64,000 nucleotides of DNA from Bacteroidota bacterium (GTDB taxonomy: Bacteria; Bacteroidota; Bacteroidia; B-17B0; Aurantibacillaceae), in the NCBI GenBank assembly GCA_013298715.1, contig JAAFIQ010000001.1:62001-126000 (forward strand). The letters are read 5' to 3'. Shown here piece by piece: positions 1 through 64,000 of the stretch. The position numbers and the translations under genes are program-made. The notes under the pieces were generated by a model. It was not told the origin of the DNA and ran no database searches. It saw only the letters and a program-made list of their open reading frames with translations. Each line of letters starts with the position of its first letter. Positions within the stretch are counted from its first letter, which is position 1.

Positions 1-186
1 ATTAATAAACGATTGCATATCGGCGCGAATACATCTTATTTTTAATGGATGTTTAAGCGTGGTAAGTTGCACTTCTAAAACTTTACTTTTGTTATAAGCA
101 TCATTCTCAATTTCATTAAAAAAATTAATTAAAGTAGTAGATTGGGCTTCACCTAAAAGCTGTATGTATTTTTCTAAATTTTGCAT
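1..186 (-). CDS. Unrecognised protein, N-terminal 62 residues only
   Basis: An open frame starts at an ATG whose complement is 184-186 and runs unbroken off the left edge, giving 62 codons that begin MQNLEKYIQLLGEAQ. The visible part is soluble, has no signal peptide, and is rich in helix-forming residues with an Asn/Glu-rich middle. I do not recognise the family. It lies upstream of, and is transcribed away from, the rhodanese-like gene. The start is the first in-frame ATG after an AT-rich spacer. Function cannot be assigned from this fragment. Confidence 0.55.
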   Translation of the reverse strand, partial: MQNLEKYIQLLGEAQSTTLINFFNEIENDAYNKSKVLEVQLTTLKHPLKIRCIRADMQSFIN

Positions 187-288
187 TACATGTTTGTTAC
201 AATTCAAATGTAATTTATTTTAGAAGATAAACAAAATGCTAATTAGCTATTCAGCTATAATAATAAACTTGGAGAGAGGAAATGAAAC

Positions 289-708
289 TTATTCCATTGG
301 ATAGTCTTTGGCAACCCAATCTGGTTTAATGCCCTCTGGCAACTCTAAAACTTTTGTGTTTTTAAATCCATTTTTAATCAAAGCATCGTAGGCAGGTTTA
401 ATATTAGGGCAATTAGCGTAAGAGCAACATCCACAATAAACCACAATAGATTTATTTTTATTCTCCATAGATAAGGTTTGTTTAATTTTATCGTGGGTAG
501 TAACTGCTGTTCCAACACCTACGTTTACAGCACCTTTAATCGCTTCCATTGGGCCTACGTTAAAAATAATAGGTTTGTCTTTGCTATTTGCGTTAATTAA
601 ATCGGCTAAGGTTTTTGTTGGCATTAGTTGATCTTTTGTCCATAAAGGTGCTTGACAAAATGCATTGATTGTAAAAACAGAAAATAAGGTTAAAAATAAA
701 TTTTTCAT
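289..708 (-). CDS. Secreted rhodanese-like domain protein
   Basis: A protein of about 139 residues if started at the second ATG (complement 706-708), which opens directly on a signal peptide (MKNLFLTLFSVFTINAFCQA). The upstream ATG at 732 would put charged residues ahead of that signal and is less likely. The mature part resembles a rhodanese fold, with IIFNVGPM near the start and the putative active-site loop VVYCGCCSYANCPN. The loop carries several cysteines where a classical rhodanese has one Cys followed by an Arg-rich loop. It probably acts in the periplasm on sulfur or thiol chemistry; the substrate is unknown. It sits downstream of the dihydroorotase-like gene on the same strand. Confidence 0.7.
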   Translation of the reverse strand: MKNLFLTLFSVFTINAFCQAPLWTKDQLMPTKTLADLINANSKDKPIIFNVGPMEAIKGAVNVGVGTAVTTHDKIKQTLSMENKNKSIVVYCGCCSYANCPNIKPAYDALIKNGFKNTKVLELPEGIKPDWVAKDYPME

Positions 709-798
709 AATTTTAATTTTAGAGTGTACCAAAATTATACAATAATTGAGCCTATTGCGAATAGCGAATGCTAAAAAATGTAAAATTTAAGAAGCATT

Positions 799-2064
799 TT
801 AGTTAAACCAACTTTTTCCGCCATTTATAATGCCAATAACTTTACTATTAAAAGTCCTACCAAAAAAAGGTGAATTTTTACTTTTAGAGTAATTATTTTT
901 CTCAGTAAATGTAAAGGATTCGCTTATGCTAAATAGGGTGAGATTGGCTACTTGTTTTTCTTCAATTTGATTCTGTTCAAGTTTAAGAATTTCTCGTGGT
1001 TTGTGTGTAAGCGCATCAATTAAGGTTTCTATATTCTTATCTTTTAAGGCTTCAAAACTGCAATTAAATGCTGTTTGCACACCTAATGCGCCATCATCAG
1101 CTAAATCAAATTCTAGTTCTTTACTTTCAGTATCTTGTGCTTGGTGGTCGCTCACAATCACATCAATCACACCACTTTCAACAGCGTTGCGCAATGATAT
1201 AACATCTTTTTTGGTTCTTAACGGTGGGTTTAATTTTACGTTTGTGTCAAAACTTTCTAATTCACTATCGTCTAATAATAAATTTATTGCTGCAACGCCA
1301 CAAGTAATTTGTAAACCTTTTGCTTTTGCTTTTTTAATTAATTCGCAACTGCCTTTTGTGCTAATTGTTGGTATATGAAGCTTACCGCCAGTATATTCTA
1401 AAATGCTAATATTTCTTTCTAGCATTAATTCTTCGGCTAAGGCTGGCATCCCTTTTAATCCAATACGTGTGCTTACTTCGCCTTCATTCATCTGTCCACC
1501 ATGCGAAATACTTTCATCGTTACAATGAGCAATTACAAAAGCATTAATGTTAGTAGAATATTGAATAGCGCGAAGCAAGGTTCCTGCATCTTTTATAGGA
1601 TGTTTGTAATCGCTAAACGCGAGCGCGCCAGATTGTTTCATATCAAACATTTCTGCCATTTCTTTGCCCTTACATTCGTTGGTTATTGCGCCAATAGGGT
1701 AAACATTGCACACTTTGTTTTTTGTTGAATTTAAAATGTATTCTATTTGTGCTTTGTTTTGAAATTGTGGTTGATTGTTAGAATGTAAACAGACACCTGT
1801 AAAGCCTCCAGATGCAGCACATTTGATTAATGAATCAAAATCTTCTTTAAACTCATAACCCGGGTTACCGCAAGTGGCTTGCATATCTATCCAACCAATA
1901 GAAAGGTGCAAACCGTTAGCTTGAATTAACCTTTCATTGCCGTTGGCAGTGATTGTTTTTTTAATTTCAACTATTTTTCCACCCTCAATTAATACGTCCA
2001 TTACTTTACCGTTCAAAGGACTTTTAGAATCAACTATCTTGGCTTGTTTTATTAATATGCTCAT
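799..2064 (-). CDS. Dihydroorotase-like amidohydrolase, metal ligands missing
   Basis: 421 residues, the usual length for a type I dihydroorotase (pyrimidine synthesis, carbamoyl-aspartate to dihydroorotate). The scaffold is recognisable: GWIDMQATCGNPG at residues 57-69, HIPTISTKGS at 230-239, NPPLRT at 279-284 and DVIVSDHQAQ at 301-310. However, the DxHxH metal motif reads D60-M-Q62-A-T64, the arginine before PG is glycine, and the DHAPH motif is DHQAQ. Only Asp306 and a few histidines remain. By family knowledge such proteins are inactive homologues or structural partners of aspartate transcarbamoylase; that role here is inference. Its start is 1 bp after the stop of the BatA-like gene, so the two are probably co-transcribed. 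Confidence 0.8.
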   Translation of the reverse strand: MSILIKQAKIVDSKSPLNGKVMDVLIEGGKIVEIKKTITANGNERLIQANGLHLSIGWIDMQATCGNPGYEFKEDFDSLIKCAASGGFTGVCLHSNNQPQFQNKAQIEYILNSTKNKVCNVYPIGAITNECKGKEMAEMFDMKQSGALAFSDYKHPIKDAGTLLRAIQYSTNINAFVIAHCNDESISHGGQMNEGEVSTRIGLKGMPALAEELMLERNISILEYTGGKLHIPTISTKGSCELIKKAKAKGLQITCGVAAINLLLDDSELESFDTNVKLNPPLRTKKDVISLRNAVESGVIDVIVSDHQAQDTESKELEFDLADDGALGVQTAFNCSFEALKDKNIETLIDALTHKPREILKLEQNQIEEKQVANLTLFSISESFTFTEKNNYSKSKNSPFFGRTFNSKVIGIINGGKSWFN

Positions 2065-2065
2065 G

Positions 2066-4120
2066 CTATTTTAAAAATCGGATTAATAAGGTTTCTATTG
2101 CTATAAAAATTAAAGTTAATAGAATAAATAACTTCCAAAGCTTTTTACCTTCGGCATTTTGTAAAATATTTTTAGATAAATCGGTTTGAGTTGCATTTTC
2201 AATAATTGAGCAACTTTTCAAATTTCTGTCTTCTAAAATTTTTTGTAAATTTTCTACTGTGTAACATTCCAATTGTGATTCTATTCTTCCAAAATTAAAG
2301 GCTAGTGGCACATCTGTTTTATTTTTATACGACACGAAATAAAATCCATTATTTGTTATTTGATTACGGGTATATAAAAATAGCTCGTTACCAAAACTTT
2401 TAAATTCAGGTATTAAATCAAAGTTTGATTTTTGTTGCTTAATGTGAGGTGGCGATTCGTTTAATTGAGAATCGTTATTTGTAATTTTAATTAATTCGTT
2501 ATTGCCAGTATAAAAAAACAAAGGCAATGCTTTTAGGCTACTGAAACAAATTTTATAAATAGTAGGTACAAATAAAGCGTGCTTCGCAAAATTACTTGCG
2601 TTTTGGTTAAGTGAGGCTGAAAGTAAATACGATTTGCCTTTGCTTGAATTTAGTCCTAAAAGTACATCGCTATTTTGCAATTGCAAGATTGTTTCAAAAA
2701 CCGAAGCATTATTTTTTTGAAGTTTGTAATGATTTGTAACTAGTGGTAGATTTAATTTATCGTTTACTTTTTCAAACACGCCGGCATAAAAATTATTTGC
2801 CATATCAATTGGCTCAGTTTTAATTTTAGAACTATCTTGCATACCTAGCTGCGGTAAATTTAATGTTTGCAAAGTTTTGTTATAGCTCTCTACATCTATT
2901 TTATTAGAAGGAACAAGAAGTATACAGCCACCGCTATTTTGAAATTTTAGTAGTTCTGATTGTAGCCCTGAACTAATTTCAGACAATTCATTTAAAATAA
3001 TTACGTTGCTTGAACTAAATAATTTATAATCTATGGCTTGTTCGTTTACAGTTTTTAAATTGAACAAACTATCTGTGCTAAATAAACTTACAAATGGATT
3101 TGCACTGCTGTTTGTGTTTTTCCCATTAATTAAACACACATATACATTCAACTTTGAGTTAAAGGCAAAAAATAATTCATCATCAAACGTTATAGGATAG
3201 TCTTCAATTTTAATGGAACCAAAATTATTTTCTGAAGTTTTACATTCAAAACTAAACAACACTTCTGTTTTTGAATTTGCATCCATACTAAAACTGCTTA
3301 TTGCTAATTGTTGTTGATTAATAAATAATTTTGCGCTACCAGCGTCTACTGCCGCACCGCCATTGTTTTTAATTACGGCGTGCAATTTTTGTATAAAACC
3401 TTTTTGCTGAATAGGCGTTTCAAACCAACAAGTGTCTATGTAAACATTATTTACTTTGTTTGCTTGCAATGGGAGTAAAAAAGATTTAATGGTGGAATCA
3501 TTTTTTATATTTTGCAAATCAAAAGTAGAGATTTGTGCATCGCTAATTACGAAACTTAATTTTGTTTCAGCCCCTGCTGCATTTAAAAATTCTGTTTGAC
3601 GCAAAATGCAATTACTTAATTGCTTTGAGGCGCTACTAGCTTTAATTTCAGATATGGTTTCTAGCACATCTTCTTTTGAATAAAAGCGCTGGTGTTTACC
3701 CTCAAAATCATTTGAGAGTATGTAAAATTTATCGTTGCTATTAAAACCTTTTACAATTTCTTTGGCTTTTTGTTTTGCAATTTCTAGCAGGGGACCTTGT
3801 TTGCTGATGTTTTCCATGCTAAACGAATTATCTAAATAAATACCAATATGTTTTGCACCAACTTTTAGTGTTGAATTTTTGTTAGGTAGAGTAGGCTGTG
3901 CAAAGGCTAACACGAGTGCTGCTATTGCTAATACGCGGCAGGCAAGGATGAGTAATTCTTTTAACCGCGATTTTGATTTACTTTCAGTTTGTAATTCACG
4001 CAAAAAACGGACATTAGTAAAATAAATTTTTGTGTATCGCCTAAAATTAAAAAGATGAATTATAATTGGAATGAATACCGCAAGAAGAGCCCATAAAAAA
4101 GCAGGGTAAGCAAAAACCAT
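2066..4120 (-). CDS. BatA-like protein with N-terminal double membrane segment and VWA-like domain
   Basis: 684 residues. The N-terminus (AYPAFLWALLAVFIPIIIHL, then RRYTKIYFTNVRFLREL and a second hydrophobic helix near residues 58-75) is the Bacteroidota 'N-terminal double transmembrane' domain found in BatA/aerotolerance-type proteins. A von Willebrand factor A-like domain follows, with a MIDAS-like DNSFSM motif near residue 99. A long periplasmic region and a C-terminal membrane helix (LFILLTLIFIAIETLLIRF) complete it. Probably an inner-membrane protein of the periplasmic face. The specific partner is unknown; no MoxR or other Bat gene is adjacent here. Translation ends 1 bp before the dihydroorotase-like gene. 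Confidence 0.8.
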   Translation of the reverse strand: MVFAYPAFLWALLAVFIPIIIHLFNFRRYTKIYFTNVRFLRELQTESKSKSRLKELLILACRVLAIAALVLAFAQPTLPNKNSTLKVGAKHIGIYLDNSFSMENISKQGPLLEIAKQKAKEIVKGFNSNDKFYILSNDFEGKHQRFYSKEDVLETISEIKASSASKQLSNCILRQTEFLNAAGAETKLSFVISDAQISTFDLQNIKNDSTIKSFLLPLQANKVNNVYIDTCWFETPIQQKGFIQKLHAVIKNNGGAAVDAGSAKLFINQQQLAISSFSMDANSKTEVLFSFECKTSENNFGSIKIEDYPITFDDELFFAFNSKLNVYVCLINGKNTNSSANPFVSLFSTDSLFNLKTVNEQAIDYKLFSSSNVIILNELSEISSGLQSELLKFQNSGGCILLVPSNKIDVESYNKTLQTLNLPQLGMQDSSKIKTEPIDMANNFYAGVFEKVNDKLNLPLVTNHYKLQKNNASVFETILQLQNSDVLLGLNSSKGKSYLLSASLNQNASNFAKHALFVPTIYKICFSSLKALPLFFYTGNNELIKITNNDSQLNESPPHIKQQKSNFDLIPEFKSFGNELFLYTRNQITNNGFYFVSYKNKTDVPLAFNFGRIESQLECYTVENLQKILEDRNLKSCSIIENATQTDLSKNILQNAEGKKLWKLFILLTLIFIAIETLLIRFLK

Positions 4121-4208
4121 AGTGTATAAAGTTATGATTTATAGTATTAACTTGCAAGTAGAGTTGTTAAAAGCTAAAATATTTGACATTTATTAATACT
4201 TTTGTAGA

Positions 4209-4859
4209 ATGAATTCTACTATCGTTACCTTATTAAAAAATGTAGTTTTAATTGCACTATTGTTTCTATCTGTTGGAAATTATTTTTATTCGTGGTTCAG
4301 TTTTAAAGATTTACTTTCAATACAGCTTTTGGTTGGCCTGATTTATGTATTTTTAAGTTGCTACGAGTTGGTAAAAGCTATGACTAAATCGCAATTACCT
4401 GTAAAAAGTTTTCCGTATATAACAAATAAGTATATTACGTTTAAAGTTGCCAAAATTGGTATTTTTTTAAGCTTAGGAGTTATGATTTTTATAACAAATA
4501 GTCTTGTAAAGTACTTGTATCCCGTTTGTTTTATAATTGCTATTACCGAGACAATAGTTTTAATTTTGCGTTATACAAAAAAATATGGCTTTATTAGTAT
4601 TTATGCCAATTACTTACTATTTTGTGAAGATAAAATTATTAAACTTTTTGCAAATCAGATAAGATTGGTTGAATACAGGCATGAAATTTTTTATTTTATA
4701 AAAACCAATAATAAAAGTATTCAAATTAATTTAACATATATTGAAAAGAAGCGTGAGCTCATTAATTCCTTAACCGAATGGGTAGAGCGTAATAAATTAA
4801 AGGTTAGTGCCGAAGGGCTTGATAATCTTAAAAAATCACGTGGGCTTATTTCAAATTGA
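4209..4859 (+). CDS. Membrane protein of unknown function
   Basis: 216 residues, unrecognised. There are four likely hydrophobic segments: residues 8-24, 37-54, 80-99 and 103-118. A soluble C-terminal half of about 95 residues, rich in Lys/Glu/Asn, follows (LTEWVERNKLK near the end). The layout resembles a small membrane-anchored PH-like protein, but I cannot support that. A Bacteroidota -7 box (TACTTTTG, 4198-4205) ends only 3 bp before the ATG, which suggests a very short or absent 5' leader. The 3' end overlaps convergent holB by 14 bp. Confidence 0.65.
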   Translation: MNSTIVTLLKNVVLIALLFLSVGNYFYSWFSFKDLLSIQLLVGLIYVFLSCYELVKAMTKSQLPVKSFPYITNKYITFKVAKIGIFLSLGVMIFITNSLVKYLYPVCFIIAITETIVLILRYTKKYGFISIYANYLLFCEDKIIKLFANQIRLVEYRHEIFYFIKTNNKSIQINLTYIEKKRELINSLTEWVERNKLKVSAEGLDNLKKSRGLISN

Positions 4860-5967
4860 TTAACTCGTTTACTTTTAGTAACAAATCAGTAAATAGTATT
4901 TTTGGATTTGCATTGCGTTCAATATAATAATAATTGTTATTAAACTCATCTACCAATTTTTCGTAATTTTTTTGATTTACAAAAGGTGCAAATTTTTCTA
5001 AGAATTGTTTTTCTTGTCCTGCAAGCCTTACCAAATCACGATTACCATAATTATACATTAAGGCATCTCTAAACACTTCTAGTCCGTATTGAAAAAATTG
5101 TTTTTGTTTTTCGCGCCCAATGGCTGAGGTTTCATCTACCCACAAAAAAGCCTTGTTGCAATCGAACTTTAATGCCAAACGCATAAAGCTTTGAAAAGTA
5201 CCCAACAGAGAAACCGTATCTTCATTTTGAGTTAATATACTTTTAGCTTCAGAAAAACTTCCATTGGCCAACATAGCGGTTTGGCTGGCAATTTCAGGAT
5301 TTACATGATATAAATCAATCAATGCGTTTTTTATTTCTTCGTCCTTTAAGGCATAAAACGGAATTTGTTGTACACGCGAAATTATTGTTGCCAGCAATTG
5401 CTCAGGGTTATTGCTTACTAAAATAAACAAGGTTTGGTCGGGTGGTTCTTCTAATACTTTTAATAATTTATTGGCTGCCTCGGTATTCATTTTTTCGGGT
5501 TGCCAAATAATCATTGTTTTGTAGGAGCCTTCGTAGCTGGTGTAACTTAGCTTTCGCAAAATTTCACTTGCTTCTTCAACAGGTATAATAGGTTGTTTGT
5601 TATCTGCACTTAATTCATTAAACCAATCATTCAAAGTTAAGTACGGGTTTTGTAAATAGGCTTCTCTAAATTCTTTAATAACATCGGTGCTGCTTCTTAC
5701 ATCTTTACTTTTAGCAATTGGGTATACAAAATGCAAATCAGGGTGAATTAATTTGGCAACTTTATTACACGAAGTACATTCACCACAGGCCCCATCAGTA
5801 GTTTTTTGTGTACAATAAATATGCTGTGCAAAAGCTAGCGCAGCAGGCAAATTACCTACACCATCTTTACCACTAAACAATAAAGCATGTGGAATACGCT
5901 CATCAACAACCATTTTTTTTAAACGTTGTTTGGCTTCGGTTTGCGCTATGACTTTGTTATAAAGCAT
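4846..5967 (-). CDS. holB: DNA polymerase III delta' subunit
   Basis: 373 residues. It is a clamp-loader AAA+ subunit that helps load the sliding clamp at replication forks. The N-terminal region carries FSGKDGVGN (residues 31-39), a P-loop in which the lysine is replaced, as expected for the non-ATPase delta' subunit. A zinc site of four cysteines follows (C52, C61, C64, C67). LLKVLEEPPDQTLFIL and the sensor-like ATIISRVQ stretch are typical of the DnaX/delta' family. The 3' end overlaps the convergent upstream gene by 14 bp. Upstream is a 79-bp gap to the IPExxxVDY gene on the same strand. Confidence 0.92.
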   Translation of the reverse strand: MLYNKVIAQTEAKQRLKKMVVDERIPHALLFSGKDGVGNLPAALAFAQHIYCTQKTTDGACGECTSCNKVAKLIHPDLHFVYPIAKSKDVRSSTDVIKEFREAYLQNPYLTLNDWFNELSADNKQPIIPVEEASEILRKLSYTSYEGSYKTMIIWQPEKMNTEAANKLLKVLEEPPDQTLFILVSNNPEQLLATIISRVQQIPFYALKDEEIKNALIDLYHVNPEIASQTAMLANGSFSEAKSILTQNEDTVSLLGTFQSFMRLALKFDCNKAFLWVDETSAIGREKQKQFFQYGLEVFRDALMYNYGNRDLVRLAGQEKQFLEKFAPFVNQKNYEKLVDEFNNNYYYIERNANPKILFTDLLLKVNELINLK

Positions 5968-6046
5968 CGGTATAAAGTTAATAGATTAATACAAAAGAAA
6001 TTCTCTTATTAAAATCTTTTAGAAACTTGTTTATAGATTAATTGTA

Positions 6047-6538
6047 TCAAAACACCAAATTCCGCTTACTTGGTAAGTCATCAATTTCAATTGTTTGTAG
6101 TTGTATAAAACTTTCTTCTTGTTTTAATTTTTCTAAAATTTTAAATTGACTCAAGTGTAATTCTTCTCCTTTTATAATTAAAAAATAATCTGTTTTTGGT
6201 AATTCTTTTATTAAGCGCACACTTTCTTCAATGTTTTGTTCTGTAAACAAATCTGTGCTTGGCGATGAGTTAAAAGCATCCTCGCTATTGCTAGCGTTGG
6301 GAATAAAATTATAATGCAAATTAAAGTGTTCATCATAATAATCAAACAAGCAAAAATTAAATAGTTTGCCGCCTTTTAAATTGTATGGTAAAATACTTTG
6401 TAAACATAAATCTATTTGTAAGTGTTCGTTTATTTTACTAACCACTTCGTAAGTGCTTTGCAAACAGGTAATGCCAAATAACACAAAGTCAAAATCACCA
6501 TCGGTGCTCAGTAAATTATGTTTAATGATTTTGTTCAT
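6047..6538 (-). CDS. IPExxxVDY family protein
   Basis: 163 residues, no signal peptide and no membrane segment. It matches the Bacteroidota family named after an IPE...VDY motif (here degenerate: KELPKTDYFLIIKG near residues 111-124). Its usual place beside rnc-fabF-acpP is kept here, 26 bp after the rnc stop on the same strand. The N-terminus has DFDFVLFGITC and the centre is acidic and aromatic. The family's function is unknown to me. Genomic association with RNase III suggests an RNA-related or co-regulated role, which is inference. Confidence 0.75.
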   Translation of the reverse strand: MNKIIKHNLLSTDGDFDFVLFGITCLQSTYEVVSKINEHLQIDLCLQSILPYNLKGGKLFNFCLFDYYDEHFNLHYNFIPNASNSEDAFNSSPSTDLFTEQNIEESVRLIKELPKTDYFLIIKGEELHLSQFKILEKLKQEESFIQLQTIEIDDLPSKRNLVF

Positions 6539-6564
6539 TATATTGTTTTATTGTTTTTTAATAG

Positions 6565-7317
6565 CTACTCGGAAGAAGTATTAATCTCCTGCAAACTCAG
6601 CTCTGCCGCTTTCTGCTCTGCTACACGTTTACTAAAATGCTCAAAGCTGGCAAATTCTTTCTCGTTTATAAGTACTTGTACTGTGTATATTTTTTTTGCA
6701 CCTTGCTGTACTTCATTTAGTAATCTATATTCAAGTTGCCATTTATTTTTCTGACATAGAATTTGCAATTGACTCTTATAATCAGTATCGTTATTTGCAA
6801 GCGAATTTAAATCAACATGCAATTTTAATACCCGCTTTATTATAAATTTTTTTGTTTTTTCGTAGCCTAAATCCAAATACATGGCGCCTACAAAAGCTTC
6901 AAAGGCATCGCCATAAGCACTGCTATTGCTACGTTCGTTATTATTTAGTTTAGTTTTTAAATGGGTATTAAATCCAAATTTTAGAGCTAACTTTTTTAGA
7001 TGCTGCCCGTTTACTAGTTTACTTCGTAGTTGCGTTAAAAACCCTTCATTTTTTGTAGGGTAAAGGGTAAATAAATATTCTGCAATCACACTGCCTAATA
7101 CGGCATCGCCCAAAAACTCTAAGCGCTCGTTGCTTATAGCGCTAAGGTTAGCAGTTTTTTTTTTACTCCCTAGCATGCTACTGTGCATAAATGCTTGGTG
7201 GTAAATTATTAAATTTTTTGGTGTATAACCAGTAGTGGTTTTTATCCAACTTTTAAAATCTTTATCTGTTTTTTTTGTTTTAGAAAAAAACGGAGATAAA
7301 AATGATTTTAATGCCAA
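6565..7317 (-). CDS. rnc: Ribonuclease III
   Basis: 250 residues. It cleaves double-stranded RNA in rRNA maturation and mRNA decay. The RNase III signature NERLEFLGDAVLG spans residues 63-75, with catalytic Glu67 and Asp71. The second catalytic pair lies in GDAFEAF (Asp137, Glu140). A double-stranded RNA-binding domain occupies roughly residues 180-245 (YKSQLQILCQKNKWQLEY to AEQKAAELSLQ). The N-terminal extension of about 20 residues is basic. It is downstream of fabF by 10 bp on the same strand, as in many Bacteroidota, so it is probably part of the acpP-fabF-rnc transcript. Confidence 0.96.
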   Translation of the reverse strand: MALKSFLSPFFSKTKKTDKDFKSWIKTTTGYTPKNLIIYHQAFMHSSMLGSKKKTANLSAISNERLEFLGDAVLGSVIAEYLFTLYPTKNEGFLTQLRSKLVNGQHLKKLALKFGFNTHLKTKLNNNERSNSSAYGDAFEAFVGAMYLDLGYEKTKKFIIKRVLKLHVDLNSLANNDTDYKSQLQILCQKNKWQLEYRLLNEVQQGAKKIYTVQVLINEKEFASFEHFSKRVAEQKAAELSLQEINTSSE

Positions 7318-7327
7318 AATAAATTAA

Positions 7328-8581
7328 TTAGGCGTTATACTTTTTAACTACAATAGCTGCATTGTGTCCGCCAAAGCCAAATGTATTGCTTATAGCCGCA
7401 TTTACAACGCGCTGTTGCGCTTTGTTAAAGGTTAAGTTGAGTTTTGCATCTACATCAGGGTCAGGTGTAGTGTGGTTAATTGTTGGAGGAATAATGTCAT
7501 TTTTTACTGCTAATATTGTAGCAATACCTTCAATAGCACCTGCACCACCCAACAAATGGCCAGTCATACTTTTAGTTGAAGAAATATTTAATTTATATGC
7601 GTGTTCGCCAAATACACTTACTATGGCTTTTAGCTCAGCCACATCGCCAAGCGGTGTGCTTGTACCGTGTGTGTTAATGTAATCGATTGCTGTTGCGGCT
7701 AATTCTGCATCTTTTAAGGCACGTGTCATTACCAAATTTGCGCCTAATCCATCAGGATGCGGAGCTGTAATGTGGTGCGCATCGGCACTCATTCCACCGC
7801 CAACAATCTCTGCATAAATTTTAGCACCACGATTTAGTGCGTGTTCTAATTCTTCTAAAACAATAGCACCACCACCTTCACCTAATACAAAACCATCACG
7901 GTCTTTATCATATGGGCGAGATGCTGTTGTAGGACTATCATTACGTGTACTCATTGCTTGGCAAGCATTAAAGCCACCCATGCCGCTTTCGTTAATAGCG
8001 GCTTCGCTTCCACCACTAATAATGGCATTTGCCTTACCTAATCGAATGTAGTTAAACGCGTCAATTAAAGCATTGGTAGATGAGGCACAGGCTGAAACGG
8101 TTGTAAAATTTGGCCCTCTTAGACCAAAACGCATTGAAATATGACCACTGCATATATCAGAAATCATTTTTGGAATAAAAAATGGGTTAAAACGTGGGGT
8201 TCCATCGCCTTTAGCAAAGGCAAAGGTTTCTGTTTGAAACGTATCTAGTCCGCCAATACCGCTTCCCCAAACTACACCAATTTCATTTCTATCAATGCCA
8301 TCTGCTCCAAGGCCACTGTCTTCAAACGCTTGCACGCTTGCAGCAATACCATAGTGAGAGAAAGCATCTAACTTGCGGGCTTCTTTTTTATCAAAGTAAT
8401 CTTCAACATTAAAGCCTTTTACCTCACATGCAAATTGCGTTTTAAATTTAGCTGCATCAAAACGTGTAATAGGCGCTGCACCGCTTACACCGTTTATTAA
8501 ATTGTTCCAATAATCGTTAACACTACTTCCTAATGGAGTAATGGCTCCAAGTCCAGTAACTACTACACGTTTTAATTGCAT
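7328..8581 (-). CDS. fabF: Beta-ketoacyl-ACP synthase II
   Basis: 417 residues, full length. It condenses malonyl-ACP with acyl-ACP in fatty-acid elongation in the cytoplasm. The catalytic triad is visible: nucleophile Cys165 in VSACASS, His305 in INTHGTSTPLGD and His342 in SMTGHLLGGAGA. The N-terminal VVVTGLGAITPLG is characteristic of the KAS II family, and the C-terminal NTFGFGGHNA is present. It follows acpP by 6 bp, so enzyme and carrier protein are translated from one message. No anomaly was seen. Confidence 0.97.
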   Translation of the reverse strand: MQLKRVVVTGLGAITPLGSSVNDYWNNLINGVSGAAPITRFDAAKFKTQFACEVKGFNVEDYFDKKEARKLDAFSHYGIAASVQAFEDSGLGADGIDRNEIGVVWGSGIGGLDTFQTETFAFAKGDGTPRFNPFFIPKMISDICSGHISMRFGLRGPNFTTVSACASSTNALIDAFNYIRLGKANAIISGGSEAAINESGMGGFNACQAMSTRNDSPTTASRPYDKDRDGFVLGEGGGAIVLEELEHALNRGAKIYAEIVGGGMSADAHHITAPHPDGLGANLVMTRALKDAELAATAIDYINTHGTSTPLGDVAELKAIVSVFGEHAYKLNISSTKSMTGHLLGGAGAIEGIATILAVKNDIIPPTINHTTPDPDVDAKLNLTFNKAQQRVVNAAISNTFGFGGHNAAIVVKKYNA

Positions 8582-8587
8582 AAACTA

Positions 8588-8827
8588 TTAACCTTTTGCG
8601 TTCGCTTCTATGTAAGAGATAGCATCACCTACAGTACTAATTTTTTCAGCTTGTTCGTCAGGAATAGCGATATTAAATTCTTTTTCAAATTCCATAATTA
8701 ACTCAACTGTATCCAATGAATCTGCTCCTAAATCATTAGTAAAGCTAGCAGTTGGAGTAACTTCTTTTTCATCAACACCTAATTTATCAACGATGATTGA
8801 TTTTACTTTGTTCGAAATGTCTGACAT
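8588..8827 (-). CDS. acpP: Acyl carrier protein
   Basis: 79 residues, acidic. It carries growing acyl chains on 4'-phosphopantetheine. The attachment serine is Ser37 in the motif [12 protein letters not shown], and the four-helix pattern ([18 protein letters not shown]) is intact. It is the first gene of the acpP-fabF-rnc group and has a strong promoter match 25-55 bp upstream. It is a useful comparator for the permuted carrier-like protein at 39709-40290. Confidence 0.97.
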
Positions 8828-8852
8828 TTTATTTCTGTTTTTAAATTTGGCA

Positions 8853-8882
8853 CAAAAATAACCATATAGTGCTTATTACAAA
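8853..8882 (-). promoter_or_regulatory. Promoter of the acpP operon
   Basis: On the minus strand the -7 element TATTTTTG (complement of 8853-8860) matches the Bacteroidota consensus TAnnTTTG. A TTTG -33 element (complement of 8879-8882) lies 18 bp upstream. It is placed correctly for transcription into acpP, whose start is at 8827. Confidence 0.6.
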
Positions 8883-8980
8883 ATTCTAAAGCAATATTTA
8901 ATCTATTTTTTTTAACAAAGTGCTAAAAAATTAGCTCTAAAAACAACTAACGTGTTAAAAATGAGGCACTAACTACCAAT

Positions 8981-9256
8981 TTAAGAAGATTTTTTAACAA
9001 TATGTCTTTGGTGATGCCTTTGGTGGTTGCGCGCGCTATTTAAAAAATTCTCTTTGTTTGGCCTTTTCTCTGGGGTTTTACTAAACAATCCGTAAACAAA
9101 GTAAAATACAAGACTGCCTCCTACAATGGCGGCAATGATATAAAATCCACCCATTTCATTGGTATCACCAAAAATGTTATTTGCTTTTAAATTTTGCAAG
9201 TTAATGAGTAAACAGGCTACTATAGCCCAAAATACTCGGTAAGTTGATGTTTTCAT
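8981..9256 (-). CDS. Small membrane protein of unknown function
   Basis: 91 residues. An N-terminal hydrophobic stretch (YRVFWAIVACLLINL) ending in LKAN looks like a signal peptide. A second hydrophobic helix (GGFYIIAAIVGGSLVFYFVYG) lies near residues 36-57. The C-terminal tail is basic and His-rich (NHQRHHQRHIVKKSS). It is probably an inner-membrane protein with a short charged tail. I do not recognise the family. It stands alone between the acpP group and the rimP operon. Confidence 0.55.
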   Translation of the reverse strand: MKTSTYRVFWAIVACLLINLQNLKANNIFGDTNEMGGFYIIAAIVGGSLVFYFVYGLFSKTPEKRPNKENFLNSARNHQRHHQRHIVKKSS

Positions 9257-9481
9257 TTTTTTTATTTTAATTATTTGTTAAAACTATTTTTACAAACCTT
9301 ATAATTTAGTGCATTAATGCTTATTTCACTTAAGGCTTATTGTTACGAAGTATTTTAATGCAAGTACAATTATTTTGAGCGCTCACTAATCTATCAACTC
9401 CGTTTGTTAATTAAACGATAACAATTAGTATTTAGTTGGGTATTTAACATATTTTATTTTCATTATATTTTTTAAAAAATG
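9257..9481. other. Intergenic region upstream of two divergent genes
   Basis: About 225 bp of AT-rich DNA between the small membrane protein (minus) and the rimP promoter (plus). No further ORF or strong hairpin was seen. Confidence 0.5.
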
Positions 9482-9512
9482 TTGTTTGTTTGATAAAAAA
9501 CACTTACTTTTG
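9482..9512 (+). promoter_or_regulatory. Probable promoter of rimP-nusA-infB
   Basis: The -7 element TACTTTTG (9505-9512) fits TAnnTTTG. TTG at 9482-9484 and TTTG at 9485-9488 are candidate -33 elements, with spacings of 20 and 16 bp. Transcription would start near 9518-9520, giving a leader of about 55 nt before rimP. Confidence 0.5.
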
Positions 9513-9540
9513 TATCGCTAAAAAATAATAGAAATGTAAG

Positions 9541-9567
9541 GGGGACAATAAAGTCCCCTTTTATTTT
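9541..9567 (+). promoter_or_regulatory. GC-rich leader hairpin with U-run before rimP
   Basis: GGGGAC (9541-9546) pairs with GTCCCC (9553-9558) around a 6-nt loop and is followed by TTTTATTTT. This is the shape of an intrinsic terminator, yet it lies 8-9 bp ahead of the rimP ATG and inside the predicted leader. It may act as an attenuator or as a translational control hairpin. Confidence 0.5.
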
Positions 9568-9575
9568 GCAAAAAA

Positions 9576-10040
9576 ATGATTAGTAAAGAACTTATACATC
9601 AATTAGTGGAAGACCATTTAGGCAATGGTTCTATTTTTGTTACCAACATTAGTGTTGGCGCTAACAATCAAATCAGCATTGCTATTGATGGAGATGAAGG
9701 TGTTACAATTTCTGATTGCGTTGCACTTAGCAGGCATATTGAAAAATCACTCGACCCTGAAAAAAATGAGTTTAGTTTAGATGTAAGCTCGCATGGGGCT
9801 ACCAATGCCTTAACCCAGCCAAGGCAGTTTAAAAAACACGTTGGCAGAGACTTTGAAATTAAATTAATGGATGGTGAAAAAACAAGTGGTATATTGGTGA
9901 GTTTTGTAAATGATGAATTAACATTAGAAAATCAAGTACGCGAAAACAAACCGTTAGGAAAAGGAAAAATTACGGTTACTAAACAACAAAAAATAAATTT
10001 AAAACAAATAAAAGAAGCAAAAATTAAACTTAAATTTTAA
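9576..10040 (+). CDS. rimP: Ribosome maturation factor RimP
   Basis: 154 residues, normal length. It assists 30S subunit maturation. The N-terminal domain shows the typical IDGDEGVTISDCVALSRHIE stretch (residues 32-51), followed by LDVSSHGATNALTQPRQF, equivalent to the conserved EVSSPGxxRPL segment. The C-terminal half is the Sm-like barrel. It is followed by nusA after 10 bp, the conserved order rimP-nusA-infB. Confidence 0.95.
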   Translation: MISKELIHQLVEDHLGNGSIFVTNISVGANNQISIAIDGDEGVTISDCVALSRHIEKSLDPEKNEFSLDVSSHGATNALTQPRQFKKHVGRDFEIKLMDGEKTSGILVSFVNDELTLENQVRENKPLGKGKITVTKQQKINLKQIKEAKIKLKF

Positions 10041-10050
10041 TTACAAAATC

Positions 10051-11313
10051 ATGGAAAGTGCAGTTAATCTGATAGAGTCGTTTGCAATGTTTAAAGATGA
10101 TAAAAACATTGACAGAGCAACCTTAATGAGTATTATTGAAGATGTTTTTAGAAGTATGCTAATAAAAAGATACGGCAGCGACAAAAACTTTGACATTATT
10201 GTGAACCCAGATAAAGGGGATGTGGAAATCTACAAAAATCGTAAAATTGTTGACGATGAGTTTGCTGAAGATTCGTTTGATTTTGACGAAAATAAACACA
10301 TCAGCTACAGCGATGCTCAAAAAATTGAACCAGATTTTGAAATTGGTGAAGACCTTTCAGAAAAAGTTAAATTAGAAGACTTTGGTCGCCGTGCTGTTTT
10401 ATCTGTACGTCAAAATTTAGTACAAAAAATATTAGAACTTCAAAAATCAGAAATTTATAATAAGTACAAAGAAAAAGTTGGTGATGTTATTACTGCTGAG
10501 GTTTACCAAGTTTGGAAAAAAGAAATAATGTTAATGGATGACGAAGGAAATGAACTTTTGTTACCAAAAACTGAACAAATTCCTTCTGATTTCTTTAAAA
10601 AAGGCGATACCGTAAAAGCAGTAGTAAGCAAAGTTGATTTACGCAATGGTACACCGCAAATTGTTGTGTCACGCACATCGCCTGTATTTTTAGAAAGATT
10701 ATTTGAAACCGAAGTACCAGAAATTTTTGATGGATTAATAACCATTAAAAAAATTGTACGCGAACCAGGCGAGCGCGCAAAAGTAGCTGTAGAAAGTTAC
10801 GATGACCGTATTGACCCAGTTGGTGCTTGTGTTGGAATGAAAGGGTCTCGTATACACGGAATTGTTCGCGAGTTAAAAAATGAAAATATTGATGTAATTA
10901 ATTTTACTACCAACATTCAACTTTTAATTCAACGCTCATTAAGCCCAGCAAAAATTACAACTATAAAATTAAACGAAACCAACAAACGTGCTGAGGTGTT
11001 TTTAAAACCTGATCAAATTAGTTTGGCAATTGGTAAAGGTGGCTACAATATTAAATTGGCTGGTAAACTAACTGGCTACGAAATTGATGTGTTCCGCGAT
11101 ACGGATGCTGAGCTTGATACGGAAGACGTTGACTTGGATGAATTTGCAGATGAAATTGCAGATGATGTGATTGATAAATTAAAATCAATTGGTTGCGACA
11201 CAGCAAAATCTGTTTTAGAGTTAAGTGATGATGAAATTATTCGTCGTACCGGTTTAGATGAAGAGACAGTTGCAGGTGTTCGCGAAGTATTGGCATCTGA
11301 GTTTGAAGATTAA
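10051..11313 (+). CDS. nusA: Transcription termination/antitermination factor NusA
   Basis: 420 residues. It binds RNA polymerase and nascent RNA and affects pausing, termination and antitermination. The N-terminal RNAP-binding domain spans about 1-130. An S1 domain follows (VGDVITAEVYQVWKKEI onward), then KH domains containing DPVGACVGMKGSRI and SLAIGKGGYNIKLAGKL. A short C-terminal helix-hairpin-helix-like tail (DDEIIRRTGLDEETVAGV) ends the protein. The E. coli-type acidic repeats are absent, as is usual outside gammaproteobacteria. Confidence 0.96.
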   Translation: MESAVNLIESFAMFKDDKNIDRATLMSIIEDVFRSMLIKRYGSDKNFDIIVNPDKGDVEIYKNRKIVDDEFAEDSFDFDENKHISYSDAQKIEPDFEIGEDLSEKVKLEDFGRRAVLSVRQNLVQKILELQKSEIYNKYKEKVGDVITAEVYQVWKKEIMLMDDEGNELLLPKTEQIPSDFFKKGDTVKAVVSKVDLRNGTPQIVVSRTSPVFLERLFETEVPEIFDGLITIKKIVREPGERAKVAVESYDDRIDPVGACVGMKGSRIHGIVRELKNENIDVINFTTNIQLLIQRSLSPAKITTIKLNETNKRAEVFLKPDQISLAIGKGGYNIKLAGKLTGYEIDVFRDTDAELDTEDVDLDEFADEIADDVIDKLKSIGCDTAKSVLELSDDEIIRRTGLDEETVAGVREVLASEFED

Positions 11314-11325
11314 AAAAATTATATT

Positions 11326-11367
11326 AACTTTAAGGAACTTACAAACATTGTAAAGTTTCTTAAAGTT
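11326..11367 (+). promoter_or_regulatory. Long hairpin between nusA and infB
   Basis: The left arm AACTTTAA then GGAACTTACA and the right arm TGTAAAGTTTC then TTAAAGTT pair almost completely around the loop AACAT, with one bulge and a G/A mismatch. It begins 12 bp after the nusA stop. No uridine run follows, so a processing site or RNA-stability element is more likely than a simple terminator. Confidence 0.45.
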
Positions 11368-11486
11368 TACTAGTTAGGTTTAGATTTTTACAAAACAAAA
11401 ATCAAAATTATTTAAAATGTTAATAGCATTTAATTTTAAATAACGGCACTAAGAACTAACAAATTAAAATAGGCAACAAGTAAAAT

Positions 11487-14357
11487 ATGTCAGAAGGAAC
11501 AACAACACTTCGATTAAGTAAAGTAGCAAAAGAATTTAATCTTTCGTTATCTAAAATTGTAGAATTTTTAGGTAGCAAAGGACATAAAATTGATAGCAAT
11601 CCTAACGGAAAAATTGGCGATGCCGAGTATAAAATGCTATTAAAAGAATTCTCAAGCGATAAATCAGCGCGTGAAGAAGCAGAACACGTTTCGGCTACAA
11701 TTATTAAAGTTAAACGCGAAACAATTGTTTTAGATGATGTAAAAGCAAAAAAAGAAAAGGAAAAAGAAATTGCTGATGAAATCATCATTAAAGATTTAAC
11801 AATCCCTAAAGTTGAAGTAAAAACAGAAGTTGTAAAACCTATAGTTGAGGAAACAAAAAATGTTGCCGCAGATGAAACCAAAGCCGAAATTAAAGAAGAT
11901 TCAACCAAGGCTGATATAGAAAGCACAGGACCAAAAGTTATTGGTAAGTTGGATTTAGATGCAATGAACCTAAAAACCAAACCTGGAAAAAAATCTGCCG
12001 CAGATAAAACAAGCAAAAAAGAAACTGAAGAATTTCCTACTAAAGGCAAAAAGAGTTCAAGTAAAGAAGAAGTAATTGAGCCTGTCGCTAAATTAGAACC
12101 AGTTGTTGAAATACCTGTTGCAGAGCCAATTTCCGAAGAACCAAAAGAGGTATTTTTAGAAACTAAGTACGAAAAATTAGAAGGCGTAAAAATTTTAGGT
12201 AGAGTTGAATTACCTGTTGAAAAAACACAAGATAAGAAACCTAATCTTGAAAAAGGAAAACGTAAACGCATTCGTAAAGGCGGATTAAGCCAAGAAGAAA
12301 TTAAAAAAGTTGGAACCGAACAAACTAAGTTGGCCGATGAGCGTAAAAAAGAAAAATACGGTACACCTCGTCAAAACAGTAATTACAAAGGCAACAATAA
12401 TAATGCAAACCGCACGGGTGGAGGCACAGCGCAAAAACCACGCCATGAGTTAACTGAAGAAGAGATTCAAGCACAAATTAAAGAAACACTTGCCCGCTTG
12501 AGTAATAAAGGTGGCAAATCTAAAACCAGTAAATACCGTAGAGATAAGCGTGACGATGTTCGTGAGAAAATGGCAGAGCGTGCTGAGATGGAAGAAGCAG
12601 AAAAGAAAACGCTTACCGTTGCTGAGTTTGTGAGTGCTAACCAGTTAGCGCAAATGATGAGTGTACAAGTAACGCAAGTAATTTCAACTTGTATGAGCTT
12701 GGGCTTATTTGTGAGTATTAATCAGCGTTTAGATGCTGAAACAATATCCATTGTAGCCGAAGAATTTGGTTACAAAGTTGTTTTTGCAAGTGCAGAAGAC
12801 GTTGAAACAGTGAAAGAAGAAGCTGTTGATAAACCGGAAGATTTAATGGAGCGCCCACCAATTGTTACGGTTATGGGTCACGTAGATCATGGAAAAACAT
12901 CATTATTAGATTACATTCGTAAAACTACTGTGGTAGCAGGTGAAGCAGGGGGAATTACCCAACATATAGGAGCTTATAACGTAGGTTTACCTTCAGGAAA
13001 AAGTATTACATTTTTAGATACACCCGGTCACGAAGCGTTTACCGCTATGCGTGCACGTGGTGCAAAAGTTACAGATATTGCAATTATTGTAGTAGCTGCC
13101 GATGATAGCGTGATGCCTCAAACAAAAGAAGCAATAAACCACGCACAAGCTGCTGGTGTACCAATGATTTTTGCAATTAATAAAATTGATAAACCGGGTG
13201 CAAACCCTGATAAAATTCGTGAGGCTTTATCAGTTATGAACATTTTGGTTGAAGAGTGGGGTGGTAAATACCAATGCCAAGAAGTATCGGCCAAACAGGG
13301 AAAAAACATTGATTTACTTTTAGAAAAGGTATTGCTTGAGTCAGAAATGATGAACTTAAAAGGCAATCCTAATAAAAATGCACAGGGTAGCGTAATTGAA
13401 GCCAGTATGGAAGAAGGACGTGGTTACGTTTCAACTATTTTAGTACAAACAGGTACTTTAAGAGTTGGTGATGTAATGTTGGCAGGAAGCTATAGTGGCC
13501 GTGTGCGCGCTATGTTTAACGAACGTGGACAAAAAGTGAACAGTGCCGGGCCTTCGCATCCAGTAAAAGTGTTAGGTTTAACAGGTGCTCCAACAGCGGG
13601 CGATAGATTTAATGTAATGGATGATGAACGCGAAGCACGTGAGATTGCGGCAAAACGTTTACAGTTACAACGCGAGCAAGGAATTCGTACTCACAAACAC
13701 ATTACCTTAGATGAAATTGGTCGTCGTTTAGCAATTGGCGATTTTAAAGAATTAAACGTAATTGTAAAAGGTGATGTGGATGGATCGATTGAGGCCTTAG
13801 CAGATTCGTTACTAAAATTAAGTACTGAGAAAGTTGCTATAAATATTATTCATAAATCCGTTGGTGCTATTAGCGAAAGCGATGTGTTATTAGCATCAGC
13901 ATCTAACGCTATTATTGTTGGTTTCCAAGTAAGACCAACAATTAGTGCTCGCAAATTAGCAGAAACAGAAGAAATTGATATCCGATTATATTCTATTATT
14001 TACGATGCTATTAACGAAATTAAAGCAGCAATGGAAGGCATGTTAGCCCCTGAGTTTGAAGAAAAAGTAGTTTGTAACATTGAGATTAGAGATGTATTTA
14101 ACATTACCAAAGTAGGTACAATTGCAGGCTGTTATGTATTAGATGGAAAAGTAACACGCAACACAAAAGTACGTGTAATTAGAGATGGTATTGTGCAACA
14201 CACGGGCGCTTTAGGTTCGTTAAAACGCTTTAAGGACGATGTAAAAGAAGTAGCAACAGGTTATGAGTGCGGTTTAAATATTGATGGATACAACGATATT
14301 AAAATTGGCGATATAATTGAAGGCTACGAAATGGTAGAGATAAAAGCGAAGTTGTAG
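11487..14357 (+). CDS. infB: Translation initiation factor IF-2
   Basis: 956 residues. This GTPase delivers initiator tRNA to the 30S subunit. A small N-terminal domain ([20 protein letters not shown]) is followed by a long charged linker rich in Lys, Glu and Val (about 70-370). The G domain has GHVDHGKT at 464-471, then [11 protein letters not shown] and NKIDKP. C-terminal domains II-IV are intact through [18 protein letters not shown]. It lies 173 bp after nusA, wider than usual, with a hairpin in the gap. The large antisense frame over the linker is compositional. Confidence 0.97.
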
Positions 14358-14383
14358 TTGTAGCATAAGGTTAATAGTTGTTT

Positions 14384-14956
14384 ATGAAAACAATTTATCT
14401 ATTTACAATCTTAATAATTTTATTTACGTCATGTAGTAACAAAGAAGAAAACTCAAATACAATTACAAATAGTAATACTGAGGTTTCTTCTGATAGTAGT
14501 GCATTAGACCAAATCAAAAAACTATACCAATGGTACCGAGAGAATCAGAACATACAAAATTGTTTAGTAAATAATTCTTGTAATGAGGTAGTTGATTCTA
14601 CAAAATTTTATTCTGTTAATTTTGAAGCAACTGAAAAATATCTCGCCAAATTAAAAAGTACAAATTGTTTTTCAGAAAATTATTTTTCGTATTGGCGAAA
14701 TTATTTTAAAAAGTGTGAAGATGATTTTAAATCAAACCCAGCTAATGAAGGACCGCCAGATGGTTTTGATTACGATTTTTTAACCAATAGCCAAGACTTT
14801 GAAGAGGAACTAAAATTTGTTGAGAAGGCAAAAATTAGCAAGGTAGTAAACGATGGTAGTACTAAAATTGTAACTATAGAATTTGCTACTGGCGCTAAAT
14901 TAAAATTTCATTTGTCGTCTAAAGATAATTTATGGTTAATTGATAGGATTGAATAA
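14384..14956 (+). CDS. Lipoprotein of unknown function
   Basis: About 190 residues from the ATG at 14384; the TTG start 6 bp upstream is less likely. The N-terminus MKTIYLFTILIILFTSCSNK is a lipoprotein signal with Cys at the lipobox. The mature protein is rich in Asn, Lys and Glu and contains several cysteines (NIQNCLVNNSC and later CFSENYF and KKCED). The C-terminus has a beta-rich stretch (TKIVTIEFATGAKLKFHL). It starts 27 bp after infB and its stop overlaps the next start by one base (TAATG). The family is unrecognised. Confidence 0.65.
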   Translation: MKTIYLFTILIILFTSCSNKEENSNTITNSNTEVSSDSSALDQIKKLYQWYRENQNIQNCLVNNSCNEVVDSTKFYSVNFEATEKYLAKLKSTNCFSENYFSYWRNYFKKCEDDFKSNPANEGPPDGFDYDFLTNSQDFEEELKFVEKAKISKVVNDGSTKIVTIEFATGAKLKFHLSSKDNLWLIDRIE

Positions 14957-15448
14957 TGCATCAGGCAAAAGTTGTTATAGCAATTTTAATTTTTTTAGCG
15001 GGAACAGCTTTTTCTCAAACAGAAGGAAGATATCCTAATAAGACGCTTAAAGATTCTATTTTTGTAAAAGGAGATTTCATAAAAATTCCTGAATTAATTT
15101 TTGGTTATTCTTATCCAATGAGGCCTGGTACTATTGATTCTTTAAAGCCTGTTGTTGCTTTTTTATAAAAGAAACCCAAATCTGACTGTTGAAATTGGTA
15201 GTCATACCGACAGTCGTGGTACCGAAAAAATGAACAATAATTTGTCTTCGATGCGTGCAAGAAACATTTGGAATTATTTAGTTAAGGAAATCGGGATTGA
15301 TTCTACCAAAATTAAATATAGAGGTTACGGGTCATCACAGCTTATAAATAAAGACGAGCAAATTTTAAAAGCCAAAACAAAACTAGAAAAAGAAATACTA
15401 CATTCTGTAAATCGCCGAACAGAACTGAAGGTTATAGAGATTAAATGA
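14956..15448 (+). pseudogene. OmpA C-terminal domain protein, broken by a one-base frameshift
   Basis: The first part (14956-15168) has a signal peptide (IAILIFLAGTAFSQ) and ends at GTIDSLKPVVAFL. The second part continues one base forward as YKRNPNLTVEIGSHTDSRGT, then NNLSSMRARNIWNYL and VNRRTELKVIE, a classical OmpA/Pal peptidoglycan-binding domain. The break is at a run of six T near 15162-15167; five T would restore one frame of about 163 codons. It is either a true inactivating slip or a homopolymer sequence error. The intact product would be a small outer-membrane or periplasmic protein anchoring to peptidoglycan. Confidence 0.75.
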
Positions 15449-15508
15449 AATTTGATAATAGTCATAAATTTAATAAAAGGTTGATTTAGCGTAAATTCAA
15501 ATTGTAAA

Positions 15509-15991
15509 ATGAAAAAAAGTCCCACTAGATTTTTAATTGTAACACTATTTTTTATTTCGTGCGGCAAATTTTGGGAGTATGAAGTTAATCCACCTAATGA
15601 TTATAGAATTTGTAGTTTTAGTTATTTGGATTTGAAATTGACGAATAATGTCGATACAGTTAGCCATGCTATGAATTTATTAGCAAAGAAAGATAGTGTT
15701 TGTAAAATTCCTAAAGGCATAGAATTGGAAATGAATCAAGCAGTGTTTGATTCAGTATACGCCAAATTTATTTACTTTAGTACTTATCCTAAAGAAGTGT
15801 ATCGCGTAGATTTGTTACAAAAACTTGAGATAGCTTTGGTTTTAAATATTGAAAATCCAAATTCTACTTTTTTATCTAAAAGAGATTTAACTACAAAAGA
15901 AATAATAAGAATAGGTGACAGATTTAAAACAGAGTATTTGCCAAAATTACAAATGGTGTACAATCGAAAAAAAAAAGAATCTAATAACTGA
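15509..15991 (+). CDS. Lipoprotein of unknown function
   Basis: 160 residues. MKKSPTRFLIVTLFFISCGK is a lipoprotein signal with Cys18 in the lipobox. The mature part is mixed alpha/beta with no motif I recognise and a basic C-terminus (YNRKKKESNN). It follows the OmpA-domain remnant by 60 bp and may belong to the same group of small exported proteins after infB. Directly downstream lies the swapped composite repeat at 16010-16194. Confidence 0.6.
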   Translation: MKKSPTRFLIVTLFFISCGKFWEYEVNPPNDYRICSFSYLDLKLTNNVDTVSHAMNLLAKKDSVCKIPKGIELEMNQAVFDSVYAKFIYFSTYPKEVYRVDLLQKLEIALVLNIENPNSTFLSKRDLTTKEIIRIGDRFKTEYLPKLQMVYNRKKKESNN

Positions 15992-16009
15992 ATTGTTTCA
16001 TTCATCATT

Positions 16010-16083
16010 CGTTGTTCAGTGCAAATATCGCCACTTATTCTTCCTACTCAACTTTCTATCCTTCTCTAAAGAAATATTATACT
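16010..16083. repeat. Repeat B' : duplicated fragment of the AsmA gene 3' end
   Basis: This 74-bp segment matches 19432-19505 in direct orientation with 7 mismatches by my alignment. The latter covers the last codons and stop of the AsmA-family gene. On the minus strand B' still reads YNISLEKDRKL in frame, as the AsmA gene does, so it looks like a duplicated gene tail. Confidence 0.75.
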
Positions 16084-16087
16084 CCAC

Positions 16088-16194
16088 ACATTTTTAGCGA
16101 AAACTGCCGAAAATGTTCGAATTTTTGAACAACTGAAAAAAAGTGACTAAAATTATAAAACTTAATTGCTTATTAGTATTTTTGATAGTGTTTC
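16088..16194. repeat. Repeat A' : hairpin and promoter-like unit
   Basis: It matches 19309-19432 (unit A). The shared stretch ACATTTTTAGCGAAAACTGC is followed by a hairpin bounded by GTTC/GAAC and a TATTTTTG box (16177-16184) that fits the Bacteroidota -7 consensus. A' is shorter than A because the hairpin insert is missing. Confidence 0.7.
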
Positions 16195-16214
16195 AAAATG
16201 TTTAATGAATTTAA

Positions 16215-16361
16215 ATGAAAATAGCTAATGGGATATGGAATTGGAAAAACCTGGCTGGTATTAAATTTATATATGGCGGATTACAGCAATTAATTAATGC
16301 CATTAATTCTATAATTAATAGTGGACGGGATCCTGGAGGAACTTGCCCACATAAGTTTTAG
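16215..16361 (+). CDS. Possible 48-residue peptide
   Basis: An ATG at 16215 opens 48 codons to the TAG at 16359-16361, ending 2 bp before the next gene. The peptide is hydrophobic and Asn/Ile-rich (NGIWNWKNLAGIKFIYGG early) and ends GRDPGGTCPHKF. It lies about 30 bp downstream of the -7-like box in repeat A'. No signal peptide is obvious. The single Cys and Gly-Gly near the C-terminus recall small secreted peptides, but I cannot place it. It may also be the leftover 3' end of a larger gene. Confidence 0.4.
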   Translation: MKIANGIWNWKNLAGIKFIYGGLQQLINAINSIINSGRDPGGTCPHKF

Positions 16362-16363
16362 CA

Positions 16364-17320
16364 ATGATAAGATGCCATATATTAATATTAATATTGTTTT
16401 GTGTTTTTTCAGGTAAATCTCAAACTGTTGACTTAGATACGAATCAATATAGCTATCATCATTCTAGGATAGTTAAACTAAAAAATTTTGATGTAGTTCG
16501 TTATTTAGACATAGATGAAAATGATCCATCAAATAATAATTATTATTTATGCTTAAAAAAATTAAAAGGAATTACAGTTTACAATAAAAATGTAAGTATA
16601 AATTTAATAGATAATTTACTTAAGAATAATTATGCAATTGAATCTTTTTGGTTGTTTAAGAAAGAAATTAGTTTGACTAGTTTAAGCAAGCGATTTGTTT
16701 TGCCAGATTTACTTAGTTTAAAAGTTAAAACTAAAGACAATAAAATAAATTTAGATAATATGTGTCCTAAGTTGCAAGATTTGGAAATCGAATTTCAAAA
16801 GGTAAGCTGCGACACTTTCTATATTAAATCAGATTCGATTAAAGATTTTTTTATAAATTTTAATAATAAGGGTTTAATAAAAAAAATTGTTTTGTTTCTA
16901 AATACACCAAATCTTAAACAATTAAATATAAGTCATAATAATTATTTAACTAATTATTTAGGATCTCCTTTTCAAATAGAAAAACTTGAAATTTACAATT
17001 TATCAAATAATAATCTTGATTTAACAATTGCTCCAAAAACGAAATATTTTAAGATATCTGGAAAAAAAGAATCAATAAAAAAAGTAGACCTAAATGTCGA
17101 AATTAATAAACAAAATATTAGTCAAATTGATTCATTGATTGGTTTAAATTTAATCAGCTTTAAAAGCTTCTATAATTCTGATGGTAGTTTCTTACCAGAG
17201 TTTAATAACTTAACTTTTAAAAATGTTGATAAGATAATCTTTAAAAAAGGGGCTGAGGTTGATATAAATTATTTTTTGCATAATTATAAATATATCGTAA
17301 AAAAAATTGAGGAAAGGTAA
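16364..17320 (+). CDS. Secreted protein of unknown function, weak leucine-rich character
   Basis: 318 residues. The N-terminus (LILILFCVFSGKSQ) is a signal peptide. The mature part contains irregular, weakly leucine-rich strands such as LPDLLSLKVK, CPKLQDLEIEFQ, TPNLKQLNISHNN and IEKLEIYNLSNNN. These suggest a short solenoid, though not a clean LRR consensus. Base composition is even more AT-rich than neighbouring housekeeping genes, consistent with acquired DNA. It directly follows the possible 48-residue peptide. Function unknown. Confidence 0.6.
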   Translation: MIRCHILILILFCVFSGKSQTVDLDTNQYSYHHSRIVKLKNFDVVRYLDIDENDPSNNNYYLCLKKLKGITVYNKNVSINLIDNLLKNNYAIESFWLFKKEISLTSLSKRFVLPDLLSLKVKTKDNKINLDNMCPKLQDLEIEFQKVSCDTFYIKSDSIKDFFINFNNKGLIKKIVLFLNTPNLKQLNISHNNYLTNYLGSPFQIEKLEIYNLSNNNLDLTIAPKTKYFKISGKKESIKKVDLNVEINKQNISQIDSLIGLNLISFKSFYNSDGSFLPEFNNLTFKNVDKIIFKKGAEVDINYFLHNYKYIVKKIEER

Positions 17321-17365
17321 GGGTAGTAGGTCACACTACAAAAAATGAAAAATGAAAGATGAAAT

Positions 17366-17635
17366 ATGGTATTTGGAAAAATCTCGGTGGCTCAGGGTTG
17401 CAAACCCAATTCGCGAACAGTTGTGGAACGGCGAGGCGCGAAAGCTTGGCTAAGTAGTTCGCAACTGCAGCCGCAGGATCCATTGTATTATAGCTTGCTT
17501 GGCAGAATTTATGACCAAAGTGGAAATAAAAAAGAAGCCATTACAAATTATGAGATAGGATTAAGTAGAGGCGATTCATCTTTTTACAAGTTTTATATTG
17601 ATTTAAAAAGCGATGTTAAAAAAAGTAGAAATTGA
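17366..17635 (+). pseudogene. Truncated tetratricopeptide-repeat remnant
   Basis: An 89-codon frame. Only the last 60 codons look like protein: QPQDPLYYSLLGRIYDQSGN followed by KKEAITNYEIGL is one TPR unit. The first 30 codons are translated from a GC-richer repeat (17431-17464) that recurs at 17681-17714. The 5' part of a TPR gene therefore appears to have been replaced by repeat DNA. Probably not functional. Confidence 0.55.
17431..17464. repeat. 34-bp repeat, copy 1
   Basis: GCGAGGCGCGAAAGCTTGGC followed by TAAGTAGTTCGCAA, repeated at 17681-17714 with one mismatch. In both copies the 3' end (GTTCG) can pair with an upstream CGAAC, so each sits in an imperfect hairpin of about 50 bp. It is clearly GC-richer than its surroundings. 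Confidence 0.75.
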
Positions 17636-17680
17636 TTTATACTCAATGTACGAAACCTATTTACGAACTTTGCAAAACGG

Positions 17681-17714
17681 GCGAGGCACGAAAGCTTGGC
17701 TAAGTAGTTCGCAA
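17681..17714. repeat. 34-bp repeat, copy 2
   Basis: Second copy of the unit at 17431-17464. Here CGAACT (about 17664) pairs with AGTTCG (17705-17710). It lies 50 bp upstream of the promoter of the toxin-antitoxin-chaperone operon, just after the TPR remnant. Confidence 0.75.
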
Positions 17715-17762
17715 GTGTAAAATCAAATTATTAATTTTAAAATTGCAAAAAATTCTTAAATT

Positions 17763-17792
17763 TTTGTAAACCTTAAAGGATATGTATATTTG
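17763..17792 (+). promoter_or_regulatory. Promoter of the toxin-antitoxin-chaperone operon
   Basis: TTTG (17763-17766), 18 bp spacer, then TATATTTG (17785-17792), a full match to the Bacteroidota -33/-7 pattern. TTTGTAAAC occurs at both ends of the region (from 17763 and from 17789), a possible second regulator site. Predicted start is near 17799, about 120 nt before the toxin start codon. Confidence 0.65.
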
Positions 17793-17799
17793 TAAACTT

Positions 17800-17817
17800 T
17801 TTTACTTATAAGTAAAA
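17800..17817. promoter_or_regulatory. Perfect 18-bp palindrome at the transcription start (operator)
   Basis: TTTTACTTATAAGTAAAA is identical to its reverse complement and sits at the predicted +1. It is placed where an XRE-type antitoxin would autorepress the operon. Confidence 0.6.
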
Positions 17818-17921
17818 TTATAAAAAGCTGTAAATCAATTAAATAACATTTATTTTATAATAATTTATATTAAAAGTGTAATATGATTTAAAAAATTACG
17901 CATACATTAGCAAACCACAGA

Positions 17922-18413
17922 GTGAAAGTTGAAATTGTCAAAATTCTTCAAGGGGATTACACCAATTTTTACACAGCTAAAATTGTTGGAGAGGATCTTT
18001 CATTGTTTGAGAATTTCATAATCGAAAATAAAAACAAACATCAAAAAGAATTAGAAAATATACGGAACAGAATTAAAGTAATGGCTCACAATACTGGCGC
18101 AAGAGAAACGTTTTTTAAAATTAAAGAAGGTTTGCCAGGAGATGGCGTTTGCGCATTATACGATGAGGAAGAAAAGAATTTAAGGTTGTATTGTGTTAGA
18201 TATGGAAAATTAGTTGTGGTTTTAGGTGGGGGTGGAGAAAAGCCAAAAACAATAAGGGCTTTACAAGAAAACAAAAAACTTAAAGATGAAAATGATTTAG
18301 TGAAAAGAATATCAAAAGGAATTTCAAAAGCAATGAAAAATAGATATTTGCAATGGTCTGCTGATGGAATGGAATTAGAATGCGATGATGATAAAATAAT
18401 TATTGAAATTTAA
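17922..18413 (+). CDS. RelE/HigB-like toxin of a toxin-antitoxin-chaperone operon
   Basis: 163 residues, starting at GTG (17922). Residues about 65-125 have the RelE/HigB-like pattern: FFKIKEGLPGDGVCALY, then LRLYCVRYGKLVVVLGGGG, then KPKTIRALQEN. These give the beta-sheet core and basic loop of this mRNA-interferase superfamily. An N-terminal helical region (LSLFENFIIENKNKHQKEL) and an acidic C-terminal tail (about 140-163) are added. Translation ends 3 bp before the antitoxin. Toxin-first order is that of HigBA. Likely activity is ribosome-dependent mRNA cleavage, inferred from the fold only. Confidence 0.72.
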   Translation: MKVEIVKILQGDYTNFYTAKIVGEDLSLFENFIIENKNKHQKELENIRNRIKVMAHNTGARETFFKIKEGLPGDGVCALYDEEEKNLRLYCVRYGKLVVVLGGGGEKPKTIRALQENKKLKDENDLVKRISKGISKAMKNRYLQWSADGMELECDDDKIIIEI

Positions 18414-18416
18414 TAT

Positions 18417-18854
18417 ATGGAAACGAAAAAAAAACAAGCAAAAGTTTACAAAAGTAAAGTGTTAGAAGATTTCTTTACTGTAAAAGACACAAAAGAGTAC
18501 AAAAGAACTGAAAACAATATGTTGTTAGCATTGCGTATAGAAAAGGCAGTGGAGGCACGTGGATGGAATCGTACTAGGTTTGCAAAAGAGATGAATGTAG
18601 AGTCTTCTGTAATTACAAAATGGTTGAGCGGTACACATAATTTTACTTGTAATACTTTATTTGATATTGAAGACGTGCTTAAAATTTGTTTAGTGAATAC
18701 AAAAGAACCACATAACACACAAACAATTTTAAATACGTTTGAAATAAAAATAGTAACCCCAAAACAATCTTTTCAACCGCATTCATATTATTTAAATGGA
18801 GGAAATTTTATGAGTCTTTCAAATACAACAAAATTACATTATGGTGAAAGTTAA
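18417..18854 (+). CDS. XRE-family antitoxin with C-terminal extension (HigA-like)
   Basis: 145 residues. A helix-turn-helix spans about 37-92 (LRIEKAVEARGWNRTRFAKE, then MNVESSVITKWLSGTHNF). The C-terminal 50 residues contain an aromatic and polar stretch, SFQPHSYYLNGGNFMSL, outside the DNA-binding domain. In known TAC systems such a tail is the chaperone-addiction segment bound by the SecB-like partner; that reading here is inference. It overlaps the chaperone gene by 14 bp. The palindrome at 17800-17817 is its probable operator. Confidence 0.8.
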   Translation: METKKKQAKVYKSKVLEDFFTVKDTKEYKRTENNMLLALRIEKAVEARGWNRTRFAKEMNVESSVITKWLSGTHNFTCNTLFDIEDVLKICLVNTKEPHNTQTILNTFEIKIVTPKQSFQPHSYYLNGGNFMSLSNTTKLHYGES

Positions 18855-19293
18855 TAAGCATAAAGACAAAACGCTTAGGTTTCAAATTCTAGCAGTTGAA
18901 TTATTGAAAAATAATTTTGCTATTCCATCTAAAGTAATAGGGAATAATAACGGTGTTAGTTTTAGTTTTGATATTAGTGTAGAACACAAATTAGATGTGA
19001 AAAATAAATACATTGTAGTTACTATACACGTTGATATCGTTCCCAATTCAGATACTACCATTAAATTTGCTTCAAGCTCGGTAGCATGTATTTATGCAAT
19101 TGAAAATTTTGAAGAAATTATTAATATAAATAGTCCCGACAAGACAATTATAGATGCCACGACCACTGAAATACTAAATTCAATTTCACTTTCAACCACA
19201 AGAGGTGTATTATCTCAACTTTATAGTGGTACATATTTACACAATGCAATACTTCCAGTAATTGATCCAAAATCATTAAAGCCCACAAATTAA
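18841..19293 (+). CDS. SecB-like chaperone of the toxin-antitoxin module
   Basis: 150 residues, no signal peptide. The beta-rich body (GVSFSFDISVEHKL, KYIVVTIHVDIVPN) leads into the SecB C-terminal signature: STTRGVLSQLYSG at 118-130, equivalent to the SRGxFPQL motif, then HNAILPVIDPKSL at 134-146, equivalent to the helix that follows it. SecB is a tetrameric holdase. Position and overlap with the antitoxin point to the dedicated TAC chaperone that stabilises the antitoxin. The assignment rests on the C-terminal motif; the N-terminal half is divergent. Confidence 0.72.
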   Translation: MVKVNKHKDKTLRFQILAVELLKNNFAIPSKVIGNNNGVSFSFDISVEHKLDVKNKYIVVTIHVDIVPNSDTTIKFASSSVACIYAIENFEEIININSPDKTIIDATTTEILNSISLSTTRGVLSQLYSGTYLHNAILPVIDPKSLKPTN

Positions 19294-19308
19294 ATTTCTG
19301 CGCACCGT

Positions 19309-19432
19309 ACATTTTTAGCGAAAACTGCCGAAAATGTTCGAATCTCCTGTGGGCAGACAGGATTTCGAACAACTGAAAAATTGATAAAGATTGTGAAACT
19401 TAATTGAGTATTAATATTTTTGATAGTGTTTC
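19309..19432. repeat. Repeat A: hairpin and promoter-like unit after the chaperone gene
   Basis: Longer copy of 16088-16194. It contains a strong hairpin (19336-19370: GTTCGAA, CCTGT, loop, ACAGG, TTCGAAC) that is reduced to a short version in A'. It also keeps the TATTTTTG box near its right end, which here points into the 3' end of the oppositely oriented AsmA gene. Confidence 0.7.
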
Positions 19433-19505
19433 GTTGTTCAGCGCAAATATCGCTACCTATTCTTCCCCTTCAACTTTCTATCCTTCTCTAACGAAATATT
19501 ATACT
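19432..19505. repeat. Repeat B: 3' end of the AsmA-family gene
   Basis: Partner of B' at 16010-16083. Unit order is A then B here, but B' then A' on the left, so the two composite copies are swapped relative to each other. Confidence 0.7.
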
Positions 19506-22500
19506 TTTCTGAACTACCTGTAAGTTTTAAATTAACGTATCTAATTCGTTTCGACTCGTCTTTATAAATTATTTCGTCTTCTTTTTCAAGGTCAATTTCT
19601 TCGTCTTTTTTAGAGCCAAATAATTTTTGTTTTGCAACACCTGTTACTAATTTTAATGGTACTCTAATATAATACTCCATGTTAAAGTTCATGTCTTGTT
19701 GGCCCGATACTTCAATAAATCCGAGTGAGGAATTTATTGTCATCATTGGAAACGACATTACACCTTTATTCATATCAATGTGATTTTTTAGTGTGTCAAA
19801 TAAAACTTTTGCAACATTTTTATCTTTAAAATAATCGGCCATGGCTGTAAGCGGGGCATATTTTTCTAGCTTACCTTCAGTTACTTCAATATCCATGTGC
19901 AGTTCAGACTTATCAATTATAGGTACCATATCTGTATGCATGAGTAGTTGACCTGTTATTTTTCCTGAAAGTTTGCCGTGTACATTTTCAGAAACCATGT
20001 GGTCTTGTCCAAAATTTTCAAATTTTAAAAAGAGTTTGTCTAAATCAATTTTATCTAGTTTTAAATTCGGACTAAAGTAAATTTTATTTTTATCAGAACC
20101 ATTAAAATAACCACCTAAGTTAAACTTGCCGTCTGCAGCCAAGAGTGATAAGGTGTCAACATACAAATAATGATTTTTTGTTGTACGTAATTTTCCATTA
20201 ATGTTGTGAATTAAATAGCGATGATAATTCAAATGCGCAATATCTAAGTCAAATGTCATATCTGTAAAAGGTAATTCATAAATATTAAAGGCTCTGTCAT
20301 GGTTGGCCGGAGTTGTGCTTACTGTTTTAGGGGATGGCTTAAAGGCAAACAGTTCATCAAAATCAAGATAGCTGGCTTTAATTCCAAAGTGATTATCTCT
20401 TTTTTTAATGGCTTCATCTTTTCCTAAGTAATAATTCAAATCCATTTTAAATGCACTTTTACCAAGCTTACCAGAAAATTCTTCTACTTTTAAATGTTCA
20501 TCTTCATAATGCACTCTACCTTTAAATTGTTCAAATTTGTATTTGTGAATTTTCATTTGAGACGTAAATTGATCTAAGTAGATGTCGGTAGATTTAAGGG
20601 CGCCATTAAAGTGAAGTTCAGTGCGACCGTGCAGTTTTAGGTTGCTAAATTCTTCATGTCTATAATCTTCAGGAACGTAGTTTTCTCCTTTGTAAGAAAA
20701 CACATCTTCTAGTTTGAACAATTTTGAGTCGATATCAAATTCAATCTTTGTATCGCCTTTAGGAACATCTAAAAACCAAAGATTATAATTCCCAAGTTTT
20801 CCGTTGAAGTGAAAATCGCTTTTATCTATCATGCCAGTAAAATCAATAATCCTAAAGTCGGATGAGTCAATAAACACATCGGCATGAAAATCGTGAAGTG
20901 TATGTGGGTAGTGTTTCATTTTAGCATACAAATCGTCAATAAAAAATTCTCCTACAGGCAAGTTAGGCGATTCTGTAAATGCTTTAGCAGAGCTTTTAAA
21001 TGTAAACTTCATGCTTAGGTTTTCAATTTGTTCATCAACAGGTTTTTGTTTTTCTTTATTGCCTGAGGTGAGTTCTTCTACATTTAAAAAATTAGATTTT
21101 ATGTTTAATACAGCAGTAACTGGATCTTTTGTGTGGTGAATAATTGCTGGCAAATCACTAATGTTTCCAGAAAGAGATAAATCAGAGCCACCAATTTTTA
21201 AATTGAATTGTTTAATTTTTGCTTCGTGTCCTTCAAGTGTAGCGTTTATGTTTAAGTTTTCAATAGGTAAATGAAAATCTTTTGATTTAAAACTTAACCT
21301 TGAAACTTGCAATTCTGTAAAGTACGATTCGTTTAATTTTTCTATTGCTTTTTCAGGATGGTTGAGGTCTATAATGTCTCTAAAATTCATAGTAAGTTTT
21401 ACTTTACCTTTTAAATTTTCTAATCCATTTATATTTAAAAATTTTGATAGAAATTCTAAATCAAAATCAGAAATTATTTTCGTGTCAATTTGAGGCGCTA
21501 AAAAATTATTTACAATAAGGTGCCCACTAAATAGACCGGCATCAGGTTTTGAAGTGAAATCGGTTAAAGAAAACTTCATGGTTTCGAGTTTGCAACTATC
21601 ACCCGTTGTGAAGAAGGCTTTAAAGTTAAGTGCGTCTAGTTTTTTATTAGAATCAGTATTTTTTAAGAACGCATTTTCGCATTTAAAGGTTACATCAACT
21701 CTTGGTTTACGGCCATTTTCTATTGGGCCTTTTATGTTGGTTGTAAAAAATATTTTTCCTTTGTTGTCGTACTTTTTAAGCACAGGAATTAATTCTTCGG
21801 GAGCAAGTGCCATAAATATATCAAAATCTGGCTTGTTACCATTAATCACTAAATCTAAATAGGAATGATTTTTAAAATCAACACTGCCTTTAAAATCAAA
21901 TAGCACTTTTTCTAAATCAAAGTTTGATGGAGAAATAAATAATTTGTTTAACTTTTTATCTAATTCAAGTTCAGTTTTAAACGAAATGTGTTTGTGTTTT
22001 AAAAAAGTGGTGTCGGCACCTTTAATAACATTTACTACAAATTTAGAATCAAGTGAAACGCCAAGATGTTCAGGAGATGTTTTAAATTTGGATTTGATTT
22101 TATTGATAAAAAGCTCAACGGTGATTAAGTTTTCGAGATTGGTCTTTGTAATATCAATATTATCAAGTTGAATGGATTTTAAATTAAGATGAAATTCTTC
22201 TTCAGTATTTTCTAATGACTTTTCAGATTCGAATGCTTTTAATAAGTTAAGTTCTCCATTTTTGTCTTGTATAATATTTATTTTACCATTCCTTAGTTTA
22301 ATAAGTTTAATATCCATTTTTCCAGACATAATGGTCATTAAATCAAAACCCAAATAAAGATCTTTTACGTTTACAATTGGTTTATCCTTTTTTGTTTTGG
22401 TTTCGTAAATTTTTAGTTCTTCAAGGTCAATTGAAATGTAAGGGAAGTTTGCAAAGGGTGAGATGTGACTTCCTTTTATTTGTACCTCTCCTTTAAAGTC

Positions 22501-22635
22501 GGCGTTTACTGTCTTTAGAAGTTCCTGAACAACTGCCTCATGTTTGGCATACAAAACACCAATCAAAATCGAAGTAAGCACTATTGGAACAATAATGATT
22601 CCAATAAACATTCTTTTCCAAAACTTTTTAGTCAT
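19453..22635 (-). CDS. AsmA-family envelope protein
   Basis: 1060 residues. A single N-terminal membrane anchor (FIGIIIVPIVLTSILIGVLY, about 10-29) precedes a very long periplasmic region. That region holds AsmA-type N-terminal sequence (FKGEVQIKGSHISPFANFPY) and C-terminal AsmA-like repeats of amphipathic beta strands. AsmA/TamB-like proteins span the periplasm and are implicated in lipid traffic and outer-membrane assembly. The C-terminus is highly charged (KDEEIDLEKEDEIIYKDESK). Its last codons are duplicated at 16010-16083. Function in this organism is inferred from the family. Confidence 0.85.
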   Translation of the reverse strand: MTKKFWKRMFIGIIIVPIVLTSILIGVLYAKHEAVVQELLKTVNADFKGEVQIKGSHISPFANFPYISIDLEELKIYETKTKKDKPIVNVKDLYLGFDLMTIMSGKMDIKLIKLRNGKINIIQDKNGELNLLKAFESEKSLENTEEEFHLNLKSIQLDNIDITKTNLENLITVELFINKIKSKFKTSPEHLGVSLDSKFVVNVIKGADTTFLKHKHISFKTELELDKKLNKLFISPSNFDLEKVLFDFKGSVDFKNHSYLDLVINGNKPDFDIFMALAPEELIPVLKKYDNKGKIFFTTNIKGPIENGRKPRVDVTFKCENAFLKNTDSNKKLDALNFKAFFTTGDSCKLETMKFSLTDFTSKPDAGLFSGHLIVNNFLAPQIDTKIISDFDLEFLSKFLNINGLENLKGKVKLTMNFRDIIDLNHPEKAIEKLNESYFTELQVSRLSFKSKDFHLPIENLNINATLEGHEAKIKQFNLKIGGSDLSLSGNISDLPAIIHHTKDPVTAVLNIKSNFLNVEELTSGNKEKQKPVDEQIENLSMKFTFKSSAKAFTESPNLPVGEFFIDDLYAKMKHYPHTLHDFHADVFIDSSDFRIIDFTGMIDKSDFHFNGKLGNYNLWFLDVPKGDTKIEFDIDSKLFKLEDVFSYKGENYVPEDYRHEEFSNLKLHGRTELHFNGALKSTDIYLDQFTSQMKIHKYKFEQFKGRVHYEDEHLKVEEFSGKLGKSAFKMDLNYYLGKDEAIKKRDNHFGIKASYLDFDELFAFKPSPKTVSTTPANHDRAFNIYELPFTDMTFDLDIAHLNYHRYLIHNINGKLRTTKNHYLYVDTLSLLAADGKFNLGGYFNGSDKNKIYFSPNLKLDKIDLDKLFLKFENFGQDHMVSENVHGKLSGKITGQLLMHTDMVPIIDKSELHMDIEVTEGKLEKYAPLTAMADYFKDKNVAKVLFDTLKNHIDMNKGVMSFPMMTINSSLGFIEVSGQQDMNFNMEYYIRVPLKLVTGVAKQKLFGSKKDEEIDLEKEDEIIYKDESKRIRYVNLKLTGSSEKYNISLEKDRKLKGKNR

Positions 22636-22906
22636 TTCAATATAAATTTAGTTATCTTAAATTTAAGTACAATTAAACTATAAAAGACGATTTAATTAAA
22701 GCACTTGCATCTTATTGTTTAAAATACATAGTTTTTTAATTCGGTAATTTAAAATAACAACTCAGACGCTGAATAGTTTAATTCAACTATAATTATAGAC
22801 CAGCAGTTTATTCCGTTATGAAATGAGCTTATCTCTAAGAAAATTTCCTTCATGCCTCTAACTTTTTATTTTTCCTTCAGACTTTAAAAACTAAATAAAA
22901 ATTGAG
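22636..22906. other. Intergenic region between AsmA gene and degenerate RelBE pair
   Basis: About 270 bp, AT-rich, divergent spacer. No ORF of convincing composition and no strong hairpin seen. Confidence 0.5.
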
Positions 22907-22914
22907 TAACTTTG
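22907..22914 (+). promoter_or_regulatory. -7 element ahead of the RelBE-like pair
   Basis: TAACTTTG fits TAnnTTTG and lies about 32 bp before the expected antitoxin start. No clear TTTG -33 element is seen at the right distance. Confidence 0.35.
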
Positions 22915-22945
22915 ATTTACTCGCAAAAAATAAAACACGAAAGGT

Positions 22946-23134
22946 ATAAGCTATATAAAAGATAGTAAAAACAGCAAAAAAGCAGCTGTAATAGATTATA
23001 ATTTATTTAAAAATCAAAGCGAGCAATTGGAAGACATGCTTGATACTATAATAGCAGAAGCTCGTAAGGATGAAAAAAGTATTTCTTTTGATAAAGTGGT
23101 AGCCAAGTTAAAAAAGAAAGGCAAACTTTTGTAA
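22946..23134 (+). pseudogene. RelB-like antitoxin, start codon replaced by ATA
   Basis: A frame of 62 codons ending at TAA (23132-23134). It reads ISYIKDSKNSKKAAVIDYNL, then QSEQLEDMLDTIIAEARKDE and VVAKLKKKGKLL, matching small antitoxins paired with RelE toxins. The first codon is ATA where ATG is expected, and no ATG, GTG or TTG lies just upstream in frame. Either the start was lost or a rare ATA start is used. It is preceded by a -7-like box. Confidence 0.6.
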
Positions 23135-23135
23135 G

Positions 23136-23426
23136 AATAAAATCATTATTAAAAAAACGGCTGCTAAAGAATTAAAAAAATTACCAAAAAAAATAGTAGT
23201 ACTTGTTACAAATACAATTTACAACTTAGCCGAAGTACCTCGCCCTGTTGGTTGTAAAAAATTAAAAGGTGCTTACAACACTATATGGCTTATTAGAAAA
23301 GTTGATTATAGAGTAATTCATACAATTGATGATGAAGTAAAAATAATTGATGTACAAAAAGTGGGACACCGAAAAGATATTTATGAACAGATATACTTTT
23401 TAAAATGTATAATTGAAATAGGTTAG
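23136..23426 (+). pseudogene. RelE-like toxin without a standard start codon
   Basis: A frame of about 96 codons to the TAG at 23424-23426. It reads KIIIKKTAAKELKKLPKKIV, then NLAEVPRPVGCKKLKGAYNT and WLIRKVDYRVIHTID, then VQKVGHRKDIYE. This is a textbook RelE/ParE-superfamily toxin with the conserved final motif. In this frame no ATG, GTG or TTG occurs after the preceding stop. The junction with the antitoxin reads TTGTAAGAATAAA; one extra T would give TAATG, the usual overlapping stop/start. The toxin is probably silenced. Confidence 0.7.
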
Positions 23427-23433
23427 TAAACAA

Positions 23434-23967
23434 ATGAAAAATGTAATAATCTCACTAATTCTTTCAATTATTCTTTGTGTTAATTTAAGAATTAGTGCGC
23501 AACCTTGTTTTTCTTATAAAGCAAAAAAAAAGCGTTTTAAAATTGTAAAACGAGAAGGAATAGTAATAGATACCAATAAAATTAAATTAAACGGCGTTTA
23601 CCTTTGGAAATTAAATAATGTAAACTCCGTAAAAGATACATTTTATTTGTTTATTCGTTTTTTTAATAATGGTAGAGTTTTTAAAAGTGGGCCCTACTGT
23701 TCTTGTCCTACTGTATTGCAATTAAATGATTTAACTTATGGTTCTTACGGTCAATATATGATTAAGGAGGATAAACTAATTATAGAATCGTATTCAGGGC
23801 CAGGAGGCTATTACTATCGGTATTTTGATGTTTTTAGTAAACATATAATTCCAATTGGAACTAAAAAAAGGGCAAAGTTTCCACAGCCTGAATTTAGGAA
23901 GGAGTTAATAAATAAAGAATATTGGTTTTATCCTTTTAATTTTGACACGTATTATGCTAATTGGTAA
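23434..23967 (+). CDS. Secreted protein of unknown function
   Basis: 177 residues. MKNVIISLILSIILCVNLRI then SAQPC gives a signal peptide. The mature domain is basic at first (KAKKKRFKIVKREG), then beta-rich, with LNGVYLWKLNNVNS, FNNGRVFKSGPYCSCPT and ESYSGPGGYYYRYFDV. The pattern resembles small lipocalin-like or META-like folds, but I cannot assign a family. It starts 7 bp after the toxin remnant. Confidence 0.6.
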   Translation: MKNVIISLILSIILCVNLRISAQPCFSYKAKKKRFKIVKREGIVIDTNKIKLNGVYLWKLNNVNSVKDTFYLFIRFFNNGRVFKSGPYCSCPTVLQLNDLTYGSYGQYMIKEDKLIIESYSGPGGYYYRYFDVFSKHIIPIGTKKRAKFPQPEFRKELINKEYWFYPFNFDTYYANW

Positions 23968-24244
23968 ATTCCATTTCTTTTGAATTTTTAGCAAGGTATA
24001 ATAGCAAAAAATAGTTGGTGAAATGGTCTGTATCCCAATAACAGTAAAGGTTTTACTAGAATTTATTGAAAGTTGTTTCAATATACTTTTTATTTTATAG
24101 AATTCGACAAAAATATCATTCTTTTGTACAAATGTTTTAAAAACTGTGTGTGAGTTTTTTAGACCATTTTTCCTCAAAAAATAAAAAAGCTTTGCAATTA
24201 AAACAAGGCTTTTCATTTTTCGAGGTAAATCATATTGCTAATTG
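23968..24244. other. Intergenic DNA before the nested insertion
   Basis: About 275 bp, AT-rich. A weak hairpin (AAAAAAGC ... GGCTTTTC, 24182-24215) could terminate the upstream gene. A minus-strand frame here has no protein-like character. Nothing else was seen. Confidence 0.4.
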
Positions 24245-24295
24245 GGGTTCACTCAAAATATATAAAAATTAGCTGAATCGACCTGCCTACGGCGG

Positions 24296-25758
24296 CTACT
24301 GTGTGGACACAATTTTTCACTTTCATAGTTGCTTTGCTAGTTTCCAGCCATGAAAAATGAGTACAAATTTTTCCAAACCTTTTTTCATGGTTATTGGCCC
24401 TGGTGGTCTTTGTTTGGTTGTACCTTTCCAACCACCTAATCTTGCAATTATCCATGTCGCCCATGATAGTCTTTTGCTTGAGTTTGTGTTCTTTACTTGG
24501 GTGTTTTTTGTCTAAATTTTTACCCAAGCTCTTTTAAACATTCAATTTCTTCCTTATTGAAAACCTGCTCAATTGCTTGACTTTCTTTATTATCGTATGC
24601 CATTAACAATTGCATTATCCTTAGTAAATTATTTAAAAGTAGTATTGTGAGTTTTCTTATAGCCCAACCAGTACCTAGCTGGCTGTCTTCAATTTGAAAC
24701 CCTTGTTTTTTTAGTAATCGAAATAGTTGTTCTATATACCAACGTAAACGTTACATATGAATTATTTCGATTGCCTGCTTAAATGTTTCTACCGGATGTG
24801 TTGTCAATATACGCCATTTAACAGAATCTTTTTTAGGGCCATCTACTTCTTTAGCCTCAACTAAGTAAAGTTCTTTTGTTGGGGGAAGTTCTTTTGATTT
24901 TCTTCCATTAGGCTTATTGATAATTGTTTTTTTAAACCGAACTTCAATTTTCGCGACTCTTCCCTTTCGCTTTTTTCGTAAGTCTGGTGTGATGCTAAAT
25001 AAATAGCTTCCTGCAACTTTTTCTTTTGCTATGGATTCATATAAATAAGTACCATTTGCTAATTTTCTATTCTCTTTACTTCGGATTAGTAAGTGCGTTT
25101 TTTCATCTGGTATAAGACAAAATTGTTCATATATGTCTCCTTCTCTATCTTCTATTATGGTTCTAGTTTTTGCTGATGCCAAAACATCTTTACTATTTTG
25201 TGAGGCTTTAATCCATTTAAAAGATTCTTTTTCTTCAATAAATTGTTTTTTATATAACTGTGTTGTATTATTGGCTTTGTCTTCTCTCCGATGCCACATT
25301 TGCATATCTGAAAACCCAACATCGTTTCCTTCTCTGCGTCTAGAACTAATGAGCCATGGAGCAAAAAACCCAATCCAAGCTTATTGCCGACAAATCCAAT
25401 CCCTGAATTTTTCTTTAAACGGTTTTTATGATTGCTTAATCCAATACTACTAGTGTCTTGTATACATAAAACATGACGATCTTTTACGTTTAAGCCTTAA
25501 CGCTTGGTAATTTCACCAATAAGTTTTTTTTCAGTTACACGGTCATTATCTAAAAATCGATAAAATCCTTTTTGTTCAGCTTCATTATTTGTAGTGCCTT
25601 TGATACTGCTATTGCGACTACCGAATAATAGAGCAGATAATTGATCCGCTCTCTTGTTAAGACGTTCGTCAGGAAATACGCCTTCAAAGTTAGGCTTGTG
25701 GCTAATTTTTTCCATAGAGTTTTTAACAAAAATACCTAATTTTGTGTCCACACAGTAG
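24296..25758 (-). mobile_element. Decayed insertion sequence, IS4 family (Tn5/IS50-like)
   Basis: The ends carry a perfect 17-bp inverted repeat, CTACTGTGTGGACACAA (24296-24312) and its complement (25742-25758). The single gene inside encodes a Tn5-type transposase. The element is 1463 bp, in the usual size range. Flanking bases extend the inverted symmetry imperfectly (cctgcctacggcgg against ccgcaagcaggg-like sequence), so no direct target repeat is evident. Confidence 0.7.
24323..25715 (-). pseudogene. Tn5-like IS4-family transposase, multiply broken
   Basis: N-terminal Tn5-type DNA-binding part: RLNKRADQLSALLFGSRNSS and NEAEQKGFYRFLDNDRVTEK. The catalytic part has CIQDTSSIGL, GLGFLLHGSLVLDAE, the segment IEEKESFKWIKASQNS, DREGDIYEQF, and RWYIEQLFRLLKKQGFQIED with the conserved Tyr and Glu. 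The C-terminus is LSWATWIIARLGGWKG. The frame contains two stops (after EITKR and after EIIHM) and at least three frameshifts (near 25310, 24525 and 24510), so no active transposase can be made. Start is taken at the ATG of MEKISHKPNFEG. Confidence 0.85.
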
Positions 25759-26071
25759 CTGCGGCAAGCAGGGCTAACGATGAGTCAGCTAATTTTTATC
25801 AAGCCAAAAGAAATAAAAAAACTCTATTTTTTAGAGCAAGGATTTTCTCAAAAAAATTTTAGAAAGCTTTACATATAAAAATGGATTTAATCCTTAAATC
25901 ACTTATTAATTGGAATATTTGCGTTTTTGAGTGAACCCTACGTATAAGAATGGTTTCAACATCAAGAAACGCCAGTTTCATCACATTTTTTTAGAAGTAA
26001 AAAATAAATTACTTAATCTTGTATCATAAAAGAGTAAGCAATAGTTTTTGGTAGTTCTATCGCTTATATAA

Positions 26072-26102
26072 AAATCTCTGGTTTAATATCAGAGATTTTT
26101 TT
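26072..26102. terminator. Terminator hairpin after the T9SS Asp-box protein gene
   Basis: AAATCTCTG (26072-26080) pairs perfectly with CAGAGATTT (26090-26098) around a 9-nt loop. T-rich runs lie on both sides, so it can act in either direction. It lies just beyond the stop of the minus-strand gene at 26115. Confidence 0.75.
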
Positions 26103-26114
26103 ATTAAGACCATT

Positions 26115-28631
26115 CTAATTTTTAATTATTTTTTTAGAGAATGTTCCTTTATCAGTTTCCACCTTTAATAAATAAGCGCCTTTTGGCAACATTTCTAAAT
26201 TTAATTTATTATTGCTTTCCTGTAGTAACAACTTACCTTGATAATCAAAAACTTTGCAATTAATAAGTTCACCATCCGCTTTCACGTTTAAAAAATCGGT
26301 TGTTGGATTTGGATAAACATCAATATTAACTGTAATTTCTTTTTTATTATTTTCTATTCCTGTAACTAATAATAAACTACTTACGTCCATTGTTTGAAGG
26401 CCGCGGGCGTAAGTCCCGGCTATTAGTTTTTTTGTTGTAGGATTGTATTCTAAATCCCAAATTACAATGTTTGGCATGTTGTTCCCAAGTCTTGCCCAAT
26501 TTACACCGCCATTGGTTGTGTAATAAACCCCAATATCTGTGGCAACAAATAATACGTTTTCGTTTGTTGGCGTTATAATAACATCGTTAATACCAGCTTG
26601 TGGTAGGTTGCCGCTAATATCTTGCCAAGTTGTACCATTATTAGTAGATTTATGAATGTGCGGAATGTATTGATTGTAGCGGTAACCGCTGTGTGTTACA
26701 TATACATTATTGGTAACATTTGGAGATGGATGAATAGCAGTTACATAGCGGTAAGGCAAGGTCATCTGTAAACTATCCCAGGTTATTCCGCCATTTAAGC
26801 TTCGCCACACATTGCCATCGCTAGTGCCAGCATAAATATGGTTTATATTAAGCCTTGAATTATTTAAACAACTGATGTTATGAAATCTTGGAGCATAAAT
26901 AATGCCATCGGTTAAATCAGGACTTATGGGATTCCAGTTCTCAACCGGATTACTGATGTTTTTATAAACCCTGTAAGTACCAGTAAACATAATATTGTTA
27001 GAATTTCCACCAAATACATAAGGCATATCCCAGTTTCTTCTATCGTTTTGATTGAGCGTTGAAGTAAAACCATCGTATGTATTTCCGCCATCAGTACTCA
27101 CCCAAATCTTCCCGTTTTGAGTTTCTGCATACCTAATTTGTGCGTTAGTATTATTTAAACGAGGCTGAAAACCATCGCCTCCAAGCTCTCGTTGCCAGTT
27201 GCTTAGCCCGCCTACTAATCCACCGTACAAGGTACCGTTATCTTGTGCGCCACCACAATATTCATTATTATTAAACGGATTAAAATTCACCTTATAATAC
27301 TGTGTATTTGGAATATTATCTAATTTAAACCAACTTATGCCGTCATCAGTGGTTTCATATAATCCACCATCGGTAGCAATTATATAATTGGTTGCAGATT
27401 TAAAAACAATATCGTGTACGTCGGCATGTGGGTTGTAATTCCACCAAGGGGGTTGATTCATTGCAAAATTTGCCCCACCATCTGTTGTTCTGTAATGCTC
27501 AACCCCACTCAACAAAACATCGTTATCATCATTTGGTTTTACTACAATTTTACCAAAGTACCAGCCAAAGCCACCGTATAAGCCACTGCTGGTTGGGCTT
27601 CCAGGCAAGGCCGTAAAACTGTTTCCGCCATTGGTTGTAACGTAAACGTTTTCTAAGTTGTACGTACTATCGCAAACCGATACGTATAATTTATTTGCAT
27701 TTTGTTTACTCATACAAATTCCAAAGCGCGCCAGTTTTGTATTTGGTAAGCCGTTATTAATTATATTCCAATTTGTACCGCCGTTAGTTGTTTTGTATAC
27801 ACGTGAGGTGTTGCTAAATCCAAATGATTCTGTGTTTGTGCGAATTCTGCTCCAACTTGTTGCATAAATAATGTTAGGGTTTGTAAAATCCATCACCATA
27901 TCACTTACTCCAGTTTGGTTATCAATACTGAGTACTTGTGTCCAGCTGGTGCCACCATTAACTGTTTTATAGATACCTCTGTTTAAATTGCGTACCATTG
28001 GCACTCCCATAGCAGAGGCATACATTATTTGTGGGTTGGTAGGATGAATTAAAACTTGTGTAATAATACCTTGTTGGGTTAAACCTATGTTTGTCCAAGT
28101 AGATCCGCCATCGGTACTCTTGTAAATACCATCTCCAATAAAGCAAGTAAAAGGAGTATCGGGGTCGCCAGTGCCAACATACATCGTGTTTGGATTTTGA
28201 GGGTCAAAAACAATGGTTGCAATTGAGAGCGCCGATTGATTGTCAAATATAGGAGTCCAAGTAGTACCTCCGTTAATAGACTTAAAAAGCCCGCCACCTG
28301 GGCATCCTGCAAAAAGTATATTTTGATTAGTAGGATGTATAGCTAAAGCGGTTATTCTTCCACCAATGTTGGTTGGGCCTTCTTGTTGCCATGCAAGTGT
28401 TGATGAGCTGCGTGCCATGTTTAAATCAATCGTTGCTTCGCTTAAAACTTTTTTATAGGCTACTATATCTAAGGCTGCATCAGGAAAAGAGCGCATTAAT
28501 GCAAAATGTTCTGCGGGCGCCTCCTTGTCTTCAAAGTGCTCAGATTTATCAACGCAGTACTTAGTTTTAAAAATAACTGCTCCAGTTCCAATCAATGCAA
28601 TAACTAGTGTGCTAATAAATAACTTTTTCAT
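26115..28631 (-). CDS. Secreted Asp-box (BNR/sortilin-like) repeat protein with T9SS sorting domain
   Basis: 838 residues. It has an N-terminal signal or anchor (LFISTLVIALIGTGAVIF), then repeated beta-propeller blades with Asp-box motifs (KSINGGTTW, KSTDGGSTW, KTVNGGTSW, STNNGTTW). Blades carry IHPTNQNILFAG-type strands, as in sortilin/VPS10 and photosystem-stability-factor-like propellers. The C-terminus (VYPNPTTDFLNVKADGE ... KGTFSKKIIKN) is a type A T9SS sorting domain, so the protein is probably exported to the cell surface. The ligand is unknown. It has its own downstream terminator. Confidence 0.85.
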   Translation of the reverse strand: MKKLFISTLVIALIGTGAVIFKTKYCVDKSEHFEDKEAPAEHFALMRSFPDAALDIVAYKKVLSEATIDLNMARSSSTLAWQQEGPTNIGGRITALAIHPTNQNILFAGCPGGGLFKSINGGTTWTPIFDNQSALSIATIVFDPQNPNTMYVGTGDPDTPFTCFIGDGIYKSTDGGSTWTNIGLTQQGIITQVLIHPTNPQIMYASAMGVPMVRNLNRGIYKTVNGGTSWTQVLSIDNQTGVSDMVMDFTNPNIIYATSWSRIRTNTESFGFSNTSRVYKTTNGGTNWNIINNGLPNTKLARFGICMSKQNANKLYVSVCDSTYNLENVYVTTNGGNSFTALPGSPTSSGLYGGFGWYFGKIVVKPNDDNDVLLSGVEHYRTTDGGANFAMNQPPWWNYNPHADVHDIVFKSATNYIIATDGGLYETTDDGISWFKLDNIPNTQYYKVNFNPFNNNEYCGGAQDNGTLYGGLVGGLSNWQRELGGDGFQPRLNNTNAQIRYAETQNGKIWVSTDGGNTYDGFTSTLNQNDRRNWDMPYVFGGNSNNIMFTGTYRVYKNISNPVENWNPISPDLTDGIIYAPRFHNISCLNNSRLNINHIYAGTSDGNVWRSLNGGITWDSLQMTLPYRYVTAIHPSPNVTNNVYVTHSGYRYNQYIPHIHKSTNNGTTWQDISGNLPQAGINDVIITPTNENVLFVATDIGVYYTTNGGVNWARLGNNMPNIVIWDLEYNPTTKKLIAGTYARGLQTMDVSSLLLVTGIENNKKEITVNIDVYPNPTTDFLNVKADGELINCKVFDYQGKLLLQESNNKLNLEMLPKGAYLLKVETDKGTFSKKIIKN

Positions 28632-28709
28632 AACGCTACGTTTTGGTTACATATAAATTTACGAATCTTTATTGATTAAACAAAATGCCAAGTAATTGGT
28701 TTATAAATT

Positions 28710-29420
28710 ATGAGTATAGAATTAATTTATTCTTGCATTACGCTAACGCTAATGGAATTGGTACTAGGTATTGATAATATCATTTTTGTTTCCATCCTTA
28801 GCGATAAACTGCTAGAGAATCAGCGCGAGAAAGCACGAAATTTGGGGATTATTTTATCTGTTATTTTAAGAGTTGCCTTATTGTTTGTTATTGGTTTAAT
28901 ACTGTCTATGCAAAAACCATTAATTCAATTAGGAAATTTTAACTTAAGCGGTAAAGATTTAATGCTGCTCATTGGTGGTTTATTTTTAATCTACAAAACT
29001 GTAAAAGAATTATTGCACAAGCTTAAACCACATAAAGATGAAAGTGAAACAGCCGCACGAGTAGTTGTGAGTTTTACCAATATACTTATTCAAATAATGA
29101 TAATAAATGTAGTATTTTCAGTTGATACAATTTTAACCGCAGTTGGTTTGGTAGATAGTGTGTTGGTGATGGCAATTGCAATTATAGCATCGAGTGCATT
29201 AATGTTGGTGTTTGCAAAACCAATTGTGAGTTTAATTAATAAGTTTCCTGGTATTAAACTATTAGCCTTTGTATTTTTAATATTAATTGGTTTCTATTTA
29301 ATTGCAGAGGCATTTCATATAGAATTGAGCAAAGCATATTTGTATTGTAGCATGGTGGTAGCTTTAATTTGCGAGTGGTTAAATATTTTGTATAGAAAGG
29401 CTAATCCTACAAAGTTCTGA
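28710..29420 (+). CDS. TerC-family integral membrane protein
   Basis: 236 residues with about seven membrane helices. The TerC signatures are present: MELVLGIDNIIFVSILS near the N-terminus, and NVVFSVDTILTAVGLVD in the second half, with the conserved Asp/Glu residues inside helices. TerC/Alx/YceF relatives are linked to metal (manganese) export and tellurite tolerance. A basic loop (LHKLKPHKDE) lies between the two halves. It is divergent from the Asp-box gene and has no obvious operon partner. Confidence 0.88.
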   Translation: MSIELIYSCITLTLMELVLGIDNIIFVSILSDKLLENQREKARNLGIILSVILRVALLFVIGLILSMQKPLIQLGNFNLSGKDLMLLIGGLFLIYKTVKELLHKLKPHKDESETAARVVVSFTNILIQIMIINVVFSVDTILTAVGLVDSVLVMAIAIIASSALMLVFAKPIVSLINKFPGIKLLAFVFLILIGFYLIAEAFHIELSKAYLYCSMVVALICEWLNILYRKANPTKF

Positions 29421-29760
29421 GCTTTAAGAATTTATTTTTCTTGATAATTTCTAGAAATAACTGATTGTCGAGAAGAATACAAATCTCTTTTTTAAACCTA
29501 TTTATACAGCGGAAGTAGATTTTGTCAACCAACTAGTTATCTTAATTGGAGTAATTCCTCACCAAAATTTAGAACAATCTACGATTTAGTAATTCTTAGG
29601 ATTTCATAAAAAGGATTTTTTTGGAAATCCTTATAGTTTGTTAATCAGAGACATTTCTTTTTTTGAACTGACTTTTTAGGGTTAAAACAAATAGTTCATA
29701 CATTAATTTGCTATAGCCAATAATTGCAGTAAAAAAACATTATTAAAAGAAATTCTTATA
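29421..29760. other. Intergenic DNA between terC-like and ATPase genes
   Basis: About 340 bp with no gene. One clear hairpin is present: AAGGATTT (29611-29618) with AAATCCTT (29625-29632), loop TTTTGG. It is flanked by T-rich sequence and could terminate the terC-like transcript. Confidence 0.5.
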
Positions 29761-29920
29761 ATACCAATTATAACTTTACTAAAGTCCAAACTACTCCTTC
29801 CTTTTCATTTATACTTCTTCAAAAAAATCTTCTGTTGTTATAACTATGTAAGATTTTTTTCATCGTCTAAATAAAAAATAACTTCACTTGTTTGGACTAC
29901 CAAATAATTACAATTGGTAT
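29761..29920. repeat. 160-bp symmetric palindromic element (MITE-like)
   Basis: Three perfect arm pairs lie at mirror-image distances from the ends: ATACCAATT/AATTGGTAT at the termini, GTCCAAAC (29784-29791) with GTTTGGAC (29890-29897), and AAAAAAATCTT (29821-29831) with AAGATTTTTTT (29850-29860). The whole unit can fold into one long hairpin. No ORF inside. Confidence 0.7.
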
Positions 29921-29924
29921 AATC

Positions 29925-29970
29925 GTTAAGCTGCCATAACTCAAAAAAAACATCACTTGTGGCAAAAGTA
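29925..29970. repeat. 46-bp direct repeat, upstream copy
   Basis: Begins GTTAAGCTGCCATAACTC and ends TGGCAAAAGTA. It matches 31476-31521 at 41 of 46 positions by my alignment. It covers the first two arms of the periodic array. Confidence 0.75.
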
Positions 29971-30020
29971 AAATATTTGTATATTTGCCATAAGTACATA
30001 AAAAAACAAGTTATGGCAAA
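29930..30020. repeat. Array of four alternating 10-bp arms with 27-bp period
   Basis: Arms start at 29930 (GCTGCCATAA), 29957 (TTGTGGCAAA), 29984 (TTTGCCATAA) and 30011 (TTATGGCAAA). Orientation alternates and every step is exactly 27 bp, with AT-rich 17-bp spacers. The third arm overlaps a -7 box (TATATTTG, 29980-29987) and the fourth contains the ATG of the ATPase gene. This looks like an autoregulatory operator or an RNA-structure array. Confidence 0.7.
29957..29987 (+). promoter_or_regulatory. Promoter of the ATPase-nuclease gene
   Basis: TTG (29957-29959), 20 bp, then TATATTTG (29980-29987). Both elements are embedded in the periodic arms, so binding at the arms would block RNA polymerase. 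Confidence 0.5.
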
Positions 30021-31464
30021 AATAAAAAATCTAGTAAATGTTATTGGACGAGAATTTGAAACACAAAAAATGAAAAGCTTTTTGTTGAGTAAAGAATCTG
30101 AACTACTTGCAATGATTGGCAGACGAAGGGTTGGAAAAACATACTTAGTTAAAAATGTATATAAAAACGAAATGGTATTTCATATTACTGGTTTACAAGA
30201 TGTGCTAAGAACATACCAATTAGATAATTTTGTAGAAGCTCGAAATAAGTTTTTTATAAAAAGTAAAAATCTACCAAAACCTACCAATTGGATAAGTGCT
30301 TTTTCGCAGCTAAAACAACTACTTGGTAAACCAAGCAAAAAAAAACGTGTTCTTTTCTTTGATGAATTTCCTTGGTTAGCTTCCAACTCCAATGAATTTT
30401 TAAAAGCCTTTGATCATTTTTGGAACACTTGGGCAATAGACCAAAACATACTTGTAGTAATATGTGGCTCATCTGCATCATGGATGATTACTAATATTAT
30501 TAATCATAAAGGTGGGCTACACAACAGGGTAACTCAAAAAATACACCTTGCACCCTTTACACTCTATGAAACCGAAAAATATTTTGAAAGTAAAAAAATA
30601 AAAATCCCTCGCCCTAGTTTAATAAAACTTTACATGGCTACTGGCGGAATACCATACTACTTAAAGGAAGTAAAAAAGGGAGAAACGCCTGTTAATGCAA
30701 TAAACAATATGTATTTTGGTCCAAATGCTAGTTTAAAAAACGAATTTGAAAATTTATACAAAGCACTATTTTCAAATTACAAAAAACACATTCTCGTTAT
30801 TAAAGCACTAGCAAGCAAGTGGGTAGGCTTAACCCGAAACGAAATTGTAACACGCACTAAACTAAATACTGGAGGAGCAATAACAACTATTCTTAATGAA
30901 TTAGAAACATCGGGCTTTATTCAATCGATACAACCCTTTGGTAAGCTACAACGCGAAACCCTATACCGCCTAACGGATGAATACTCACTCTTTTATTTAG
31001 ATTTTATTGAACCAAATAAAAACATAAAAAATTATTGGATAAAAAAATACAATACTCAAAAAGCAAAACTATGGCAAGGTTATGCCTTTGAAAATCTTTG
31101 CTTAAAACATATTGAAGGTATTAAACAAAAACTGGGTATATCTGGCATACTCACTTCTGAATCCAGTTTTTACTCAAGAAGAGATAAAGACACTCAAGGT
31201 TGCCAAATAGATTTACTAATTGATAGAGCTGATAACGCTATTAATATCTGCGAAATTAAATTCTATGAAGGAGCGTTTGTAATAAAAGACGATATAATTC
31301 AAAATCTGCAACATAAACAAAATATTTTTCAAGAAAAAACTAAAACTAAAAAGCAGTTGTTCCTTACACTTATAACATCACAAGGAATTTCAGATAATAA
31401 AAACAACGTGCTAATTGATACTCACTTAGATGCCTCTGCTCTTTTTGAAATAAAAAACTTCTAA
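30013..31464 (+). CDS. AAA+ ATPase with C-terminal PD-(D/E)XK nuclease-like domain (ATPase_2/DUF234 type)
   Basis: 483 residues from the ATG at 30013; the upstream GTG frame runs through the periodic repeat and is less likely. The Walker A GRRRVGKT lies at about 36-43 and Walker B is VLFFDEFPW. CGSSASWM and HNRVTQKIHLAPFTLYE are typical of the archaeal-type ATPase_2 family. A winged-helix stretch (LTRNEIVTRTKLNTGGAITT) follows. The C-terminus has CQIDLLIDRADNAINICEIK, giving the D...ExK arrangement of DUF234-like nucleases. Cellular role is unknown in this family. It is bracketed by matching 46-bp repeats. Confidence 0.85.
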   Translation: MAKIKNLVNVIGREFETQKMKSFLLSKESELLAMIGRRRVGKTYLVKNVYKNEMVFHITGLQDVLRTYQLDNFVEARNKFFIKSKNLPKPTNWISAFSQLKQLLGKPSKKKRVLFFDEFPWLASNSNEFLKAFDHFWNTWAIDQNILVVICGSSASWMITNIINHKGGLHNRVTQKIHLAPFTLYETEKYFESKKIKIPRPSLIKLYMATGGIPYYLKEVKKGETPVNAINNMYFGPNASLKNEFENLYKALFSNYKKHILVIKALASKWVGLTRNEIVTRTKLNTGGAITTILNELETSGFIQSIQPFGKLQRETLYRLTDEYSLFYLDFIEPNKNIKNYWIKKYNTQKAKLWQGYAFENLCLKHIEGIKQKLGISGILTSESSFYSRRDKDTQGCQIDLLIDRADNAINICEIKFYEGAFVIKDDIIQNLQHKQNIFQEKTKTKKQLFLTLITSQGISDNKNNVLIDTHLDASALFEIKNF

Positions 31465-31475
31465 TCTTTAATTTT

Positions 31476-31521
31476 GTTAACCTGCCATAACTCATAAAAA
31501 AAAGCACTTATGGCAAAAGTA
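31476..31521. repeat. 46-bp direct repeat, downstream copy
   Basis: Begins GTTAACCTGCCATAACTC and ends TGGCAAAAGTA. It carries two arms (31481-31490 and 31508-31517) at the same 27-bp step. The second arm again contains ATGGCAAAA, the sequence that starts the ATPase, here followed by a stop after a few codons. The gene plus repeat therefore resembles a cassette. Confidence 0.75.
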
Positions 31522-31538
31522 CAAAAATAAAAATTGAG

Positions 31539-33566
31539 CTATCCCAACTCAATTAACTTCTTTTCCAATGAATACATTTCATCTCGTAGCTTGGCGGCTT
31601 GCATAAAATCCATTTCTTTTGCCGCCTTAAGCATGGCACTTTTAACTTTTGCTATTTGTTTTTTTAATTCATCTACATTTTTATATTCTACCTCAGGTTC
31701 TGCCGCCATGCTCGACAAAATAGGATCTTCATAAACCTTAACTAACTTACCACCAATCGTAACCTCAGTGCCACTTATTTGAGGTTGAACAATTTGTTTT
31801 TTGCCTGCTTGCACAGGAGTAATACTATGTTTGTAATTATACTCAATTTGCTTTTTACGTCTACGCTCCGTTTCTTCAATAGTAACTTTCATACTATCTG
31901 TAATTTTATCAGCATACATAATTACTCTACCATTCACGTTACGAGCAGCTCTACCAACCGTTTGAACAAGACTTGTAACGTTTCTTAAAAAACCCTCTTT
32001 ATCAGCATCTAAAATTGCAACTAAACTTACCTCTGGCAAATCTAATCCTTCGCGCAATAAATTAATACCAATCAATACATCAAACATACCAACTCTGAGT
32101 TGTCGCAAAATTTCAATCCGCTCTAAGGTATCAACCTCACTATGAATGTATCTGCAACGCACACGTAATTTTGTTAAGTACTTTGTTAGCTCCTCAGCCA
32201 TACGTTTGGTAAGTGTTGTAACTAATATACGCTCGTCTTTTTCTGCAGTTCTATTTATTTCATCTAACAAATCATCAACCTGATTGCTGCAAGGACGCAC
32301 TTCAATAATTGGATCCAAAATACCAGTAGGCCTTATTAATTGCTCAACAACAATACCTTCTGCTTCATTTAATTCATATGCACTTGGTGTGGCACTTATG
32401 TATATGGTTTGATGTTGTAGTGAGTAAAATTCCTCAAACTTTAAAGGTCGGTTATCCATAGCTGCAGGTAGCCTAAAACCATACTCTACCAAATTTTGCT
32501 TTCTACTTAAATCACCGCCAAACATCGCTCTTACCTGCGGAAGCGTTACATGGCTTTCATCAATCAGCATTAAGAAATCATCTGCAAAATAATCTAACAA
32601 ACAAAAGGGCCTTGTTCCTGGCTCTCGGCCATCAAAGTAGCGCGAATAATTTTCTATTCCACTGCAATAGCCCAATTCGCGCATCATTTCTAAATCATAC
32701 TTAACGCGGTCTTCCAAACGCTTGGCCTCTAAAATTTTATCTTGCGATTTAAAAAACTCAACTTGCTTGCGCATATCCTCCTCAATTGTAAAAGCAGCTT
32801 TTTGCATGGTATCAGGCGCTGTTACAAAAATATTTGCTGGATAAACCGTAAACGATTCAAATTTTTCAAGAATGTGATTGTTAGCAGGATCAAAAGTTTC
32901 AAGACTCTCGATTTCATCCCCAAAAAAAGAAATGCGCAAACAATAATCGGTATAAGATAAATGTATATCAATAGTATCTCCCTTTACACGAAATGTACCT
33001 CTAGTAAAATCCCCTGTTGTTCTTGAATACAAGGCTTGTACAAATTGATGTAATAATTTATTGCGTGAAATAAGTTGTCCTTTTTCTATAGTAATAATAT
33101 TGGCTTTAAAATCACTAGGATTTCCCATACCATAAATGCAACTTACTGAACTAACAATTATTACATCCCTACGACCGGATAAAAGAGAAGAGGTTGCGCT
33201 TAAACGTAATTTTTCAATCTCATCGTTAATTGATAAATCTTTTTCAATATAGGTGCCAGTAGTTGGCAGATAAGCTTCGGGTTGATAGTAATCGTAATAA
33301 CTTACAAAATACTCCACAGCATTTTTTGGAAAAAACTGTTTAAACTCACTATACAATTGCGCGGCTAAGGTTTTATTGTGGCTTAATACTAAAGTAGGTT
33401 TATTAATTTGCTGAATTACATTTGCAGCAGTAAATGTTTTGCCGGAGCCCGTAACACCAAGCAGTACTTGATGTTTTGTGTTAGCTTTTAATCCTGCTAC
33501 TAATTGTTTTATTGCTTCCGGTTGGTCGCCGGTAGGTGTAAATTCTGATGTTAATTCAAATGCCAT
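31539..33566 (-). CDS. uvrB: Excinuclease ABC subunit B
   Basis: 675 residues, full length. It is the damage-verifying helicase of nucleotide excision repair. Walker A GVTGSGKT spans 37-44. The damage-binding beta-hairpin region contains SYYDYYQPEAYLP. Helicase motifs include LMLIDESHVTLPQ, TTLTKRMAEELT and QTVGRAARNVNGR. A C-terminal UVR motif (AAKEMDFMQAAKLRDEMYSL) binds UvrC. It is 5 bp upstream of the cyanophycinase-like gene on the other side of its start, same strand. No anomaly. Confidence 0.97.
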   Translation of the reverse strand: MAFELTSEFTPTGDQPEAIKQLVAGLKANTKHQVLLGVTGSGKTFTAANVIQQINKPTLVLSHNKTLAAQLYSEFKQFFPKNAVEYFVSYYDYYQPEAYLPTTGTYIEKDLSINDEIEKLRLSATSSLLSGRRDVIIVSSVSCIYGMGNPSDFKANIITIEKGQLISRNKLLHQFVQALYSRTTGDFTRGTFRVKGDTIDIHLSYTDYCLRISFFGDEIESLETFDPANNHILEKFESFTVYPANIFVTAPDTMQKAAFTIEEDMRKQVEFFKSQDKILEAKRLEDRVKYDLEMMRELGYCSGIENYSRYFDGREPGTRPFCLLDYFADDFLMLIDESHVTLPQVRAMFGGDLSRKQNLVEYGFRLPAAMDNRPLKFEEFYSLQHQTIYISATPSAYELNEAEGIVVEQLIRPTGILDPIIEVRPCSNQVDDLLDEINRTAEKDERILVTTLTKRMAEELTKYLTKLRVRCRYIHSEVDTLERIEILRQLRVGMFDVLIGINLLREGLDLPEVSLVAILDADKEGFLRNVTSLVQTVGRAARNVNGRVIMYADKITDSMKVTIEETERRRKKQIEYNYKHSITPVQAGKKQIVQPQISGTEVTIGGKLVKVYEDPILSSMAAEPEVEYKNVDELKKQIAKVKSAMLKAAKEMDFMQAAKLRDEMYSLEKKLIELG

Positions 33567-33571
33567 TTTGT

Positions 33572-34864
33572 TTAATGTTGCACTACGAGTTTAGAATAAA
33601 AAAATTTATTATTCTTTTCAAGCTTAATAATATAAATGCCATCCACCAACTCTTTTGTATTTATTGTTGCTAAAGACTGTTGAACATTTATAATTTTTCC
33701 ATTCACATCTGTTAGAGATATTAACGTAATTTCTTTCTCTAAAAATAATTTTTCGCTTACTGGATTTGGAAAAAATGAAATTGCATTTGCTTCTTTCCTT
33801 TCATTAATAAAAGTTGTAACACATCCAATTGCTTGAGTGTTGTTGCTGTAACTTATAACTCCATTTACCACATACCAATCTTGCCAAGTGCCACCTTGCG
33901 CTGAGGGATTGCTCCAATTCTTAACATTAAAACTATTTGCGGCAACACTTGTTCCTTTTATTGCATATACTTTTAAAGCTTGGTTATTTCTATTCCACGT
34001 TAAAGGTACATTTGCAGTGCAGGTTTCCGGTGCATTTGGTAGTACACAATTAGGTTGAATGAAGTAGGCGTTATCATCATAAGTTGGAAAACCACCAAAA
34101 ACCTTTGCAATACCCGTACTATCAATACATACAGCTGTGTACTCATCACAAGCAATACCGTAAAATGACACCAACGAATCTTGAAACAAACGTGCTAAAA
34201 AAGTTGTTTGCCTTCCTCTTCTATCAGGGTTATCGTAATGTGTATCGGTAATTGTTCGCCTTAATAATTTATGCATTAAAAAATTATTGTTACCAATCGT
34301 AACCAAATTACCATAAGGATTACTTAAAGCTACCGTTGATGTAATAGAGCCTAAAGCTGCAGAATAATACGCTTGACCCTGCACTGCCATGCCAGCGCTC
34401 GTTCCACCAATTGGCACTTTTTTTACATTAATTAAATAATTTATGGCTGTATCAACAGATGTATTATTCCAAAAATTAATATAGTCGTTTTGGTTTCCAC
34501 CAGCAATAAACAAGGCCTCTGCTTCCCTAATTCTTCTTCTAACATAAGGATGGTTAGCAGCTGCAACACTAGGAATAACAATAGTTTCAACAGAATTAAG
34601 CGTAATTCCCAAACCAGAGAAAAGATAATTATTATACCCATTAGTGCCCGTAACTCTAATAACCACAACATCTCCGCCGCCACTACCATTTAAAAACCAC
34701 TTCATGGCGTTATCATCTTCGGTTGCGCCGCCCATCAAACAAATTTTATACTCCGTTGTTTTATCAACATTCGTTGTATCACCAGTAAAATAATTAGTGT
34801 AAGGAGTCTGAGCCAATGCACTTAATGACAACAAGCACAAGGTAATTCGTAAAAAATACTTCAT
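33572..34864 (-). CDS. Cyanophycinase-like S51-family peptidase with T9SS sorting domain
   Basis: 430 residues. Signal peptide YFLRITLCLLSLSALAQ. The central domain resembles cyanophycinase: ICLMGGATEDDNAM near the start, EALFIAGGNQNDY, and the nucleophile motif GGTSAGMA with Ser156. The C-terminus (ISFFPNPVSEKLFLEKE ... FFYSKLVVQH) is a T9SS type A sorting domain. The protein is therefore an exported serine peptidase acting on isoaspartyl-type or other peptides; the true substrate is unknown. It may share a transcript with uvrB, which lies downstream of it only in map order, not in translation. Confidence 0.85.
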   Translation of the reverse strand: MKYFLRITLCLLSLSALAQTPYTNYFTGDTTNVDKTTEYKICLMGGATEDDNAMKWFLNGSGGGDVVVIRVTGTNGYNNYLFSGLGITLNSVETIVIPSVAAANHPYVRRRIREAEALFIAGGNQNDYINFWNNTSVDTAINYLINVKKVPIGGTSAGMAVQGQAYYSAALGSITSTVALSNPYGNLVTIGNNNFLMHKLLRRTITDTHYDNPDRRGRQTTFLARLFQDSLVSFYGIACDEYTAVCIDSTGIAKVFGGFPTYDDNAYFIQPNCVLPNAPETCTANVPLTWNRNNQALKVYAIKGTSVAANSFNVKNWSNPSAQGGTWQDWYVVNGVISYSNNTQAIGCVTTFINERKEANAISFFPNPVSEKLFLEKEITLISLTDVNGKIINVQQSLATINTKELVDGIYIIKLEKNNKFFYSKLVVQH

Positions 34865-34953
34865 AATAATAAGGTTTATACAAATTTACTATTAATTCAA
34901 TTACCACATGTACTCAAATTTTTTATAATAAACATTCCTACTATCTTTGCGCC

Positions 34954-36870
34954 ATGAATCTACTCTCGGTAAACCAACTTTCAAAATCTTACGGCACTAA
35001 AACACTTTTTAATAAAATTAATTTCGGTATAAATCATGGCGATAAAGTAGCTTTGGTTGCAAAAAATGGAAGTGGAAAAACTACTTTGTTTAAAATTTTA
35101 AAAGGGATAGAAATTGCGGATGAAGGCGAAGTTGTATTCAGAAAAAATATTTCAATTGCTTTTTTAGATCAAAATTTTTCTCTCAATCAAAACTTAAGCA
35201 TTCAACAATTAATTGATTCTGCCGACAATCCATTCACAAAATGCATTAATGCCTACGATAAAGCGGTACACTTATCTGAAACAAACCCAAACGAAAAACA
35301 TGCCGAAATGTTGGATGAGGCCTTGACTCAGATGAATGATTTGAATGCCTGGGAATACGAGAAAAATTTAAAAGAAATTCTCTCACGCTTAGAGTTAAAT
35401 GATCTATCACAAGTGATAAATACGTTGAGCGGTGGACAACAAAAGCGTGTGGCACTGGCCTTGGTTTTAATCAACAACCCTGATTTGGTAATTATGGATG
35501 AGCCAACCAATCACCTAGACATTGATATGATTGAGTGGTTAGAACATTATCTGCAAAATTCTAATTTAAGTTTGTTGTTGGTTACACATGATAGGTATTT
35601 TTTAGATGAAGTTTGTAATAGTATTATTGAATTAGAAAATGGTGAGTTGTTTGAATACAAAGGAAATTTTGAATACTACATTACTAAAAAGGCTGAGCGC
35701 GAACAAATAAAAAATTCTGAAATTGATAAAGCAAAAAATTTATACCGCAAAGAGTTGGATTGGATTCGCCGTATGCCTAAGGCCCGCACCACAAAATCAA
35801 AATCGCGGATTGATGCCTTTTATGATGTAGAAGAAAAAGCAAAACAAAAACGTGTAGATAAAAAAATTGAACTAAGTGTAAAAATGGAACGTTTAGGAAG
35901 CAAAATTGTAGAATTACATAAAGTAACAAAACATTTTGGCGAGAAAAAAATCTTAAATCCATTTACTTACACCTTTATTAATGGCGAAAAGATTGGTATT
36001 GTAGGGAAAAATGGTGTAGGGAAATCAACGTTGTTACGCCTTATACTAAACGAAATGCCTTTAGATGGTGGGAAAATTCAAATTGGAGATACTGTAGTTT
36101 TTGGTTATTACTCGCAGGCTGGCATTACTCTAAATAACGATAAACGCATCTTAGAAGTAGTAAAAGATATTGCCGAGTTTATTCCTTTAGCAAATGGCAC
36201 AAGCCTCTCGGCGTCGGCCTTGCTTACACGATTTAATTTTCCACCCGAAGTGCAATACAGTTTTGTAAGCAAATTAAGCGGTGGAGAAAAACGTCGCTTA
36301 TATTTATTAACGGTACTTGTAAAGAATCCAAACTTTTTAATTTTAGATGAGCCTACAAATGATTTAGATATTGTAACCTTACAAACGTTAGAAGAATTTT
36401 TAGATGAGTTTAAAGGTTGCGTTTTAATTGTGAGCCACGATAGGTATTTTATGGACAGATTAGTTGATCATGTTTTTGCTTTTGAAGGTGATGGCGAAAT
36501 TAAAGACTTTCCTGGAACCTATACCGAATACAGAATTTGGCAACAACAACAAGCTAAAGAAGCCTTGAACAAAGGAAAAATTATTGAAGAAAAAGTCACT
36601 GTTGCTGAAGAAAAAAAAGCTGAAGAAAAACCAATTGTTACTGCAACAAATTCCACACCCAAAAAATTAAGCTTTAAAATTCAGCACGAATTAGAGCAAT
36701 TAGAAAAAGATTTGCCCGAATTAGAAAATAAAAAGAAAAATTACGAAAATGAACTTGCATCAGGAATAACTGACTACGCCAAAATTCAAGAACTTAGCCT
36801 ACTTATACAACAAACTACCAATTTAATTGATGAAAAAACCATGAGGTGGTTGGAAATACAGGAGATGTAA
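34954..36870 (+). CDS. ABC-F family ATPase (Uup-like)
   Basis: 638 residues with two ABC domains and no membrane segments. Domain 1 has Walker A AKNGSGKTT near residue 34, signature LSGGQQKRVALAL and DEPTNHLD. Domain 2 has GKNGVGKST, LSGGEKRRLYLL and DEPTNDLD. The C-terminal coiled coil (FKIQHELEQLEKDLPELENK) resembles that of Uup. ABC-F proteins act on ribosomes or, for Uup, on ribosome or DNA branch structures. A -7 box (TATCTTTG, 34942-34949) lies 4 bp before the ATG, suggesting a near-leaderless mRNA. Confidence 0.93.
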   Translation: MNLLSVNQLSKSYGTKTLFNKINFGINHGDKVALVAKNGSGKTTLFKILKGIEIADEGEVVFRKNISIAFLDQNFSLNQNLSIQQLIDSADNPFTKCINAYDKAVHLSETNPNEKHAEMLDEALTQMNDLNAWEYEKNLKEILSRLELNDLSQVINTLSGGQQKRVALALVLINNPDLVIMDEPTNHLDIDMIEWLEHYLQNSNLSLLLVTHDRYFLDEVCNSIIELENGELFEYKGNFEYYITKKAEREQIKNSEIDKAKNLYRKELDWIRRMPKARTTKSKSRIDAFYDVEEKAKQKRVDKKIELSVKMERLGSKIVELHKVTKHFGEKKILNPFTYTFINGEKIGIVGKNGVGKSTLLRLILNEMPLDGGKIQIGDTVVFGYYSQAGITLNNDKRILEVVKDIAEFIPLANGTSLSASALLTRFNFPPEVQYSFVSKLSGGEKRRLYLLTVLVKNPNFLILDEPTNDLDIVTLQTLEEFLDEFKGCVLIVSHDRYFMDRLVDHVFAFEGDGEIKDFPGTYTEYRIWQQQQAKEALNKGKIIEEKVTVAEEKKAEEKPIVTATNSTPKKLSFKIQHELEQLEKDLPELENKKKNYENELASGITDYAKIQELSLLIQQTTNLIDEKTMRWLEIQEM

Positions 36871-36898
36871 ATTAATCGTTAAAACAAAACTTAACTTT

Positions 36899-37405
36899 AT
36901 GTACAAACAGATTGAGACGGAACGCTTGTTCATCAGACCCATCAATAAAGAAGATAAAGGCTTTATACTTAATTTATTAAACACAAAAGGTTGGCTACAA
37001 TTTATTGGCGACAGGAAGGTTACTGATGTAGAGACTGCCGAACTTTATATAAAAAAAATACTTGATAACAATAAATACTTTTATCATGTTTTTGAAATCA
37101 AGGAAACTAAACAACCAATTGGTATTATTACATTTCTATACCGCGACAACTATAAATTTCCAGATATTGGATTTGCAATATTAACAGAATTTGAAAAAAT
37201 GGGCTATACACTTGAAGCAAGTAAAAACTATCTTCATGAAATTAAAAACGATAAGCTTGTAAAAAAAATAATTGCAATAACCTTACCTGAAAACACAAAT
37301 TCAATTAAACTACTTGAAAAACTTGACTTAAAATTTGAAAGCAAAATTACCGACAATTCTCAAGTTTTAAATCTTTATTCTATTACTGTAGAAAACGAGA
37401 GATAA
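36899..37405 (+). CDS. GNAT-family N-acetyltransferase
   Basis: 168 residues. ETERLFIRPINKEDKGFIL at the N-terminus is typical of the RimJ/RimL-type GNATs, followed by PIGIITFLYRD, the LTEFEKMGYTLEASK acetyl-CoA-binding region and ITLPENTNSIKLLEKL. The acceptor is unknown; many relatives modify amino groups of ribosomal proteins or small molecules. It ends 1 bp before the convergent DinB-like gene stop. It follows the ABC-F gene by 28 bp and may be co-transcribed. Confidence 0.88.
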   Translation: MYKQIETERLFIRPINKEDKGFILNLLNTKGWLQFIGDRKVTDVETAELYIKKILDNNKYFYHVFEIKETKQPIGIITFLYRDNYKFPDIGFAILTEFEKMGYTLEASKNYLHEIKNDKLVKKIIAITLPENTNSIKLLEKLDLKFESKITDNSQVLNLYSITVENER

Positions 37406-37406
37406 A

Positions 37407-37862
37407 CTAAACCAATCCAACTTGTTTAAAATGGTGCTTAAAATGCTTGTTTTGTAAAATAACCCATTCATCCAACGTTAATAAATTCATACGCGGATGA
37501 ACATTTTTAGCAGCTGGATTTTCTGACTTATACTTATAAAAAATTTCTAATTCATTTTTTAAAGCTTGTTTTGCCTCGTCTATTGTTTTAAACACATAAG
37601 GATTTGGCTCATCTTTTAAAATTGGGTTTTTAATTCCTTGCGGCAAATCAGCATCAGAATAAATTAGATTAGCTTTTACCTTATCGGCCATGGCTAAATC
37701 GCCTTTAAACTCTATCTTTAATTTACCGCCAGCCAAATGCAACGACATCATTAAATGTTCTAAAATGTGTTGCGGTGTCATTACGCCAAATAGAGGCTTA
37801 GTTTCAGCATCAAATTTATCAATGTATGCAAACACCTGTTCTTTATCTAAAATATTTATCAT
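37407..37862 (-). CDS. DinB-superfamily (DUF1569-like) protein
   Basis: 151 residues, soluble. The N-terminal helix carries MTPQHILEHLMMSLHLA and the C-terminal helix LTLDEWVILQNKHFKHHFKQ, both His-rich. They are placed like the metal-binding histidines of DinB/DUF1569 four-helix proteins. The middle has NPYVFKTIDEAKQAL. Relatives include thiol-dependent (for example bacillithiol-linked) transferases; bshB1 lies in the same window, but a link is speculation. It ends 1 bp from the convergent GNAT stop. Confidence 0.65.
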   Translation of the reverse strand: MINILDKEQVFAYIDKFDAETKPLFGVMTPQHILEHLMMSLHLAGGKLKIEFKGDLAMADKVKANLIYSDADLPQGIKNPILKDEPNPYVFKTIDEAKQALKNELEIFYKYKSENPAAKNVHPRMNLLTLDEWVILQNKHFKHHFKQVGLV

Positions 37863-37871
37863 AAAAACTAC

Positions 37872-38453
37872 TTAAAAATTATTTTTCAAAATTAGCTTAT
37901 TTATAATATAATCTAATGCGCCTTTTGTTATAATTAATGCTATGGCTAAAAAATAATTTACATTTAAGCTCCCAATACAGCTGCTAAATGGAAGCAATAA
38001 AAGCAATAATCCAACCGAAATTAGTAAGCCTCTGTTTACAAAATAGGCACTGACAGTATTATATAGTATCACATTTTCTTTTCTGATTGCAATAAACAAA
38101 AAAAAACTTGTTAAATGGTTTATTAAAATTATAAATAAGGTAGACTTCGTAATTGTAACATTCATTTGCTTTCCGGCGCCATTAAAAAAATGCCCTGTAA
38201 TAATCATCAATAAAAAAAACACCAAATAATATTTAAATCCAAATAAAAATTGATGCAAAATGCGCTTTGTCAAAGTATCTCCAGCACAAATTATTCCTTT
38301 AAAAGCGCCAAAAAATCCAACAAGCAAAAAATCAAGAAGAAACAATAAATAAATATCGCCTATACTAAAGTTTAAAAAAAGCACGCCAATTATAGGAATA
38401 ATAATGCTGAGCATCATCTCTAAAATATGTTTATACTTTAGTACAAAATTCAT
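37872..38453 (-). CDS. Integral membrane protein, RDD-like
   Basis: 193 residues with about five hydrophobic helices (for example MMLSIIIPIIGVLFLNF, DIYLLFLLDFLLVGFFGAF, YYLVFFLLMIITGHFF). A loop motif, GDTLTKRILHQFLFGFKY, follows the second helix and recalls RDD-type membrane proteins without matching clearly. Located 9 bp upstream of the DinB-like gene on the same strand, so probably co-transcribed. Function unknown. Confidence 0.6.
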   Translation of the reverse strand: MNFVLKYKHILEMMLSIIIPIIGVLFLNFSIGDIYLLFLLDFLLVGFFGAFKGIICAGDTLTKRILHQFLFGFKYYLVFFLLMIITGHFFNGAGKQMNVTITKSTLFIILINHLTSFFLFIAIRKENVILYNTVSAYFVNRGLLISVGLLLLLLPFSSCIGSLNVNYFLAIALIITKGALDYIINKLILKNNF

Positions 38454-38502
38454 TTTTTAAAATTAGGCTTTTAATTAAATTTGCTCAACTAAAAATAAAT
38501 AT

Positions 38503-39690
38503 ATGTACGGACAATTAAAAAACCAACTGCAAAATACCTTAGCTGAAATTGAACAAAATGGCTTATTTAAAAAAGAACGCATTATTACCACACCAATGGA
38601 TGCCGTTGTTAAAGTTGGTGGAAAGGACGTAATTATTTTTTGTGCAAATAATTATTTAGGATTATCCTCACATCCTAAAGTAATTGAAGGTGCAAAAAAA
38701 GCCTTAGACACACACGGTTTTGGAATGAGCAGCGTACGCTTTATTTGCGGTACGCAAGATATTCACAAAGAGTTAGAGCAAAAGATTGCCAATTTTTTAG
38801 GCACAGAAGATACCATTTTATATGCAGCAGCTTTTGATGCAAACGGTGGTGTTTTTGAACCTTTATTTGATGAACAAGATGCAATCATTAGCGATGAATT
38901 AAACCATGCAAGTATTATAGATGGGGTGCGTTTATGCAAAGCGCAACGTTACCGCTACAAAAACTGCGATATGGCTGATTTAGAAGAGCAATTAAAAAAA
39001 GCGCAAGCACAACGCAATAGAATTATTGTTACCGATGGTGTGTTTAGCATGGATGGCTTTGTGGCGCCTTTGGATAAAATTTGTGACCTGGCAGATAAAT
39101 ACAACGCTCTTGTAATGGTGGATGAATGCCATGCTAGTGGTTTTATTGGTAAAACTGGTAGAGGCACCATTGAATTGAACAATGTAATTGGAAGAGTAGA
39201 TATTATTACTGGCACTTTAGGTAAAGCCTTGGGTGGCGCTATGGGCGGCTTTACCTCTGGCAGAAAAGAAATTATAGAACTACTTCGTCAACGTTCTCGT
39301 CCGTATTTATTTAGTAATAGCTTAGCGCCAAGCATTGTGGGTGCTAGCAATGCCGTGTTTGATATTTTAAGTTCAACAACTGAGTTACGCGATAAATTAG
39401 AATGGAATGTAAACTATTTTAAAAACGGTATTAAAGCTGTGGGGCTCGAAATTAAAGATGGTGCAAGCGCTATTGTACCTGTAATGCTTTATGATGCTAA
39501 GCTGGCACAAGCCTTTGCCGAAAAATTATTGCATGAAGGCATATACGTAATTGGTTTCTTTTACCCTGTTGTACCAAAAGATAAAGCACGTATACGTGTT
39601 CAATTAAGTGCTGCGCACACCCAAGAACATTTAGACAAAGCCTTTGCCGCCTTTGCTAAAATTGGAAAAGAGTTGGGGGTGATTAAATAG
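38503..39690 (+). CDS. kbl: Glycine C-acetyltransferase (2-amino-3-ketobutyrate CoA ligase)
   Basis: 395 residues. A PLP enzyme of threonine catabolism: aminoketobutyrate plus CoA gives glycine and acetyl-CoA. The sequence follows E. coli Kbl closely: [69 protein letters not shown] and the PLP-lysine motif [15 protein letters not shown] with Lys241. Serine palmitoyltransferase, a paralogue used for sphingolipids in Bacteroidota, was considered but the Kbl-type motifs fit better. A -7 box TAAATTTG lies at 38476-38483. Confidence 0.93.
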
Positions 39691-39708
39691 CTATCTAAGC
39701 AAATAAAC

Positions 39709-40290
39709 ATGGGACTCGACAGCGTTGAACTATTAATTGAATGGGAAAACTATTTCAAAATAGAAATTCCAGACATTGTTGCTGAAAAAATTAATACAGT
39801 TCAAAGTGCAGTTGATTCAATCTCTGAAATACTAACTATTTCCAGAGAAAATCATGTTTTAAAGGAACAGATTTTTTCACAACTTCAAGAAGCGGTTTCA
39901 AAATTCAATTCTAAAAATGTTTCTTTGGAGCCTACTGACTTAGTGTGCAAAACATTTCCTGAGAACGAAAAAATAGCTTGGGAATTTATATCCAAAGAAC
40001 TCAAGTTAAATGTTCCTTTTCCTCCCCATAAGCCAGAAAAATCAACTAAAATAAAAATATTTAAAATCCTTAGTTGGGTTCCGAACTTTAATTACAATGA
40101 GTTAACCTTTTCTCAATTAACAGATGTTATTTGTGGTACAAATTATGAAAAGCTTATTAATCCAAACGCAATCTCTACTAAATATGAAATTTATTGTGCG
40201 TTAATGGGAATAACAGTTGAGAAAATCGGCATTGATGTTTATGAATTCAGTCATGACAAAACATTTACAGGTGACTTTGGAATTGACTAA
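39709..40290 (+). CDS. Acyl-carrier-like protein with its two halves in reversed order
   Basis: 193 residues. It begins MGLDSVELLIEWENYFKIEI, which is the second half of an acyl carrier protein starting at the phosphopantetheine serine (Ser5) and running through helices 2-4. It ends with EKIGIDVYEFSHDKTFTGDF then GID and stop. This aligns without gaps to the first half of AcpP in this window (KLGVDEKEV...SFTNDLGAD), stopping one residue before the serine. About 110 residues separate the halves (TDLVCKTFPENEKIAWEF, KLNVPFPPHKPEK). The role is unknown; a permuted carrier domain or two domains sharing partners is inference. Follows kbl by 18 bp. Confidence 0.7.
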   Translation: MGLDSVELLIEWENYFKIEIPDIVAEKINTVQSAVDSISEILTISRENHVLKEQIFSQLQEAVSKFNSKNVSLEPTDLVCKTFPENEKIAWEFISKELKLNVPFPPHKPEKSTKIKIFKILSWVPNFNYNELTFSQLTDVICGTNYEKLINPNAISTKYEIYCALMGITVEKIGIDVYEFSHDKTFTGDFGID

Positions 40291-40334
40291 ATTAATAGGG
40301 GAATTTTGTCAAAAATATAAAGTTAAAGTTATTC

Positions 40335-40952
40335 TCAATTAAAACTATACCCCACCCCTACACCAACAACATCCTGAAGGTTTCTGGCGTTTTTAAAAAT
40401 ATTTCCATTAGAAATGTGAACAGCATTAAGGGAAACGTTAAACTGTTTTGTAATGTTATAACTTAAACCAAATTGATGGTGAAAACAAAAGCCCATGGCG
40501 TTAAAACCATCGTTGGTGTTACGTTTCACCACTTCGCACCAAACAACACCAAATTGGTAATTTAAGTACAAATGTTTTCCCAATAAAAAAGAAGGCTGTA
40601 AACCCATTCCCAATGCGTGATTGCCATTATTGGTATGATGAAAAATAAATGCTGTATTAATTTTAATCACTTTTTCTTTATTAGGAAGATATTTATAGCC
40701 AAAGTCGTATTGAAACGGAAGAAACAAATTATAAGTAAAATTTATTGGCTGTAAATTATTTCCAGGTTCACGGTTACGATAAAATCCACCAATAACTTGC
40801 GCTCTAAATTTTTTTACACGTAGTGTAAACGTTCCTCTGTCTTTCTCAAAGCTGTTGTTTGCTAATGAATCGCTTTTCAATTGTGCCTTTAAGCTCTTTG
40901 TACTTATTCCAAACAAAAATATTATAGCCACGAGAACTGACTTCATACTCAT
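40335..40952 (-). CDS. Acyloxyacyl hydrolase / lipid A deacylase (PagL-like)
   Basis: 205 residues. Signal peptide SVLVAIIFLFGISTKSLKA, then an outer-membrane beta-barrel pattern of alternating strands ending in GVGVGYSFN. The PagL-like catalytic segment is VHISNGNIFKNARNLQD, with His179 and Ser181. Relatives remove a 3-O acyl chain from lipid A in the outer membrane. The LPS genes lptB and lpxD lie next to it. Sequence identity to PagL is low, so the substrate is inferred. Confidence 0.75.
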   Translation of the reverse strand: MSMKSVLVAIIFLFGISTKSLKAQLKSDSLANNSFEKDRGTFTLRVKKFRAQVIGGFYRNREPGNNLQPINFTYNLFLPFQYDFGYKYLPNKEKVIKINTAFIFHHTNNGNHALGMGLQPSFLLGKHLYLNYQFGVVWCEVVKRNTNDGFNAMGFCFHHQFGLSYNITKQFNVSLNAVHISNGNIFKNARNLQDVVGVGVGYSFN

Positions 40953-41049
40953 AAAACAATTTTATTTTAATATAGTTTAACCATGCAAATAATGCTAAAA
41001 TAAGTGGCATTCTCCTAAATCAACCATTTCTTTTTATAAATTTACAACT

Positions 41050-41775
41050 GTGATTTTAAGAGGAGAAAATTTAGTAAAAAAATACAAGGCGCGCACTGTT
41101 GCTAAAGATGTAACGATTCAAGTGCAACAAGGCGAAATTGTTGGTTTACTTGGCCCAAATGGTGCTGGTAAAACTACCTCTTTTTACATGATAGTTGGCA
41201 TGGTGAAACCAAACAGTGGTAAAATTTTTTTAGATGATTTAGAAATTACCAAAGAGCCTATGTACCGTCGTGCTCAATTAGGTGTTGGTTATTTGCCACA
41301 AGAGGCATCAGTTTTTAGAAAATTGAGCATTGAAGATAATATTAAGGCCGTGCTCGAAATGACAAAACTTACTAAAAAAGAACAAGCAACTAAATTAGAA
41401 ACCTTGTTAGATGAATTCGCTTTGCATCATGTGCGCAAAAATTTAGGTGATCAACTGAGCGGTGGCGAGCGTCGCAGAACCGAGATTGCACGCGCCTTAG
41501 CAACCGACCCTAAATTTATTCTATTGGATGAGCCCTTTGCTGGGGTTGACCCAATTGCTGTGGAAGATATACAAAACGTGGTGAGAAAATTAAAAGAAAA
41601 AAACATTGGAATTTTAATAACTGACCATAACGTACAAGAGACTTTAAGTATAACAGATAAAGCATATTTACTATATTCTGGAAGTGTTATTAAAAGTGGT
41701 ACTGCCGAAGAATTAGCAAATGATGAACAAGTACGTAAGGTTTATTTAGGGCAGAATTTTGAATTAAGAAAATAA
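41050..41775 (+). CDS. lptB: LPS export ABC transporter ATP-binding protein LptB
   Basis: 241 residues, starting at GTG (41050). It is the cytoplasmic ATPase of the LptB2FG complex that moves lipopolysaccharide out of the inner membrane. Walker A is GPNGAGKTT near residue 38. [13 protein letters not shown] is the LptB Q-loop region. The signature is [15 protein letters not shown], and Walker B is [15 protein letters not shown]. The length and absence of membrane helices fit. A hairpin follows the stop at 41785-41803. Confidence 0.95.
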
Positions 41776-41784
41776 TTTGTCAGA

Positions 41785-41808
41785 AGTGAAAAAATGCTTC
41801 ACTATTTT
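41785..41808 (+). terminator. Probable terminator after lptB
   Basis: AGTGAA (41785-41790) pairs with TTCACT (41798-41803), loop AAAATGC, followed by a short ATTTT tract. The short stem makes this moderate. Confidence 0.45.
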
Positions 41809-41833
41809 CATAGCACAAAAATTTTAAATACAT

Positions 41834-42038
41834 TTAGAGGCTATTTAAAATTTATAGTTTAGATTTGTTATAGTGTTTTTTTGAGTACGGCAAATGCTTG
41901 GTAAGCATTTGAGCGAGCAAGTGCGATTGAAGGCAAATTTTGCTGGCGAAGCAGGTTGCCTTCGGCGAAAAATTTAACGAAATTGCAGCCAAAAAAACGC
42001 ATAACAATGTAAATAGATAAAATTTAAACAGCCTCTTA
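41834..42038. repeat. 205-bp symmetric palindromic element between lptB and lpxD (MITE-like)
   Basis: Ends TTAGAGGCTATTTAAA and TTTAAACAGCCTCTTA are inverted copies. A second pair, TTGTTATAGTGTTTTTTT (41865-41882) and AAAAAAACGCATAACAA (41991-42007), is at matching distance from the ends. Inside are a perfect 9-bp hairpin (41891-41899 with 41903-41911) and GAAGGCAA (41929-41936) with TTGCCTTC (41956-41963). It ends 13 bp before the lpxD ATG, so its RNA would form the lpxD leader. The centre is GC-richer than its surroundings. Confidence 0.7.
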
Positions 42039-42051
42039 GCTATAATCTTTT

Positions 42052-43077
42052 ATGGAATTTTCGGCACAACAAATAGCAGAATTACTAGGCGGCACTTTGG
42101 AAGGCAATGCTGATGAAAAAGTAAACAATGTTTCAAAAATTGAAGAGGGAAAACCAAAAACATTATCGTTTTTAGCAAACCCAAAATACAATCATTTTTT
42201 GTACGAAACCGAGGCCAGTATTGTAATCATTAATAACGATTTTAACTTAGAAAAAAAAGTTAAACCCACGCTTATAAGAGTTAATAATGCCTATGAAGCC
42301 TTTGCGAAATTATTGCAACTATATGCGGAAATTAAAGGAACTAAAAAAGGTATCGAGCAACCAAGTCACATAAGCCAAAGCTCCACCATTGGTAACGATT
42401 GCTACGTTGGCGCTTTTGCCTACATTGGCGAAAATGTAAAAATTGGAAACAATGTAAAAATATATCCGCACGTTTATATTGGTGATAATTGCGCTATTTC
42501 AGATAACACAACACTGTTTTCAGGGGTGAAAATTTACCACGATTGTGTTATAGGAAAAGATTGTACCATTCATGCTAATACCGTAATTGGCTCTGATGGT
42601 TTTGGTTTTGCACCAAATACAAGCGGCGAAACATTTGCCAAAGTACCTCAAATAGGAAACGTAGTTATTGAGGATAATGTAGAAATAGGCTCAAACGCCA
42701 GTATTGATAGAGCAACCATGGGCAGTACTATTTTACGAAAAGGGGTTAAGTTAGATAACCTTGTGCAAATTGCACATAATGCCGAAATTGGAGAAAACAC
42801 CGTAATTGCAGGATTATCAGGTGTTGCAGGGAGCACCAAAGTAGGTAAAAATTGCATGATTGCTGCTCAAGTTGGTGTAGCAGGGCATCTAAAAATTGCG
42901 GATGGTGTAAAAATTGCGGGTCAAAGTGGCATTGGTGCAAACATTGATAAAGAGGGGGAAATTGTACAAGGCTCACCAGCCTTTAATGTTGGAGAATATA
43001 GAAGGAGTTACGTACTATTTAGAAGTTTACCGAAACTGAACGATAGAATTAATGAGCTTAGTAAAAAGCTAAAATAA
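42052..43077 (+). CDS. lpxD: UDP-3-O-acylglucosamine N-acyltransferase
   Basis: 341 residues. It adds the N-linked acyl chain from acyl-ACP in lipid A synthesis. An N-terminal uridine-binding domain ([20 protein letters not shown]) is followed by a left-handed beta-helix of hexapeptide repeats ([20 protein letters not shown]). Catalytic-type His lies in [19 protein letters not shown]. The C-terminal helical tail ([17 protein letters not shown]) is present. Its leader contains the 205-bp palindromic element. Confidence 0.95.
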
Positions 43078-43105
43078 ATTATCTACAACTTAAATCTTTA
43101 ATTAT

Positions 43106-43822
43106 ATGAAACTTGATATTTTAGCCATAGGCATTCACCCTGATGATGTTGAACTATCTTGTTCAGGAACAATTTTAAAACACATTGCACTTGGTAAAAA
43201 AGTAAGCATTTTAGATTTAAGCTTAGGAGAACTTGGTACACGCGGCAGTGCCGAAATTAGAACCAAAGAGGCAATGGAAGCCGCTAAAATATTGGGAATA
43301 GAAATTAGAACCCAGTTAAATTTTAAAGATGGCTTTTTTGAAAATAACCAAGACCATCAATTAAAGGTAATTGAACAAATACGTTTTCACCAACCGGAGA
43401 TTATTTTATGCAATGCTGTTAGCGATAGGCACCCTGATCATGGCCGCGCTGCTAAACTTGTTGCTGATGCGTGTTTTTATAGCGGTTTAATTAAAATTAA
43501 TACTACACATAATGGTATAGATCAGAGCTCTTGGCGACCTAAAGCTGTTTACCATTACATACAAGACAATTTTATTCATCCGAATTTTGTAGTTGATGTT
43601 ACGGAACACATTGAAAAAAAGCGTGCAAGTATAATGGCTTATTCTTCACAATTTTATAATCCTAACTCCAACGAACCACAAACACCAATTTCGAGCAAAG
43701 AATTTTTAGAAGCTTTATTTAGCAAAATGAGTATTTGGGGAAGATCTATTGGCGTGCCTTACGCAGAAGGCTTTACAAGCAACAGATATATAGGTGTTAA
43801 AGATTTGTTTGATTTAGAATAA
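43106..43822 (+). CDS. bshB1: Bacillithiol biosynthesis deacetylase BshB1
   Basis: 238 residues. It removes the acetyl group from GlcNAc-malate in bacillithiol synthesis. The LmbE-type zinc motif IHPDDVELSCSG lies at residues 10-21 (His11 and Asp14 as ligands), with the later motif SDRHPDHGRAA carrying the third ligand. LSLGELGTRGSAEIR is characteristic of BshB1. It follows lpxD by 28 bp on the same strand. The other bacillithiol genes are not in the window. Confidence 0.92.
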   Translation: MKLDILAIGIHPDDVELSCSGTILKHIALGKKVSILDLSLGELGTRGSAEIRTKEAMEAAKILGIEIRTQLNFKDGFFENNQDHQLKVIEQIRFHQPEIILCNAVSDRHPDHGRAAKLVADACFYSGLIKINTTHNGIDQSSWRPKAVYHYIQDNFIHPNFVVDVTEHIEKKRASIMAYSSQFYNPNSNEPQTPISSKEFLEALFSKMSIWGRSIGVPYAEGFTSNRYIGVKDLFDLE

Positions 43823-43857
43823 TACGATAAATTTTGTTTTCGAAATAAAAGCACGCT

Positions 43858-44451
43858 TTAATAGTTATAATACTTACTCACCATCAAGTAAACAACTACA
43901 CCACTTACGGTAACATACAACCAAATTGGGTAACTAAAACGCGTTAATTTTTTGTGTTTCTCGCGTTGATCAGTTAATCCGTAATAAAACGATAACAAAA
44001 TCATAGGTAAAACAATTACAGCTAAAGGAATGTGTGTTAATAGTACAATTAAGTAAATTGGTTTAATTCCAGCTACCGCAGCACTCTCAGTAGCATCCAT
44101 AACCCCATCATGGTTTACATCGCCATACTTTGTATCTGGAATAAAATAATGTGCGGTAACATAACTCAATAAAAATAACGAACTTAAAACAAATGCGGTA
44201 ATGTTTAATTTTTTATGGAGTTGGATGTTTTTATTCTTTATTGCAATTAACGAAAAAATTAGCAAAACGCTACAAGTACCGTTGAATATGGCATTCAACA
44301 TAGGTAGCTTATAAATAAAATTAGGAAAAGTTGTAGGATGAGGAATCCACTTTTGGTTTAGAGCAACAACCACTAATGAGATTGCAACAGTGGTTCCATA
44401 AATTATTTGTTTTACCTTTTTGTCGTTGGCAGTTTGTAAAAAAGTATTCAT
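43858..44451 (-). CDS. DUF420 membrane protein with an inserted EF-hand loop
   Basis: 197 residues and about five membrane helices, matching the DUF420 family (HPTTFPNFIYKLPMLNAIFN, FPNF and histidine-rich helix ends). Between helices three and four an external loop carries DVNHDGVMDATE (111-122), an exact 12-residue EF-hand pattern with Asp1, Asn3, Asp5, Gly6, Asp9 and Glu12. DUF420 proteins often sit with cytochrome oxidase assembly genes, but none is adjacent here. Calcium binding on the outer face is inference. Confidence 0.8.
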   Translation of the reverse strand: MNTFLQTANDKKVKQIIYGTTVAISLVVVALNQKWIPHPTTFPNFIYKLPMLNAIFNGTCSVLLIFSLIAIKNKNIQLHKKLNITAFVLSSLFLLSYVTAHYFIPDTKYGDVNHDGVMDATESAAVAGIKPIYLIVLLTHIPLAVIVLPMILLSFYYGLTDQREKHKKLTRFSYPIWLYVTVSGVVVYLMVSKYYNY

Positions 44452-44452
44452 G

Positions 44453-45922
44453 TTAGTTGATAAATTTAAATCGTTTAAAAAGTTTATTGATTTCTGGCAC
44501 AGTATTCAATTTAACATTGAGTATACTAAATGATAAAATTACTAAAAGACTGCAAGTAATTGCCTTAAAAAATGAATTTATTTGTAAAGGGAAAAAGATA
44601 ATTACCAACAAATTAATCGCCCAAACTAAAAGTATAGCAAAAGTATGTTTTGAAAACGGTTGCATTTTTAATCGGATAATGATATAAATGTATTTTAAAA
44701 CATTAAAAACGCCGATTGAAACAAGTAAAGCCAAAGCCGCTCCAGCTATATCATACAGAGGAATAAAAAAATAATTACAAAAACAGCTTACAATTATTAA
44801 AACTAATAAAAGTACTGTGGTTGCAAAGTATTTGTGCGACATCAAAATTACCGACGAGTTAACACCAGTTACTAAATTTAATAATGAAGCAAAAGAAGCA
44901 ATGTAGAACGCTATCTTCCCATTTGCATATTCTGGTGGTAAAAATGAAAAAATAAAATCCAAACCAGCCCATAATAAACAGAACATAAGCGCGCCAATAA
45001 AAAACATGTACCTGCTACTCATTTCGTAAATTTTAGAAACTTCTTTTGTATCGTTTATTGCCCAAGCTTCTGAAATTTTTGGCTGAGCAATTCGTTCTAA
45101 ACTGTTAAATGGGATTTCCATAATGGCACACAACATAACACTCGTAGCATACACACCAACAGAATTTTCGCTCAACAAAGCGCCAATAGCCAACTGATCA
45201 ATAAATTTTATGCCTAATGAAGCCATAGCCGTTAACATCATTAAAAATGCAAACAGTCCAATATTTTTTAATGGTAAGGTTTTAAAGAAAGCAAAATTAA
45301 TTTTAAATGTTACTGCCTTTATTTTAACTAAATAACCAAGTAACAAAATTAGTTGCAAAATAAAAATCGAAATATAGCTAACCACTAAAAATTCTTTAGT
45401 AATTAATGAATAATAATAAAGCAGCACAACTACCAAATGTCCAACCCTCACAAAAACATCGGTTAAAAAAACAGTGTAAGTTGTTCTTAATAACGCCGAA
45501 GAATAGGAGCTATAAGTTGAAATAAGTGAAAGAAAAAAAGCAAAAATTAAGGCTTCGTTAAAATAAGAAGCAAATTCAGAAGACTTACTGTAATAAGTAA
45601 CTATGCTAGATTTAAAATAAAATAACAATCCAGCAACCAAAAAACCACCAATTGAACAAATTATGAGCAAGAGTGAAAATAATCCGTTGTGTCTGTTTGG
45701 TTCATTTTTAATTTTTGGAAAAAAACGTAAGGTAACAGTTGTAAAGCCAAGCGGCATAACTACTGCAGCCATCCAGCTGAACGAATACATTAAACGCAAC
45801 AAACCAATATCACCCGATGACATTAAATTAGGTTGCAAATAAATTGTGGTAAAAAAACCCAAAGCTGCACCTATATAACTCAAAAAGGTATTAGAAATGC
45901 TTTGTTTTTTTATTTCGCCCAC
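44453..45922 (-). CDS. Oligosaccharide flippase (Wzx/MATE-like)
   Basis: 489 residues and about 12-14 membrane helices. The N-terminal FLSYIGAALGFFTTIYLQPN and the later LGIKFIDQLAIGALLSENSV are typical of polysaccharide biosynthesis flippases that move undecaprenyl-linked sugars across the inner membrane. It starts 2 bp after the stop of the methyltransferase gene and ends 1 bp before the DUF420 gene start, so the block 43858-47629 is tightly packed and probably one operon. Confidence 0.88.
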   Translation of the reverse strand: MGEIKKQSISNTFLSYIGAALGFFTTIYLQPNLMSSGDIGLLRLMYSFSWMAAVVMPLGFTTVTLRFFPKIKNEPNRHNGLFSLLLIICSIGGFLVAGLLFYFKSSIVTYYSKSSEFASYFNEALIFAFFLSLISTYSSYSSALLRTTYTVFLTDVFVRVGHLVVVLLYYYSLITKEFLVVSYISIFILQLILLLGYLVKIKAVTFKINFAFFKTLPLKNIGLFAFLMMLTAMASLGIKFIDQLAIGALLSENSVGVYATSVMLCAIMEIPFNSLERIAQPKISEAWAINDTKEVSKIYEMSSRYMFFIGALMFCLLWAGLDFIFSFLPPEYANGKIAFYIASFASLLNLVTGVNSSVILMSHKYFATTVLLLVLIIVSCFCNYFFIPLYDIAGAALALLVSIGVFNVLKYIYIIIRLKMQPFSKHTFAILLVWAINLLVIIFFPLQINSFFKAITCSLLVILSFSILNVKLNTVPEINKLFKRFKFIN

Positions 45923-45924
45923 AA

Positions 45925-46728
45925 TTATTTTTTTCTAAATATTGTAAATTCGGTAGTAGGACTTTCTTTAAAATTATTTACAGCTAAAATTTCAAATGGA
46001 TATATTAATGGTCCCATAACGTAACCCATAAACGGCAACACATACAAACCGTTTTCTAATAAAAACCAATACGCTTTTATTAATGGATTCTTTGTATCAA
46101 CTGGTTTGTTAGTATAATACATAAATGGTTTAAGCGTAACCAACTCAAAGCCGTTTTTAGTAAAAACACCTATAAGATATTCTTTTGTTCGAGAAACTTG
46201 GCTCTCGCCTCTCTGCACTGGACCATGCAAATAAAAATCAGAGTAAATAAAATGACCTCCAGACTTAGTTATAGCAGAAATGTTTTTTACGGACTGTTCA
46301 AATCTAACATCATCAACTATGTGAAACAGTACATCCATACAAGAGATTAAATCGTACTGCTCATAAATGTTATTACTGTTATAATTTACATCACCAATAT
46401 CCGAAAGAAAAAAGTTTTCTTTAGGGAAAGTTTTTTTAAGATTATCAATCGCTGTGGGTGTTATATCTACTCCAGTAATTTTTTGAACTTCAAGTTCGCG
46501 CCAAGCCTGAATATAAAATCCAGTACCTGATCCAATATCTAATGTATTCGCATTTTTAAAATCAATATTTAGCTTTGGAACTTGTTTTTTAAAAACGTGT
46601 TTACGCACTTTGTATGCCCATTTATTAAACGATGGCCCCAATTTTTTAAAGCCCACTCCTTCTAATCCGCTAATCGTATGTAATCTATCTTCCCAATAAG
46701 CATCGGGATTAAATGTTTTGTTATCCAT
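45925..46728 (-). CDS. SAM-dependent methyltransferase
   Basis: 267 residues, class I methyltransferase. The SAM-binding motif is TLDIGSGTGFYIQAW, with acidic GVDITPTAIDNL next and CMDVLFHIVDDVRFEQ as the post-motif region. A C-terminal hydrophobic stretch (ENGLYVLPFMGYVMGPLIYP) may touch the membrane. It overlaps the upstream FkbM gene by 8 bp. Its place among flippase and glycosyltransferase genes suggests glycan methylation, which is inference. Confidence 0.87.
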   Translation of the reverse strand: MDNKTFNPDAYWEDRLHTISGLEGVGFKKLGPSFNKWAYKVRKHVFKKQVPKLNIDFKNANTLDIGSGTGFYIQAWRELEVQKITGVDITPTAIDNLKKTFPKENFFLSDIGDVNYNSNNIYEQYDLISCMDVLFHIVDDVRFEQSVKNISAITKSGGHFIYSDFYLHGPVQRGESQVSRTKEYLIGVFTKNGFELVTLKPFMYYTNKPVDTKNPLIKAYWFLLENGLYVLPFMGYVMGPLIYPFEILAVNNFKESPTTEFTIFRKK

Positions 46729-47629
46729 GTGAGTAAATAAAATGTTCTATGGTCTGTTTTTTTTCTTTTGGTACTAAGTAGTAATCTACAAAATCAGTTG
46801 TGTTATTTAAAAAATTATCTACACTTAACAAACCTTGGTTCGTGGCCCTAAAGTATAAATAGTTATACTGCGATAAAATAGCTTCAATTTCTTTTTCAAC
46901 TTCATTTTTTAAAATTTCGCATTGTATAATAGGTCTGTGATTTTTTAAAACATTTGATGCGCCTTCCAAAACTCTATGTTCGTTGGCTTCCGTATCTAAC
47001 TTAATCAAGTCAATTAATTTATTAGGCAAATTTTGATTTACATATTCATCTAATGTTGTTACATCAACATCAAAAGATAGTTTTGTTCTATTGCCGGATT
47101 GGTTTTGGCTTAATCCACCATCGCCTGTTAATTGATCAACATTCTTAAATTTTTCGTTTGCTATGCTGAAAAAAGTCGCCTTGCCTTTCAAATTTGACAA
47201 GGCTAATCGCTGCGGTAAAATGTTATTGAACTGATTTATATTACAATTTTTTTCTAAGTATTTGTATGCCGACGGCATTGGTTCAAAAGCGTGTATAGTA
47301 ACGTTCTTATTTTTTATTGATGAAGCTAAAAGAGAATAATAGCCTATGTTTGAACCAATATCGAAAAATACATTTGCTTTCTTTACAACTTCGCTAAATA
47401 TCTTTACTGAGCTGTATTCAAATCCTTCTATATCATTCCAAAAAAGTATTTTAGATGCATAACTTGTTGGGTTAGTTGCTATCTTAAAGGTTGGAATATT
47501 ATTTCCTTTAACAGAAAAAACACCGTTTATAGGAAACTTATATTTGGCAGGGATTTGCTTTGAAAAAGGTTTTAAAACATTTCTTAAAAAACTATTAATA
47601 TATTTGTTATAAACTAAATTCTTAATCAT
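46721..47629 (-). CDS. FkbM-family methyltransferase
   Basis: 302 residues. The SAM motif FFDIGSNIGYYSLLASS and IKLDTEANEHRVLEGA are the FkbM family signature; members methylate sugar or other hydroxyls. The N-terminus is basic with no signal peptide. Its start codon is only 5 bp from the divergent glycosyltransferase start, so the promoters of the two genes must overlap each other's coding sequence. Overlaps the next methyltransferase by 8 bp. Confidence 0.9.
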   Translation of the reverse strand: MIKNLVYNKYINSFLRNVLKPFSKQIPAKYKFPINGVFSVKGNNIPTFKIATNPTSYASKILFWNDIEGFEYSSVKIFSEVVKKANVFFDIGSNIGYYSLLASSIKNKNVTIHAFEPMPSAYKYLEKNCNINQFNNILPQRLALSNLKGKATFFSIANEKFKNVDQLTGDGGLSQNQSGNRTKLSFDVDVTTLDEYVNQNLPNKLIDLIKLDTEANEHRVLEGASNVLKNHRPIIQCEILKNEVEKEIEAILSQYNYLYFRATNQGLLSVDNFLNNTTDFVDYYLVPKEKKQTIEHFIYSHG

Positions 47630-47634
47630 CTTTA

Positions 47635-48774
47635 ATGCAGCCCAACACCATATTGCTTCTATCCTATTGGTACCCCAACAAAATTAATCAAAATTTTGGC
47701 ATTTTTGTGAAAAGACATGCCCAAGCCATTAAGCAAAATCAACAAGTGATAGTAATGGCTGTTAATATTATTGCTGGAAAAAGTTTGTTTAAAAAAAGTG
47801 TTACTGTTTTTGAAGATGAAAACAAGGTAATTACGCATCAACTTATTATCGAATCAAAGGTTTATAAGTTGCTCTACCTGCTACTTCCTTGGCAATACGT
47901 TATTCTGAAAAATTACATTCAAAAACACATTATTACCAAGTTTAATGTTTCTATTTTACACTCAAATGTAATTTTTCCTTGCGCTATTGTTGGTTATAAG
48001 TTAGGCCTAAAATTTAAATGGAAACATGTAATAACTGAACATTGGACCAGAGTTGACAAATTTTTTAGTAAAAGTTTATACAAAAATAAAGGGAAACGTG
48101 TTCTTGATAAAGCCCATGCAATCACGGTGGTTTCGGATACATTAAAAAACACAATAGAAAAATATTCAACAAATAAAAAGTTTTATATCATTCCAAATGT
48201 AATTGATAATAACGTATTTTTTTATGATAATACTATTCCAAAAAATGAAGAACTTACTTTTATAGCTGCTGCTAGTTGGATGCCTCACAAAAATCCATTT
48301 TATTTTTTAGAGGCTTTAAATGAATTGCACCAAGAAAAAAAACTACCACCGTTTAACGTTGTGATGATAGGTGTTGGCGAGCAATTAAATCTTGTAAAAG
48401 CCAAAAATTATCAATTTGAAATAGACTTTAAAGGGCAACTAAGCCCGAATGAAATAAAAAAGGAATTAAATAAAAGTCATATTTTTTTACATGGTTCTGA
48501 TTATGAAACCTTTTCTGTAATTATTGCAGAGGCTTTATTTTGCGGACTTCCTAGCGTTGTTAGTCCTTATGGAATAGCCAATCAAGTTATTAATAAAACT
48601 AATGGCTTTGTTACAAACAACACGCATAATGATTGGAAAGAAAAAATAGTGCTTTGTTATAATTCTAATTATGACAACGAATACATTTCGAATCAAATTA
48701 AAGATAAATACAGTGTTAATGCCGTAGCGCAACTATTTTCTGAAGTTTATAGAAGTGTTATGGAAATAAGTTAA
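47635..48774 (+). CDS. Glycosyltransferase family 4
   Basis: 379 residues, GT-B fold. The N-terminal ILLLSYWYPNKINQNFGIFV and KRHAQA are typical of GT4 enzymes. The acceptor region contains HVITEHWTR. The donor-binding domain has SWMPHKNPFYFLEAL and the E-x7-E motif within HGSDYETFSVIIAEALFCGL. It probably transfers a nucleotide sugar to a surface glycan, with the divergent flippase and methyltransferases as likely pathway partners. Confidence 0.92.
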   Translation: MQPNTILLLSYWYPNKINQNFGIFVKRHAQAIKQNQQVIVMAVNIIAGKSLFKKSVTVFEDENKVITHQLIIESKVYKLLYLLLPWQYVILKNYIQKHIITKFNVSILHSNVIFPCAIVGYKLGLKFKWKHVITEHWTRVDKFFSKSLYKNKGKRVLDKAHAITVVSDTLKNTIEKYSTNKKFYIIPNVIDNNVFFYDNTIPKNEELTFIAAASWMPHKNPFYFLEALNELHQEKKLPPFNVVMIGVGEQLNLVKAKNYQFEIDFKGQLSPNEIKKELNKSHIFLHGSDYETFSVIIAEALFCGLPSVVSPYGIANQVINKTNGFVTNNTHNDWKEKIVLCYNSNYDNEYISNQIKDKYSVNAVAQLFSEVYRSVMEIS

Positions 48775-48827
48775 TTCTTTATTTAAGAATCTTAGAAATT
48801 ACAATCAATAAATCGATTTTAAATTAC

Positions 48828-50234
48828 TTAAACCAATTCGGCAATAGCAAACATTTTTTCTTCCTCAAAAAAATTGGTCATAAATTGTATGCCAATTGGT
48901 AAGCCGTTGCTGTGTGTACCACAAGGAACTGAAATGGCTGGGCTTCCAACAATATTTGCTTGCACAGTAAATATATCTTCTAAATACATTTTTATTGGGT
49001 CAGCACTGTTTTTACCAAACTCAAAAGCTGTTCCTGGCGTGCTAGGTGTTACAATAGCATCGTACTGCTTAAACAATTCTAAAGTTTTTTGTTGAATTAT
49101 GCGTCGTACTTTTTGGCCTTTGTTATAATACGCATCGTAATAACCAGCACTTAACACAAAAGTACCAAGCATTATACGGCGTTTTACTTCTTTTCCAAAA
49201 CCTTCGCTACGCGATTTTTTATAAGTACTTTCTAAATCGGTAGCATTTTTGCTTCTATAACCATAATGTATGCCGTCAAAACGAGCCAAATTACTGCTGG
49301 CTTCGGCTGTAGTAAGCACATAATACGTAGGTACCAAATACTCTAAAAATGGAAAACTAACTTCCTCAACTGTATGGCCTTGTTGTTTATATTTTTCTAA
49401 AGTTGTGTTTATAGCTTGTTTCACTTCTTTATCTAATCCATCTGCATTAATACATTCACTTAAAACAGCAATTTTATATTTTTTGGTAGAAGATTCATTT
49501 ATTTCAAACACGGGCTTTGAAGACGATGTGTTATCCATTTTATCTGAACCACTTATAATTTTTGTAATGATTGCTGCATCTATTACATTTTTAGCAATTG
49601 GTCCTATTTGATCGAAAGATGATGCATAAGCTATTAAACCATGGCGCGAAACTCTTCCATAAGTAGGTTTTACGCCCACAGTACCAGTAAACGAGGCTGG
49701 TTGACGAATTGAGCCTCCTGTATCAGAACCTAAAGCAACATGACAAAAATCTGCTGCCACTGCTACTGCTGAACCACCCGATGAACCGCCAGGTACATAA
49801 TTTTCGTTTATTGAATTTTTTACATTACCAAAGGCAGAATTTTCGTTACTGCTACCCATAGCAAATTCATCGCAATTGCAACGCCCAATTATAATGGCAT
49901 CTTCATTTAATAACTTTTCTACAACCGTGGCGCTGTAAAGGGATTCAAAACCCTCCAAAATTTTTGATGAGGCCGATACTTTATGCCCTTTGTAACAAAT
50001 ATTATCTTTTAAAGCAATAATTACACCAGCTAATTTGCCGGCTGCATTATTTTTTATTTTTTCATCAACCAACTTCGCTTGCGCTAAAGCACTTGTCTCA
50101 AATACTTCAAGCATAGCATTGAGTTGCTTTTTAGCATTGATGTTTGAGATAGCCTGATTTACAAGGTTTACACACGTTGTGATACCATTTTTTAAATCAA
50201 CTTGTAATTGCGGTATGTTTTTATAAGAATACAC
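48828..50234 (-). CDS. gatA: Asp/Glu-tRNA amidotransferase subunit A
   Basis: 468 residues. It releases ammonia from glutamine to amidate mischarged Glu-tRNA(Gln) or Asp-tRNA(Asn). The amidase triad is visible at family positions: Lys76 in ALKDNICYKG, cis-Ser151 in PGGSSGGSAVA and nucleophile Ser175 in GSDTGGSIRQPAS. The C-terminal SPAISVPCG motif is present. The last few residues look slightly short (ending EKMFAIAELV), but the domain is complete. gatB and gatC are not adjacent. Confidence 0.94.
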   Translation of the reverse strand: MYSYKNIPQLQVDLKNGITTCVNLVNQAISNINAKKQLNAMLEVFETSALAQAKLVDEKIKNNAAGKLAGVIIALKDNICYKGHKVSASSKILEGFESLYSATVVEKLLNEDAIIIGRCNCDEFAMGSSNENSAFGNVKNSINENYVPGGSSGGSAVAVAADFCHVALGSDTGGSIRQPASFTGTVGVKPTYGRVSRHGLIAYASSFDQIGPIAKNVIDAAIITKIISGSDKMDNTSSSKPVFEINESSTKKYKIAVLSECINADGLDKEVKQAINTTLEKYKQQGHTVEEVSFPFLEYLVPTYYVLTTAEASSNLARFDGIHYGYRSKNATDLESTYKKSRSEGFGKEVKRRIMLGTFVLSAGYYDAYYNKGQKVRRIIQQKTLELFKQYDAIVTPSTPGTAFEFGKNSADPIKMYLEDIFTVQANIVGSPAISVPCGTHSNGLPIGIQFMTNFFEEEKMFAIAELV

Positions 50235-50341
50235 TGTTTTATAATTATAAAAGCTGTTTAAAAAACAACGCTTTAAACTGTTTAATTTAACTAAACACCT
50301 TTAAGATTGCTTTGTAAACAGCCTTTCAAAAAAAATTAAAT

Positions 50342-50536
50342 TTATTTTTTTTCTACCTCGGTTCCTTCAGTTTCTGCTTTGCTGGCGTCTTTAAATTCCT
50401 TTACACCACGACCTAAACCTTTCATTAATTCTGGAATTTTTTTGCCACCAAATAATAATAAAATAATGATTAAGATTACTATTATTTCAGTAGCGCCCAT
50501 GCCACCTAATAAACCTAATACGAATAATGGATTCAT
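50342..50536 (-). CDS. tatA: Twin-arginine translocase subunit TatA/E
   Basis: 64 residues. One N-terminal membrane helix ([18 protein letters not shown]) precedes the hinge and amphipathic helix [18 protein letters not shown], the diagnostic TatA layout. A charged tail ends TEGTEVEKK. TatA oligomerises to pass folded proteins across the inner membrane. It lies 107 bp from gatA on the same strand; tatC is not in the window. Confidence 0.93.
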
Positions 50537-50621
50537 TTGTTAAATTTTAGACTACAAATATACGAAAATGGATTGACAATTCAATTATTAATTAAATTGG
50601 TCTATTTCCTCATATTCTTAA

Positions 50622-53276
50622 CTATTTCGTTGCAGCATAAGCCTTTGCAATAATTTCTCGCGTTTCCGTAATGGTTTTTACATTGGCTGCATTAGCTGCA
50701 ATTGCTGCTTTTTCTTTAGCTTCCCAAACCGATAATAAGTCTTTTAAGCCTTTTTGAGCGCCGTATTTGCTGAATTTATTACCTGATTTGCAAAGCGATT
50801 CAAAATCTTGGGAAGCAATAATTGCAGATTCCGACTTCTCGCAACGTTTTGCACATTTAGCATATAAACTACAAAAACTCGGTACTTCAAATCCGCACAT
50901 GTATTTTAAAACGCTTCTGTAATAACCAATTTGCGCATCACTACCATTGTTGGCATACAAATCAGCAATTTTAAATATAACGTCTTTTCCACTTTCTATT
51001 TCTAAGTTTTTTGCTTTTTCCATTGCCAGTTTAGGATTAACTTTTATAATTCCATCCAAGGCTTCAGCAATAACAGCATAACTTGGGTGTGTTAATGCTG
51101 CTTCATTCATGGTTTGTACATCTGCATCTGAACCAAATAGTTTGTTTAATTTTTGTAAAGCTTCGGCCTTTACAATTGTTTTTTTATCGTTATTGTAAAT
51201 TGAAACAAGTGTAGCTTTTGCAGTGGATTTATCATTTATTAAATGTAATTTATTGATGCAATTATTTCGTAATGCTGGCAATTTATCGTTTGTGGCGGCA
51301 TTTAGGTATAGCGCTTGCACATCTGCATCGTTAATATTTTTTTCTAATTCCTTCAGCGCTTCAAATCTGTCTTCATAAAGCGGTGCATTTTTGTATTGAA
51401 ACAAATATTCTTCTTTTGAGTTAACATAGTCTAAATCACAAAGCAATTGTCTTTCTGCATCAAAATTTACAAGTTGTGGTGCGCCATCTGTTTTTAATGT
51501 AACGGTTTGTTTTTGCTCTGTAACCCAAATACGCGTACGCGCTACTTTGCCATTACTATAAACATCTATATCAATTGGTAAAGTGTACAATGGCACTTTT
51601 TTAAAATTTTGGTTTTGCTCAATTGTTAATGCTAATTCATTTCCTGACGCGCTTAGTGCTTTTGTAACTTTCAATTTTGGTCGTCCACTATTTAAAAACC
51701 ACTGATTAAAAAACCAATTTAAATCTTGACCTGTTGTCTCTTCAAAAGCTAAACGCAGGTTATGAATTTCGGCAGTTTTAAATTTATTTGTTTCTAAATA
51801 ATTTTTTAATGAAGCAAAAAATGCATCGTCGCCAACTGCCTTGCGTAACATGTGCAAAATTTGTCCGCCTTTAGCATAACTAAAGCCATCAAACATATCT
51901 TCTTTATCTTCGTAGTTAAAGCGAATAACATCCACTTCTTTATTGCTAAATAAATAACTCATTCTACTTTGCTTGTGGTGCAAATCCGCTGCATCTCTTC
52001 CATCTTTGTATTCGCGCCATAAGTATTCACCGTAGGTAGCGAAGCTTTCGTTTAATGGCAAATTACTCCAACTTTCGCAAGTAACTAAATCGCCAAACCA
52101 TTGGTGAAATAATTCATGAGATATAATGTCAGTTCCTTTATTATTATCAAGCGTTTCGCGACTGGTTTGGTATACAGCAGCTTCGCCATGCAACGTTGCA
52201 CTAGTGTTTTCCATTGCACCGCTCACATAATCGCGCGCTACAACCTGAGCATATTTAGGCCAAGGATAATCTACTCCCATTTTTTTTGAGAAAAAATCAA
52301 TCATTTCTTTTGTATCACCAAAAATTGCTTTTGCGTGTGGTTCGTATTCCTTTTCAACATAATAACTAATTTCTTTCCCTTTCCAAGGTTCATCCACTAC
52401 TTTTACAAAACGCCCAACTGCCATCATAGCAAGGTATGGGGCGTGAGGCAAATCTAATTTCCAATGATCTGTGCGTGAATTATCAGCATTTTTTGTGCTC
52501 TTAACAAGGGTTCCGTTACTTAAAGTAGTAAATTGGTTATCTACTGTCATTAAAATTTCTTGCGTTGTTTTTTGATTTGGACTATCAATTGTTGGAAACC
52601 AAGCAGAACTAGCCTGTGTTTCACCCTGAGTCCATATTTGAGGCATTTTGTACATATCTAATCCCAAAGGATTAACAAAATACAAACCTTTATCGCTACT
52701 AATAGCAGAACTTCCACCAACCTTTAATTCATTGGGTTTTGAGATATAACTAATATAAACTGTAAACGTTTCGTTACTTGTATATACCCTATCTAATTTA
52801 ATTTTAATAGAATCGTTCTCGTAAACGTAATTCAAATTGCGCCTATTGGCAATGGCGCCAGTAACCACCGCACTTGATTTAGACTGTAAACTTTTATCCG
52901 TTGGTGAGTTAACTACACTTACTTCCTTTAGTTCCATGCCGCGGGCATCTAAAAACAATTTATCTGAGGCAAAAAATTTTGGTTTAATTGTTAAGTTGGC
53001 TATCCCTATTAATTGACTTTTGGTCCAATCAAAACTTACTTCTAGTTTGGTGTGGAGTATGTTATGTAGAACTGTGTTAGCCGCTTGGTACACTGATTTT
53101 TTTGGAGGATTGTTTGACAAAACTTCAATCGTATCCATTTGAATAGCTGGTTCATCATTTTTTGAAGCGCTGGCAGCAACAACATCCGCGGGCTTAGTGG
53201 CTTTTTTAGAACTTTTACAAGCAACTACACATACTGCGGTTATAGCACAAGTAACAACTAGAAATTTTAGTTTCAT
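50622..53276 (-). CDS. M1-family metallopeptidase (aminopeptidase N-like) lipoprotein
   Basis: 884 residues. The N-terminus KFLVVTCAITAVCVVACKSS is a lipoprotein signal with Cys20. The peptidase domain shows the exopeptidase motif SGAMENTSA and the zinc site HELFH (387-391) with the third ligand Glu410 in NLPLNESFATYGEYL. A C-terminal helical-repeat region follows (about 640-884). It is probably an envelope aminopeptidase that trims peptides taken up or released in the periplasm. It stands alone. Confidence 0.93.
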   Translation of the reverse strand: MKLKFLVVTCAITAVCVVACKSSKKATKPADVVAASASKNDEPAIQMDTIEVLSNNPPKKSVYQAANTVLHNILHTKLEVSFDWTKSQLIGIANLTIKPKFFASDKLFLDARGMELKEVSVVNSPTDKSLQSKSSAVVTGAIANRRNLNYVYENDSIKIKLDRVYTSNETFTVYISYISKPNELKVGGSSAISSDKGLYFVNPLGLDMYKMPQIWTQGETQASSAWFPTIDSPNQKTTQEILMTVDNQFTTLSNGTLVKSTKNADNSRTDHWKLDLPHAPYLAMMAVGRFVKVVDEPWKGKEISYYVEKEYEPHAKAIFGDTKEMIDFFSKKMGVDYPWPKYAQVVARDYVSGAMENTSATLHGEAAVYQTSRETLDNNKGTDIISHELFHQWFGDLVTCESWSNLPLNESFATYGEYLWREYKDGRDAADLHHKQSRMSYLFSNKEVDVIRFNYEDKEDMFDGFSYAKGGQILHMLRKAVGDDAFFASLKNYLETNKFKTAEIHNLRLAFEETTGQDLNWFFNQWFLNSGRPKLKVTKALSASGNELALTIEQNQNFKKVPLYTLPIDIDVYSNGKVARTRIWVTEQKQTVTLKTDGAPQLVNFDAERQLLCDLDYVNSKEEYLFQYKNAPLYEDRFEALKELEKNINDADVQALYLNAATNDKLPALRNNCINKLHLINDKSTAKATLVSIYNNDKKTIVKAEALQKLNKLFGSDADVQTMNEAALTHPSYAVIAEALDGIIKVNPKLAMEKAKNLEIESGKDVIFKIADLYANNGSDAQIGYYRSVLKYMCGFEVPSFCSLYAKCAKRCEKSESAIIASQDFESLCKSGNKFSKYGAQKGLKDLLSVWEAKEKAAIAANAANVKTITETREIIAKAYAATK

Positions 53277-53446
53277 TTTTTAAATTTTAATGTGCAAAAG
53301 TTGAGAATAATTTGCTGAATACCAAACAATTTAGAGTTTTTTGTGTGAGTGGGGAATTTTGGGGATAAGACGTAACAAAGATATTATTAGACATAAAAAT
53401 TTTACAATCGAAAAAAAATTTGTTTATTTAATGTTTGATTCTTTTT

Positions 53447-55267
53447 ATGAACAAGCGCCCTTTGCTAGAAATAAAAAATTTAGTAACTCAATTTAAAACT
53501 GAAGAGGAGTATATTAAAGCTGTAAACGATATTTCGTTTACGTTGCATAAGGGCGAAACTATTGGTATTGTTGGAGAAAGTGGCTCAGGTAAGTCTGTAA
53601 CATCACTTTCTATTATGCAATTGATACCTAATCCACCAGGTAAAATTACCGATGGGCAAATTATTTACCACAGCAAGTTTGGCGATACGGTTGATTTAGT
53701 TAAGATTGATAAAGAAGAAATGCGAAAATACCGTGGCAATGAAATTGCTATGATTTTTCAGGAGCCAATGACTTCTTTAAACCCAGTAATGAAGTGTGGC
53801 GAACAAGTGGTAGAAGCAATCTTATTACACAACAAAATTACCAAACAACAAGCCAAAGAGCGCGTTATTGCTTTATTTAATGAAGTGCAATTGCCAACGC
53901 CAGAACGCATGTTTAACAGCTATCCGCATCAATTATCGGGTGGGCAAAAACAACGCGTTATGATTGCAATGGCCATGAGTTGCAACCCAAATATTTTAAT
54001 TGCCGATGAGCCAACCACAGCGCTTGATGTAACCGTACAAAAAACCATTTTAGAGTTAATGCAAAAATTGCAACAACAACACAACATGGGTATTTTGTTT
54101 ATTACGCATGATTTGGGTGTTATAGGCGAGCTTGCGGACACTGTTGTAGTAATGTATAAAGGAAAAATTGTAGAACAAGGGCCTGTATACGAAATTTTTT
54201 CTAATCCAAAACACCCGTATACTAAAAGTTTGTTGGCTTGTAGGCCTCCATTAGACCGCCGTTTAAAACGACTACCTGTGGTAAGCGATTTTATGAAGCG
54301 TGGTGAAAATGGCGAGATTATTGAATTACAAACAGATGTAAAAACTGCAATAAATAATGTTTCTATTACACTAAAAGAACGTGAACAACAACACGCAGAA
54401 CTATACGCACGCGATAAAATTTTAGAACTTAAGAATATAAAAACCTGGTTCCCCAGTAAGAAAACTATTTTTGGCAAGGTATTAGATTATACCAAAGCGG
54501 TAGATGATGTTACGTTTGATGTATACGAAGGCGAAACATTAGGGCTAGTGGGCGAAAGCGGCTGCGGTAAAACCACTTTGGGTAGAACGATTTTAAAATT
54601 GGTAGATGCCATTGATGGCCAAATTTTTTACAAGCGTCAAGATGTGTTGCGCATGAAAGAAAAAGATTTTAGAGAGTTACGCAAACATTTACAAATTATT
54701 TTTCAAGATCCTTACTCCTCATTAAATCCGCGTATTACTGTTGGGGAAGCGATCATGGAACCAATGCGTGTGCATTCAATTTTAAAAAGTAATACTGAAC
54801 GCAGAGATAAGGTTTACGATTTGCTTAAAAAAGTTGGTTTAGAAGAAAAACATTATAACCGCTACCCACATGAGTTTAGTGGTGGACAGCGCCAGCGTAT
54901 TTGTATTGCGCGCGCTTTGGGTTTAAATCCATCGTTTATTATTTGTGATGAGAGCGTAAGTGCGCTCGACGTTAGTGTGCAAGCACAAGTATTAAATTTA
55001 TTGAATGAACTAAAGCAAGAATTCAAATTCACTTACATTTTTATTAGTCATGATTTAAGCGTGGTAAAATTTATGAGTGATAGAATGGTGGTAATGCAAA
55101 AGGGAAAGATAGAAGAAATGGGCGATGCAGACATGATATACAATAATCCTCAAAGCGAGTATACAAAGAAATTAATAAGCTCAATACCACTAGGTACTTT
55201 AGAAAATATTAAAAACAGTGTTGATCGGAAAATTCGTGTAGAGATGGCGGAACGGATAAAGGGGTGA
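53447..55267 (+). CDS. Peptide-type ABC transporter, fused double ATPase (DppD-DppF-like)
   Basis: 606 residues from the ATG at 53447; the TTG start 12 bp upstream is less likely. Two complete oligopeptide-type ABC domains are fused. Domain 1 has GESGSGKSVTSLS, LSGGQKQRVMIAMA and DEPTTALDVT. Domain 2 has GESGCGKTTLGR, FSGGQRQRICIARAL and DESVSALDVSVQ. The linker ends in KTWFPSKKTIFGKVLDYTKA, typical of DppF/OppF starts. It drives import of peptides or similar solutes; the permease and binding protein are not in the window. Confidence 0.93.
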   Translation: MNKRPLLEIKNLVTQFKTEEEYIKAVNDISFTLHKGETIGIVGESGSGKSVTSLSIMQLIPNPPGKITDGQIIYHSKFGDTVDLVKIDKEEMRKYRGNEIAMIFQEPMTSLNPVMKCGEQVVEAILLHNKITKQQAKERVIALFNEVQLPTPERMFNSYPHQLSGGQKQRVMIAMAMSCNPNILIADEPTTALDVTVQKTILELMQKLQQQHNMGILFITHDLGVIGELADTVVVMYKGKIVEQGPVYEIFSNPKHPYTKSLLACRPPLDRRLKRLPVVSDFMKRGENGEIIELQTDVKTAINNVSITLKEREQQHAELYARDKILELKNIKTWFPSKKTIFGKVLDYTKAVDDVTFDVYEGETLGLVGESGCGKTTLGRTILKLVDAIDGQIFYKRQDVLRMKEKDFRELRKHLQIIFQDPYSSLNPRITVGEAIMEPMRVHSILKSNTERRDKVYDLLKKVGLEEKHYNRYPHEFSGGQRQRICIARALGLNPSFIICDESVSALDVSVQAQVLNLLNELKQEFKFTYIFISHDLSVVKFMSDRMVVMQKGKIEEMGDADMIYNNPQSEYTKKLISSIPLGTLENIKNSVDRKIRVEMAERIKG

Positions 55268-55311
55268 TGGTTCAATTATCATTTTTCAATTTCCATAACA
55301 AAGAAATAAAA

Positions 55312-55342
55312 AAAGCAGCCTTATAATAAAGCTGCTTTAATT
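55312..55342. terminator. Bidirectional terminator between ABC transporter and ftsZ
   Basis: AAAGCAGC (55312-55319) and GCTGCTTT (55331-55338) form a perfect 8-bp stem. It is flanked by an A-run on the left and AATTTT on the right, so it can serve both convergent genes. Confidence 0.8.
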
Positions 55343-55355
55343 TTATAATAATAGA

Positions 55356-56987
55356 TTAATCTACATTATCGTGCAAAAAAGAGTTGTTTGGTTTTATTTC
55401 AATTTTTTTATCATCGCCTTCGCTTAATGTGTAGCGTGAAATGTTGTTTTCTGTACTTGGCGTTTTGTTCTCTAATGAAATATTTTTTCTTTCAAAAGCG
55501 GTTTGTTTTTCTAATGCTGCTAAGCCTTCAGGGCTTTTCATTTTTAATGTAATTTCTTTCAGCTTACGAATTCTTTCTTGTGCTAATTTAATTTGCTCTT
55601 CGCGGCTAACAATTTCTTCCTTTTCAACACTATTCGTTTTCGATTGATTTTCTGTTACATCTACAACGTCACTTTTAATTTCGTTAAAGGTAAATTCAGT
55701 AGTTAGTGATTTAATTTCTATCACTTCATCTTTTACAACTTCATCTAATTTGTGAATGATAATTTTTGGTTCTTCTTTTTCCTCAACGCTATCAATACTT
55801 GTAATTGTTATTTCTGAGATAGGATGTTGTTGAACCTCTTCAACTTTTGTCTCTGTAACAACATTTTGTTTTGCCTCATCTTTAACAAAAACAAATGGTT
55901 CATTTTTTTGAATTTCATCAATAATCGTCGTTTGCTTTGCTTCAGCAATTGGAGCCACCTCTTGCTTCTCATCTAAGTTAACGATTTTACGTTCTTTAAA
56001 TACCGGCGCTTCAAAACCAGTGCTGTGCTTGCTATTAAAGCCAGTTGCAATAATTGTTACACTTACACTATCTCCTAACGACGGGTCTGTTCCGTAACCT
56101 GTAATTAACTCTGCTGTTCCCCCAGATGCTTCTTGAATGTAATCTGTTATTTCACCAAACTCATCCATATCAATATCATCGCTACCGCTCATTATATTAA
56201 GCAATACGTGACGTGCACCACTAATATCATTATCATTTAACAATGGCGAATTCAATGCTTGCTCTACAGCTTTTAATGAACGCCTTTCGCCACTTGCAAT
56301 TGCAGAACCCATGATAGCAACACCGCTTTCTTTCATTACTGTTTTTACATCATTAAAATCAACATTAATGTGCATGTGTAAACTTATAATTTCTGCAATG
56401 CTTTTTGCAGCGCCTGTTAATACATTATCTGCATGCTCAAAGGCTTCGCTCATTTTTAAGTTGCCATAAATTTCGCGTAATTTATCATTACCAATAACCA
56501 ATAATGTGTCAACATATTTTTTAAGTTCTTCTAGACCTGCTTCTGCTTGCGCGCGGCGTTTTTTACCTTCGAACATAAATGGTATGGTTACAATACCAAC
56601 CGTTAAAATTCCTAACTCCTTTGCAATGCTAGCAATTACAGGTGCTGCGCCAGTACCAGTGCCACCACCTAAACCAGCAGTAATAAACACCATTTGGGTG
56701 TTATCACTTAAAAAGTTTTTTATTTCGTCAATTGATTCTAGTGCAGCCTCGCGACCAACGTTAGGAATAGAACCCGCACCTAAACCTTTGGTTGATTTAG
56801 CGCCTAATTGAATTTTATTTGGAACAGGACTCTTTTCAAGTGCCTGCTTATCTGTATTGCAAATTATAAAGTCAACACCTTTAATGCCTAAGCGGTACAT
56901 GTGGTTTACAGCGTTACTGCCGCCGCCACCTACGCCAATTACTTTTATAATTGAGCCTTCTTCTTGAGGTAATTCAAATTGCATCAT
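55356..56987 (-). CDS. ftsZ: Cell division protein FtsZ
   Basis: 543 residues, longer than the roughly 380 of E. coli owing to a C-terminal extension of about 200 residues, as in many Bacteroidota. The tubulin signature GGGTGTG lies at 107-113 and the N-terminal loop GVGGGGSNAV at 18-27. GAKSTKGLGAGS is conserved. The tail is acidic, Val/Glu/Lys-rich, and ends in PNNSFLHDNVD, probably the conserved partner-binding peptide. It is last in the dcw cluster, with a terminator after it. Confidence 0.97.
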   Translation of the reverse strand: MMQFELPQEEGSIIKVIGVGGGGSNAVNHMYRLGIKGVDFIICNTDKQALEKSPVPNKIQLGAKSTKGLGAGSIPNVGREAALESIDEIKNFLSDNTQMVFITAGLGGGTGTGAAPVIASIAKELGILTVGIVTIPFMFEGKKRRAQAEAGLEELKKYVDTLLVIGNDKLREIYGNLKMSEAFEHADNVLTGAAKSIAEIISLHMHINVDFNDVKTVMKESGVAIMGSAIASGERRSLKAVEQALNSPLLNDNDISGARHVLLNIMSGSDDIDMDEFGEITDYIQEASGGTAELITGYGTDPSLGDSVSVTIIATGFNSKHSTGFEAPVFKERKIVNLDEKQEVAPIAEAKQTTIIDEIQKNEPFVFVKDEAKQNVVTETKVEEVQQHPISEITITSIDSVEEKEEPKIIIHKLDEVVKDEVIEIKSLTTEFTFNEIKSDVVDVTENQSKTNSVEKEEIVSREEQIKLAQERIRKLKEITLKMKSPEGLAALEKQTAFERKNISLENKTPSTENNISRYTLSEGDDKKIEIKPNNSFLHDNVD

Positions 56988-57058
56988 GATCTTTGGTTTT
57001 TATTGGTTGGGTTAATTTTGGTTTTTTTGTTTCTTAAGATAAGTTAATTTGTTTTTGA

Positions 57059-58417
57059 TTACTCAATATCATCGCTTATCCAATCTTTTGTTTTATCTAA
57101 AATTGTATTTAAAAAAGAACCTAATCGTTTTTGCGAATGTCCTGCCACTTTTTTCTCTTCTTTTGGTTCTGGTTTGCTTTCTGCTTTTGTTGGTGCATCT
57201 ACTTTGTTTACATTGATTCCGCGTTTAGCTTCACGCTCGTATTTTTCAATGCCTTTCATAACTAGGCCCACGCCAGTTGCGTACAATGGATTTTTTAATT
57301 CATCATCATTTCCCGCTAAGTGTTCATTAGGCGTGCCTATGCGGCAATCCATACCGGTAGTTAACATTACTAATTGTGGCAAGTGTTTTAACATAGAGCC
57401 GCCGCCAGTAACCACAATACCTGCAGCCAATTTACGTTCAAAGCCACTGCTCTTAATTTCAAACAACACAAATTCTAAAATTTCTTCCATACGTGCTTGT
57501 ATGATTTGTGCTAAAAATTTTACAGAAATTTCTTTGTGCGGACGACCACGTAAACCTGGAATTGAAATAATTTCATTCTCTTGATTTTCTTGTGATAATG
57601 CTGAACCAAAACGTACTTTTAATTGTTCTGCTTGCGTTTTAATAATCCCACATCCTTCTTTAATATCTTCGGTAATTATGTTTCCACCAAAAGGAATCAC
57701 AGCAGTATGACGAATGATACCATCGTAAAAAATAGCCACATCTGTTGTTCCACCACCAATATCAACCAATACAACACCTGCCTCTTTTTCTTCGTCGCTT
57801 AAAACAGAATCTGCGCTTGCTAATGGTTCTAAATGCAAATCACTTGTTTCTAAACCTGCACGGTTTACACATTTAAAAATATTTTTTACTGCACTTACTT
57901 GTCCAGTAATAATATGAAAATTTCCTTCCAAACGAATGCCTGCATGACCAATAGGGTTTTTAATTCCAATCTCATTATCTACTATGTACTCTTGAGGGAT
58001 AACGTGTATAATTTCTTCGCCCGGACTCATGACCAAACGGTGCATGCTATCAATTAAACTATCAATATCTTTTTGACTTACTTCGTCTTCTAAACTTTGA
58101 CGGGTAAGCATTCCACGGTGTTGCATACTTTTAATGTGTTGCCCTGCAATCCCTACAATAACCTCACCAATATCAACATTGGCTTTATCTGCAGCAATAG
58201 CAATAGCAGCTTTTATAGAAGCAACTGTTTGTTCAATATTTACAACTACGCCTCGGTTTACACCTAACGATTCAGTTTTGCCAATACCTAAAATTTCAAC
58301 TTTACCAAATTCATTTTTACGCCCAACAATTGCAGCAATTTTAGTTGTTCCAATATCTAAACCAACTACTAATTCAGAAGCTAAAGATGGTGTAGGTTGT
58401 GTGTTTTTGTTTTCCAT
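57059..58417 (-). CDS. ftsA: Cell division protein FtsA
   Basis: 452 residues, actin fold. It tethers FtsZ filaments to the membrane and recruits late division proteins. The phosphate-1 motif is VVGLDIGTTKIAAIVG, the 1C-domain carries QHIKSMQHRGMLTRQ, phosphate-2 is VLVDIGGGTTDVAIF, and the adenosine motif is IVVTGGGSMLKHL. A C-terminal amphipathic helix (RLGSFLNTILDKTKDWISDD) fits the membrane-targeting sequence. It is 71 bp upstream of ftsZ. Confidence 0.96.
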   Translation of the reverse strand: MENKNTQPTPSLASELVVGLDIGTTKIAAIVGRKNEFGKVEILGIGKTESLGVNRGVVVNIEQTVASIKAAIAIAADKANVDIGEVIVGIAGQHIKSMQHRGMLTRQSLEDEVSQKDIDSLIDSMHRLVMSPGEEIIHVIPQEYIVDNEIGIKNPIGHAGIRLEGNFHIITGQVSAVKNIFKCVNRAGLETSDLHLEPLASADSVLSDEEKEAGVVLVDIGGGTTDVAIFYDGIIRHTAVIPFGGNIITEDIKEGCGIIKTQAEQLKVRFGSALSQENQENEIISIPGLRGRPHKEISVKFLAQIIQARMEEILEFVLFEIKSSGFERKLAAGIVVTGGGSMLKHLPQLVMLTTGMDCRIGTPNEHLAGNDDELKNPLYATGVGLVMKGIEKYEREAKRGINVNKVDAPTKAESKPEPKEEKKVAGHSQKRLGSFLNTILDKTKDWISDDIE

Positions 58418-58420
58418 AAA

Positions 58421-59254
58421 TTAGTTTTTACTTTTATCGGTAGCGTGTTTGCTGCACACTACAAGGTTTTTAAATTTTAAGTTAATTGTTGAATATTTAT
58501 TCCAGTTATCAGTTTTATTTAAGCCTTGTTGGTAAAATAATTTTAAACGTGTAAACTTCTCTTGTATATCTGTACCAGAGCCAAAAATTATTTTATGACT
58601 GCCAATTGCGGGATAGAGTTCAAGCTCTTTATCAGCGTTTATATGAATTTGATGAATTAATGAACTTAACGTTGAATCTTGATTAATAAATGTTGCTACA
58701 TCGTAAATATCATCTAACACACTTACATCTTTAAACGACCTCATTTCTTTGTATTGATTAATAGAATAATCTGACCTCTGAGAATAAAACTCTGGTATGT
58801 TACCGTTTGCAATGATAACACGCGCCGTATAATTATCGTTTAACGGCATTAATTTGCTTTGGGTATCAATGTAATAACTTTCGCCATTAGTGGTAACAAC
58901 TCTCACAGTTGGTGTTCGTTGAATTAAATTAATTTTTAATTCTCCTTTCAAATCAGCAGCAACTTGGGCGTCTTGTATTGCAGGGTGGGCATTCAACGCT
59001 TTTTCTAATTCAGGAATTGAAATGTTTTTGTAACGGTTATTGATTAATGAATCGTTTCGTTCGTTAAAATAATTTTGAATATCAATTTCTTTCACAAACG
59101 GATTCTCATCATTGTTCTGAATATTAATTGCAATTGATTTTACAATTATGTTTTCTTCTTTTTTACTAACAAACGCCAAAGAAGTAACAATGCCGCTGAG
59201 TGCTAACACCCAAGCAAATGCAACTGCTACTTTTTTATAATTTATTTTCTTCAA
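58421..59254 (-). CDS. ftsQ: Cell division protein FtsQ
   Basis: 277 residues. An N-terminal membrane helix (VAFAWVLALSGIVTSLAFV) is followed by a POTRA-like domain (VKEIDIQNYFNERND, ISIPELEKALNAHPAIQDAQ) and the FtsQ/DivIB beta domain (LINLIQRTPTVRV, SKLMPLNDNYTARVII). It links the divisome across the periplasm. It ends 3 bp before ftsA begins and starts 15 bp after murC. Assignment rests on position and the POTRA pattern. Confidence 0.9.
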   Translation of the reverse strand: MKKINYKKVAVAFAWVLALSGIVTSLAFVSKKEENIIVKSIAINIQNNDENPFVKEIDIQNYFNERNDSLINNRYKNISIPELEKALNAHPAIQDAQVAADLKGELKINLIQRTPTVRVVTTNGESYYIDTQSKLMPLNDNYTARVIIANGNIPEFYSQRSDYSINQYKEMRSFKDVSVLDDIYDVATFINQDSTLSSLIHQIHINADKELELYPAIGSHKIIFGSGTDIQEKFTRLKLFYQQGLNKTDNWNKYSTINLKFKNLVVCSKHATDKSKN

Positions 59255-59269
59255 GAATTTATTTCTTCT

Positions 59270-60661
59270 TTATTTGTAATTTTTATTTATTGCTTCTTCC
59301 AAGGGGGCTATCAATCCATCAATATCGCCAGCGCCCATGGTAAGTAATATTTCTTTTTTATTTTCTGTAACCTCAACTACAACTTGTTGCTTTGTTAAAA
59401 GCATTTTTTTATTTGAGGTTACTTTGCTTAAAAGCCACGAGGAATTAACTCCTTCAATAGGTTGTTCGCGAGCTGGATAAATTTCTAAAAGAATACACTC
59501 ATCTAACAAACTTAAACTTTCTGCAAAACCATCAATAAAATCACGGGTGCGAGAAAATAAATGTGGTTGAAAAATACCTGTGATTTTTTTTGTTGGATAT
59601 AATTTTTTTACAGAATTAATAGTTGCTTTTAATTCTTCAGGATGATGTGCATAATCATCAATGTAAACAACATTATCCTGTTTTACCCGATAATCAAATC
59701 GGCGTTTTACACCACTAAAAGAACGTAAGGCATCTTTAATTACAGAACCTTTGATACCAAGCTGTTGTGCAACTGCAATTGCCGCAATTGAATTCTCCAC
59801 GTTGTGTAAGCCAGGCTGTCCAAGCGTTACAGAAGGAATGTTTTCAATAGGACTTTTTACATCATACACAAATTGTGCGTTTTCTATTTTAATAGAATGC
59901 GCACAATATTCCGTATCTAAATTTAGTGAGTAGATATTCCTTTTAGCGGTGAGCTCTAAATCGTTATCAACATTTTTTTTAACAATCAAAATACCATTTT
60001 CTTTTAGTTTTTTGCTGAATAAAGTATAGCCTTCTTTTACATGATTTTCATCTCCATAAATATCCAGATGATCGGCATCAACACTTGTAATGATTGCTAT
60101 ATCAGGGTTTAGCGTAAGAAATGATCTGTCATACTCATCTGCCTCCACAACAAAATAAGTTTCTGAGCTGGAAGCATCACCCAAAATTAAATTGGTATTG
60201 TAATTTTTTGAAATACCTCCCATAAAAGAAAAACAATTTATGCCAGCACTTTTTAAAAGGTGGGTAACCATGGTAGTGGTTGTGGTTTTGCCGTGCGTGC
60301 CAGCAACAGCAATTGTTCTGAAACTCTCGGAAATTTTTCCGAGTACAACTGAGCGTTTTAAAATTGTGTAATTGTTTTGTAAAAGATAAATATATTCAGC
60401 ATGTGTTACTGGAACAGCCGGCGTGTAAACGATTACAACTTCTTCTTTACTAAAATTTGAAAGCAAATCTTTTAAAGCGTCAACATCTTCTGTATAATTA
60501 CATTCAATTCCTTCGTTTTGTAATTGCTGTGTTAAAGCAGTTGACGTCTTATCGTAACCTTGAACTTGTTTGTTGTAATGCTTAAAAAAACGTGCCAATG
60601 CGCTCATTCCAATGCCACCAATTCCTAAAAAATAATAGAGTTTATAGTTTAATATGTTCAT
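59270..60661 (-). CDS. murC: UDP-N-acetylmuramate-L-alanine ligase
   Basis: 463 residues. It adds L-Ala to UDP-MurNAc in the cytoplasm. The N-terminal YYFLGIGGIGMSALAR is the MurC Rossmann loop and GTHGKTTTTT (121-130) the ATP site. VVEADEYDRSFL and DADHLDIYG carry catalytic acids, and IDDYAHHPEELKATI is the C-terminal signature. It precedes ftsQ by 15 bp. Confidence 0.97.
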   Translation of the reverse strand: MNILNYKLYYFLGIGGIGMSALARFFKHYNKQVQGYDKTSTALTQQLQNEGIECNYTEDVDALKDLLSNFSKEEVVIVYTPAVPVTHAEYIYLLQNNYTILKRSVVLGKISESFRTIAVAGTHGKTTTTTMVTHLLKSAGINCFSFMGGISKNYNTNLILGDASSSETYFVVEADEYDRSFLTLNPDIAIITSVDADHLDIYGDENHVKEGYTLFSKKLKENGILIVKKNVDNDLELTAKRNIYSLNLDTEYCAHSIKIENAQFVYDVKSPIENIPSVTLGQPGLHNVENSIAAIAVAQQLGIKGSVIKDALRSFSGVKRRFDYRVKQDNVVYIDDYAHHPEELKATINSVKKLYPTKKITGIFQPHLFSRTRDFIDGFAESLSLLDECILLEIYPAREQPIEGVNSSWLLSKVTSNKKMLLTKQQVVVEVTENKKEILLTMGAGDIDGLIAPLEEAINKNYK

Positions 60662-60701
60662 TGCCTTATTCTATTATTGCTTTAAAAACGATTTTAAAAA
60701 A

Positions 60702-61814
60702 TTAATCTAGTTTGTAATTTGCCAATTTTAAAACCTCTTTTGCAATTACATTGGCAGAATTTAAATATGCCAATGGCTTTATATTTTGAATCAATTTATT
60801 TTGCAAACTTTCATTATTTAGCAATGCTATAACTTCTAGTACCAGCTTTTCGCTCGCTTCATTGTCTTTTACTAAAATTGAAGCTTCTTTATTTACCAAA
60901 GCCATGGCATTTTTTGTTTGATGATCTTCGGCAACATTTGGTGATGGTACAAGAATACAAGCTTTATGTGTATTGCAAATTTCTGAAACGGAGCTTGCCC
61001 CTGCTCTACTTATTACAACATCGGCTGCGGCATAAGCATAATCCATTTTATAAATAAAATCAAATGCAAAACAATTTTGGTTTATATAAGGTTCAACTTG
61101 TTGCTTTGCAGTATTAATATATGTTTTACCAGTTTGCCACAACAATTGAAAATTGCTTTTTGCAATCAACGCAATATTTGCACCTATGGCCTCATTAATA
61201 GTTTTCGCTCCTAAACTACCACCAATTACAAGAATTGTTTTTTTTGTGCCATCAAGTTTAAAAAACGCTAAGGCATCTGTTCGTTTACTCTCTAAATTTG
61301 CAATATCTTGTCTTACAGGATTACCAGTTAGAATAATTTTTTCTTTTGGAAAAAAATTTTCCATTCCTTCGTATGCCACACAAATTTTATTTACTTTTTT
61401 TGATAAAATTTTATTTGTAATGCCTGCAAATGAGTTTTGTTCCTGGATAAGTGCTGGAATTCTCATGCTTGTTGCTTTTCGCAAAAGTGGCCCACTTGCG
61501 TAACCACCAGTACCAACTACAACATTTGGTTTAAACTCTTTAATTATTTTTTTAGTTTTTAATAAGCTTTTTATAATTAAGAATGGTAATTTAAAGTTAG
61601 AGAGTGTAAATTTTCTCTGTAACCCTGCAATTGGCAAGCCAATTATTTTATATCCTGCAGCAGGAACTTTTTCCATTTCCATTTTACCCAAAGCACCAAC
61701 AAACAAAATTTCAGCGTGTGGAACTAATTTTTTTATTTCATTGGCAATCGCAACCGCTGGGAAAATGTGCCCTCCTGTACCGCCACCGCTTAGTATTATT
61801 TTTAATGATTTCAC
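60702..61814 (-). CDS. murG: UDP-GlcNAc: lipid I N-acetylglucosaminyltransferase
   Basis: 370 residues, GT28 family, membrane-associated. It converts lipid I to lipid II. The N-terminal glycine-rich loop SGGGTGGHIFPAVAIA (residues 9-24) binds the lipid-I side. GGSLGAKTINEAI, VISRAGASSVSEI and LVPSPNVAEDHQTKNA form the UDP-GlcNAc site. It lies 40 bp before murC and 59 bp after ftsW. Confidence 0.97.
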   Translation of the reverse strand: MKSLKIILSGGGTGGHIFPAVAIANEIKKLVPHAEILFVGALGKMEMEKVPAAGYKIIGLPIAGLQRKFTLSNFKLPFLIIKSLLKTKKIIKEFKPNVVVGTGGYASGPLLRKATSMRIPALIQEQNSFAGITNKILSKKVNKICVAYEGMENFFPKEKIILTGNPVRQDIANLESKRTDALAFFKLDGTKKTILVIGGSLGAKTINEAIGANIALIAKSNFQLLWQTGKTYINTAKQQVEPYINQNCFAFDFIYKMDYAYAAADVVISRAGASSVSEICNTHKACILVPSPNVAEDHQTKNAMALVNKEASILVKDNEASEKLVLEVIALLNNESLQNKLIQNIKPLAYLNSANVIAKEVLKLANYKLD

Positions 61815-61873
61815 TATCTCGCTCTGTGTTTTTTTTGATTGGCAGTTAATTTAAAAAATCAAAAGCGTTACTA

Positions 61874-63028
61874 TTAAGTTGTTTCAAGTTTTTCTTCTGA
61901 ATTTTCTCCAACACTTTTACTAATGCTTAATATAATTCCGAGTGTAATCATTGTAAAAATCATTGAAGTACCACCCATACTAATCAGCGGTAATGGCTGA
62001 CCAGTAACAGGAAACAAATTTACAGCTACAGCCATGTTTACCAAGGCTTGAAACACAAGACTAAACGAAAGACCAACGGCGACAAATCCACCAAATGGTT
62101 TATCATTACTTCGTAAAATTCTTATTCCTCTAAACAATAAAATCATATATAAAAAGAGAAGTACAAACCCTATTAACAAACCGTACTCTTCTATAATAAT
62201 TGCATATATAAAATCGGAAGAAGCTTGAGGTAAAAAAGCACGTTGGGTACTATTACCAGGTCCTTTACCAATAACGCCACCACTTGCAATTGCAATTTTT
62301 GCTTGTTCACTTTGATAATTACTTTTAGAATCACCGTTAGAAAAATTCTCAATCCGCGCATGCCACGTTGGTCCACGACCTCCTGGGATTGTATCTGGAG
62401 AATACCATATCCAAGTAAAAAATAGTGCTGCACTTAAAATACAAATGCCTAAAATCTTCAATAATATTTTATAATGTACTCCACCAAAAAACATTAACAT
62501 CAAGCAATTAAAAAATAAGATAGAAGCGGTAGAAAAATTTGCTGGCAAGATTAATGCACAAATAACCCCAATTGGTAAAATTAAATGTTTAATTACAGAT
62601 TTTAAATCAACTAACTCTTTTCCCTTAATGGCAAGTATTCTGGCCACATAAACAATAAGCATTAATTTTGCTAAATCGGAGGTTTGAAAGGTCAGTTTAA
62701 GTCCTGGAATTTCTACCCAACGTTCTGCGCCTCCAGCACTAACCCCGCCAAATAAAGTATAAATCAACAAGGGTATACATAAAAACAATCCAATTTGTGA
62801 CACCTTGCTGAAGATTGTATATTTAAAGCGATGAACGAGGTAAGCTACAAAAAAACCAATACCAATAAAAATTACCTGTTTAATTAAATAAAATTCTGAA
62901 TTACCTTGTTGAAATTTATGCGCCAATGTAACCACAGCACTATACACAACAAGTATAGAAAGTAACGACAATAAAAACATAATTGCCCAAATTACTTTAT
63001 CTCCTTTTAAATAATTAAAAATGTTCAT
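61874..63028 (-). CDS. ftsW: Peptidoglycan polymerase FtsW
   Basis: 384 residues and about ten membrane helices, SEDS family. It polymerises lipid II at the septum with FtsI. VVYSAVVTLAHKFQQGNSEF is the first-helix region, GGAERWVEIPGLKLTFQTSD the conserved SEDS loop, SDFIYAIIIEEYGLLIGFVL and TGQPLPLISMGGTSMIFTMI the C-terminal motifs. It starts 68 bp after murD. Confidence 0.96.
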   Translation of the reverse strand: MNIFNYLKGDKVIWAIMFLLSLLSILVVYSAVVTLAHKFQQGNSEFYLIKQVIFIGIGFFVAYLVHRFKYTIFSKVSQIGLFLCIPLLIYTLFGGVSAGGAERWVEIPGLKLTFQTSDLAKLMLIVYVARILAIKGKELVDLKSVIKHLILPIGVICALILPANFSTASILFFNCLMLMFFGGVHYKILLKILGICILSAALFFTWIWYSPDTIPGGRGPTWHARIENFSNGDSKSNYQSEQAKIAIASGGVIGKGPGNSTQRAFLPQASSDFIYAIIIEEYGLLIGFVLLFLYMILLFRGIRILRSNDKPFGGFVAVGLSFSLVFQALVNMAVAVNLFPVTGQPLPLISMGGTSMIFTMITLGIILSISKSVGENSEEKLETT

Positions 63029-63096
63029 TGCTTAAATTTTTGAGTCGTCGAAACAGTTCAAGAAAATCTTAAACAATTTGCAACTGGTTAAACAAA

Positions 63097-64000
63097 TTAA
63101 ATTGAACGCACAGCTGCTTTGAATTGTAAGCCTCTCTCTTCGTAGTTTTTAAATAAATCAAAACTTGCACACGCTGGAGACAACAAAATTGCTTCGCCTT
63201 TTTTTGCAATTTTATAAGATGTAGCTACTGCATCGTTCGCGTTATCAGTTTCAACAATAAGCTCAACAACGTCTTTAAAAGCTTTAATGATTTTTTTGTT
63301 GTCTTTTCCTAAACATACAATGGCTTTTACTTTGCTTTTAACAATCTCTGTTAGCTCATTGTAGTCGTTACCTTTATCTTGTCCGCCGCAAATCCAAATA
63401 ACTGGTTTTTGCATGCTTTCAAGGGCATACCACGTAGAGTTTACATTGGTTGCTTTGCTATCGTTAATAAACTCTATGCCATTAATACTGGCAACAAATT
63501 CTAAACGATGTTCGATATTCTGAAAATCTTGTAAGCTCTCGCGAATAATTTCGCGACGAACATTTACAATACTGGCTGCTAGTGAGGCCGCCATGCTGTT
63601 GTAAACATTGTGTTTACCTTGCAGCGCTAATTGCTCAATTGTCATAATTAAGGGTTGTTGGTTTTGGTTTGGTTTGTAATTAAGGGTTATTTGGTTGTTG
63701 GTTAAAAATGCTCCATCACCATTAATTGGTTGTTTAATGCTGAATGGAATATGTGTTGCATTAACTATTTTATGTTGTTGCATGTAGGTGTTTATGGCTT
63801 CATCATCGGCGCAATACACGAAATAGTTTTGTTTACCTTGGTTTTGAGTTATTCTAAATTTTGATGCTACATAGTTTTCAAATTTGTAATCGTATCTATC
63901 TAAATGATCGGGGGTGATATTTAAAAGCACTGCTATATCAGCTGTAAACTTATACATCCCATCTAACTGAAAGCTACTTAGTTCTAAAACATAGTAATCG
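63097..64000 (-). CDS. murD: UDP-N-acetylmuramoyl-L-alanine-D-glutamate ligase, C-terminal part
   Basis: The frame runs off the right edge: beyond the internal ATG at 63957 it continues as YYVLELSSFQLDG, which is the MurD motif ahead of the catalytic region. Visible are LNITPDHLDRYD, the carbamoyl-lysine region, GKHNVYNSMAASLAA, HRLEFVASINGIEFINDSKA (with TN following) and VIWICGGQDKGNDY, then LLSPACASFDLFKNYEERG. It adds D-Glu to UDP-MurNAc-Ala. It is followed by ftsW in the dcw order. Confidence 0.95.
   Translation of the reverse strand, partial: DYYVLELSSFQLDGMYKFTADIAVLLNITPDHLDRYDYKFENYVASKFRITQNQGKQNYFVYCADDEAINTYMQQHKIVNATHIPFSIKQPINGDGAFLTNNQITLNYKPNQNQQPLIMTIEQLALQGKHNVYNSMAASLAASIVNVRREIIRESLQDFQNIEHRLEFVASINGIEFINDSKATNVNSTWYALESMQKPVIWICGGQDKGNDYNELTEIVKSKVKAIVCLGKDNKKIIKAFKDVVELIVETDNANDAVATSYKIAKKGEAILLSPACASFDLFKNYEERGLQFKAAVRSI

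Follow-up and report, generated by a model that had tools for sequence, protein, structure and literature searches.

Introduction

In toxin-antitoxin-chaperone (TAC) modules, as described in PMC5105189 and PMC6377645, a SecB-like chaperone binds a C-terminal region of the antitoxin (ChAD) that is absent from chaperone-independent antitoxins. Two further papers tie such modules to phages: the T4 capsid protein triggers CmdTAC, whose antitoxin CmdA ends in LAA and is degraded by ClpP (PMC11618068), and E. coli HigBAC, also a TAC module, is switched on by the major tail protein of phage lambda (PMC11980606). HigA1 ends in Val-Ala, a ClpX degron (PMC8165232).

Here we describe a locus in the genome of a Bacteroidota bacterium; the window is the whole 64,000-nucleotide stretch of contig JAAFIQ010000001.1 that was analyzed. 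Compared with these published systems, the locus is like E. coli HigBAC in consisting of a toxin, an antitoxin and a SecB-like chaperone with a predicted RelE-superfamily toxin, but its toxin and chaperone lack a Pfam match. It is like M. tuberculosis HigB1-HigA1-SecB-TA in the best Foldseek match of its toxin (HigB1), the C-terminal tail of its antitoxin and its SecB-like third gene; unlike HigA1 with its Val-Ala end, the antitoxin ends in Glu-Ser. With CmdTAC it would share the proposed logic, in which a phage structural protein draws the chaperone off and the antitoxin is degraded by ClpP, yet CmdT is an ADP-ribosyltransferase whereas the window toxin is RelE/HigB-like. Overall, the locus is very probably an intact, apparently mobile TAC module of the HigBAC type. 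This kind of system is already known, and the family is poorly described in Bacteroidota.

Organization of the module

The module and its parts are as follows (positions are those of the window):

17716 to 19295, + strand: cassette, the whole module with its own leader, the block common to the window and contig L032
17922 to 18413, + strand: toxin gene, 163 aa, GTG start, RelE/HigB-like, PDC-M64
18417 to 18854, + strand: antitoxin gene, 145 aa, XRE-type HTH, then a C-terminal tail
18681 to 18851, + strand: antitoxin tail, residues 89-145, starting after aligned residue L88, proposed chaperone-addiction (ChAD-like) region
18841 to 19293, + strand: SecB-like chaperone gene, 150 aa

A sequence-only reading of the locus had described three tightly coupled genes, and its coordinates are correct to the base: the open reading frame list and the sequence give a 3-bp gap between toxin and antitoxin genes and a 14-bp overlap between antitoxin and chaperone genes. 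All three proteins match the models of the PADLOC system PDC-M64 (toxin 1.7e-40, antitoxin 3.6e-22, chaperone 6.9e-17), which PADLOC lists only as an uncharacterised candidate; a full-text literature search found no paper naming PDC-M64. The module is present once in its own genome, as judged by DNA search. Between the window and its 96% relative, differences at codon positions 1, 2 and 3 number 4, 3 and 12 in the toxin gene, 4, 2 and 10 in the antitoxin gene and 5, 3 and 7 in the chaperone gene. These third-position-biased differences, the PADLOC matches and the linkage reported below argue that the arrangement is more than chance. The TAC identity proposed by the sequence-only reading is borne out by a RelE/HigB-like toxin model with modest scores, an XRE-type antitoxin with a tail, a chaperone placed by profile in the SecB superfamily, and conserved linkage.

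Linkage of the three genes in related loci

Bacteroidota loci were reached through the toxin alone, which yielded 41 toxin loci (43 places minus G149 and G185, where rebuilt profiles gave no toxin match; G011 and G016, within this set, are identical copies). A chaperone gene adjoins the antitoxin in 28 of the 41, excluding the case in which the three genes are never linked among homologues. Of these linked chaperones 24 belong to the PDC-M64C type and the other 4 to the SecB type; 27 loci were recognised by profile and one (G034) first by eye. No chaperone was found next door in the remaining 13, a count that includes G044, whose sequence ends 205 bases past the toxin. A tblastn search of these 13 loci and 3 IMG/VR contigs detected no chaperone remnant.

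Several other arrangements were observed. Six IMG/VR contigs (L112-L117) carry a toxin at 46-49% identity and a 98-residue antitoxin ending soon after the HTH, and no chaperone was detected on them. Only L114 and L115 of the six have a full-length toxin frame, and these contigs apparently represent a two-gene version in prophages. Chaperone genes of the PDC-M64C type occur without toxin or antitoxin, as judged by profiles, at 26 loci (L019, L027, L028, L073, L076, L079 and 20 others), 24 of them in one genus. At L008, L016, L017, L024, L081 and L093 such a chaperone accompanies an HTH-like gene, but the toxin position has no toxin of this family. Finally, the Pfam-SecB genes of L036, L037 and L039 have small neighbours that do not resemble this toxin and antitoxin, and these loci are possibly other TAC types.

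The toxin is predicted to adopt a RelE/HigB-type fold

Neither the toxin nor the chaperone was matched by any Pfam family up to E 1, and single-protein searches of the two against Pfam, NCBIfam and the PDB gave nothing usable except a weak match of the toxin to TIGR02683 (RelE/ParE, E 0.019). An AlphaFold model of the toxin built from six sequences reached pTM 0.67 and pLDDT 67. Among its 96 Foldseek matches, the best was the M. tuberculosis TAC toxin HigB1 (7nbu, E 0.08, prob 0.69); every E was at or above 0.001 and the match is modest. Of the first ten, nine are toxin-antitoxin toxins or the RelE-type effector Cami1, and one is CorA. In VIA-align over 228 chains the model gave Z 8.0 to 6af3, from a S. 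pneumoniae toxin-antitoxin module, and to HigB1 (7awk), a value to be read with caution, as models that lack a clear match commonly reach 7 to 8 at best. The RelE/HigB-like toxin of the sequence-only reading thus agrees with the best Foldseek match and the best Z, at modest scores, and the coherent list of RelE/HigB-type chains suggests a RelE/HigB-type fold. Across 13 toxin relatives, R88 is invariant and K109 nearly so. Judging from the fold, the toxin most likely cuts mRNA at the ribosome and would thereby stop growth.

The toxin had also been called unusually long, which holds against the top-scoring RelE/HigB-type chains (83-121 residues) and fails within its own family, where a length of 163 is ordinary (median 164, range 134-200, 36 loci). 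Its acidic end, taken earlier as the sign of a variant, is likewise typical: 7 of the last 25 residues are acidic, within a family range of 2-9. Searches of phage records returned no relatives of the window toxin or of the L033 toxin, and plasmids gave one weak partial match.

The third protein is probably a remote SecB relative

Single-sequence searches with the window chaperone, Pfam SecB included, found no SecB. A profile of 31 chaperone relatives, searched against the PDB at E<=10, matched only two sequences, both E. coli SecB (E 0.056), over the first 85 profile positions. Among 296 sampled Bacteroidota genomes, 8 contain a match to the Pfam SecB model that passes its cut-off and 60 are matched by the PDC-M64C chaperone model; a profile of the eight Pfam-SecB members matches SecB at 2.5e-8. 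When the PDC-M64C family was compared, profile to profile, with a nine-member SecB set (these eight and L071, picked by eye), the probability was 96.4. Furthermore, a single gene in G259 is matched by both models (PDC-M64C at 7.1e-6, Pfam SecB at 2.9e-7, above cut-off), and in G038, G171 and G046 Pfam-SecB genes stand directly behind an antitoxin and a toxin 43-47% identical to that of the window. The AlphaFold model of the window chaperone is poor (pLDDT 41.5), so the SecB assignment rests on sequence profiles. By this E. coli SecB match and this probability, the third protein claimed earlier as SecB-like is placed in the SecB superfamily, probably as a remote relative. No confirmed chaperone relatives were found in IMG/VR.

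A variable antitoxin tail tends to accompany the chaperone

The only Pfam match of the antitoxin was HTH_3, below threshold. Beyond the aligned HTH end lies a tail of 57 residues (89-145), 6 of them aromatic. Among relatives the HTH part is conserved and the tail is near random in identity: across 83 pairs whose toxins are 40-70% identical, mean identity was 55% in the HTH part, 37% in the chaperone and 22% in the tail, against 18% for shuffled tails.

Tail length differed with the presence of the chaperone (median 57 residues in 36 loci with it vs 28 in 13 without, p 9e-4), with overlapping ranges (27-89 vs 14-120). Eight of the 36 loci were found through the chaperone or a related-locus search and not through the toxin, and one of the 13 rows comes from an IMG/VR contig; the tail on the prophage contigs is about 19-20 residues. 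Two sister loci illustrate the pattern: G261 has a tail of 14 residues and no chaperone, and G068 a tail of 57 and a chaperone. Long tails without a chaperone also occur (G295a 52, G295b 69 and G177 120 residues). On the toxin tree, 49 rows require 11 changes of chaperone state. A kinship-aware comparison, using a length cut of 35 residues chosen by the analyst, provided only 7 independent supported pairs, in which the tail was on average longer with the chaperone in 3.7, shorter in 0.2 and no different in 3.1; the sign test gave a median p of 0.125, with too few pairs for significance. Antitoxins without the chaperone often end soon after the HTH domain, as chaperone addiction predicts, and the comparison of relatives supports a variable tail that would make the antitoxin chaperone-dependent.

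The extreme C-terminus was also compared. The last residue is A, S or G in 36/45 antitoxins with a chaperone, as opposed to 6/35 toxins and 9/45 chaperones (Fisher 1.8e-11, too small a value since the sequences are related); the 45 include loci with an upstream gene other than this toxin. Without a chaperone the figure is 6/13. Both last residues are small or non-polar in 30 of the 45 chaperone-linked antitoxins. By analogy, this trend of the family fits the ClpX-type degron ends of CmdA and HigA1. The window antitoxin itself ends in GES, which is not two non-polar residues and is a poor fit to ClpX-type ends.

A candidate operator in the leader

Two elements stand out upstream of the toxin gene:

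17785 to 17792, + strand: TATATTTG, likeness to a -7 promoter element, also in the L032 leader
17800 to 17817: TTTTACTTATAAGTAAAA, 18-bp perfect palindrome, candidate operator of the antitoxin

By eye, TATATTTG resembles the Bacteroidota -7 consensus, TAnnTTTG, and TTTG at 17763-17766 could be a -33 element paired with it. The palindrome is present in both 96% copies (window and L032), and when the leader was shuffled by mononucleotide 2000 times, 36 shuffles contained one as long. The 8-mer core of the palindrome precedes the toxin gene in 28/38 loci of the toxin clade of the window and in 1/13 of the other clade, against an expectation of about 0.013 per locus; elsewhere in these loci it occurs 6 times in 168 kb. 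The core is retained both where the chaperone is present and where it is missing. We infer that the antitoxin may repress its own operon at the palindrome. A second genomic copy of the motif was taken as chance because it lies near the end of two open reading frames (255 and 428 aa) with no toxin-antitoxin gene recognised there by eye.

The module is found as a sharp-edged cassette

Window and L032, an 8.5-kb contig of a metagenome-assembled genome (MAG), have a single block of 1581 bp in common at 96.0% identity, the sole block at E<=1e-4. Directly upstream of the cassette in L032 are tandem, overlapping tyrosine recombinase genes (L032:1849-3799). A toxin match was found in 5/60 relatives, window genome included. 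Among the 59 others a near-identical toxin (96%) occurs in one genome of the same genus, G331, which, from the agreement of coordinates, we take to be the genome of L032; the matches in G315, G333 and G298 are distant (33-44% identical) and either partial or interrupted by a stop. For this one pair the comparison shows the module as a block that appears to move between genomes.

Upstream of the cassette start lies a direct repeat:

17430 to 17467, + strand: 38-nt direct repeat, copy 1, with a 26-nt core
17680 to 17717, + strand: 38-nt direct repeat, copy 2, whose end is the cassette start

Genome-wide, the 26-nt core is confined to these two sites, and folding of the repeats revealed nothing unusual. 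The idea that the cassette adjoins a remnant of a tRNA or att site was rejected: ARAGORN detected no tRNA in the window, and a tRNA-like string has no second copy in the genome. No empty site was seen in five relatives, which share only the gene at 19453-22635 with window positions 9000-24000, bar one 28-codon match in L139.

Genomic context and defence genes

Next, we considered the neighbours of 20 related TAC loci chosen for sufficient flanking sequence, two of them from one genome. All 132 flanking proteins (first 330 residues per open reading frame) were compared with PADLOC, alongside a control of 148 of 158 open reading frames drawn at random from the same contigs. At least 8/132 flanking proteins matched, vs at most 9 matches in the 148 control proteins, so that no clear enrichment by protein was seen. 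The matched families number 135 in the flanks and 7 in the control, a difference given no weight as enrichment since one specificity subunit alone matches 59 models. Of the proteins scanned singly, 4/10 were without any PADLOC match.

The kind of neighbour differed. Restriction or BREX genes lie near at least 4/20 related loci vs 0/20 control (Fisher p 0.11), with E from 1e-49 to 1e-179; the 9 control matches, in 7 families, are to reverse-transcriptase, mads and Cas1 models, none of them a restriction or BREX family. In G198 the TAC is preceded by PglZ and BrxL, and in G107 it has type I genes for methyltransferase, specificity and restriction on both sides. A type I methyltransferase is near it in G201, as is a type IIG enzyme in the case of G163. 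A further flanking protein matches PDC-S37. In the window, the neighbours resemble housekeeping genes by eye, with no defence gene recognised; they look like infB and ftsZ, among others. Two contigs were of note: in L147:1712-6973 type I specificity and restriction genes enclose a related TAC (about L147:4498-5934), all on one strand as though they formed a single operon, and in L143:22-4327 a related TAC starts about 180 nt past the BREX genes pglZ and brxL.

Discussion

A role in phage defence is plausible at the level of the family, to which the PADLOC candidate status and the restriction or BREX genes near at least four of 20 relatives point. A close contender, which we hold to be a little short of probable, is that the main role of the TAC module is a stress response or the stabilisation of the carrier DNA block. 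The housekeeping-like neighbours recognised by eye would suit such a role, as would the mobility of the cassette: a sharp-edged 1.58-kb block common to one same-genus genome, a near-identical toxin in 1 of 59 other relatives, only distant matches in three more, and tandem tyrosine recombinase genes adjoining the cassette in L032. A chaperone-less version on IMG/VR contigs is also consistent with it, and defence-gene enrichment was not established by protein count. Against it are the difference in the kind of neighbour and the published anti-phage activity of related TAC modules (PMC11618068, PMC11980606).

It is very unlikely that the locus is an ordinary two-gene HigBA pair whose SecB-like neighbour is unrelated to it and serves export in general, as might be argued from the 26 loci with a related chaperone and neither toxin nor antitoxin by profile (24 in one genus) and from the 13 of 41 toxin loci that lack the chaperone. 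The 14-bp coding overlap, the linkage in 28/41 loci and the tail differences tied to chaperone presence all speak for a functional association, and a Pfam-SecB gene occupies the same position in three loci, with a fourth recognised by eye. A decayed, non-functional remnant is scarcely credible: the module is single-copy and its toxin begins with GTG, but all three frames are intact, the leader palindrome is retained in both 96% copies and the copies differ mostly at third codon positions.

Taking the locus as an intact TAC module, the fold suggests a RelE/HigB-like toxin that would cut mRNA at the ribosome so that growth stops. The HTH antitoxin would bind and neutralise the toxin and repress the operon at the leader palindrome, and its tail would be unstable and open to proteases unless held by the SecB-like chaperone. 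The chaperone may then be drawn off by a structural protein of a phage or by an accumulation of unfolded proteins, whereupon the antitoxin would be lost and the toxin freed. By comparison with CmdTAC and HigBAC, the freed toxin would block phage growth or arrest the cell. We further raise the idea, possible but rather doubtful, that tail and chaperone form an exchangeable sensor of phage proteins on a conserved HigB-type effector, each module being tunable to other phage proteins; it draws on the near-random tail identity, on the finding that another SecB lineage can fill the chaperone position and on the tendency for the tail to be lost or rewritten where the chaperone is gone.

For the family, these results give PDC-M64, an uncharacterised candidate, a concrete mechanism open to simple toxicity and phage assays, and the natural gene sets with and without the chaperone provide material for studies of chaperone addiction.
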